Assembly (NCBI GenBank): GCA_944392325.1
Contig: CALXWI010000012.1
Location: 1 to 36,980 of the forward strand
Length of the DNA stretch: 36,980 nucleotides
DNA from: an uncultured Alphaproteobacteria bacterium
Lineage (GTDB): Bacteria; Pseudomonadota; Alphaproteobacteria; RF32; CAG-239
Reading direction: 5' to 3'
Positions 1-36,980 of the stretch are shown piece after piece. Both the position numbers and the translations under genes were made by a program. Below the pieces are notes generated by a model, which saw only the letters and a list, made by a program, of their open reading frames with translations, had not been told where the DNA came from and did no database searches. Every line of letters begins with the position of its first letter. The stretch's first letter is position 1.

Positions 1-35
1 TTTGAATAACATTTGTTTGCAATATATTGCTAAAC

Positions 36-68
36 AACAAAAACAGGCGGGGTTGCCCTCGCCTGTTT
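36..68 (-). terminator. Intrinsic terminator of pyrG
   Basis: An 8-bp stem (42-49 with 60-67), extended inward by GGG/CCC, is followed on the minus strand by a T-rich run. It lies just past the pyrG stop codon, so it should end the tpiA-secG-pyrG transcript. Confidence 0.8.
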
Positions 69-89
69 GACTTATAAATAAGCCTTAAC

Positions 90-1757
90 TTAAATCAGAC
101 GGCTGTTTTCAATTGCGGCTTTAACAAAAGAAACAAACAACGGGTGCGGGGCAAAAGGTTTGGACTTGAGCTCCGGATGAAACTGAACGCCAATAAACCA
201 CGGATGTTCTTTGATTTCGACAATCTCAGGCAGTTTGCCATCCGGCGAACGTCCAGAGATACTCATGCCGCTTTTGTTCAAAACCGGCTCATATTTGATA
301 TTAACCTCGTAACGATGACGGTGGCGCTCGGAAATGGTATTGCAGCCGTATACCGAAGCTACCAAGGACCCTGGCTCTAACTTACATTCGTATGCGCCAA
401 GACGCATAGTGCCACCTAAATCGCCATCTTTGTGGCGGATTTGTTTGGCTCCATCCTTGTCCCATTCAGTCATAAGCCCGACAACAGGCTCACATTCGGG
501 CATAAACTCGGTTGTGCCTGCATTTTTGATGCCGGCAACATCACGCATAGTTTCAATAACTGCCATTTGCATACCGAAACAAATGCCCAAAAACGGGACT
601 TTATGCTCACGAGCGTATTTGATAGCTTTAATTTTGCCCTCGGTGCCTCTTTGTCCAAAACCGCCGGGAACCAAAATACCGCTAACATCAGACAATTCTT
701 GCTCGGCGTCTTCGCTCTCAAGCTTTTCAGAGTCAATCCACTTGATTTTGACCTTATATTTGTTGGCTATGCCGCCGTGTACCAAAGCCTCATTGAGGGA
801 TTTATAAGCCTCCAATAACTGAGTATATTTGCCGACAACCGCAATATTAACCGTGCCTTCGGGATTTTGCAGGACATCAACAATATGCTCCCATTTGCTT
901 AAATCCGGTGCTTTGATATCGCTCAGACCGAAGTATTTACAAACAGCTGCATCCATGCCCTCATGCGAATAAGAAATTGGAACTTGATAAATACTCTTTA
1001 CATCAAGGGCAGCAATGACGTTTTCTTCCTTAACATTACAGAACTGTGCAATTTTGCGCTTTTCGTTTTGCGGAATTTCCATTTGTGAGCGGCAGAGTAG
1101 CATATCAGGCTGGATTCCGTACTCTTGTAATTGTTTAACCGAGTGTTGAGTAGGTTTGGTTTTGAGCTCTCCGGCGGCCGGAATATAAGGAAGTAATGTC
1201 ACGTGGATAAACATTATACGCTCACGTCCTAACTCATAAGCCAATTGACGAATAGCCTCCAGATAAGGCTGGCCTTCAATATCACCAACCGTACCGCCGA
1301 TTTCACACAAGACAAAGTCTTCATCCGTAATATCAGACAAGATAAAATCTTTAATCTCATTAGTAACATGGGGCACTACCTGAATGGTGGCGCCAAGATA
1401 ATCTCCGTGGCGTTCTTTATCAATAACGCGTTGGTAGATAATGCCGGTGGTAACACTGTCAGCACGTTTGGCCGGAACACCGGAAAAACGCTCATAGTGC
1501 CCAAGATCGAGGTCGGCCTCAGTACCATCATCAGTAACAAAAACCTCGCCGTGCTGGTAAGGGCTCATGGTGCCGGGGTCAACATTAAGATAAGGGTCAA
1601 GCTTGCGTAACCTAACCTTAAAGCCTCGCGACTGTAGGATGCTGGCCAGAGAGGCTGAGGCTAAGCCTTTGCCCAAAGAGGATACAACACCGCCGGTAAT
1701 AAAAATAAACTTGGTTTGCTTTTGTAAAATGCTATCAATTTTGCTTTGAATTGTCAT
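90..1757 (-). CDS. pyrG: CTP synthase
   Basis: CTP synthase makes CTP from UTP, ATP and glutamine, the last step of de novo pyrimidine nucleotide synthesis in the cytosol. The 555-residue product is full length. The N-terminal amidoligase domain opens with the P-loop segment [13 protein letters not shown] (about residues 19-31). The C-terminal class I glutamine amidotransferase domain has its nucleophile in GICFGMQ (Cys393) and the His/Glu pair in VQFHPE (His527, Glu529). The protein starts about 14 residues earlier than many homologues. It is the last gene of a minus-strand tpiA-secG-pyrG cluster, an order I recall as common in alphaproteobacteria. A hairpin between secG and pyrG may attenuate transcription into it. 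The identification is certain. Confidence 0.98.
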
Positions 1758-1783
1758 GATATTCGCCCTTATTTTAAAGTGAC

Positions 1784-1810
1784 AAAGGCACCTTGGTTGG
1801 AGGTGCCTTT
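1784..1810 (-). terminator. Hairpin between secG and pyrG
   Basis: A perfect 10-bp inverted repeat (1784-1793 with 1801-1810) lies 24 nt after the secG stop and 27 nt before the pyrG start. The following T-run on the minus strand is weak and interrupted, so this may be a partial terminator or an mRNA-processing or stability hairpin rather than a full stop. Confidence 0.6.
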
Positions 1811-1834
1811 GCTATGTTTTCGAAGTCTGTTCAT

Positions 1835-2161
1835 CTATTTTTCTGCCGTTGGAACTGTTGGCACTGCAGGGGCCGCTGGAACATTTTGTTCTACCGGTGC
1901 AGTTTCCAAAATAGAATTGCTCTTTCTTTCAACATTTTTATAGTAAATTGAAAGAGAGATGCTGGTCAGGAAAAAGATGGTGGCTAAAATAGCCGTGGTC
2001 TTGGTTAAAAAGTTGCTGGTACCACGAGCACTCAAAAAGTTTGAGGCTCCGGAGCCGCCGCCCAGACCATCCAAGGCGCCGCCGCTTGACTTTTGCATCA
2101 AAATAAAGCAGACCAAAAATATTGCTACCAACAAATGTAAAACGAGTAATACTGTTTCCAT
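1835..2161 (-). CDS. secG: Preprotein translocase subunit SecG
   Basis: SecG is the small accessory subunit of the SecYEG channel in the inner membrane and assists SecA-driven export. The 108-residue product has the family layout: a first membrane segment (about residues 3-21), the Gly/Ser-rich cytoplasmic loop QKSSGGALDGLGGGSGAS, then FLSARGTSNFLTKTTA leading into a second membrane segment (about residues 57-75). The C-terminal tail is rich in Ala, Pro and Val, as often seen in alphaproteobacterial SecG. It lies 20 nt downstream of tpiA on the same strand, so the two are very likely co-transcribed. Confidence 0.95.
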   Translation of the reverse strand: METVLLVLHLLVAIFLVCFILMQKSSGGALDGLGGGSGASNFLSARGTSNFLTKTTAILATIFFLTSISLSIYYKNVERKSNSILETAPVEQNVPAAPAVPTVPTAEK

Positions 2162-2181
2162 ATCTTAAAAATCCTTATGAA

Positions 2182-2946
2182 TTAGATGGCATCGGAGTTC
2201 TTAGCAATGCCGAGAAAATCTTCAACCTTAAGGCTAGCGCCGCCGATTAAGGCTCCATCAACATCTTCAAGCGACAAAAGTTCTTTGGCGTTAGATGGTT
2301 TTACCGAGCCGCCGTACAAAATGCGCATACGATTGGCATTGCCCTTGCCGAGCTTTTTAGCCAAAGTTTTACGGATTGCGGCATGAACTTCCGCAACATC
2401 GGCAGTTGTCGGAATTTTGCCAGTACCGATGGCCCATACCGGCTCATAAGCAATAACGGTGTTTTGCCAGGTTGCACTCTCGGGAACAGAATCGAGAATT
2501 TGTTTTTTGCAGACATCCAAAGCCTGACCAGCCTCACGTTCCATCAAAGTTTCACCAACGCAGATAACGGCTTTCAAACCATTGCTATAAGCAGCCTGAG
2601 CCTTAACATTTACAAGCTCGCTGGTTTCAAAGTGATTGGTGCGTCTTTCTGAGTGGCCCAAAATAACATATTGGCAACCGACATCTTTTAACATAGCGGG
2701 GCTGACATCACCTGTATGAGCGCCTTTATCTGCAAAATGGCAGTCCTGACCGCCGAGCGCAATCTTGGTGCCGCGGAGCGCTTTCTTTACATTACTTAAC
2801 AGTGTAAATGGCGGGCATACCAAAAACTCACATTGTGTCTTACCCAATTTTTTGACTTCATCGGCAATACCTTTGGCTAAGGCTACTCCGTCTGCCATAA
2901 GGCCGTTCATCTTCCAGTTGCCGGCGATTAATAACTTTCTTGCCAT
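2182..2946 (-). CDS. tpiA: Triosephosphate isomerase
   Basis: This glycolytic enzyme interconverts dihydroxyacetone phosphate and glyceraldehyde 3-phosphate. The 254-residue product is full length for the TIM-barrel family. Visible catalytic residues are Lys12 in GNWKMN, His98 in ILGHSERR and Glu168 in AYEPVWAIGTGK, the last running into the flexible loop 6. The phosphate-binding motifs YGGSV and GALIGGAS are near the C terminus. It is the first gene of the tpiA-secG-pyrG cluster and is divergent from the ppiD-like gene across about 200 bp. Confidence 0.98.
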   Translation of the reverse strand: MARKLLIAGNWKMNGLMADGVALAKGIADEVKKLGKTQCEFLVCPPFTLLSNVKKALRGTKIALGGQDCHFADKGAHTGDVSPAMLKDVGCQYVILGHSERRTNHFETSELVNVKAQAAYSNGLKAVICVGETLMEREAGQALDVCKKQILDSVPESATWQNTVIAYEPVWAIGTGKIPTTADVAEVHAAIRKTLAKKLGKGNANRMRILYGGSVKPSNAKELLSLEDVDGALIGGASLKVEDFLGIAKNSDAI

Positions 2947-3061
2947 TGTGTTTTCCTTTTCTTAAAATATATATGATGCTGTGTTGTAGCATAAGTTTTT
3001 TTTATTTTCCAGCAAAAAAAGTGCTTTTTAACATAATATTTGTTGTTAACGCTTGCTTAAA

Positions 3062-3096
3062 TTGTGTTGAAGAACAGCTTTTTTTATATTAGAGTC
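3062..3096 (+). promoter_or_regulatory. Candidate promoter of the ppiD-like gene with an adjacent GANTC site
   Basis: A -35-like TTGTGT (3062-3067) and a -10-like TATATT (3085-3090) are separated by 17 nt and lie about 50 nt before the start codon. GAGTC at 3092-3096, immediately after the -10, fits the GANTC pattern methylated by CcrM in alphaproteobacteria. The promoter is a motif-level prediction, and a role for GcrA/CcrM here is inference. Confidence 0.4.
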
Positions 3097-3142
3097 GGGG
3101 CAGATTGAATTTTAATACTTATATAATAGGATTTGTATCGCC

Positions 3143-5008
3143 ATGATGAGCACAATCAGAAAACTGCAAGATACTTGGGTTGCTAAGGGTATCTTTATTC
3201 TTACGGCTTTGAGCTTTATGTCTTTGTTCGGTATATCAGGATATATTAACAGCGCCGGACAGAATCGTACCGTGATTAAAGTTAATGACATTGAAATTTC
3301 TCAGGGAGAAATCTCTTATCAATATGATAAAGAACTTAATACCGCACGGCAGATGTTTGGCGATGCTATTGAAATTAATGACAATATGCGGGCATCTATT
3401 CTCTTGGGAATTGTTCAAAAGCAGTTGGTTGATGCAATTATTAAAACTGTTGCTCAGGAAAATGATGTTGTTATCGGTGATGATTTGATTCGCAAGGTAA
3501 TCTATTCCCAGAGTGAGTTTATGAACAACGAAGGGCAATTCGACCCGCGCCGTTTTAAGATGATACTCTCTTTAAACGGAATGTCAGAGCAGGAATATAT
3601 CCAAGCTTTGCGTACCGATATTGAGCGTCAGCAATTGGTGCAAAATCCGGTGGCACGCATTAATGTTCCTAGTTTTTTGACTGATTTGCTTGGTAAAATC
3701 GAAAATCAGCAGCGCGTGTTTGCTTATGTTAAAATTGTTCCTGAAAAACTAAAGCTTGATCGCGAAATTACTGATGATGAGTTGCAGCAATATTATCAGG
3801 ATTTTGCCGAAAACTTTACCGCTCCGGAAAAACGCGATATTGCTTACATTGCAATCTCTGCTGATAGAATTGCCGAAAAGTATAATCCGTCTCAGGCGGA
3901 AATTGATGCCTACTATCAGGCTAATATCTCAGAATTTGAAACTCCGGAAAAACGTAACATCCTGCAGATGGTATTTTCTTCTCAAGATGAGGCTCAAAAA
4001 GCCAAAGCTAAACTTGACCAAGGGGCTGACTTTTATGCCGTAGCCGCTGATTTAGCTAAGCAGAGCAAAGCTGATACCGAGCTGGGCGATGTGTCTAAAG
4101 ATATGTTGTTGGCTGAAGTGGCCGAAGATGTCTTCACTTTGCCTAAAGGCGGTGTTTCTCAGCCTTTGCAATCAGAATTCGGCTGGCACATTATGAAGGT
4201 AACCGGCATTACTCCGGCTTCAAAAATGTCTAAGGACAAAGCCTATGCCAAAGCTGCGGAAGCTTTGCGCCAGGAAAAAGCCTATGATGCGGTATATGAG
4301 TATACCCAGAAGATTGAAGATAAAATCGGCGCCGGTGCTTCTCTTGAAGATATTGCAGCAGATTTTGGCTCAAGCATTGTTCAGGTCAAAAATCTGACCG
4401 AAGACGGCAAGGCTACTTCTACACCGCAAATTTTGTCGCAAGAGCTGGTTGATGCCGGTTTTTCATACAATATCGGAGAAATCAGCCAAGTGATTGAAAC
4501 CGACACCGGCTTAGCCGTAGTCAGAGTTGATAATATTTATGAATCTCATCAGCTGGATATTGATGAAGTTAAGCCCCAGATTGTTAAAATGTGGGCTGAT
4601 AATGAGCGTGAGGCTATGGCGCAAGAGATGGCTAATGACATTATGTCTGATATGGAAAACGGCGGCTCCATTGCCGAGGCGGCTCAGCGTTTGGGCTTAT
4701 CAGCAATGACTTCTCGTCCAATCAAAAAGAGCGAGACTTTTGACAGTTTGCCATCATCGCAGATTTTTGCCCTGTTTCAGGAGAATGTCGGCACTCCTAA
4801 GCTCATTGAGCAAGACGGCGACAAGCTCATTGTTACAACAGCTAAAATCGTGAAAGATACTCACAAGTTGTCTGATCAGGAAAAAGCGGATATTCGCAAC
4901 TCCGTGCGGATGGACTTGACCTCAGAGGCAGCCAACCTGCTGATTGAAAACTACAGCAAAGGTTATGACATTGAGGTTAATTATAAGCTCATTGGTTTAG
5001 CCGACTAG
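3143..5008 (+). CDS. ppiD: PpiD/SurA-like peptidyl-prolyl isomerase anchored in the inner membrane
   Basis: This is a periplasmic foldase tethered to the inner membrane that would help exported and outer-membrane proteins fold. The 621-residue product has the PpiD layout: a short cytoplasmic N terminus, one membrane anchor (about residues 15-37, FILTALSFMSLFGISGY), a SurA-type chaperone region, then a PpiC-type parvulin domain at about residues 265-355. That domain includes EKRNILQMVF, a GADF turn and FGWHIMKV near its end. The C-terminal region is a second helical chaperone-like part. It faces tpiA divergently, a placement I recall from other alphaproteobacteria. Two consecutive ATG codons open the frame; the first is used here. 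Such a foldase would suit a cell exporting a giant autotransporter and Cys-rich proteins, but that link is inference. Confidence 0.9.
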   Translation: MMSTIRKLQDTWVAKGIFILTALSFMSLFGISGYINSAGQNRTVIKVNDIEISQGEISYQYDKELNTARQMFGDAIEINDNMRASILLGIVQKQLVDAIIKTVAQENDVVIGDDLIRKVIYSQSEFMNNEGQFDPRRFKMILSLNGMSEQEYIQALRTDIERQQLVQNPVARINVPSFLTDLLGKIENQQRVFAYVKIVPEKLKLDREITDDELQQYYQDFAENFTAPEKRDIAYIAISADRIAEKYNPSQAEIDAYYQANISEFETPEKRNILQMVFSSQDEAQKAKAKLDQGADFYAVAADLAKQSKADTELGDVSKDMLLAEVAEDVFTLPKGGVSQPLQSEFGWHIMKVTGITPASKMSKDKAYAKAAEALRQEKAYDAVYEYTQKIEDKIGAGASLEDIAADFGSSIVQVKNLTEDGKATSTPQILSQELVDAGFSYNIGEISQVIETDTGLAVVRVDNIYESHQLDIDEVKPQIVKMWADNEREAMAQEMANDIMSDMENGGSIAEAAQRLGLSAMTSRPIKKSETFDSLPSSQIFALFQENVGTPKLIEQDGDKLIVTTAKIVKDTHKLSDQEKADIRNSVRMDLTSEAANLLIENYSKGYDIEVNYKLIGLAD

Positions 5009-5251
5009 CAAACGGGCGCCGGCGGAGAGCCTCCGCGGGCATCAGTCGCCTGTAGCTTGCGCGGAGTTTTAATTAGTCGCGATGCTCAAGCTGGGGCAGC
5101 TTGACCCCATCAGCTACCGCAAACGGGCGCCGTTTGATCCGCTCAGCTACAGCCAGATAGATTGGGGCAGAGAAAGCGCGATGCTCAAGCTGGGGCAGCT
5201 TGACCCCATCAGTTAGCGGTAGCAAGATTGGGGCAGAGAAAGCGCGATGCT
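5009..5251. repeat. Mosaic of palindromic intergenic repeats (cluster 1)
   Basis: This stretch between the ppiD-like gene and the first Cys-rich gene is built from repeated modules. A perfect 35-nt repeat occurs at 5079-5113 and 5178-5212. A second module, about 26 nt beginning GATTGGGGCAGAG, occurs at 5160-5185 and 5226-5251, with a near copy at 36954-36979. A third begins GCAAACGGGCGCCG (about 5009 and 5119). The modules contain short palindromes such as AAGCTGGGGCAGCTT. The stretch 5041-5090 aligns with about 11158-11210. The arrangement resembles REP/BIME-type elements; no transposase is present. Confidence 0.85.
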
Positions 5252-5263
5252 TATTCCCTGCCC
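5231..5263. repeat. 33-nt hairpin just downstream of Cys-rich gene 1
   Basis: GGGCAG (5231-5236) pairs with CTGCCC (5258-5263) around a 21-nt loop. An element with the same stem, the same total length and a partly different loop lies at 11461-11493 after the second Cys-rich gene. It starts 8 nt after the stop codon read on the minus strand. It could be an mRNA 3' hairpin, or a counterpart of the hairpin found after variable regions of diversity-generating retroelements. The T-run on the plus strand could also make it a terminator for the ppiD-like transcript. Confidence 0.6.
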
Positions 5264-5271
5264 TTTTTTAG

Positions 5272-6009
5272 TTACCATGAAGTGAGAATTGGGCAGGCAT
5301 AGCGATGGTAGTTGTCAGCGTAGTAACTGCTAACGAAACCGTCGACCTGACGCACGGTGTAGTGGTTGCCGTTGTTAGCTATGGTAGACGACCAACAATA
5401 GTCTTCTGTCATGATTGTCCCAATATTTGTTGAAAGCAAATTGTTTATGGTTGCTCTATTGTTATGTAATGTTACTAATTGGTCTTTAGTCGGCAATCTT
5501 CCTTTAAGATTACCGCAGAAAATATAGCTAGAGCATTGACTATTAGCATTAGTCCAAATCATATTGCCTAAATCTTTTACAGCCACATAGAAATTCATAC
5601 CGCTAGCTTTAACACCGACCACTGTACGGTTACAACAGTATACTTCACTATATGCTCCATTACTTTTGTTAGCGCAAAGATTAATCTTCTGACAGCTGCC
5701 GTTGTTCCATTCATAGCCGCTGGTACAGGAACATTTTTTGTATAGGTTGCTGCAAGAATCGCCACTTCCGATTTCTCCGGTTCCTTTACAAGTTAGGGTG
5801 AAACCTTCTTCTTTGCAAATTGTTTCCTTAGTTGGCAAGCAGGCCCATTTGTTACCAAAGGGGCATTTTACCCCCTTTCCTCCGTTGCAAGAGGTTTCTG
5901 TATAACCTAATGTTTCACAATCCTGCGTAGCAACACATTGAGCAAATATTAAATTTGGGGTTAAGGACAGACTTGTCCCGATAAGTAAAAATAATTTAGT
6001 ATTAGTCAT
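5272..6009 (-). CDS. Secreted Cys-rich protein with DUF1566/lectin-like C-terminus (copy 1)
   Basis: I do not recognise a named gene. The 245-residue product starts with a signal peptide (MTNTKLFLLIGTSLSLTPNLIFA, then QC). A Cys-rich region of about 85 residues follows, with spaced CxxxGY and C.GTGE..SG..C motifs. The C-terminal half resembles DUF1566/Lcl domains (C-type-lectin-like fold): FYVAVKDLG, then LPTKDQL, WSST and a final PILTSW. The ATG at 6009 is preferred because AAGG lies 8 nt upstream; an in-frame GTG at 6018 is too close to it. A paralogue at 11502-12311 shares the signal peptide, the architecture and a 210-nt leader. The last 40 codons diverge strongly between copies and are rich in NNC codons. 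The protein is probably exported; its ligand is unknown. Confidence 0.85.
   Translation of the reverse strand: MTNTKLFLLIGTSLSLTPNLIFAQCVATQDCETLGYTETSCNGGKGVKCPFGNKWACLPTKETICKEEGFTLTCKGTGEIGSGDSCSNLYKKCSCTSGYEWNNGSCQKINLCANKSNGAYSEVYCCNRTVVGVKASGMNFYVAVKDLGNMIWTNANSQCSSYIFCGNLKGRLPTKDQLVTLHNNRATINNLLSTNIGTIMTEDYCWSSTIANNGNHYTVRQVDGFVSSYYADNYHRYACPILTSW
5275..5394 (-). other. Candidate hypervariable segment of copy 1
   Basis: These are the last 40 codons, from WSST to the conserved PILTSW. In the 31 codons after WSST, 19 end in C and all four Asn codons are AAC, whereas a preceding stretch of the same gene (FYVAVKDLG to CGNL) uses AAT for all five Asn. Compared with the paralogue, the residues between the anchors differ at most positions. 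That pattern is expected if a template rich in AAC codons is mutated at adenines, as in diversity-generating retroelements. No template repeat or reverse transcriptase is in the window, so this is inference. Confidence 0.45.
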
Positions 6010-6037
6010 AACACACACCTTATCTTTTTCTATAGTT

Positions 6038-6071
6038 AAAAAGAACGCCCCTCAAAGATATTCGAGGAGCG
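6038..6071 (-). terminator. Terminator at the end of leader RNA copy 1
   Basis: An 11-bp stem with two G-U pairs and a 4-nt loop (6071-6046) is followed on the minus strand by TTCTTTTT. It lies only 28 nt before the ATG at 6009, so the gene can be read only by passing this terminator or from a promoter not seen here. The bases 6050-6043 can alternatively pair with 6218-6211, which would open the stem. Confidence 0.75.
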
Positions 6072-6247
6072 GGTGTTGAACGACTGTTGAGTTGGACAGC
6101 CCCGACGCTTTCGTGCAGAGCCTTATTAACCGCCGGCACCCGCATATCATATACGCAAATGCCAGCATATTATTTTTTAAGTCGCTATGCTAAAACGACT
6201 CAACTCAAAAGGGCGTTCAAACCCTGACCGACAATCTTTATCGGCTA
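6038..6247 (-). ncRNA. Structured leader RNA, copy 1
   Basis: This is a predicted transcript of about 210 nt, reading leftward. From its 5' end it has a small hairpin (6244-6228), then a closing helix in which about 6224-6214 pairs with 6083-6072. Inside that is a helix of 8 bp (6208-6201 with 6094-6087) that closes a junction of three hairpins (6199-6181, 6166-6132 and 6122-6098). It ends with an intrinsic terminator. Several pairs are G-U on the minus strand and would be A-C mismatches on the plus strand, which fixes the orientation. Copy 2 at 12337-12546 keeps the fold with changed but still paired bases. I do not recognise the class; it could be a cis-acting attenuator of the downstream gene or a free-standing RNA. 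Confidence 0.75.
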
Positions 6248-6253
6248 AAGAAG

Positions 6254-6282
6254 AGTTTAGCATAGTAAAGCTTAAAAATCAA
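6254..6282 (-). promoter_or_regulatory. Promoter of leader RNA copy 1
   Basis: On the minus strand, -35 TTGATT (6282-6277) and -10 TAAACT (6259-6254) are 17 nt apart. The same spacing with -10 TACACT occurs at copy 2 (12581-12553). The predicted start is just before the first hairpin of the RNA. The stretch 6283-6350 between this and the tig terminator is AT-rich and shows nothing else. Confidence 0.6.
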
Positions 6283-6350
6283 TATACGAATCATAAATAA
6301 TCACGAAATCAAAAAAATCAATTGGAGCTTGTTCTATATTTATAAACTAA

Positions 6351-6376
6351 AAAGCCCGTCGTAATCGGCGGGCTTT
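6351..6376 (-). terminator. Terminator of tig
   Basis: An 8-bp stem (AAAGCCCG with CGGGCTTT) is followed by a T-run on the minus strand, 21 nt after the tig stop codon. Confidence 0.85.
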
Positions 6377-6397
6377 GAACTTAATCTTTTACTTTAA

Positions 6398-7825
6398 TTA
6401 AGCGGATTTCTTGGTTGTTTTTCTTTCTTTTTTCTCTTCTTTATGAGCTTCCGAAGTGCTTTCAGCCTTGGCTGCTTTCTTTGCAGTCTTCTTTGCTGGT
6501 TTAGCCTCTTCATCAAAGTTATAAAGTTCTTCAACCGAAATAATCTTCTCGGCTACCTTGGCTTGTGAGATGATGTGGTCAATGATTTTTTCTTCAAAAA
6601 TCGGAGCTTTCAGAGCTTCAACCGCATCTTTGTTCTTCAAATAATAATCAAAGACGGCTTTCTCTTGGCCAGGGTATCTCTTGGCTTCATTAATAATGGC
6701 TTTATTAATGTCATCCGGCTCAATGGTAATCTTTGCATCTTTGCCGATTTCAGACAATACCAAGCCAAGCTTTACTCTGCGGACGGCAATGTTTTTATAG
6801 TCGGCTAAAAGCTCTTCTTCACTTTTGGCTTTTTCGCTCTCATCAAGCTGATTATACTTCTTAGCCTGTTCATACTGTGAAACAATGCCTTTGTACTCGG
6901 CATCTACTAAGCCTTGCGGAACTTCAAGCTGATACTCGTTATCAAGAGTGTCAAGCAGCTGACGTTTCAACTTCATACGTGAAGCGGCCTCATAGTCGCC
7001 CTTAATGCGTTCAGCAATTTTATTTTTGAGTTCATCAAGGCTCTTTTCACCCAAAGACTTAGCAAATTCGTCATCAATAGCAACTTCCTTGCTTTCACGC
7101 AGTTCTTTGATTTCAACGGCAAAGACAGAATCTTTACCGGCCAAATCTTTGGCATGATAATTCTCTGGGAATTTAACTTTAACATCAACTTTATCACCGG
7201 CTTTTTTGCCTTCAAGCTGCTCTTCGAATCCGGGAATGAATGAACCAGAACCAAGCTCCAGAGGATAATTGTTGCCCTTGCCGCCTTGGAACTCAACACC
7301 ATCAACCGAGCCAACAAAGTCAATAACTACGGTATCACCTTTTTTAGAGGCGCGGTCAGATTCAACTTTTTGAGTTTCACGGCGAGATTTGGCCAAATAT
7401 CCCAAAGCTTTATCAACTTCTTCAGCCGGAACCTCAGCCATTACTTTTTCCAAAGAAAGTTTGGTCAAATCGCCGAGTTTGATTTCAGGCAAAAGTTCAA
7501 CACTCATTTCGAACTCAATATCTTTGCCTTCACCAAAAGCTGTAATCTTGACAGAGGGCATCATAGCCGGACGGAGTTTCTTCTCGTTAATAACATCATC
7601 AGTAGCGTGACGAACCATATCGTCCAAGACCTCTCCCATAATGGAAGCCTGATACTTTTGCTTTAACATGGCTTTCGGGGCTTTACCGGGGCGGAACCCT
7701 GGGAGTTTAACATTCTTGGAAACCTGATTTAATTTGGTTTCAACAGCTTTGGCGACATCCTGAGCAGGAATCGACACTTTGTATTCTTTTTTCAATCCTT
7801 CAGATTTTAACTCAGTAACATTCAT
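6398..7825 (-). CDS. tig: Trigger factor, ribosome-associated chaperone
   Basis: Trigger factor binds ribosomes near the exit tunnel and holds nascent chains. It also has peptidyl-prolyl isomerase activity. The 475-residue product has all three domains. The N-terminal ribosome-binding domain carries GFRPGKAP at about residues 43-50 (the GFRxGK signature). The FKBP-type isomerase domain is at about residues 150-245 (KKGDTVVIDFVGSVDG to FAVEIKELRE). The long helical C-terminal chaperone domain ends in a Lys/Ala/Glu-rich tail (KPAKKTAKKAAK onward), which is longer and more basic than in Escherichia coli. The gene starts 55 nt after the tRNA-Leu gene on the same strand and probably shares its promoter. 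Confidence 0.97.
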   Translation of the reverse strand: MNVTELKSEGLKKEYKVSIPAQDVAKAVETKLNQVSKNVKLPGFRPGKAPKAMLKQKYQASIMGEVLDDMVRHATDDVINEKKLRPAMMPSVKITAFGEGKDIEFEMSVELLPEIKLGDLTKLSLEKVMAEVPAEEVDKALGYLAKSRRETQKVESDRASKKGDTVVIDFVGSVDGVEFQGGKGNNYPLELGSGSFIPGFEEQLEGKKAGDKVDVKVKFPENYHAKDLAGKDSVFAVEIKELRESKEVAIDDEFAKSLGEKSLDELKNKIAERIKGDYEAASRMKLKRQLLDTLDNEYQLEVPQGLVDAEYKGIVSQYEQAKKYNQLDESEKAKSEEELLADYKNIAVRRVKLGLVLSEIGKDAKITIEPDDINKAIINEAKRYPGQEKAVFDYYLKNKDAVEALKAPIFEEKIIDHIISQAKVAEKIISVEELYNFDEEAKPAKKTAKKAAKAESTSEAHKEEKKERKTTKKSA

Positions 7826-7879
7826 CTTTCTTTACCTTAAGTTGTGCATAAAACCACTCTTCTCTTTGTCTGAGAAAAA

Positions 7880-7964
7880 TGGTGCAGGCGGAGAGACTCG
7901 AACTCTCACAGCTTGCGCCACCAGATCCTAAGTCTGGCGTGTCTACCAATTTCACCACGCCTGC
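7880..7964 (-). tRNA. tRNA-Leu (anticodon UAG)
   Basis: The minus strand folds as a class II tRNA of 85 nt with an encoded CCA. The acceptor arms are GCAGGCG (7964-7958) and CGCCTGC, followed by discriminator A. The D-arm contains AATTGGTAGACA, the anticodon loop has CTTAGGA (anticodon TAG), there is a variable arm, and the T-arm is GAGAGTTCGAGTCTCTC. It reads CUA and other CUN Leu codons. It lies directly upstream of tig. Confidence 0.97.
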
Positions 7965-7982
7965 AGGGTTAAATTTGTTTGA

Positions 7983-8010
7983 ATAGTACATATTTTTTCA
8001 GATAAATCAA
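7983..8010 (-). promoter_or_regulatory. Candidate promoter of tRNA-Leu and tig
   Basis: On the minus strand, TTGATT (8010-8005) and TACTAT (7988-7983) are separated by 16 nt. The mature tRNA 5' end is about 18 nt downstream of the -10. The rest of the gap to the lipoprotein gene at 8115 is AT-rich with no other clear signal. Confidence 0.5.
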
Positions 8011-8114
8011 GTAAAATTAACAGGGCAATTAAAATTATTGTAATATAAATGAATATTTATTACTATACTTCCAAGGTTTGAAAAAACATTTATCTCATAT
8101 TTAAGGAGAAGATT

Positions 8115-9404
8115 GTGTTGTCTGGAAAATTGTTTAACCGCGCAGTATTTAGTGCTCTGCTGTCGTTGTCGGTGGCCGCTTGTGCTGCTTTTGATTTTGC
8201 TGATAAAAAAGAGACTCCGAATCATAGCTGGTTTAAAGGTGAAAATTATGGAACTGAAGGTGCTAATGATGCTGAGTTGGCTACCGTAGCTTATTCTCAA
8301 GGAAAGTTTGAGGATGCCGAAAATCATGTTATTCAGGCATTGCGTCTCAACCCCAGACAGCCGCAAGCCTTGATGGTAGGCGCTTTGGTTTATGAGCAAT
8401 TGGGACGTCTAAATCGTGCCAGACAATATTATGAAGACTTGATTATTGTCGGTGGAGAAGAGACATCTATCCTTGGCACAGACGGAACAAAACCGGAGAG
8501 AATGGCTGAAATTGCCCGCAAACGTCTGCGTCGCCTTAATATGATGCAGAGTGAGTTTATGATTGAAGATAAAGACGGAGCGATGGTCTTTAATATCTCG
8601 CAAGAGGCATCTACCCGACAAGGTAAATCAGCCATAGATGAGGCTTTATTCGTCCGCCAGCAAAAGCTCATTGCCGAAAATAAGGCTGATACTGCTGCTG
8701 ATGTTAAAGCTGTAGAGCTGTTGTTTTCTGATGAAGAAAAAAATATGATTTCTCGCTTTTTGATTATGAATGAAATGGCTGAGAAAGATATGATTACGCA
8801 ACAAGAGTTTTTGGCCGCAAGAGCTGCCAATATCGGAGCTTTGTTGCCATTGACCAACCAAGGGCCGGCTTTTGGAATTGATCGGCCGGTGCCCTCCCCT
8901 GATTTGATTATTGAGCGCATTAATTCTTTGCGCGATGCAATGGAGGCTCGGGCAATCTCTCCGCAAGAGTTTTCGGCTGAGCGCAACTTGATTGTGGAGG
9001 CTATTTTGCCACCTAACCCACGTTTGAGAATGCAAAACAAGGCGCCGTCCAAAGATATTTTATCTGCCGCCAAAGACCTGCGCAAGCTTGAAGTCATTAG
9101 CGAGCTGAAGCTCATTACCGATAAAGAAAAAGCTGCTGAAAAAGCTGCTATTGAAAAAAACTTAGGAATGAGCAGAGCTGCCACCAAAGCTAAAGCTCCG
9201 GCAACAACTAAGAAAGCTTCGCCAGCTGTGACGACTGACAAGACAAAATCAGCCGCAGAGAAAGCTCCGGCAACACAGCCTAAATTGTTGGTTCCGACCG
9301 CGGCTCAGGCTCAAACGGCTCCGACCAATGATAATACTACCGTAGAATTGGTTGAAGAAAATAATGTTCAGGTCTTGGTGCCGGAAGTTACCAGCCCTTT
9401 CTAA
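8115..9404 (+). CDS. TPR-containing lipoprotein of unknown role
   Basis: This is a 429-residue predicted lipoprotein. The signal peptide ends in a lipobox (SVAAC, lipidated Cys23). At about residues 53-115 there are TPR-like helices with consensus spacing, such as AYSQGKFEDAENHVIQALRLNP followed by ALVYEQLGRLNRARQYYEDLI. The middle region is helical and charged. The last 90 residues are a low-complexity tail rich in Ala, Pro, Lys and Thr. GTG at 8115 is the likely start, because AAGGAGA ends 5 nt upstream. TPR lipoproteins often act in envelope assembly, but I cannot assign a specific partner. It is transcribed alone and ends at a strong terminator. Confidence 0.8.
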   Translation: MLSGKLFNRAVFSALLSLSVAACAAFDFADKKETPNHSWFKGENYGTEGANDAELATVAYSQGKFEDAENHVIQALRLNPRQPQALMVGALVYEQLGRLNRARQYYEDLIIVGGEETSILGTDGTKPERMAEIARKRLRRLNMMQSEFMIEDKDGAMVFNISQEASTRQGKSAIDEALFVRQQKLIAENKADTAADVKAVELLFSDEEKNMISRFLIMNEMAEKDMITQQEFLAARAANIGALLPLTNQGPAFGIDRPVPSPDLIIERINSLRDAMEARAISPQEFSAERNLIVEAILPPNPRLRMQNKAPSKDILSAAKDLRKLEVISELKLITDKEKAAEKAAIEKNLGMSRAATKAKAPATTKKASPAVTTDKTKSAAEKAPATQPKLLVPTAAQAQTAPTNDNTTVELVEENNVQVLVPEVTSPF

Positions 9405-9421
9405 TTTAGGATATTGCATTT

Positions 9422-9458
9422 ATCCTCCGCTTTGCAGAATGAAAGCGGGGGATTTTTT
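9422..9458 (+). terminator. Terminator after the TPR lipoprotein gene
   Basis: A GC-rich stem (ATCC.CCGCTTT with AAAGCGGG.GGAT) is followed by TTTTTT, 17 nt after the stop codon. Confidence 0.88.
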
Positions 9459-9531
9459 ATGCTTGCAAAATTGATGCTTTTAGTGTACTAAATGCTTAAT
9501 TTTTGAATTTGATAAGTTGATGAGGGACAAT

Positions 9532-11112
9532 ATGTCTGAAAATAAAGTTAATCCGCGCAAATGTTTTGCGATTATTTCTCACCCTGATGCAGGTAAAACA
9601 ACCTTGACCGAAAAGTTGTTGTTGTTTGGTGGTGCTATTCAGCAGGCCGGTGCGGTTAAAGCGCGCGGTGAAGCTCGGCATGCCCGCTCGGACTGGATGA
9701 AAGTTGAGCAAGAACGTGGTATTTCGGTTGCCTCATCAGTTATGAACTTTGAATATCATGGTGTTACTTTCAACCTGCTAGACACCCCCGGACACGAGGA
9801 CTTTTCTGAAGATACTTATCGAGTATTGACCGCCGTTGACTCTGCGGTGATGGTGCTTGACTCGGCTAAAGGTATTGAAACCCAGACCAAAAAGCTGTTT
9901 GAAGTTTGCCGCTTGCGCAACGTGCCGATTTTGACCTTTATCAACAAACTTGACCGTGAAGGCCTTGACCCGTTTGTGTTGCTTGATGATATTGAAAAGA
10001 CTTTAGCCTTAGATGTAACTCCGGCAAGCTGGCCTATAGGTATGGGTAAAGATTTTCTGGGGTGTTATGATCTGCTTCGTGACCGTTTGATTTTGATGAA
10101 TAAAACCGGTGACAAGTCGCAAATCAATGCCACGATTGAGACTTGTGAAGGGCTTGATGATCCTAAGCTTGATGCCTTACTTCCGGCGCATGCGGTAGCT
10201 AAACTACGTGAAGATGTAATGATGGTAAAAGAGTTATGCCCGGCTTTTGATTTAGAGTTATATTTGGCAGGAGCCTTAACACCGGTATTTTTCGGAAGTG
10301 CTATCAATAACTTTGGTGTTCGTGAAATTTTGGAAGGTCTACATGAGATTGCGCCCCTGCCCCGTCCGCATCCGGCGGTGGAGCGCACAGTTGAGCCTGA
10401 CGAAAAGAAAGTTACAGGATTTATTTTCAAAATTCAGGCCAATATGGATCCCAAGCATCGTGACCGTATTGCTTTTATGCGGATTTGTTCCGGACATTTT
10501 AAACGCGGTATGACTTTGCAGCAAATCAGAACCGGAAAAGGCATTAAAATCCCTACGCCGGTAATGTTTATGGCACAAGATCGCGAACTGGCTGAAGATG
10601 CTTATGCCGGTGATATTATCGGTATTCCCAACCACGGGCAGTTACGCATCGGCGACACGCTAACCGAAGGCGAAAAGCTTAAATTTACAGGTATTCCGAA
10701 CTTTGCCCCTGAGCTGTTGAAGTCTGTCCGAGCTGTCGACCCATTGAAATCTAAGCACTTGGGCAATGCCTTGATGCAGATTGCCGAAGAAGGCGGCGCC
10801 TCAGTATTCAAGCCTATCAGCGGCGGAGAATGGATTGTCGGTGTGGTTGGTGCGTTGCAATTTGAGGTTATGGCCGATCGTATCAAAAACGAGTTCAATA
10901 TTCCGGTATTATTTGAGCCGACCCAATACTTTACCGCGCGTTGGGTAGATAGTGATGACAAAGCGCAATTTGAGAAGTTTAAGTCAACTAACCAAATCAG
11001 CTTGGCCGAAGACCACAATCACGCTCCGGTATTTTTGGCTCGCAATGCTTGGCATCTGAACAAAACGCAAGAGGACTTCCCTCACGTTAACTTCAAAAAG
11101 ACCATCGAATAG
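9532..11112 (+). CDS. prfC: Peptide chain release factor 3
   Basis: RF3 is a translational GTPase that recycles RF1 and RF2 from the ribosome after peptide release. The product, about 526 residues, has the GTPase motifs in order: G1 SHPDAGKTTLTEKL, G3 DTPGHEDFSEDTYR and G4 INKLDREG. An EF-Tu-like second domain follows, and then the RF3 C-terminal domain, which includes GVVGALQFEVMADRIKNEF. ATG at 9532 is preferred because GAGGGA lies 4 nt upstream; in-frame TTG 9517 and ATG 9520 would place the ribosome site inside the gene. The stop codon abuts a palindromic mosaic repeat that begins at 11112. Confidence 0.97.
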   Translation: MSENKVNPRKCFAIISHPDAGKTTLTEKLLLFGGAIQQAGAVKARGEARHARSDWMKVEQERGISVASSVMNFEYHGVTFNLLDTPGHEDFSEDTYRVLTAVDSAVMVLDSAKGIETQTKKLFEVCRLRNVPILTFINKLDREGLDPFVLLDDIEKTLALDVTPASWPIGMGKDFLGCYDLLRDRLILMNKTGDKSQINATIETCEGLDDPKLDALLPAHAVAKLREDVMMVKELCPAFDLELYLAGALTPVFFGSAINNFGVREILEGLHEIAPLPRPHPAVERTVEPDEKKVTGFIFKIQANMDPKHRDRIAFMRICSGHFKRGMTLQQIRTGKGIKIPTPVMFMAQDRELAEDAYAGDIIGIPNHGQLRIGDTLTEGEKLKFTGIPNFAPELLKSVRAVDPLKSKHLGNALMQIAEEGGASVFKPISGGEWIVGVVGALQFEVMADRIKNEFNIPVLFEPTQYFTARWVDSDDKAQFEKFKSTNQISLAEDHNHAPVFLARNAWHLNKTQEDFPHVNFKKTIE

Positions 11113-11230
11113 CCACCGAGGCGGTGGAGCCATCGGTTAGCGCAAGCTGGGGCAGCTTTACCCCATCGGTCACCTGTTGCTTGCGCAGTGCCCAATAAGT
11201 CGCGTTGCTCAGATGGTGCTTGCGTAAAGC
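11112..11230. repeat. Mosaic of palindromic intergenic repeats (cluster 2)
   Basis: The cluster begins at the prfC stop codon with a hairpin module (CCACCG, loop AGG, CGGTGG) whose sequence GCCACCGAGGCGGTGGAGCC recurs at 36916. A module containing AAGCTGGGGCAGCTT follows, as in cluster 1. About 11158-11210 then aligns with about 5041-5090 with scattered substitutions. It shares its building blocks with the clusters at 5009 and 36916, and it lies downstream of the second Cys-rich gene just as cluster 1 lies downstream of the first. Confidence 0.8.
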
Positions 11231-11460
11231 GCAATATCTCCTTATTAAGTCTATGATTCTGCCATTCAAAAAAAACTATCCAACACAGGATGCAATCCTG
11301 TGCCTCCGGCTCACGCCGGAGCTTGCGGACAAGATAGCGGTAATGGTTGGAAATTGGGCTACACACTTAAATATGGCAAATTTTGTCTAGCAACTTTTAG
11401 GAAGGCAAGTTTTATTAGAGGGGGGGATGAGTGGATGATGGCAAAGGGAGCAGGAAAAAT
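11231..11460. other. Gene-free stretch with two adjacent hairpins
   Basis: No convincing gene is visible. Two perfect hairpins lie side by side: CACAGGAT with ATCCTGTG at about 11283-11301, and CTCCGGC with GCCGGAG at about 11304-11321. Neither is followed by a T-run. Further on are a run of seven G (11420-11426) and purine-rich sequence. Short open frames here lack a ribosome site and look spurious. Confidence 0.5.
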
Positions 11461-11493
11461 GGGCAGAGTAAGTTTGAGGCTTGCACCCTGCCC
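11461..11493. repeat. 33-nt hairpin just downstream of Cys-rich gene 2
   Basis: GGGCAG (11461-11466) pairs with CTGCCC (11488-11493) around 21 nt, the same geometry as 5231-5263. The stem and loop edges are conserved between the two copies while the loop centre differs. It lies 8 nt after the stop codon of the minus-strand gene. Confidence 0.6.
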
Positions 11494-11501
11494 TTTAAAA
11501 G

Positions 11502-12311
11502 TTACCACGAAGTGAGAACCGGGCGAACATAGAGAGCAACGTTGTAAGTATTGGCACGCACGGCGCCAAGAGAGGTACTCACACTGTAGTAGCGGTAGTC
11601 GACGCTGGTAGATGACCAATAGAATCCTTCAGTTAAATTTGTTCCTCCGTTTGTTGAGAGCAGAGTATTAAGAGAGAATTTGTTGTCATACATAGTGAGA
11701 AGTTGATCTTTAGTCGGCAAAGCCCCTCTCAAGTTACGGCAGAATGAATAGCTATAACAACCACTGTTAGCATTGTTCCAATTCATTAGACCTAAATCCT
11801 GCATTGCCACAAAGAAATTCATCTTAGGCGCCTTAACCGCCACAACTTTACCATCGCAATAATACAAATCGCCCTGCGCGCCATTTAAAACTTGCTGTTT
11901 GCAACTCCCATCTTTCCATTCATAGCCGCTTGCACACGAACATTGAACATATTTGCCATCGCAGGCAGAGCCTGCGCCACCGGAGTAGCCCGTGCCGGTG
12001 CAGGTATATTTATAGCTAGAATCGCAAGTGCAAGATTGATATTTACCGTTGCAGGTTTCACCATTGCCTCTCTCCCCTGCTCCGGTACAATCTTTATCAT
12101 AGCCTAATTTAATACAGTCCTGCGCGGCTGTTCCGCCACAGTACCAGCCCGAGCCGAACGGACACTTGACTCCCTTACCATTTGGGCATGAGCTCTGGGT
12201 ATAGCCCAGAGCATAACAGTCTTGGATGGGTGATACGCATTGTGCGTTCAATGTTTGAGGTAAAAAGGACAGACTTGTCCCGATAAGTAAAAATAAGTTT
12301 CTATTAGTCAT
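11502..12311 (-). CDS. Secreted Cys-rich protein with DUF1566/lectin-like C-terminus (copy 2)
   Basis: This is a paralogue of the 5272-6009 gene with no recognised name; 269 residues from the ATG at 12311. The signal peptide (MTNRNLFLLIGTSLSFLPQTLNA, then QC) is nearly the same as in copy 1. The Cys-rich region is longer and holds repeated modules of the form GxGxxCxGKYxxCxC, which also build the large protein at the right edge. The C-terminal DUF1566/lectin-like part keeps FFVAMQDLG, LPTKDQLLTMYDN, YWSST and RPVLTSW. The segment between WSST and RPVLTSW differs strongly from copy 1 and lacks two residues. The ribosome site is AAGG, 8-9 nt upstream of the ATG. Expression probably depends on read-through of the leader terminator. 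Confidence 0.85.
   Translation of the reverse strand: MTNRNLFLLIGTSLSFLPQTLNAQCVSPIQDCYALGYTQSSCPNGKGVKCPFGSGWYCGGTAAQDCIKLGYDKDCTGAGERGNGETCNGKYQSCTCDSSYKYTCTGTGYSGGAGSACDGKYVQCSCASGYEWKDGSCKQQVLNGAQGDLYYCDGKVVAVKAPKMNFFVAMQDLGLMNWNNANSGCYSYSFCRNLRGALPTKDQLLTMYDNKFSLNTLLSTNGGTNLTEGFYWSSTSVDYRYYSVSTSLGAVRANTYNVALYVRPVLTSW
11505..11618 (-). other. Candidate hypervariable segment of copy 2
   Basis: These are the last 38 codons, from WSST to RPVLTSW. In the 29 codons between WSST and the final VLTSW, 15 end in C, for example GTC GAC TAC CGC TAC TAC in a row, in a gene and genome that otherwise favour A or T at third positions. The equivalent segment of copy 1 has different residues at most positions but the same NNC bias. 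Interpretation as a retroelement-diversified region is inference. Confidence 0.45.
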
Positions 12312-12336
12312 CACACACACCTTATCTTTTATGGTT

Positions 12337-12371
12337 AAAAAGAACGCACCTTTGATAAAATCAGAGGTGCG
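12337..12371 (-). terminator. Terminator at the end of leader RNA copy 2
   Basis: An 11-position stem with one mismatch (12371-12345) is followed on the minus strand by TTCTTTTT. It differs in sequence from copy 1 but keeps the same length and position, 25 nt before the ATG at 12311. The alternative pairing with 12517-12510 is retained at 7 of 8 positions. Confidence 0.72.
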
Positions 12372-12546
12372 GGTGTTGAACGACTGCTATACGACAGCCC
12401 CGACGTTTTCGTGCAGAGCCTTATTAACCGCCGGCACCCGCATAAAATAAATGTATGCAAATGCCAGCATATTATTTTTAAGTCGTTATGCTTAACGACC
12501 CGTATAGGAGGGCGTTCAAACCCTAACCGATAATCTTTATCGGCTG
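12337..12546 (-). ncRNA. Structured leader RNA, copy 2
   Basis: This is the second copy of the leader, with the same order of helices as 6038-6247. The 5' hairpin is 12543-12527 (7 bp, perfect). The closing helix is about 12523-12513 with 12383-12372. The inner helix is CTATACG/CGTATAG (12507-12501 with 12393-12387), where copy 1 has an unrelated sequence that also pairs. Three hairpins and a terminator follow. Loops and junction strands (a TTAAAAATAATAT strand and GGTTAATAA) are nearly identical between copies, while helix sequences change together. This supports selection on structure rather than recent duplication alone. The RNA class is not recognised. Confidence 0.75.
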
Positions 12547-12552
12547 ATTAAA

Positions 12553-12581
12553 AGTGTAGCATAACAAAGGTTAAAAATCAA
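12553..12581 (-). promoter_or_regulatory. Promoter of leader RNA copy 2
   Basis: On the minus strand, -35 TTGATT (12581-12576) and -10 TACACT (12558-12553) are 17 nt apart, matching the copy 1 promoter in both position and spacing. Confidence 0.6.
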
Positions 12582-12597
12582 TATATGTTTGCAGTAT

Positions 12598-12625
12598 ACA
12601 AAAAAACGGGGAGTAATCCCCGTTT
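12598..12625 (-). terminator. Terminator of the 168-residue gene
   Basis: A 7-bp stem AACGGGG/CCCCGTT (12605-12611 with 12618-12624) is followed by a T-run on the minus strand, about 22 nt past the stop codon of the gene at 12647. Confidence 0.82.
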
Positions 12626-12646
12626 GCGTAGTCTATATATTTTAGT

Positions 12647-13153
12647 TTAGATATAAGCATAAGCTCCGTAGGCTGAGGCTCCTGCTCGATAGGTGGCACC
12701 TTTGCTTGACTTATCTATATATTCTATAAACTCTTCCTTAAACTGTTGGACATCTCCGTATTCCATATCGCGGACATAGCAATTGATGACCATATAGATA
12801 TGCTCTTTAACACCTACCGTCATCGTTGATAAAAGGTTTAGTTTCTTTTGCATAATCTTTTGGTAGCCGGTATCCTCACCGTGTTGCAGAGAGGTTAGGC
12901 CTTGCAGGCGACGACGTATATTGTTGATGGTTTTGGAATTGCGCTCAATTTGAAGGCGAGCCAATACATCATAGTAATTGATTAAACTCTCACTCTCTGT
13001 AATACTATCGATAATGCGGTGGATTTCTTCTGAAGGATTGTCTCGTTTGATTGTTTTTAACAAAAACTCAAATAATGACGGCTTGCTGTCTTTAGCAAGT
13101 TCCAAGTCCTCAATAAATGCTTCGCCTAGCGTTTGATATCTTACCTCTACCAT
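12647..13153 (-). CDS. Hypothetical protein, 168 residues
   Basis: I do not recognise this gene. The product is predicted to be soluble and mostly helical, with no signal peptide or membrane segment. It is rich in charged residues and has a basic helix near the middle (INNIRRRLQGL). The last 15 residues change character to small and aromatic residues (YRAGASAYGAYAYI). A GGAG lies 7 nt before the ATG and a terminator follows, so it looks like a real single-gene unit. Composition matches its neighbours. It lies between the second cassette and an envelope gene pair, which gives no firm clue to function. Confidence 0.7.
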   Translation of the reverse strand: MVEVRYQTLGEAFIEDLELAKDSKPSLFEFLLKTIKRDNPSEEIHRIIDSITESESLINYYDVLARLQIERNSKTINNIRRRLQGLTSLQHGEDTGYQKIMQKKLNLLSTMTVGVKEHIYMVINCYVRDMEYGDVQQFKEEFIEYIDKSSKGATYRAGASAYGAYAYI

Positions 13154-13261
13154 TGCCGGACTCCCTTCCTTATTGTCATCATAATTATACTTTTTACTAC
13201 AATCTTAGTATAGCATAAAAACATTGATGACTCAATAGATTTTTTTCTGAAGGAGCTCAAA

Positions 13262-14509
13262 TTACGGATTTACTGCGATTGGTGCTCCGGCGATAGAATA
13301 ATCGCTCTTTTTTAAGGCTTGTTCAAGCTGAGAACGATGTTTGCGGACGGCTAGAACATCCGGCAGAGGAGCTTGATACATGGCTATAACTGAAAACATT
13401 GCTCCTAGTTGTCCGCCCTTGGTATAATCTGGAAGTGACATCATTTCTTGGTTATAGACACCGCGTTGATAATGCTTGATGGAGGTAATTGCCGAGCTAT
13501 GCATGCGTGACACCCGATAAGCTTTAACCACACGGTCGCACGTTATAGCCCACTCATCAAGCGAAAATCCATCAGGACCAATGATTTGTATAAACTCGTT
13601 TTCAAGCCCCAACACCCTTATCCGCTGAGCCAACCGTTGGCAGGGGTTAACTAAATCTTTTAAGGTATTGAACGGCAAAGCTTGGTTGTTATCGGCTTCA
13701 TAAGCATTAATAAGCATACCGGCCTGAACCAGTTGTAAACGGCGATTGTCTTGAGATGCAAAAGTTTCTACTTTATCAAGCGTAGAGATAAATGCTCCGA
13801 CATCGGCTGCAGTCAGCGGGCTATCAGCCGAGGGATATAAAGTGCGGAGGTTATCTTCAAGCGGGCTTGCCTTTTGCCGATTGGGATAAAAATCTTGCGG
13901 GGGAACGACTTGCTTGATAAAGTCAAAAAACTTTTGATTATATTGGAGCTTGGGGCTTGGGCGCGGAGCAATGCCAACCTGCTCTATTCCGGCGTCATAA
14001 TCAGGCCAAACCTCAGGCATAAGCAGATAATACAGATGCGGAGACAAAAACTCCAAATCCGGAATATCTTGCAGCTGCGGAGCGATGCGCTGGGGAAATT
14101 GGTTTTTGGTTTCTTTGATGCCGGAGAGGTTTAAGATTTTTTCCGGCATATTGGGAACGGTGTGCAGATAGGGACCAATGTAGGGATAGGTTTCAGGCGG
14201 GAGAGCCTCTATGGTCGCCATAAGCATATCCTCGGCCTCCGGCTTTAAGCGTTTATCTGTTCCTCCATACAAAACTATGGTTTGGGCAAAGACGTCATCA
14301 AACTTATGACCGATATTCCACGAGAAATCGTATTTGCGGTCGTAAATATTATTTTTGACATAGCGTTGTTTGAGCTCAGCAAAGCTGGGCAGCGGAGAGC
14401 CCAAATCTACGGCAAATATTTTAGCAAAATCAGGAGTTTGATTAAGCGGGGCTGCCAAAGCAACCCCAGCCCATAAAGAAAATATTGCAGTAGTAAGTTT
14501 GAGCTTCAT
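13262..14509 (-). CDS. Hypothetical secreted protein, about 415 residues
   Basis: I recognise no family. The N terminus is a typical signal peptide (MKLKLTTAIFSLWAGVALA, cut before APLNQ). The mature part has no membrane segment. It contains two Cys residues (in NPCQRLAQ and ITCDRVV) that could form a periplasmic disulphide. The ATG at 14509 is taken as the start; an in-frame GTG at 14512 is possible. It begins only a few nucleotides after the stop of the DUF4139 gene, so the two form a translationally close pair and probably act together in the periplasm or outer membrane. Confidence 0.75.
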   Translation of the reverse strand: MKLKLTTAIFSLWAGVALAAPLNQTPDFAKIFAVDLGSPLPSFAELKQRYVKNNIYDRKYDFSWNIGHKFDDVFAQTIVLYGGTDKRLKPEAEDMLMATIEALPPETYPYIGPYLHTVPNMPEKILNLSGIKETKNQFPQRIAPQLQDIPDLEFLSPHLYYLLMPEVWPDYDAGIEQVGIAPRPSPKLQYNQKFFDFIKQVVPPQDFYPNRQKASPLEDNLRTLYPSADSPLTAADVGAFISTLDKVETFASQDNRRLQLVQAGMLINAYEADNNQALPFNTLKDLVNPCQRLAQRIRVLGLENEFIQIIGPDGFSLDEWAITCDRVVKAYRVSRMHSSAITSIKHYQRGVYNQEMMSLPDYTKGGQLGAMFSVIAMYQAPLPDVLAVRKHRSQLEQALKKSDYSIAGAPIAVNP

Positions 14510-14516
14510 CACTATC

Positions 14517-15968
14517 TTAAGCTTTTTTGTTTAAACGAACTTTGAAGCGTAGAGTTTCGGAACCGTTGGCAGGTACACTAACCGTCCAAACCGCTGTGGA
14601 AATATTTTTCTTCTCGCTTTTGATGCTTTCGGAAATCATATCCCAAGAGATACCGCTAAAGTTCTGCGTAAACTCGACTTCTACGGCTTCGGATTTGGCA
14701 TTGTTAAAGGTTATTTCGGCAGAAACCTCACTAATATCATCGGAGATTTTGGTTCCAACGGTGGTTTTGCCGTGGGCATAAATATCTGATGTTGTACCTA
14801 AAGAGAGCTCTGCTTTTTCGCCAATAGCGAGTTGGCTTAAATTGCTTTCGCCAATAAACTGCATTTGTCCGCTTTTATCATTTTCAAAAAAGCGGATGGT
14901 GCCTTTGGGCATAGCCTCTCCCAAACCGTTGGCCTGGGTATTATGCAAGACGTAGACAACCTCAGGATTGGCTTTTTCAAATTCGGCCTCGCGGGTCATG
15001 CTGCCTAAATATAACGGTGAGCGGAGTTTGTATTCTTTAGTATATTTTACTTTTTTCTTTTCCATTAGGCTGACTTGCTTAGTCTGCTGATTTTTGAGAG
15101 TGGTAGTTGATGGCAGAGTATACAAATAATAGTCGGACAGCGCCTCCTGAGTAGGCATAGCACTGCTTTCGGCAACGGCATCCATTGCCATACCGGCCGA
15201 AGCTTTATAAAGCGATGCATTCAACATACGCGGAGCAATGGGGGCAACCTGGCGGACCTGGCCGGCTATGAGTTGGACCTGCGCGTTATTATAATCAATA
15301 CCGGAATTATTTTGCAGAGTAACCCAGCCGTTGAGGCTCAAAGTATCTGACTTCCGAAGATCGGCAACGTAATCGGCTTTCCAGCTTAAGCCGGAAGTTA
15401 AGTAAGCAAGTTCTAAATCTTTGTCTTTTTGAGCGGAATCGCTTTTTAAATCGACAACCAAAGTTGGCTTGTTACGTAAGCCGGAAGGAATCTCCTCAAA
15501 GATAATACGCCCCGGGAAATTGGTTTCAATGCCATAGGCAAATTTTAAGACCGGACGTCCATAAGTGCTGGTATCAATAATTTGGGCAGTATCGTAGACT
15601 GTTTCTCCGCTCTGTTCATTATAAAGTGCGGTTTTGACTTGTTTGCCGACAGAATTGTTCAAGATATTTTCCGGGGTCATCAAATTATAGTCATAATTCT
15701 GCTCCAAGACTTTGACGTTAGCTCCCCAGAGCATTGCTGTTTCGGGGCGGATTTGCGAAGATACACCTTCAAAGGCAATCTTATTTTCACCCTCTGTCAG
15801 ATTGACTTTGCGAGTATCTCTGACAAAAGCTAAGTTGTCATTATAGATACTTAATTGTACATTTTGAGAATTGTTGCTGTTGATAAGTGTTTCTACATCG
15901 GCGGCGCTCAAATTGCCGGACATCAAGAGGCTTGATGCTAATAAACTGAAAAGGTATTTTTTGTTCAT
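14517..15968 (-). CDS. DUF4139 domain-containing exported protein
   Basis: This is a predicted periplasmic or outer-membrane-associated protein of about 483 residues. The start is taken at the ATG at 15968, because GGAG lies 7 nt upstream and a signal peptide (MNKKYLFSLLASSLLMSGNLSA, then AD) begins there; the frame stays open 27 codons further upstream. The body resembles the DUF4139 family: an N-terminal strand-rich part (LAFVRDTRKVNLTEGENKIAFEGVSSQIRPET), then LTSGLSWKADYVADL and LNGWVTLQNNSGIDYNNAQVQLIAG. It closes with an immunoglobulin-like segment (VPANGSETLRFKVRLNKK). The function of the family is poorly known. It is the first gene of a two-gene unit with the secreted protein downstream. 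Confidence 0.85.
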   Translation of the reverse strand: MNKKYLFSLLASSLLMSGNLSAADVETLINSNNSQNVQLSIYNDNLAFVRDTRKVNLTEGENKIAFEGVSSQIRPETAMLWGANVKVLEQNYDYNLMTPENILNNSVGKQVKTALYNEQSGETVYDTAQIIDTSTYGRPVLKFAYGIETNFPGRIIFEEIPSGLRNKPTLVVDLKSDSAQKDKDLELAYLTSGLSWKADYVADLRKSDTLSLNGWVTLQNNSGIDYNNAQVQLIAGQVRQVAPIAPRMLNASLYKASAGMAMDAVAESSAMPTQEALSDYYLYTLPSTTTLKNQQTKQVSLMEKKKVKYTKEYKLRSPLYLGSMTREAEFEKANPEVVYVLHNTQANGLGEAMPKGTIRFFENDKSGQMQFIGESNLSQLAIGEKAELSLGTTSDIYAHGKTTVGTKISDDISEVSAEITFNNAKSEAVEVEFTQNFSGISWDMISESIKSEKKNISTAVWTVSVPANGSETLRFKVRLNKKA

Positions 15969-16058
15969 AACTATCTCCGCTTTGTTAAATTTTTGAGTAG
16001 TATACACGAAATATCCTAAAAAATCATAAAAAAAATATTTTAATTGCAAATTACTCTA

Positions 16059-16063
16059 GACTC
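16059..16063. promoter_or_regulatory. GANTC site upstream of gcrA
   Basis: GACTC lies about 60 nt upstream of the gcrA start. CcrM methylates GANTC in many alphaproteobacteria and GcrA responds to it. The site is seen; its use here is inference, since GANTC occurs often by chance. Confidence 0.3.
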
Positions 16064-16123
16064 GCAAAAAATATTACAATATTATAGAGGCAGATTTGAA
16101 TTATAAGCTTAAGGAGATTTGTT

Positions 16124-16729
16124 ATGGCTTGGACAGACCAAATGGTTGAAGACCTTAGAAAAATGTGGAAAGAAGGATTAACAACCGGAGAAATCGGCAG
16201 AAGGCTTGGAGTTTCAAAGAACTCTATTGTCGGTAAAGTTCACCGTTTGGGATTATCCGGACGCCCTTCTCCGATTAAGAAAAAAGCTGACGGAGAGCCG
16301 GCAAAATCTCGAGAACCAAAGAGCTCTGTAAAGACTGAAGCGGCTTCTAAACCAAAAGCAGAAAAACAAAGCGTATCTGCCGAAAAAACGGCAACAGCAG
16401 CTTCGACTCCAAAACCTAAAGATAAAGTAGAAAAAAATGAGCCTGTTGAAGAGAACAAAGTTATTGCCTCTTCAACTGTAAATGAAGAACGTTCGTTTAA
16501 AACCCGTGAAAGCGAAATGCAGTTTATGTTCAGAAGTGAAGCTGCTCATTCTTTATCTCCCAGTGGGTTTACCTCTTTAACATCTTTAGACAATCACACT
16601 TGCAGATGGCCGATAGGTGACCCCAAAGATGAAAACTTCCATTTTTGTGGGAAAAAAGTTCGCCTTGGACAGACTTATTGTGAAGAACATGCTGCCTTGG
16701 CTTATGTAAAACCTAACACAAAGAAATAA
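16124..16729 (+). CDS. gcrA: GcrA cell cycle regulator
   Basis: GcrA is a sigma70-associated transcription factor that controls cell-cycle genes at CcrM-methylated GANTC sites in alphaproteobacteria. The 201-residue product has the N-terminal helix-turn-helix (WTDQMVEDLRKMWKEGLTTGEIGRRLG, then SIVGKVHRLGLSGR). The linker of about 90 residues is rich in Lys, Ala and Pro and disordered. The C-terminal module CRWPIGDPKDENFHFCGKKV to TYCEEHAALAY contains the Cys/His cluster. AAGGAGA lies about 6 nt before the ATG. It points the same way as motA and motB just downstream but with a gap of 63 nt. It is one of the best lineage markers in the window. Confidence 0.96.
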   Translation: MAWTDQMVEDLRKMWKEGLTTGEIGRRLGVSKNSIVGKVHRLGLSGRPSPIKKKADGEPAKSREPKSSVKTEAASKPKAEKQSVSAEKTATAASTPKPKDKVEKNEPVEENKVIASSTVNEERSFKTRESEMQFMFRSEAAHSLSPSGFTSLTSLDNHTCRWPIGDPKDENFHFCGKKVRLGQTYCEEHAALAYVKPNTKK

Positions 16730-16792
16730 CTTTTTAACTATTGTTGTGTAGTATTTGTGTCAGTATGATATTTTAATATAGGATTATATGCA

Positions 16793-17623
16793 ATGTCTTT
16801 AGGTACTTGGTTTGGCTTTATCGGCGGTTTTGCTATGGTTATCGGCTCTATTTTGTTTGCGACAGATAGACCTATGGCTTTTATTGATATTCCTAGCGTG
16901 ATTGTGGTGGTTGGCGGAACAATTATGGCTTGCTTTATTTCTTATGAAATGAAGACTGCTTTATCTGCTTTCAAGACTATGGGAAGAGCTTTCAAAAAGT
17001 ACAAGGACATTGAAAGCCCTATGAAAGATGAAGTCGGTAGAATCGTCAAATGGGGATATATAATTCAGAAAAACGGTCTGCAAGGTTTGGAAAATGAAAT
17101 TACCGACTCCTTGCGCAAGGACAACCCTTTCTTGGCATATGGCGCTGATTTGGTGGTCACCGGCTACACAGGAACCGAAATTATGCAAATTTTGGAGCAT
17201 ATGATGGAATCGCAATCAGAGCGTGAGCGTTTGTTAACCAGTGCTTTGATGAAGATGGGTGGTGATGCTCCGGCTTTTGGTATGCTTGGTACCTTAATCG
17301 GTTTGGTTATTATGCTCAGCGATATGTCTGCTGATCCGGCTTCTATTGGTCCGGCTATGGCGGTGGCTTTGATTACGACTTTCTATGGTGTTATTATGGC
17401 GCGTTTATTCTGTATTCCATTGGCGACCAAAATGAATGTGCGTCTTGACCGGACTGACTTTAAAAATACTTTACAAATGAATGGTTTGGTTTTGTTGGCG
17501 GAGAGAAAAAGCCCTCGTTATATTCAAGATAAGTTGAACTCGTTTGTTGATTTCTCTGACCAATTCTTAATTGACCGCGACTTGAATCGTGAAGCTATGA
17601 ATTCAGGATCTGCTGAAGCGTAG
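16793..17623 (+). CDS. motA: Flagellar motor stator protein MotA
   Basis: MotA is the membrane subunit of the flagellar stator and works with MotB to couple ion flow to torque. The 276-residue product resembles the MotA/PomA branch. It has two N-terminal membrane segments (about residues 4-22 and 32-50), a cytoplasmic loop with charged helices, then two more membrane segments. These contain GDAPAFGMLGTLIGLVIML and GPAMAVALITTFYGVIMARLF, the signature regions with the conserved Pro. A TolQ/ExbB protein would be shorter in the first loop and is less likely. It lies 31 nt upstream of motB. No other flagellar genes are in the window, so whether the cell swims cannot be judged. Confidence 0.93.
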   Translation: MSLGTWFGFIGGFAMVIGSILFATDRPMAFIDIPSVIVVVGGTIMACFISYEMKTALSAFKTMGRAFKKYKDIESPMKDEVGRIVKWGYIIQKNGLQGLENEITDSLRKDNPFLAYGADLVVTGYTGTEIMQILEHMMESQSERERLLTSALMKMGGDAPAFGMLGTLIGLVIMLSDMSADPASIGPAMAVALITTFYGVIMARLFCIPLATKMNVRLDRTDFKNTLQMNGLVLLAERKSPRYIQDKLNSFVDFSDQFLIDRDLNREAMNSGSAEA

Positions 17624-17654
17624 TTGAAGCTGTAAATAGCTAAAGGTGGATTAA

Positions 17655-18311
17655 ATGAAGAAAAGAACTGAAGATGCTATTGACGAATCGTGGATGAACA
17701 CATACGGCGATATGGTGACATTGTTGCTGTGTTTCTTCGTGATGATGTTAGCAGCTTCCAGCGTTGATATGGCTAAGTTTGAACAGATTCAGGCCGGCAT
17801 GCAGGAAGGTGTGGGAAAAGTTAAGGTTTCTAGACCGATTGAGATGATGATGGTAGAGCTCAGTGATGATATTCAGTCTATGGATATGAGCGATGAGGTT
17901 TCTATCGGAAGCGATGTTCAGGGCGTGGTCTTGGAATTTGGCGGAGATACTTTTTTTGATGAAAACTCGGCTGAGTTAAAGCCAACTGCAATTCCGGTGT
18001 TGAAGAGAATTGCCGCTACCTTACAGTCTGACCGATATATAAAATTTGACTTCAGTATTGAAGGTCATACCAGCAATAAAAAAGTAGCTGGAGATAAGTA
18101 TCCTTCAAACTGGGAATTATCTGCGGCTCGTGCGGCTACTGTAGCCAGATTTTTTGAAGAAAGAGGAATTGCTAGAACCAGACTGAAGATTTCAGGTTTT
18201 TATGATAATGTGCCTAAATATCCGAACTTGGATCCGTTCGGTGAGCCAATCCCTCAAAATCAGGCTAAAAACCAACGTGTGGTTATCCATATTGAACCTA
18301 GGTTTAATTAA
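17655..18311 (+). CDS. motB: Flagellar motor stator protein MotB, short form
   Basis: MotB is the peptidoglycan-anchoring stator subunit. The 218-residue product has one N-terminal membrane helix (about residues 18-36) holding the ion-carrying Asp19 in TYGDMVTLLLCFFVMM. A short linker follows, and then an OmpA/MotB domain (about residues 95-215) with FEERGIARTRLKISG and the ending QAKNQRVVIHIEP. At 218 residues it is much shorter than the 308-residue Escherichia coli protein, mainly by loss of linker. It pairs with motA directly upstream and the unit ends in a terminator. Confidence 0.92.
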   Translation: MKKRTEDAIDESWMNTYGDMVTLLLCFFVMMLAASSVDMAKFEQIQAGMQEGVGKVKVSRPIEMMMVELSDDIQSMDMSDEVSIGSDVQGVVLEFGGDTFFDENSAELKPTAIPVLKRIAATLQSDRYIKFDFSIEGHTSNKKVAGDKYPSNWELSAARAATVARFFEERGIARTRLKISGFYDNVPKYPNLDPFGEPIPQNQAKNQRVVIHIEPRFN

Positions 18312-18312
18312 T

Positions 18313-18346
18313 AAAAAAAGAGCTTCAATTAAGAAGCTCTTTTTTT
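18313..18346. terminator. Bidirectional terminator between motB and the solenoid gene
   Basis: A 13-bp stem, A-rich at one base and T-rich at the other, gives a T-run on both strands. It serves motB on the plus strand and could also serve the convergent gene at 18391. Confidence 0.88.
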
Positions 18347-18390
18347 GAGGGTGGTTATTTATTAAAAGGAAATAAGGTATCCCAAATTGA

Positions 18391-19659
18391 TTAAAAGTAA
18401 GCTTTGGGCAATATATAGTTTTTGAAATAAAAATAAGCATAGTGGCGTTTTTTGAGAATTTTTATTGGCTTACCACTGCCAATGATTTTGCATTCGTTAC
18501 GAAGCGGCAATTTTAGCAAGGTAAGCATTTTGCAATCACTAAAAATCATTTCACCTTGGCAGGGAGACAAGGCGCGGACATACGCAATGGAAGACTCTCG
18601 AAAATCAGCCGAACCACAAAAACCAGAATCATATTTCACAAGTCGAATCGAGCGACAAGATACAAGCTCTATAGCTCCGGAAGCTGATTTACCAAATTCG
18701 ATACGGGATATAGTTTGGCTATTGCTTAAATCTATATGACCAGAGAAAGATGCCCCGACAAACAATTTCCGCACACCTTGTTTTGGGTTGGGGTTGCGTC
18801 CTTTTAGAAATCCGGAGTAATTATTTCCGATTGCAAAATATGGGGCATATATGGAAGAGCTTTCGATATGGCTTTGACTGTCATGACCAATAGACAAAGG
18901 CCTAAAGCTGACGCATCTGTTGAGTTTAATATGCCCTGAAGAATTATTACCGATGGATAGCCCGTTCAAATATGACTGACCGATAGACAGGCTGCCTTGA
19001 AAATTATGACCAATAACTAAAGACAACGGCTTGGTTCCATAGATATAAGAGATTTCAGCCTGGGCGTCATGGCCTAGAACAAATTTTTTGATATCACTAT
19101 TATTCAAAAAGATTTTGCCGGTAAAATTATTGCCAACCAACAACTGTTTAATAAGATGATTATCGCGCAGATTAATATTAATGTTGGAATTATTACCAAT
19201 TTTTAATTTTTTGATTTGGGCGCCGATAGTTTCAAGGGTAAGGCTTTGGATATTATCCGGAAGGGAAAGGTTATGGATACTAAGACTATTAATAGCTAAA
19301 GTTTTATCACGGTTATTTTGTAATAATGAGATATAGCGCCCTCTCCTGAGATCAGGAAAAGTAACATACTGCTCAGAGCCGTCGTGGTAACGAATGATAC
19401 TAATGCCTAAGGTATGAGCAGCTTCAGCTGATACATACCAGCCAGAGGAAATGATAAATTGAGCTAAATAATTTAACAGCCGACGAGAAAGATTGCGGGT
19501 TTGGTGATAACGAACCGAGACGATATGGTTATTGACCTTTTCAATAAATACCAAAATCAGCCCATCTCTGCGCCGCAGAATATAGGTATTCTCCTTTCCG
19601 GACATGGGTTCAATAGCATAACGCCAACTAATTTTATGAATGATTTTGTCTTTAGGCAT
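18391..19659 (-). CDS. Repeat protein with about 12 solenoid-like IGxN repeats
   Basis: I do not recognise this family. The 422-residue product has an N-terminal domain of about 150 residues (including ILRRRDGLILVFIEKV and a Trp/Tyr-rich patch). From about residue 148, some 12 repeats of 20-22 residues follow, of the form IxxLxIGNNxxGxIxLxxSx. Examples are IKQLLVGNNFTGKIFLNNSD, LNGLSIGNNSSGHIKLNRC and VRKLFVGASFSGHIDLSNSQ. The spacing and alternating hydrophobic residues suggest a right-handed beta-solenoid. There is no signal peptide, so the protein is probably cytoplasmic. The last repeats decay, and the protein ends in a basic, Tyr-rich tail. It is transcribed alone, convergent with motB. 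Confidence 0.8.
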   Translation of the reverse strand: MPKDKIIHKISWRYAIEPMSGKENTYILRRRDGLILVFIEKVNNHIVSVRYHQTRNLSRRLLNYLAQFIISSGWYVSAEAAHTLGISIIRYHDGSEQYVTFPDLRRGRYISLLQNNRDKTLAINSLSIHNLSLPDNIQSLTLETIGAQIKKLKIGNNSNININLRDNHLIKQLLVGNNFTGKIFLNNSDIKKFVLGHDAQAEISYIYGTKPLSLVIGHNFQGSLSIGQSYLNGLSIGNNSSGHIKLNRCVSFRPLSIGHDSQSHIESSSIYAPYFAIGNNYSGFLKGRNPNPKQGVRKLFVGASFSGHIDLSNSQTISRIEFGKSASGAIELVSCRSIRLVKYDSGFCGSADFRESSIAYVRALSPCQGEMIFSDCKMLTLLKLPLRNECKIIGSGKPIKILKKRHYAYFYFKNYILPKAYF

Positions 19660-19776
19660 AGTCTTAATCCGTAGTTTTTTGTATGTTAGTCGTCAAGATT
19701 TAAAACTGTATTAATAATGTTTTTGTTTGCTAATTTTTTTTACATAGTGTATGCAGATAAATAGGGAGATAAACAC

Positions 19777-20790
19777 ATGAAAAAAATTATTCATATCTCA
19801 AATTTTAATATGCTGCGCTTTAAGGGATGTTTTATGTGCGGTATGCCGATTAAAATATCTAACGGGCTGACACGTAACGGATATTACGTAATGAATTATC
19901 CGGACCGCGACTTGTGCCGAATGTTTGGATATGGGCATATGAACTTTTTAGGCAAACGGCGCATAAATCAGCATTTGATTGAATATTGCAAGGCGACCAA
20001 ACCAGATGCATTATTTATTGGGCATGCAGATGTGATTAAGCTAGAGACATTACTTGAAATAAAAAAGATGTTTCCGGATTTAAGAATTTTGCAATGGAGT
20101 TGTGATTGGATTGTGCCGCAATATGCTGAAAGAAACATCACTGCTTTGAAAAAGTATTTGCCGGCGGTAGATGTACTAATGATTACAACGGGTGATAAAA
20201 AACTGTTGGCTCAATTTGAAAATGGACATACTAAAGTTGAATATCTTCCCAATATTGCCGACAAGTCAATTGAGACAGGTAAAGCTTTTTTGGAAGATGA
20301 TACTGAATATGACTTGCTATTGGCGGCAAATACAGGAAAGCGCCAATTTGCCGGACAAGATGAAGAATTGGATAATATTGTGGATGAAGTAAATGCTCGT
20401 ATTCCGAATATTAAGTGGCTGTTAGCCGGTTTGAAAGGATGTCCGACGTTGAATGGTTCTGAATATATTGATCTGCTAGGCAAAACGGCTATGGGGCTAA
20501 ATTTGAGCAGATTAAATAACATATACCACTATTCATCAGACCGAATGGTACATATTATGGCTAACGGAGGGTTAGCTTTTATTGACCGCAGGACAGGTTT
20601 TAATGATGTGTTCAGCGAAGACGAAGCCGCTTTTTATACAGAACGAGAAGAATTTTTTGACAAGCTTAAATTCTTCAAAAACAATAATCAAGCGCGCCAA
20701 AAAACTGCGCAAGCAGGATATGAAAAAATACATAAAGAGTTTAATGACATCATAATCACCAAAAAAATGGCTGATTTGTTGTTCAAGTAA
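19777..20790 (+). CDS. Glycosyltransferase-like protein (CgeB / GT1-like C-terminal domain)
   Basis: This is a predicted cytoplasmic GT-B-fold glycosyltransferase of 337 residues. The N-terminal half holds Rossmann-like segments (KKIIHISNFN, ALFIGHADVIKLETLLEIKKMFPDLRILQWSCDW). The C-terminal half resembles the Glyco_trans_1_2 domain: IKWLLAGLKG, GLNLSRLNN, RMVHIMANGGLAFIDRRTGFNDVF and a closing helix KTAQAGYEKIHKEFND. The donor and acceptor cannot be read from sequence; a role in surface polysaccharide or glycan synthesis is likely. GGGAGA lies upstream of the ATG. It converges with an acyltransferase gene that may modify the same kind of surface sugar. Confidence 0.82.
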   Translation: MKKIIHISNFNMLRFKGCFMCGMPIKISNGLTRNGYYVMNYPDRDLCRMFGYGHMNFLGKRRINQHLIEYCKATKPDALFIGHADVIKLETLLEIKKMFPDLRILQWSCDWIVPQYAERNITALKKYLPAVDVLMITTGDKKLLAQFENGHTKVEYLPNIADKSIETGKAFLEDDTEYDLLLAANTGKRQFAGQDEELDNIVDEVNARIPNIKWLLAGLKGCPTLNGSEYIDLLGKTAMGLNLSRLNNIYHYSSDRMVHIMANGGLAFIDRRTGFNDVFSEDEAAFYTEREEFFDKLKFFKNNNQARQKTAQAGYEKIHKEFNDIIITKKMADLLFK

Positions 20791-20822
20791 AAAAATAGCT
20801 CCGATTAAGGAGCTATTTTTTT
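20791..20822. terminator. Bidirectional terminator between the glycosyltransferase and acyltransferase genes
   Basis: A 12-bp perfect stem (AAAAATAGCTCC with GGAGCTATTTTT) around a 6-nt loop ends two convergent genes. It overlaps the stop codon of the minus-strand gene. Confidence 0.9.
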
Positions 20823-21423
20823 AGGCTTTGAGTTCAGGCTTAAAGCCTTCAATAATTATGCTTTTACCGGGGCCTACCAAATGAAACTGATTGTTGGCAG
20901 CTTTTTGAAGGTAGTTATCTTTGTCCCTCCAGCCGATAATCTTAGCAGGATTGCCACCAACTATAGCGCAATCCGGAACACTTTTAGTGACTACAGCCCC
21001 TGCCCCCACGATGGCGCCTTTACCAATACGGACTCCGGGAAGAATAATACTACAAGAGCCAATCCAATTATCTCCGGCGATTTCAACATTTTGAACTACA
21101 CTATCATATGAATAAGGAAACATATCTAGATTTTTATGGTCATGATTGCTAGTAAAGACAATTACTTTTTCACCTATGGCAACGTGGTCACCGATGGTAA
21201 TTTTACCAATAGCTAGTAATCTTACTTGCTCGCCAATATAACAATCGTTATGAATAAAAATATTTTGAGCATTGTCCAAATTGGCAGAGCGGCGAATAAT
21301 AACATTATCCCCTGCACTACCAAGCTTAAAATAATTAATATTTTTAATCTGATTGCGAAAATGTTTACGCCATTTTTTGACAGGCATAACGATTGATAAA
21401 AGGTGGGCTAACTTTTGATTCAT
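20821..21423 (-). CDS. Hexapeptide-repeat acyltransferase (LbH / NodL-like)
   Basis: This is a predicted O-acetyl or acyl transferase of 200 residues with a left-handed beta-helix. Hexapeptide repeats run from about residue 38 to 165: GDNVIIRRSANLD, GKITIGDHVAIGEKV, then GDNWIGSCSIILPGVRIGKGAIVGAGAVVTKSVPDCAIVGGNPAKIIG. SNHDHKN contains the catalytic-type His of the NodL/LacA group. The N-terminal basic segment (KKWRKHFRNQIKN) may touch the membrane. The substrate is likely a sugar of a surface glycan. It converges with the glycosyltransferase at 19777. Confidence 0.88.
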   Translation of the reverse strand: MNQKLAHLLSIVMPVKKWRKHFRNQIKNINYFKLGSAGDNVIIRRSANLDNAQNIFIHNDCYIGEQVRLLAIGKITIGDHVAIGEKVIVFTSNHDHKNLDMFPYSYDSVVQNVEIAGDNWIGSCSIILPGVRIGKGAIVGAGAVVTKSVPDCAIVGGNPAKIIGWRDKDNYLQKAANNQFHLVGPGKSIIIEGFKPELKA

Positions 21424-21600
21424 ATCTAATCCTCTTTAATATTGGTATGAATAATTGTAATGTTAACAGCCGTAATGTCAATTTGTTTTGTGTATTTTTA
21501 TAGCAATAATTGTATATCTCTAAGATTTTACTTTATTTTTTGCTTTTTATGTGTAATATATGAGGCTATTGTTATTAATAGGGACGTAAAAACTTTAATT

Positions 21601-22638
21601 ATGTTATTGTTAATTTTATTTGCAACGCTGGCCATTGCTGTTTCGTTTATATGCTCGGTAATGGAGGCGGCGTTATTATCGATTACGCCAAGCTATATTG
21701 CTCAATTGGAAGAAAAAAGCCCTAAATGGTATAAAAAAGTATCTGCTTTTAAACAAAATATTGATACCCCGTTGGCGGCTATTTTAACGTTGAATACCAT
21801 TGCTCACACGGTTGGTGCAGCAGGAGTTGGCGCGCAGGTTGCGGCTCTATACGGGCAGGCGTATTTGGGGTTAGCGTCAGGTGTGATGACTTTAGCAATT
21901 TTGGTATTATCGGAAATATTACCAAAGACGATAGGCGCTAAATATTGGAAAAAGTTGGTGCCGACAATGTGCATAACCTTAGACGTGATGGTGTTTTGCT
22001 TAAAGCCATTCTTGATAATTTCGAACGTTATTATGGGAATGTTCGGCTCGGTTGAAGAATCTGATGTTAAAGATGAAATTAAGGCTTTGGCAAAGATGGG
22101 ACGCGATGAAAAAGTGCTGAATGATAATGAATATCGCGTTATTAATAATGTGGTTAATCTGCAAAATGTAAAAGTCGGCGATGTAATGACCCCGAGAACA
22201 GTGGTTCATACCGTACGTCCGGGGATGACGATTAAAGAGTTTGATAAATTTTTGACTACGACGCCTTTCTCTAGATTTCCGATTATTGATGAAAAAGAGC
22301 AAAAATATTTGGGCTATATTCACAAATCAAGCTCTTATAAAGCTAAGGATAGCGATGTGGTCGAAGATTTTGCTCGCCCAATGCGCAGCTTTAGCCCTGA
22401 TGCTAAACTCGAAACTGTTTTGGCTTTTATGCTGGAAGACCGAAACCATATGGCCTTAGTAATTGACGAATATGAAAATTGGGACGGTATTATTACTATG
22501 GAGGATATTATTGAAACAATCCTCGGTAAAGAGATTTTGGATGAAACCGACCAAATTGCCGATTTGCGCCTATATGCAAAAATGAAATGGAAAAAGAAAA
22601 AAGAGTTAAAAGGCATCGCTGAAGTTAGTGGCGAATAA
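21601..22638 (+). CDS. CNNM/CorC-type membrane protein with DUF21 and CBS domains
   Basis: This is an inner-membrane protein of a family linked to divalent cation efflux or magnesium homeostasis (HlyC/CorC, CNNM). The DUF21 part has about three membrane segments (about residues 1-22, 62-80 and 92-112 of the 345-residue form). It carries SEILPKTIGAKYW, a family hallmark. The cytoplasmic part holds a CBS pair, VGDVMTPRTVVHTVRP to FSRFPIIDEKEQKYLGYIH, then the second repeat ending EYENWDGIITMEDIIETILG. ATG at 21601 fits the family start. The frame extends to an ATG at 21460 through 47 residues of AT-rich, poorly coding sequence, so the start is uncertain. A C-terminal CorC transporter-associated domain is missing. 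Confidence 0.87.
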   Translation: MLLLILFATLAIAVSFICSVMEAALLSITPSYIAQLEEKSPKWYKKVSAFKQNIDTPLAAILTLNTIAHTVGAAGVGAQVAALYGQAYLGLASGVMTLAILVLSEILPKTIGAKYWKKLVPTMCITLDVMVFCLKPFLIISNVIMGMFGSVEESDVKDEIKALAKMGRDEKVLNDNEYRVINNVVNLQNVKVGDVMTPRTVVHTVRPGMTIKEFDKFLTTTPFSRFPIIDEKEQKYLGYIHKSSSYKAKDSDVVEDFARPMRSFSPDAKLETVLAFMLEDRNHMALVIDEYENWDGIITMEDIIETILGKEILDETDQIADLRLYAKMKWKKKKELKGIAEVSGE

Positions 22639-22649
22639 TTATTACAACC

Positions 22650-22683
22650 AGAGCTTGGTAAAAAAATATCAAGCTCTTTTTTT
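22650..22683 (+). terminator. Terminator after the DUF21/CBS gene
   Basis: An 8-bp stem (AGAGCTTG with CAAGCTCT) is followed by TTTTTTT. Confidence 0.88.
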
Positions 22684-22718
22684 ATATAAAAAAAACGTGG
22701 TATAACTTTCTCCTTATA

Positions 22719-22747
22719 TTGACGCTACCTATTCCCTTTGTTAAAAA
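22719..22747 (+). promoter_or_regulatory. Weak candidate promoter of the autotransporter gene
   Basis: TTGACG (22719-22724) is followed after 17 nt by TAAAAA (22742-22747), a poor -10. It lies about 60 nt before the start codon. This is motif evidence only. Confidence 0.3.
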
Positions 22748-22809
22748 AATATTAATTAGGATTTTAAATTACTGTTGCAATTACTCTTATTATATAAGGA
22801 TAAAGGCAT

Positions 22810-25800
22810 ATGTTGGCAAAATTGTTTAGAAAAACGAGGAAGGCGATTGTCTTTGTGACAATATACGCTTTCCTTCTGGCTACCTTGCCTGCTTATGCTT
22901 ATTTGCCGCCGATTAGCAATGCTCAGATGTATACTTTGGCGACTCAGGGTAATGTTCCTGCTTTGCGCGCTGCGGTACAACGTGGATTAAATATTGATAC
23001 GTTGGACAGGTATGGAAATACGGCTCTGTGTCATGCTATTTTGCAACGTAACTATACGGCTTATAATGCTTTACGTGCGGCTGGGGCTAATCCTTATCAT
23101 CCTTGTGTAAGAAACCTAAGAAATGGTTATTATGACTCTTTCTTGTCGTCTAAACGTGTGGTTCCGACAACGGCTAACTCTCGTGAAGCTTATGCTTATA
23201 TGGGGGAGGACGACTCTTGGTTCTCTGCTGCTGCATGGTGGACTTTGGGCGGAATTTTGCTCGGAGGTGCTTTAATATTAATCTTTAGCGGCGGCGGCGG
23301 CGGCAGCGGATATTATTTTCCGCAGTATAAATCTACTGATTATAGCTTGGGAGCTTTAGCCGGTACGAATCGTCCTGATTATCCTGCTGATTTGCCTTAT
23401 GATCCGGTTATTTTATTGGAGCAAAACGGTGGAACATTGACTAATGGTTCTGGCCCAGACTATAATTTGGGAGGCGATAATCCTGATGGTTGGGTAATTG
23501 CCAATGATGCTTATATTAAAGTTGATGGCGAATCTAAGCTCTTGACGGATTTGATTGATTTTAATAACAGCGCCTTGGAATATGGCGATTATATCCAAGC
23601 GGCAATGAAGGGTATCTATGGATCTACGGTGAATAACGGATATGCCGCTGATAACCCAAGGTATGACCCTAACAAAGATTATTTGATTACATTAGGGAAT
23701 AATGCAACAGCTTTAGTGGCTTTGGAAAATAGTGAAGCTAATAACTATTCTAAAATTAACATTAAGGCGGAAAACGGCACTATTGGCATGATTGCCAGTC
23801 AAGATTCAATTGCGACCAATGATATTAATGGGCAAATTAATATTAACTATATTGGCTCCAAAGATAATCATGGCGTTATCGGAATGTATGCCGATACCAA
23901 CTCTACAATCGTGAATAATGGGCTCATTATGGGGCAAGACCATTCTTCGGAGCCTTCGGCCGGAACAATTACCGGTATGCGCGGACAATTAATTAATCAG
24001 GAATTGGCTCCTTTTTCGAAGACTTATGTGAAGAATAATGGCAGAATCGAATTAGATATTGCGGCTGATAATCGTGAAGTAAAAACATCTTTAGTCGGTA
24101 TGGGAAGCTGGCTGGAAGATGAGTTCTTGAATGGGACAATGCTGCTTTCTCGTGCCGGAACAATTTATTTGGACAACTTGGGATCTATTCTTATAAATGT
24201 GGCCTTGAGCGGTTCAGGTACATATAATGCGGTCAGCGAGGACGGGACATCTTATTTGATGCAAGGAATCGGAGGCATTATCGGTATGCGTTCTGATGGT
24301 AATACCGTTGCAACCAATAGCGCTTTAATCGACATCAAAATTACAGATACCGGTGATGCTGAAAATACTGTCGCTGGTAATGCAGCTGGTATGCAGTCTG
24401 TTCATGGTGGAACTATTACTAATGAAAATACTATTAATGTTACGGGTGGAACCGGAAACTTTGGTATGCTCGCAGTCAGAGGAGAAGGCACAAACTCTGA
24501 ATTTAATAATGATGCTCATGAGCCGCGCCTAAATAACTACGGAACCATTAATGTTGATTCTGAAGGTGGTTTTGGTATGGCCTCTTTCAATGGTGGAGGT
24601 TCTGTAAACACCGGCACAATTAATTTGGCTAAGCAAGGAACCGGTATTCAACATGATACGGGGATGATTGCTAACAGTGGTAAAATTAATTTAGAGCAAG
24701 GCGGTGTTGGTATTGCAATGACACAGCAAGGTGATATTACCAATGAGCTGAATGGGGCTATATATATTGATAATGCCTTAGCAAATACTGATACTACTGA
24801 TGGGTCTGAGGGAGATGGCTCTGAGACCGCTGAAAAGAAAGAAAGTATTGGTATTTTGCAACAAAACGGAACCGTAATAAATGACGGAACCATAACTTTG
24901 GTTAATACAACAGGGGCTGAAAATACTATTTCTTATGGCATTAAATCAATGCAAGGAAATGTAACAAGCAGCAATACCATTACCATAAGTGATGCTAATG
25001 ATAGTTACGCTATCTCAGCTCAAAAAGGAAACATTACTAACAGTGGCGGAATAGTTATCAATAATTCTGACGGGGCCTTGGATGGCATTGGATATGGCTT
25101 GCTTACCGGTACAGGAAATATTGATAATAGCGGAACAATATCTATTGCTAATAAAAATGAGGCTTATGCTATATCTACAACAAATGGCAATATTACCAAT
25201 AGTGCGGCGCTTAACATTAGCGGACATAAGGGGACTATTTCTAAAACGGCTTATGGTATTAAGTCAGCTAAAGGTTCGGTTAACAACCAAGGCAATATCA
25301 ATATTACTGATACTAAAGACAGTTATGGTATTTCGGCTGAGAACGGAAATATTACCAATGATGGAAATATTACTTTAGACAATACTTCTGGCGCTTTAGA
25401 AGGCATCGGATTTGGTATTCAAGGCGGCGGATATATTCCTCCCTCATCTTCTAGCAGCGGCGGTGATGAAAGTAGCGGAAATGGGGCCAGCGACATTACC
25501 AATACCGGAAATATTACTATTTCAGATAAAAATCAGGCTTATGCGATTGCTACGGCTAATGGTGATGTGGTTAACTCTGGAGAATTAACCCTTAATGGTT
25601 CTCAGGGCGCATTATCTGAGCTTGGATATGGTATTGCGGTTGGTAATGGTTCGGTTAACAACTCGGCTGAAATCACAATTGCTAATACAAATAATAGTTA
25701 TGCTATTGCCATTGAAAATGGTGATATTACAAATACTGCTAACTTAACCATTAGCGGTAGGAAGGGTAATATTTCATCTATGGCGTATGGACTTAAATCA

Positions 25801-28800
25801 GCCAAAGGTACTGTTAACAATAAAGGTAACATTACTATCACTGACACTAAAGATAGTTATGGTATTGCCGCTGAGAATGGTAATATTACCAATGAAGGAA
25901 ATATTACTTTGGATAATACTTCTGGCGCTTTAGAAGGCATTGGATATGGTATTCAAGGCGGTGGATATGTTCCTCCCTCTTCTTCTAGCAGTGGTGGCGA
26001 AGGATCAAGCAGCGGTGGCGAAAGTTCTAGCAGTGGAGGTGCTTCAACTGGTAGCAGTAGTAGCGGGGCTAGCAATGTTACTAATACCGGAACTATTACA
26101 ATTTCGGATAAAAATCAGGCTTATGCGATTGCTACGGCTAATGGTGATGTAATTAACTCAGGAGTAATTACATTAAACGGAGCTCAGGGCGCATTGTCTG
26201 AGCTTGGATATGGTATTACTGTTGGTAATGGTTCGGTTAATAACTCGGCCGAGATTACAATTACCAATACCAAAGACAGTTATGCTATTGCCGTAGAAAA
26301 TGGCGACATTACCAACACCGGTGAGATTAATTTATATAATAAGACCGGAGCTTTAGAAGGTATTGGCTATGGCTTAAAGACCGGACGCGGCGATATAACC
26401 AGCAATGCAGATATTACGATTTCAAACAAGAACGAAGCTTATGCCATCGCAACGGATTATGGTAATATTGATAGTAACAACGCTATTGTTATTAACAACA
26501 ATACCGGTGCTAATGGCAGTATTGCTTATGGTATCAAAGGTGGCAACGGGTATATTAACAGCAATAATACCATTACGATTAATAATGCAAATGAAGGATA
26601 CGGTATTTATACCTCTAATGGTCAAGTTACAAATAATGCGGACATTACTTTAACTAATAGTCAGCAGGCTCAAAATAAGACTTCTTATGGTATTAAGGCA
26701 GATGCCGGATCTGTTGTGAACAATGCTGATATCTATATGAATGTTACCGGTGATACTACTGGTGAAGTTAGTAATGATTCTGGTTCGTTTGGTATTTGGG
26801 GCGGCGAAGCAAATATTGTTAACTCGGCTAATAGTAATATTGTGTTTACACAACGTGGTAACGGTATGCATACAGAATCCGGAAGTAACGACAACTATGG
26901 TACGATTCATATGCAAGATGGCGGAACCGGTATGTCGACGGCTTCAGGTAATGCCACAAACCACGAAAATGCAACCATTACAATTGATGATACCGGTGTG
27001 GGTATGAAATCAGGCAAAGGTAATGCGATTAATGACGGAACGATTAATATTACCGGTACGTTATCTACGGGTATGGAATCGGAGCGTTATGCCGTAAACA
27101 ATAATATTATTAATGTTACCGGATATAACTCTAAAGGTATGAGTGTTGTTACGGAAAATGCTCAAATTGTTAACAACGGTCAAATTTTGTTGAACTCTGA
27201 CCATAATGGATTGTTGAACTATGGTATGTATGGTGAAAAAGGAATTTATAGCCGTATGGTCAACAACAAAGATATTTTGATTACCGGTCGTGAATATCCA
27301 TCTACCGAAAATATTGCTTATGGTATGTATCTAGATGAAGGTGAAGCCAAAAACTATGGCAACATCACTTTAAACAAAATGTTTGGCTATGGTATGTATT
27401 TGGTTACCGGTGGTACTTTGGATAACTATGGCAATATTGCGTTAAATTATGGCGGTGTTGGTATGGGCGCCGGTGGCACCCCTGAATCGCCGGCTACTTC
27501 GGCTATGATTAACCATGAAGATAGTGCTATTACGGCTAACGGGCAGTTTTCTTATGGTATGAAAGGCGAAGGAACAGCTACGGCTTGGAATGACGGCTCA
27601 ATTGAGATTACTGGAGATGATTCTTATGGTATCTTCACTACTAACGGAAGCGGAACTAACACCAGCTCGATTGTAATGAACTCTTCAAATAATACCGGTA
27701 TGCACAGTGTCGCAGCTGATACCATAAACAAATCGACCGGTGTAATTACCATTAACGGAGAAAGCTCTGTCGGTATGAGCACACAAGACGGCGGAACCAG
27801 CGATACATCAAAAGTTGGGGCTTCAAACGAAGGTATTATCAACTTGGAGGCTAGTGCGACATCTTCTACCGGTATGACGGTCTTGGGGAGCGGTGTGGCT
27901 ACCAACAACAACCAAATTAATGTAAAAAGTACTAACTCTTCAGGTATGTGGGCACAAGGTGAAAGTGGAACGGTTATTAATGCCGGAACAATCACCGTTA
28001 CCGGAAATGAATCCTCTGGTATGATGGCTACTGCCGGAACTGCTACCAATAACAAGGAAATTATTATTCAGTCTGATGACTCTTATGGTATGTATGCTAA
28101 TGGTGATACGGCTAAGATTGTTAACGGTATGAATGGTACTATTACTATTGATGACGCCAATGATAGTAAATATGCTATGTATGTAAAGAATGGCGAAGGT
28201 GTAAATGAAGGCACCCTCACCTTCTCTAAACAAGGCTTAGTGGCAATGTATGTGGAGAAAGGCAGCATTGAAAATAATCGCACAATTAATTTGAGCGGTG
28301 ATAACTCTGTTGCTATGCAAGGTGCCGGCGAAAACAATGCTACTTTGACTAACGTGGCCGGAAAAGATGGTCCCTTGGATTATGAAGATTTGCCAACATT
28401 CTCGACCGACTTGGGAATTATTATCAGCGGTAATAATTCTACAGGTATGAAAGCCGGTGGAAACACCACCGCAACCAATGATATTAATGGCGTGATTACC
28501 GTTAATGGACCGAACTCTTATGGTATGGTGGCAACCGGTGTTACTTTGGGTGGTGAAACTATTTATGGTACAGCTATCAACAATGGTTTGATTATTGTCA
28601 ATGATTCTACTTCACAGGCTTTATATGCTGATGGTGGTATTGTTCAAAACGGAACTTCAGGTATGATTTATACCAATGGAAGTATTGCGATTAATGTAAG
28701 CTCTGGTACAGGTACAAACCTTGGTATTATTCGCAATGATAATGGTAACTTTACCGCAATGTATGCAGAAGGCGGCACTATTGATAACCAAGGACGTATT

Positions 28801-31800
28801 ACTTTAAACGGTGATGCCTCTGTTGGTATGGAAGTAAACGGCTCGGCTACTGCTACCAACTCTTTGAAAACAAGTAGAATTGAGGTCAACGGTGCAAACT
28901 CCATCGGTATGCAGGCCAAAAAAGGTACGGCGTCAAACTCTGGTGTTATCAATGTAAACGGCGGTACAGGGTCGGTAGCCATGCAGGCAGACGGCGGAAC
29001 TATTACCAATGAATCTACCGGAGCGTTATCGTCTTCAGTTGAAAACGGAGTATTGATGCTGGTAAACCAAGGTGATGGTATCAATAAAGGTAAGATATCT
29101 TTGGATACAATGGGTATTACCGCGATGAGAGCGTTAGCTGGATCAATTACCAATAACAGCGGGGCAAAGATTGCATTGACTGGTAATAATGCTGTGGGCA
29201 TGGATGCGGCTGGAGGAACAGCTCAGAATAATGGCAACATTAGTATCGATGGTGATGGTGGTAAGGCGATGTCATCAAGCAATGCAGGAAAAGCCATAAA
29301 CAATGGACAGATTGATGTTTATAATGCTAATGCTTATGCTTTATATACTAACGGAGGAACAATTACAAATACTTCTGCCGGAAAAATTAATACCGTTGGT
29401 TCTTCAGCTATGTATGTAGCTCAGGGTGATGCGTATAACGAAGGTAACATTGAAAACTCAAACCAAAATTTCCATGCTATCCATGTGGTGAACGGAACAG
29501 GTTCAAATACGGGGACGATTAGCTTATCTGGTGAAGGAGCTTCCGGTATTTACATCCAGAGCGGTACAGCAACAAACTCAGGCGGAACGATTACTATGAC
29601 CGGAACCGGAAATACCTATGGTATTAATGGTTTGGATGGTACGGGCAGTGTAATCATCACTAACAGTGGCGCTATTGATGTTTCCAGCGGTATGGGTATT
29701 GCAAATAACAATGGCTCTGTCACCAATGAAAAAGTTGGTCGTATAACCGTTAACGGAGTTGGTATTTATACAGTAAATGGAAGCGCAACAAATGAAGGTA
29801 TTATTAAGGCTTCTGGAAGTGGGGCTATCGGTATGCAATCTACCGGTAGCGGAGGTCTCAATAACTCTATTGGCAATATTACGGTAGATGGTACTTCTTC
29901 TATCGGTATGTCTGCTCAAGGCGGATCTATTATAAACGATTCAACAATTTCTGTTACCGGACAGCAGAGCATTGGTTTGTTTAATGACGGTGGGACTGTA
30001 TCTAACGGCAATGCGGCTTCATTAAGCGTTGAAGGTAAAGATGCCGTCGGCATTCAAGTGGTTAATGGAGGTAAGGCTACCAACCAAGGGAACTTAATGG
30101 TTCAAGGTAAATATGGTATGTTTGCTAATAATGGTAGCTCAGTTACAAATACGGTTTCTGGAACAATTACTTTGCGTAATGGAGAGTACGCTATGTATGC
30201 AACAGGAGGATCAAAGGCAACCAATGAAGGTACTATTATTTTGCAAGGTGGTGGTGCATGGGGGTATTGTGATGCTTCTTCTGTTTGCGTGAATACCGGT
30301 AAGGTAGAAACGCCTACTGCTACAATGAGCCTATTTAGCGCCGGAAGAATGTTGGTTGGAAACGGTGGAAACTTTACGGCGGCTAATATTGAAGGTGATT
30401 TAGGTATTGATGCGACGACTATTGACGGAAACGAGGCTGTATTTAAAAATGCTGTAACTTCGTCTAATGTAAACAACCTGAATGTTTATGGCTCTGCTTG
30501 GTTCAATGATGTATCTTTGGTTGAAAGTGAAGATGAGGTAGAAAAAGCGGCTACGGATAGCGCCTCTGAGAACGATGCAGAAGCTCAACCTGTAGCTAAA
30601 CTTGCAGCTCGTCCTATGATGTTATCGATGGCCGCTCCTATAGACATTGCTTTAACAGAAGATGAGACTCAAGAAGATATTATTAGTGATACTACGGATA
30701 GTGTAAATGTTAATAATAATGATAACGGTTCCGAAGATGAAAAGCAGATGCACAACTACGATATCGTGGTTAAAAAAGGTCGCTTGAGCACTATCTTGGC
30801 TAATAATGTTGGTATTGAAGACCGCAGCGTATTGGATAAGCTTGATAATGCTTATGAAGCTGGCGCTCAGTCGCAGGTATTTGATGCTATGAAGTCGGCT
30901 TATACTAATGATGAACTCAATTCTACTATTAAGAAAGAGCTCGGACTTGACTTCTTTGCTAACTTTGCTAAGCAAAATTTGGATGTTATTAAGAGTGCTG
31001 ACCGCCAAATTAACACTGCTATCTTTAACAATCGCAGTGATAAAGAAGTTCGCTTTATGACCGGTTATGACTTTATGTCTCGTAGTCAGAAAGCTACCAC
31101 TTATCTTGCTGATTATGAAGACCAGGCTCACTCTATCTTCGGTATGTTAGATCGTAAGTTTAATGATCACTTCCGCTATGGTGTTGGTGCGATTATGTCT
31201 AGCCTGAACAGTGAATATGATAGTGATGCTTCTTCTCGTGATGAAGTAATGTTCCAAATTTTGTTCCCATTGACAGCGCAATTTGAAAATACCAAGATTG
31301 TGTCAGTTCCGCGAATCGGTATGGGATTTGGTGAATATACTCGTCGTACATTCTCTGGAAAGTATGAGGCTGATACAACTAACTATTACTATGGTATTAC
31401 CAACGAGGCTCGTCATAATATTGATATGGGTTGGTTTGGCTTAGAGCCTACTTTAGAGTTCAATGTCTTGGGTATTCGTCAAAACAAGATTAAAGAGAAT
31501 GGGGCTCTTGAAGTTGACGCTAGTGATAGTTTATCAGTTGAGGCTGGTGCTGGCTTGTATGCTACCAAATTGTTTGAATTTGGTGAGGGGCATACTCTTA
31601 AGCTCCGTGCCGGTGGTACAATTTATCATGAATTGGCTGACCCGTACAAAGCTCAGACTGCTCGTCTGCGTGATGCCGGTATAAATTACAACATCAACAG
31701 TTATGATGCTGACAGAACTAGAGGTATTTTGTCATTGCGTGTAGATTATAATTACAACAAGTTCAACTTCTACAGCGAGTTCAACAAATACATCGAATCT

Positions 31801-31845
31801 GATGATGCTTATGCCATCAATGCCGGTATGGGGTACAAGTTCTAG
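22810..31845 (+). CDS. Giant autotransporter with N-terminal ankyrin-like region
   Basis: This is a predicted surface protein of 3011 residues. It opens with a signal peptide (residues 1-30, ending PAYA). Ankyrin-like repeats follow at about residues 36-98 (NVPALRAAVQRGLNIDTLDRYGNTALCHAIL). A strongly hydrophobic helix at about residues 141-160 runs into a Gly-rich stretch. The passenger, about residues 175-2560, is a beta-solenoid of very many units of roughly 20-25 residues (GxITNxGxIxI...YGI or GMxA). An acidic linker is at about 2575-2660. The C-terminal autotransporter beta-barrel ends in the typical aromatic residue (YAINAGMGYKF). Two near-identical blocks 534 bp apart include Ser/Gly linkers after GGGYxPPSSSSSGG. 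It is likely an adhesin; the ligand is unknown. Confidence 0.9.
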   Translation: MLAKLFRKTRKAIVFVTIYAFLLATLPAYAYLPPISNAQMYTLATQGNVPALRAAVQRGLNIDTLDRYGNTALCHAILQRNYTAYNALRAAGANPYHPCVRNLRNGYYDSFLSSKRVVPTTANSREAYAYMGEDDSWFSAAAWWTLGGILLGGALILIFSGGGGGSGYYFPQYKSTDYSLGALAGTNRPDYPADLPYDPVILLEQNGGTLTNGSGPDYNLGGDNPDGWVIANDAYIKVDGESKLLTDLIDFNNSALEYGDYIQAAMKGIYGSTVNNGYAADNPRYDPNKDYLITLGNNATALVALENSEANNYSKINIKAENGTIGMIASQDSIATNDINGQININYIGSKDNHGVIGMYADTNSTIVNNGLIMGQDHSSEPSAGTITGMRGQLINQELAPFSKTYVKNNGRIELDIAADNREVKTSLVGMGSWLEDEFLNGTMLLSRAGTIYLDNLGSILINVALSGSGTYNAVSEDGTSYLMQGIGGIIGMRSDGNTVATNSALIDIKITDTGDAENTVAGNAAGMQSVHGGTITNENTINVTGGTGNFGMLAVRGEGTNSEFNNDAHEPRLNNYGTINVDSEGGFGMASFNGGGSVNTGTINLAKQGTGIQHDTGMIANSGKINLEQGGVGIAMTQQGDITNELNGAIYIDNALANTDTTDGSEGDGSETAEKKESIGILQQNGTVINDGTITLVNTTGAENTISYGIKSMQGNVTSSNTITISDANDSYAISAQKGNITNSGGIVINNSDGALDGIGYGLLTGTGNIDNSGTISIANKNEAYAISTTNGNITNSAALNISGHKGTISKTAYGIKSAKGSVNNQGNINITDTKDSYGISAENGNITNDGNITLDNTSGALEGIGFGIQGGGYIPPSSSSSGGDESSGNGASDITNTGNITISDKNQAYAIATANGDVVNSGELTLNGSQGALSELGYGIAVGNGSVNNSAEITIANTNNSYAIAIENGDITNTANLTISGRKGNISSMAYGLKSAKGTVNNKGNITITDTKDSYGIAAENGNITNEGNITLDNTSGALEGIGYGIQGGGYVPPSSSSSGGEGSSSGGESSSSGGASTGSSSSGASNVTNTGTITISDKNQAYAIATANGDVINSGVITLNGAQGALSELGYGITVGNGSVNNSAEITITNTKDSYAIAVENGDITNTGEINLYNKTGALEGIGYGLKTGRGDITSNADITISNKNEAYAIATDYGNIDSNNAIVINNNTGANGSIAYGIKGGNGYINSNNTITINNANEGYGIYTSNGQVTNNADITLTNSQQAQNKTSYGIKADAGSVVNNADIYMNVTGDTTGEVSNDSGSFGIWGGEANIVNSANSNIVFTQRGNGMHTESGSNDNYGTIHMQDGGTGMSTASGNATNHENATITIDDTGVGMKSGKGNAINDGTINITGTLSTGMESERYAVNNNIINVTGYNSKGMSVVTENAQIVNNGQILLNSDHNGLLNYGMYGEKGIYSRMVNNKDILITGREYPSTENIAYGMYLDEGEAKNYGNITLNKMFGYGMYLVTGGTLDNYGNIALNYGGVGMGAGGTPESPATSAMINHEDSAITANGQFSYGMKGEGTATAWNDGSIEITGDDSYGIFTTNGSGTNTSSIVMNSSNNTGMHSVAADTINKSTGVITINGESSVGMSTQDGGTSDTSKVGASNEGIINLEASATSSTGMTVLGSGVATNNNQINVKSTNSSGMWAQGESGTVINAGTITVTGNESSGMMATAGTATNNKEIIIQSDDSYGMYANGDTAKIVNGMNGTITIDDANDSKYAMYVKNGEGVNEGTLTFSKQGLVAMYVEKGSIENNRTINLSGDNSVAMQGAGENNATLTNVAGKDGPLDYEDLPTFSTDLGIIISGNNSTGMKAGGNTTATNDINGVITVNGPNSYGMVATGVTLGGETIYGTAINNGLIIVNDSTSQALYADGGIVQNGTSGMIYTNGSIAINVSSGTGTNLGIIRNDNGNFTAMYAEGGTIDNQGRITLNGDASVGMEVNGSATATNSLKTSRIEVNGANSIGMQAKKGTASNSGVINVNGGTGSVAMQADGGTITNESTGALSSSVENGVLMLVNQGDGINKGKISLDTMGITAMRALAGSITNNSGAKIALTGNNAVGMDAAGGTAQNNGNISIDGDGGKAMSSSNAGKAINNGQIDVYNANAYALYTNGGTITNTSAGKINTVGSSAMYVAQGDAYNEGNIENSNQNFHAIHVVNGTGSNTGTISLSGEGASGIYIQSGTATNSGGTITMTGTGNTYGINGLDGTGSVIITNSGAIDVSSGMGIANNNGSVTNEKVGRITVNGVGIYTVNGSATNEGIIKASGSGAIGMQSTGSGGLNNSIGNITVDGTSSIGMSAQGGSIINDSTISVTGQQSIGLFNDGGTVSNGNAASLSVEGKDAVGIQVVNGGKATNQGNLMVQGKYGMFANNGSSVTNTVSGTITLRNGEYAMYATGGSKATNEGTIILQGGGAWGYCDASSVCVNTGKVETPTATMSLFSAGRMLVGNGGNFTAANIEGDLGIDATTIDGNEAVFKNAVTSSNVNNLNVYGSAWFNDVSLVESEDEVEKAATDSASENDAEAQPVAKLAARPMMLSMAAPIDIALTEDETQEDIISDTTDSVNVNNNDNGSEDEKQMHNYDIVVKKGRLSTILANNVGIEDRSVLDKLDNAYEAGAQSQVFDAMKSAYTNDELNSTIKKELGLDFFANFAKQNLDVIKSADRQINTAIFNNRSDKEVRFMTGYDFMSRSQKATTYLADYEDQAHSIFGMLDRKFNDHFRYGVGAIMSSLNSEYDSDASSRDEVMFQILFPLTAQFENTKIVSVPRIGMGFGEYTRRTFSGKYEADTTNYYYGITNEARHNIDMGWFGLEPTLEFNVLGIRQNKIKENGALEVDASDSLSVEAGAGLYATKLFEFGEGHTLKLRAGGTIYHELADPYKAQTARLRDAGINYNINSYDADRTRGILSLRVDYNYNKFNFYSEFNKYIESDDAYAINAGMGYKF
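25248..26315 (+). repeat. 534-bp tandem internal repeat within the autotransporter gene
   Basis: A unit of about 178 codons occurs twice in a row. Matching landmarks such as KSAKG.VNN.GNI and GGGY.PPSSSSSGG are exactly 534 bp apart (25250 to 25784, 25440 to 25974). The Ser/Gly linker after PPSSSSSGG is longer in the second unit, so the DNA also varies by short in-frame insertion. It suggests recombination or slippage that changes protein length without breaking the frame. Confidence 0.75.
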
Positions 31846-31864
31846 GTCAGATAGGGGGTAAAAA

Positions 31865-31892
31865 AATAACCGGCGCTTGAGCGTCGGTTATT
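31865..31892. terminator. Terminator between the autotransporter and the histidine phosphatase
   Basis: A 12-bp stem with one G-U pair and a TTGA loop (31865-31876 with 31881-31892). The minus strand continues into a long T-run, so it best serves the phosphatase gene; it can also act on the plus strand. The following 31893-31939 contains two short palindromes and nothing else recognised. Confidence 0.8.
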
Positions 31893-31939
31893 CGCCTCTT
31901 CCGGTGGCTAGTCACCGTCCTCTCCGTCCGGAGAAGAAG

Positions 31940-32488
31940 TTAATACTCCATAACAAAATATTCGCAATTGGCAAAGGGGTGGCGGAGCCCAAAGCGATCC
32001 AAGTACAAATTATACATCAAAGCTCCATGGCTGGCAACAACCGCCCTGCTCCCTTTTTCGACACTCTTTATATAATCTAGGGCCTTATAAGCTCTATTCA
32101 GACTATCTTGCACGCTTTCGCCATGGGGAATTTTGACGTGCTTAAATTCCGGATGGTGGATATCGCGGATAATCTTCAATATATCGGCGTATTTTATATG
32201 GGCTTCAGCGCTAAGCATCCCTTCGGCGTCACCAAAGTGAACCTCCTCCAATCCATCGAGCGAAATGACCGTTGCTCCTTGTCCTGAGGCTACAATCTCT
32301 GCAGTTTGGCGGGCTCGGATCATCCGACTGCTGTAAATCGTAGAAAAATCTAAATCAGCAAATATATCTCGCAGAGCGGCGGCTTGTTCCTTGCCATGCT
32401 CATTCAACGGAATATCGATACCGGAACCTTGAACTATGTTTTTGACATTGCCGTCAGTTTCTCCATGTCGGAATATATAAAACAGCAT
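31940..32488 (-). CDS. Histidine phosphatase family protein
   Basis: This is a cytosolic phosphohydrolase of the phosphoglycerate mutase-like superfamily, 182 residues. The catalytic RHGET motif is at residues 7-11 (phospho-accepting His8), followed by LNEHGKEQAAAL, the YSSRMIRARQTAEI helix, and the second catalytic His in VVASHGALM (about residue 153). The size fits CobC or small PhoE-like phosphatases rather than true phosphoglycerate mutase. No cobalamin genes are nearby, so the substrate is open. It is convergent with the autotransporter gene and divergent from adhE. Confidence 0.9.
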   Translation of the reverse strand: MLFYIFRHGETDGNVKNIVQGSGIDIPLNEHGKEQAAALRDIFADLDFSTIYSSRMIRARQTAEIVASGQGATVISLDGLEEVHFGDAEGMLSAEAHIKYADILKIIRDIHHPEFKHVKIPHGESVQDSLNRAYKALDYIKSVEKGSRAVVASHGALMYNLYLDRFGLRHPFANCEYFVMEY

Positions 32489-32630
32489 ACTTATTTCTCC
32501 TTGTTTATTTTAAGGGAAAATATACATACTCTCTGTTAAAAATTAATTACTATTTATCGCTGATAGATGCTTAATCTTAATAGTTTATTCACTTATTATA
32601 ACAATAATAAAGGCGTGATAATTCAATTTA

Positions 32631-35270
32631 ATGGAGACATTAAAAACTATGGCAGAAAAGAATAAAACTGTTGCTGCTCCAGAAATCGATGAGCAGAAGC
32701 ATATTGATGACTTGGTAAACAGAGTCAGCGCTGCACAGAAAATTTTTGCGACTTATTCTCAAGAACAGGTTGATGAGATTTTTAGACGCGTTGCTCTTAA
32801 AATGAGCTCTTTACGAATCCCTTTGGCTAAAATGGCGGTTGAAGAAACCGGTATGGGGGTTTGGGAAGATAAAGTTATTAAAAACCACTTTGCTTCCGAG
32901 TATATTTATAACAAATTTAAACATACTCCAACTTGTGGAATTATTGCCGAAGATGAAGCCGGCGGTATGATTAAAATTGCCGAGCCTCTTGGGGTGATTG
33001 CCGGTGTTGTTCCGACAACGAACCCGACGTCTACGGCGATTTTTAAAGCTTTGATTGCTTTGAAAACCCGTAATGCCATTATTTTTTCTCCGCACCCGCG
33101 TGCTAAAAAATGCACGGTGGAAACAGCTCGCTTAATGTTGGAAGAAGCTGTTAAAGCCGGAGCTCCGAAAGATATTATCGGCTGGATTGAAAATCCGACC
33201 ATCAACATGACACAATTGTTGATGGCACATCCTAAAGTTGATGTTATTTTAGCAACCGGTGGACCGGGAATGGTTAAATCGGCTTACTCTTCCGGCAAGC
33301 CGGCGCTTGGTGTGGGTGCGGGTAATGCTCCTGCAGTAATTGATGAAACTGCTGATATTGAAACCGCGGTAAGTTCGATTTTGATGTCTAAAACTTTTGA
33401 TAACGGTATGATTTGCGCTTCAGAGCAATCAGTTGTTTGCGTTAAAGATGTTTATGATGAAGTTAAAGCCGAATTTATTAAACGCGGGGCTTATATTCTA
33501 ACTCCGAAAGAAAAAGAGAAACTGGCTAAAGTAATTATGATTGATGGCAAGCTTAACTCTGCTATCGTGGGTCAGAAAGCGGCTAAAATTGCAGAAATGG
33601 CCAATATTAAAGTTCATCCGGACACCAAAGTTTTGATTGCTGAAGCACAGAAAGTCGGTAAAGAAGAGCCTTTCTCAGCTGAAAAATTATCACCGGTTTT
33701 AGCTTTATACAAAGCCAAAAATTTTGAAGATGCTACCGCTAAGGCTAAAGAGTTGGTATCTTTTGGCGGGGCTGGTCATACTTCTATTTTGTACACAGCC
33801 AAACAAAACGATGAGCGTATCAAATACTTTGGTAATGAATTGCATACCGGTCGTATTCTCATCAACTGTCCGTCGGCTCAGGGAGCTATCGGCGATATAT
33901 ATAACTTCCGTTTGGAGCCATCGTTGACTTTGGGTTGTGGATCTTGGGGCGGAAACTCAGTTAGTGAAAACGTGGGAGTAAAACATCTGATGAATATTAA
34001 ATCTGTTGCCAAACGGGAAGAAAATATGCTTTGGTTCAAGGTCCCTTCTAAAGTTTACTTTAAACCGGGATCTTTGCCTGTAGCATTGCGTGAACTTAAT
34101 GGTAAAAAGAGAGCTTTTATCGTTACGGATAAACCGTTATTTGATTTAGGGTATACATCTCAGATTACTTCTGTCTTGGAAGAAATGGGAATGCAGTACC
34201 AAATTTTCAGCGATGTTAATCCGGATCCTGATTTGAGTACGGTAAACCGCGCTATTCGTATGGTAGATGCATTTAAACCTGATGTTATTATTGCCTTGGG
34301 TGGTGGGTCTCCTATTGATGCGGCTAAAATTTTGTGGTTGATGTATGAGCATCCGGAACTCAAGTTTGAGGATTTGGCAATGCGCTTTATGGATATTCGC
34401 AAGAGAATATTTGAATTTCCGGCTCTTGGTCAAAAGGCTGAGATGGTTGCTATTCCGACAACATCTGGTACCGGTTCGGAGGTTACTCCGTTCTCTATCA
34501 TTACCGATGATTCGACCGGCATTAAATATGCTATTGCTGATTATGCTTTGACACCGAATATGGCAATTGTTGACTCAAACTTGGTTCAGACAATGCCTAA
34601 GGGTTTGTGTGCGGCATCTGGTATTGATGTTATGACCCATGCTTTGGAATCTTATGTATCATCTATGGCAACTGAGTTCACCAGAGGATTATCTATCCAA
34701 GCTGGACAGCTCATTATGCAATACTTGCCAAAGTCTTATAATACGGCTGAACCTTTTGCTCGGGAAAAAGTTCACCATGCATCGACCTTGGCGGGTATGG
34801 CTTTTGCAAATGCTTTCTTAGGAGTTTGTCACTCTATGGCTCACAAGTTAGGTGTTGCATTCCACATTCCGCACGGATTTGCTAATGCTTTGTTGATTTG
34901 CCAGGTTATTCGTTATAATGCAACGGATAAACCGGTTAAGCAATGCGCGTTCCCGCAATATAAGTTCCCGAATGCCAAAGCTGCTTATGCTGCTTTTGCC
35001 GAAGCTTTGGGTATCAAGGGTAAAGATGATGATGCCAAAGTAGACGGGCTGATTAAAGCTTTACAAGACTTGAAAAAAACTTTGAACATTCCTTTATCTA
35101 TCAAAGACTGGGGTGTATCAAAGAAAGATTTTGATGCGGCAATGGAACATTTGCCGGTGTGGGCTTTTGATGACCAGTGCACGGTATCTAATCCGCGTTA
35201 CCCGTTGATTGAAGAAATCAGAAAATTATACTACTACGCCTATGAAGGCAAAACTGATTTTGATATCTAA
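32631..35270 (+). CDS. adhE: Bifunctional acetaldehyde-CoA / alcohol dehydrogenase
   Basis: AdhE reduces acetyl-CoA to acetaldehyde and then to ethanol with two NADH, a route for regenerating NAD during fermentation. The 879-residue product is a full fusion. The N-terminal aldehyde dehydrogenase half (about residues 20-460) has the catalytic Cys262 in NGMICASEQSVV. The C-terminal iron-dependent alcohol dehydrogenase half shows the nucleotide-binding ALGGGSPIDAAK and the metal-ligand regions GIDVMTHALESY and CHSMAHKLGVAFHIPHGFANALL. Proteins of this kind form spirosome filaments. ATG 32631 is used here; in-frame ATG 32649 is an alternative. Its presence argues for anaerobic or microaerobic growth. 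A strong terminator follows. Confidence 0.97.
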   Translation: METLKTMAEKNKTVAAPEIDEQKHIDDLVNRVSAAQKIFATYSQEQVDEIFRRVALKMSSLRIPLAKMAVEETGMGVWEDKVIKNHFASEYIYNKFKHTPTCGIIAEDEAGGMIKIAEPLGVIAGVVPTTNPTSTAIFKALIALKTRNAIIFSPHPRAKKCTVETARLMLEEAVKAGAPKDIIGWIENPTINMTQLLMAHPKVDVILATGGPGMVKSAYSSGKPALGVGAGNAPAVIDETADIETAVSSILMSKTFDNGMICASEQSVVCVKDVYDEVKAEFIKRGAYILTPKEKEKLAKVIMIDGKLNSAIVGQKAAKIAEMANIKVHPDTKVLIAEAQKVGKEEPFSAEKLSPVLALYKAKNFEDATAKAKELVSFGGAGHTSILYTAKQNDERIKYFGNELHTGRILINCPSAQGAIGDIYNFRLEPSLTLGCGSWGGNSVSENVGVKHLMNIKSVAKREENMLWFKVPSKVYFKPGSLPVALRELNGKKRAFIVTDKPLFDLGYTSQITSVLEEMGMQYQIFSDVNPDPDLSTVNRAIRMVDAFKPDVIIALGGGSPIDAAKILWLMYEHPELKFEDLAMRFMDIRKRIFEFPALGQKAEMVAIPTTSGTGSEVTPFSIITDDSTGIKYAIADYALTPNMAIVDSNLVQTMPKGLCAASGIDVMTHALESYVSSMATEFTRGLSIQAGQLIMQYLPKSYNTAEPFAREKVHHASTLAGMAFANAFLGVCHSMAHKLGVAFHIPHGFANALLICQVIRYNATDKPVKQCAFPQYKFPNAKAAYAAFAEALGIKGKDDDAKVDGLIKALQDLKKTLNIPLSIKDWGVSKKDFDAAMEHLPVWAFDDQCTVSNPRYPLIEEIRKLYYYAYEGKTDFDI

Positions 35271-35294
35271 AAGATATATCGAAAATAAGAAAAT

Positions 35295-35328
35295 GGCAAC
35301 CTATAAAAAAGGTTGCCGTTTTTTTTAT
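35295..35328 (+). terminator. Terminator of adhE
   Basis: A 7-bp stem GGCAACC/GGTTGCC is followed by a run of T, 25 nt after the adhE stop codon. Confidence 0.9.
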
Positions 35329-35360
35329 ATCTATGATTAATAGAAATTATAATAAATACA

Positions 35361-36980
35361 TTATTCATACCACGAATATATACAATTGCCTGCACCAGAG
35401 CAGTCTGTTGAATGATTTAGACTACAGTCATGTCCATGACAATAAGTACTCTTATCCTTTACACATTCTTGGTATACTTCTCCGCAATCTCGAGAAGAAA
35501 GAGAACATGATCCACAATGAGAAGGACAACAACTTGCCTTTCTGACTTCATAATGCATTGTTGAACATTTTGTACATTTGCCACAAGAATTTGTATAGCT
35601 ACAACTACTGTCTCCTGTACAAGTTATGCTTTCTACATCACAATCTCTGTTATAGGAACAAGATTCACAAATTCCACAAGTGTTATATTGACAGTAATAC
35701 TCAGGAGCTTTACAAGAAGTTCCTTTAACATCACAATCGTAATTGTAAGAACAAGATTCACAAACGTTGCAAGAATTATAATTACATTCATAAGGTTTTC
35801 GACAAGAAGTAGCTCGAACATCGCAATCAGGATTATGTACACATTCATAACAAGAATTGCCACATTCGGTAGTTCCTACTTTTTCTTTTGTCTCATTAGA
35901 ACTACAACGAGGATTAACAGATCCTTGCGAGCAAGTGTTGGAACAGCGATAACATGTACCACACTCGCTACTACCAGCAGGAGTCCCTGAGAAATTAGGT
36001 CCGGTTCCATATGGGCAATTACATTTATAACATTTGCTACCGCATTCCGTAGTTCCGGCATAAGCTCCTTTATAAGTCTTAGAAGTTCCTGACGGACAAG
36101 TATCATCACAACATGCTTTGCAAGAAGTATATTTTGTCACTCCATTCCATGTACAAGATGATGCACCTGCCGCTTTACCGCAATCACAAACCTTATATTT
36201 CGTAGGACACTTACAGCTCTTATACTTACCTCCGCAAGCTGTACCCACTCCTTGCAAAGGAGAAGCACATTTTTGTAAATCCCCACGGCAGACACATTTA
36301 TCAAAATAAGTTGGATCATAAGGGCATTTTTTATTAATTGTTTGTACCGAGTTGCAAGAACCGGTTTGTGTGTATCCACTTTCACGGCAGGCGCGGGCAT
36401 TGTCTAATTGGCATGAAGCATATTTGCCGCCACAACTCTCCCCAACTCCATAATAAGGTTTGGTACAAGTTTGCAGGTTGGGTTTACAAGTACAAGATTC
36501 ATATTTACCGCCGCAAGTGGCTCCGACACCGACTTGTACTGATGAACAACTAACTAACTTAGGGTCACATTGGCAAGAGGCATATTTTCCATCACAACTT
36601 TCACCCACACCGATTTGTCCGGCCGGACAATCAATCAAATTAGGTTTACAAACACATTTTTCAAAAAAGCGGTTATCATATGGGCAGAAGTTGGTTGGAG
36701 TAGATACAGAATTACAAGATGTTTGATTATAACCTTCTAGGGAGCATCTTTTTTGGTTGTCTAGGCACCAAGCGTCATTAGGGGCACAAACATCACCTCC
36801 GCTGGAGGATGAGCCTCCGGAAGAACTTCCGCCTGAAGAGCCTCCATCCGGAGTATTCGCCCCACCATAATCATTACCACCGCAATTTCCAGCATCGGTT
36901 ATAAAACACACGGAGGCCACCGAGGCGGTGGAGCCATCAGTTAGTGCCAGCGAGATTGGGGCAGAGAAATCGCGATGCTC
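35361..36980 (-). CDS. Large modular Cys-rich protein, 5' end outside the window
   Basis: I recognise no named family. The frame is open from 35361 to the right edge, so the true start probably lies outside. An in-frame GTG at 36920 is possible but would give a protein without a signal peptide. The visible part has a Gly/Ser linker (about 36755-36860), then several modules of the form VGxxCxGKYxSCxC that also occur in the secreted protein at 11502-12311. After those comes a stretch of other Cys modules. Three tandem units of about 27 residues follow, of the form CDVxxTSC...C.YN.C..CESC.YN (about 35610-35850). Nearly one residue in six is Cys, which suggests an extracellular disulphide-rich or metal-binding protein. 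Its upstream frame runs through a mosaic repeat. Confidence 0.75.
   Translation of the reverse strand, partial: EHRDFSAPISLALTDGSTASVASVCFITDAGNCGGNDYGGANTPDGGSSGGSSSGGSSSSGGDVCAPNDAWCLDNQKRCSLEGYNQTSCNSVSTPTNFCPYDNRFFEKCVCKPNLIDCPAGQIGVGESCDGKYASCQCDPKLVSCSSVQVGVGATCGGKYESCTCKPNLQTCTKPYYGVGESCGGKYASCQLDNARACRESGYTQTGSCNSVQTINKKCPYDPTYFDKCVCRGDLQKCASPLQGVGTACGGKYKSCKCPTKYKVCDCGKAAGASSCTWNGVTKYTSCKACCDDTCPSGTSKTYKGAYAGTTECGSKCYKCNCPYGTGPNFSGTPAGSSECGTCYRCSNTCSQGSVNPRCSSNETKEKVGTTECGNSCYECVHNPDCDVRATSCRKPYECNYNSCNVCESCSYNYDCDVKGTSCKAPEYYCQYNTCGICESCSYNRDCDVESITCTGDSSCSYTNSCGKCTKCSTMHYEVRKASCCPSHCGSCSLSSRDCGEVYQECVKDKSTYCHGHDCSLNHSTDCSGAGNCIYSWYE
36916..36980. repeat. Mosaic palindromic repeat (cluster 3), cut by the window edge
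   Basis: This cluster starts with GCCACCGAGGCGGTGGAGCC, as at 11112, then continues with the module GATTGGGGCAGAGAAATCGC, a near copy of 5160 and 5226. Unlike clusters 1 and 2 it lies inside an open reading frame of a Cys-rich gene. Confidence 0.8.

Follow-up and report, generated by a model that had tools for sequence, protein, structure and literature searches.

The leader described here is a real pseudoknotted RNA, present in dozens of copies in the genome of one uncultured alphaproteobacterium, and on the evidence of sequence and of analogy it probably represents a divergent, host-domesticated branch of the sRNA-Xcc1-type RNAs that works in the manner of the C4 antisense RNA of phages. 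Two of the copies lie on the minus strand of the window, by which is meant the whole stretch of 36,980 nucleotides that was analysed (contig CALXWI010000012.1, positions 1 to 36,980), at 6038-6247 and 12337-12546. An initial annotation of these two copies had recognised a conserved structured RNA with paired base changes and was right about both the RNA and the covariation, but it missed the pseudoknot, the pairing with the Shine-Dalgarno (SD) region and the kinship to sRNA-Xcc1.

Layout of the two leaders

Both leaders were found where they had been annotated, and each contains the 5' hairpin, inner helix, three enclosed hairpins and terminator that had been proposed for it, the last being a hairpin with a U-run after it. 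Both are far more stable when folded than their dinucleotide shuffles, with z scores of -7.2 for copy 1 and -8.0 for copy 2. All of the elements that follow are on the minus strand. Copy 1 is preceded by a promoter-like element (6254-6282) made up of TTGATT (6282-6277), a 17 nt spacer and TAAACT (6259-6254), in which a TG precedes the second hexamer by one base; the corresponding element of copy 2 (12553-12581) is TTGATT, 17 nt and TACACT. The sequences that had been read as a promoter are therefore present in both, but a consensus scan called neither, so that the case for a promoter comes from conservation across copies, the copy 1 type of element being kept across those of the same genome.

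Read downstream, copy 1 begins with P1, a 5' hairpin predicted by folding (6228-6244) whose sequence varies among copies while its pairing is kept, and continues with P2 (6210-6225), a GGG/CCC hairpin the loop of which holds strand a (6220-6214; covariation helices 1 and 2), and with strand b (6201-6208), which forms the 5' side of the inner helix by pairing with 6094-6087. The P4 hairpin (6181-6199) has a loop that, as covariation indicates, can pair with the sequence immediately 5' of P5, and P5 itself (6132-6166; covariation and fold) carries in its 3' arm an SD-like strand, S (GCGGGTG, 6143-6137). P6 (6098-6122; fold), which alignment equates with the middle hairpin of the Rfam family RF02221, is followed by P8 (6082-6101; covariation helix 6), whose loop is b' (6094-6087), by strand a' (6076-6082; covariation helix 2), which forms a pseudoknot with the P2 loop, and by P7' (CACCCGC, 6069-6075; covariation helix 5 and a permutation test), the partner either of S or, in part, of the downstream SD. 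The leader ends in an intrinsic terminator (6038-6071), for which a scan gave an 11-pair stem and a U-run (TTCTTTTT), and beyond it lie the SD sequence AAGGTGT (6015-6021), partly complementary to P7', and gene 1 (5272-6009, start ATG at 6009), the product of which is a secreted Cys-rich protein with a weakly Lcl_C-like C-terminus.

Copy 2 has the same order of elements. The P2 hairpin (12509-12524) with loop a (12519-12513), strand b (CTATACG, 12501-12507, pairing with 12393-12387), the P8 hairpin (12382-12399) with that b' strand in its loop, and the adjoining a' (12382-12376) and P7' (12375-12369) strands, together 12369-12382, were placed by sequence, and the P4 (12482-12499), P5 (12430-12468, with S at 12441-12435) and P6 (12396-12420) hairpins by fold and sequence. 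The terminator hairpin with its U-run (12337-12370) is found by folding and is missed by the scan; its stem has a mismatch. The SD sequence is again AAGGTGT (12317-12323) and gene 2 (11502-12311, start ATG at 12311) encodes a paralogous secreted Cys-rich protein.

Covariation and the two hypervariable helices

The inner helix, TTGAGTTG/CAACTCAA in copy 1 and CTATACG/CGTATAG in copy 2, keeps its pairing in 45 of the 45 complete copies that were first parsed, with b:b' pairing over 7-12 bp and a:a' over at least 5 bp, and in copies from other genera the b helix reaches up to 15 bp. The generality of this pairing means that the variable helices are under a strong constraint to pair and under none as to sequence. 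A scan of pairing columns in the alignment of 45 copies gave well supported runs for a:a', P4, P5, P8 and S:P7', together with several short runs of 3-4 pairs that resemble chance or alternative pairings. Over 32 pairs in six helices 99.6% were paired and the covariation was 0.439, compared with 0.157 +/- 0.009 in shuffles (0 of 500 reaching 0.439) and at most 0.10 when the partners were slid, these shuffles, like the permutation tests reported below, leaving shared ancestry in. The second variable helix, a:a', is a pseudoknot between the loop of P2 and the strand just before the terminator; five of its six pairs change on both sides while all 45 sequences remain 100% paired, and it was hidden from a comparison of the two window copies because they are identical there. 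The b:b' helix is also a pseudoknot, because b' is the loop of the P8 hairpin. Since the b helix varies in length, its pairs were counted within the homogeneous class II (one of the four sequence classes set out below), where seven of eight have no unpaired cell, changes on both sides occur in six and one-sided changes in none. In 145 copies the b helix contained 52 internal G-U wobbles as against 22 A-C, which favours the transcribed strand, so that the claim that G-U pairs fit only the minus strand is true statistically but not absolutely.

The variability of these two helices stands out from the rest of the molecule. Among the class I copies of the genome, identity is 36% in b and 45% in a compared with 86% in the rest of the RNA, the class II values being 64%, 61% and 97.5%, respectively; b strands are distinct in 23 of 25 copies. 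The alignment also contains conserved single strands. Two other readings of the leader were rejected: a leader peptide, since the ATG-started frame (ATGCTGGCA...) shifts between class I copies when read by eye, and a pairing of promoter and loop (TATGCTA and TAGCATA), which was dropped because the class II loops become GGTAT and the promoter is unchanged.

Copy number and distribution

A DNA search of the genome (1.53 Mb in 83 contigs) gave 31 leader matches and a covariance-model search gave 33, of which 32 were strong, one of the strong matches being cut by a contig end; shorter leaders without the P4 hairpin add 14 copies, and the total is at least 46, a number so high that a chance origin is excluded. 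The copies fall into four sequence classes: I, to which both window copies belong, II, III and the short class IV. Six contigs start or finish in or near leaders, which suggests that the repeated leaders interrupt the assembly and makes the copy number a minimum. At four loci two or more leaders occur in tandem or closely spaced. There are also apparent recombinants, any of which may be an assembly error: in one a plain promoter is joined to a class IV ribosome-binding site (RBS), in three the 5' half of a leader runs into unrelated sequence with a similar promoter at its end, and in one a leader is joined to internal sequence of a surface gene.

A covariance-model search of related genomes, which the initial annotation had suggested, found the RNA in 97 of the 126 genomes of the family, representing 15 of its 16 genera, and in 118 of 153 genomes of the order. 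Elsewhere in the Alphaproteobacteria its occurrence is patchy, with matches in 12 of 289 genomes of the class, including members of six families (f74, discussed below, among them), and a wider model added further weak matches, a few of them elsewhere in the Alphaproteobacteria and one outside that class. The named relatives are metagenome-assembled genomes labelled as uncultured Alphaproteobacteria, several of them from animal gut, e.g. roe deer colon and sheep rectum. When viral contigs were scanned for exact patterns, which is a weak test for diverged copies, no leader of the gut clade was found.

Potential pairing with the Shine-Dalgarno region

Two alternative partners are open to P7', the downstream SD region and the S strand of the P5 3' arm, and all three strands change together between lineages: S, P7' and SD read CGGGUG/CACCCG/GGGUGUU in one, and CGGAUG/CAUCCG/GGAUGUU, CUGGGAG/CUCCCAG/GGAGUU and CCAGAAG/CUUCUGG/GGAAGUU in others. 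The complementarity of P7'/a' to its own RBS scored 14.30, as against 12.05 +/- 0.20 (maximum 12.6) when loci were permuted, and an excess survives within the AACATCC subset (14.77 vs 13.79 +/- 0.18) and within the AACACCC subset (14.39 vs 13.26 +/- 0.22), so that even the adjoining a' base tracks the RBS. In family f74 the complementarity extends over most of a' and reaches the start codon; in class I, the class of the window copies, the pairing of P7' with the SD extends over only about 5 bp. The fold and the blockade of the RBS are mutually exclusive, because P7' cannot pair with both, and the terminator with its U-run is located between P7' and the SD. These features point to a switch at the level of translation, coupled to an intrinsic terminator. 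For b' a target at the RBS was absent both from classes I and III (10.12 vs 9.94 +/- 0.22 permuted) and from the family as a whole (10.69 vs 10.88 +/- 0.22 permuted), and half of the C4 logic has accordingly been lost in the gut clade.

Probable kinship to sRNA-Xcc1

At Rfam's own cutoffs the whole window and eight distant leader loci yielded tRNA only (in the window, a tRNA gene on the minus strand at 7883-7964), and the earlier verdict that the RNA belongs to no known class holds to that extent, the family-wide RNA escaping Rfam at its cutoffs. Below them, relatives of the window copies match sRNA-Xcc1 (RF02221) in exact register, and as judged by alignment the 3' half of the leader is homologous to that RNA. 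The gathering cutoff of RF02221 is 53 bits and all relatives of the leader fall below it: two of them score 42.3 and 40.7 bits (E 1.7e-4 and 4.1e-4) and a third 41.4 bits (E 3.9e-4), while the class II leaders of the genome reach 32-33 bits, the best score in that genome is 37.3 bits and per-genome E values are 4e-4 to 7e-4 for some of its leaders. As for the window, copy 1 gave no match at E<=10 and its contig as a whole gave none. The structure of RF02221 comprises a closing stem P7, P6, P8 with loop b', and a', in the same order as in the leader, and alignment and covariation agree on this. In the reverse direction a wide model of the leader, R2, finds true sRNA-Xcc1 loci at full length with a common 3' end (four of four matches in 84 kb); these four matches are in the RF02221 register with E values from 4e-5 to 0.11, and intermediates form a chain. 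The proposed kinship thus draws on reciprocal, in-register, sub-cutoff matches and on a common layout.

The layout extends beyond the part that Rfam models. At 23 loci that match RF02221, an upstream hairpin loop is complementary to a' and an upstream strand to b', and the surroundings of the downstream SD hold further copies of a and b. Scores for the upstream region were 16.43 for a' (12.05 +/- 0.46 permuted) and 14.83 for b' (12.58 +/- 0.43), and those at the RBS were 14.52 for b' (10.77 +/- 0.41) and 12.91 for a' (11.28 +/- 0.43), the pattern being true on average and plain in many of the loci but not in every one. At one of them CCGAAAACC and CAAACAG are internal and CCGAAAAGGAGCAAACAG lies around the SD, before the ATG. 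Several of the genes downstream of RF02221 loci encode what we take, from their translations, to be phage regulators of the BRO, KilA or Rha type.

sRNA-Xcc1 itself was described as an 88 nt RNA in Xanthomonas campestris, detected by Northern blots and with mapped ends (PMC2996969), and other reports place it upstream of symE, within an integron cassette (PMC12444791), and in Xylella, where C4 loci are found separately next to it (PMC12189769). A literature search found no paper that links it to a leader of this kind or that explains its mechanism.

Downstream genes

The leaders sit before genes in almost all copies, and these genes are far from a random sample. A signal- or TM-like N-terminus, as defined by a home-made hydrophobicity rule, was present in 82% of 95 downstream protein clusters and in 26% of 148 neighbouring ORFs (p 4.5e-18). 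The downstream genes include OMP beta-barrels, lipoprotein-like, PMP-repeat, prepilin-like and Cys-rich proteins, and from their sequences the products are mostly secreted and would probably be located at the surface. Outside this rule, leaders were also seen before genes for an EcoRI-type methylase, a glycosyltransferase and an ArsR-type regulator. In the genome under study approximately 65 paralogs, genes 1 and 2 among them, share one secreted Cys-rich N-terminus, an unusually large family for 1.5 Mb, and it is to this family that the leader-bearing genes belong. Eight leaderless paralogs have in common another promoter (TTGAAAGATATTTT...TTATAAT) and the RBS GGTGTTATTATG. A hairpin in the signal-peptide codons (GGGACAAGTCTGTCC; at 12281-12266 of the window and at the equivalent position of gene 1) recurs in most paralogs of this genome, leaderless ones included and across classes of leader. 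Elsewhere in the window (22810-31845) there is a 3011-aa repeat-rich protein resembling an autotransporter.

A possible mechanism and its alternatives

Were the leaders to work like C4, the transcript would start just upstream and fold into a knot through a:a', b:b' and S:P7', the pairings shown by covariation. Most transcripts would stop at the terminator, and in those that read through P7' and the end of a' could pair with the SD region and block translation. Since P7' is the strand common to the internal and the external pairing, the two exclude one another and the RNA may act as a switch in the cell, and the b helix, and in part a, could serve as address codes that keep near-identical RNAs off each other's partners. 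A broader proposal, put forward tentatively on sequence grounds, is that a phage-type antisense RNA has been domesticated to give orthogonal control over a repertoire of proteins that are secreted and probably lie at the surface, the many near-identical RNAs, each with a b code of its own and with no cross-reaction, each gating one of the paralogs and some paralogs escaping by way of a plain promoter.

Much of the same evidence could be read as that of a riboswitch class, in which the conserved junction strands would bind a metabolite or ion and the exchange between S, P7' and SD, together with the terminator, would form the expression platform. The cis position before genes, the conserved single strands, a terminator and SD that both adjoin the switching strand and a regulon mostly of secreted-protein genes all sit comfortably with such a view, but it is an unlikely one, as the homology is to a small RNA with no reported ligand, true sRNA-Xcc1 members have antisense-type a/b copies at the RBS, and a ligand pocket leaves hypervariable a and b strands within a 97% identical RNA unexplained. 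It seems still less likely that the terminated transcripts of about 200 nt are trans-acting sRNAs that use a' and b' on other mRNAs, the downstream gene being incidental. A strong terminator before the gene and a b strand that is nearly unique to each copy are what such sRNAs might show, and sRNA-Xcc1 is called trans-acting in the title under which PMC12444791 cites Chen et al. 2011; but a' and b' are already paired within the RNA, P7'/a' fits its own downstream RBS better than those of others and the class of downstream gene is far from random. That the strands are DNA-level inverted repeats of an invertible or recombining element, to which the locus-specific b/b' repeats and the five apparent recombinants might point, is very improbable given the bias of the wobbles to G-U on the transcribed strand, six conserved helices that are mostly not repeats of each other and a genome with no reverse transcriptase (the absence of RVT_1 from it also ruling out a diversity-generating retroelement).

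If the leaders are indeed domesticated relatives of sRNA-Xcc1, then what was an orphan leader of uncultured gut bacteria is tied to an RNA that has been mechanistically obscure, and sRNA-Xcc1 gains a testable mechanism with a/b decoys in the precursor, a'/b' in the RNA and a/b targets around the downstream SD. One genome would offer a natural set of dozens of putative RNA switches with locus-specific helices, and the system bears both on how bacteria handle large repertoires of secreted proteins and on the domestication of phage immunity-type RNAs.

Comparison with known systems

The gut leaders have in common with sRNA-Xcc1 the P7 closing stem, the middle hairpin, the hairpin with b' in its loop and the a' strand, with the register matching in both directions, and in RF02221-matching loci, too, loop a of P2 and strand b are found upstream. 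The gut branch differs in its added P4 hairpin (classes I-III) and terminator with U-run, in having no b target at the RBS, in preceding mostly secreted-protein genes, in its multiplication within one genome and in its scores, the best relatives reaching 41-42 bits against the cutoff of 53 and the window copies being unmatched. With SD-sequestering riboswitches the leader shares mutually exclusive anti-SD pairing and a terminator, but it has no known ligand and its specificity helices are hypervariable.

In the C4 antisense RNA of phages P1 and P7 the RBS is blocked through binding of the target mRNA by loops a' and b', with specificity coming from a'; the RNA has three stems, is processed at its 5' end by RNase P at the closing stem and occurs in many copies in one Acinetobacter genome (PMC5320573). 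A related name, c4-a1b1, is also in use (PMC2864571). Neither of the C4 families in Rfam (RF01695 and RF02944, c4-2) matched any leader or sRNA-Xcc1 core, the one c4-2 match, in a locus found with R2, lying away from the core. The name c4-a1b1 suggests that upstream copies are known for C4 too. The leader thus differs from C4 in lacking a match to its models and, in the gut clade, a b target, complementarity to the RBS being found there for a'/P7' but not for b', whereas RF02221-matching loci have both. In C4 loops a' and b' act around a downstream RBS and the variable loop sets the target, and the leader would work along similar lines.
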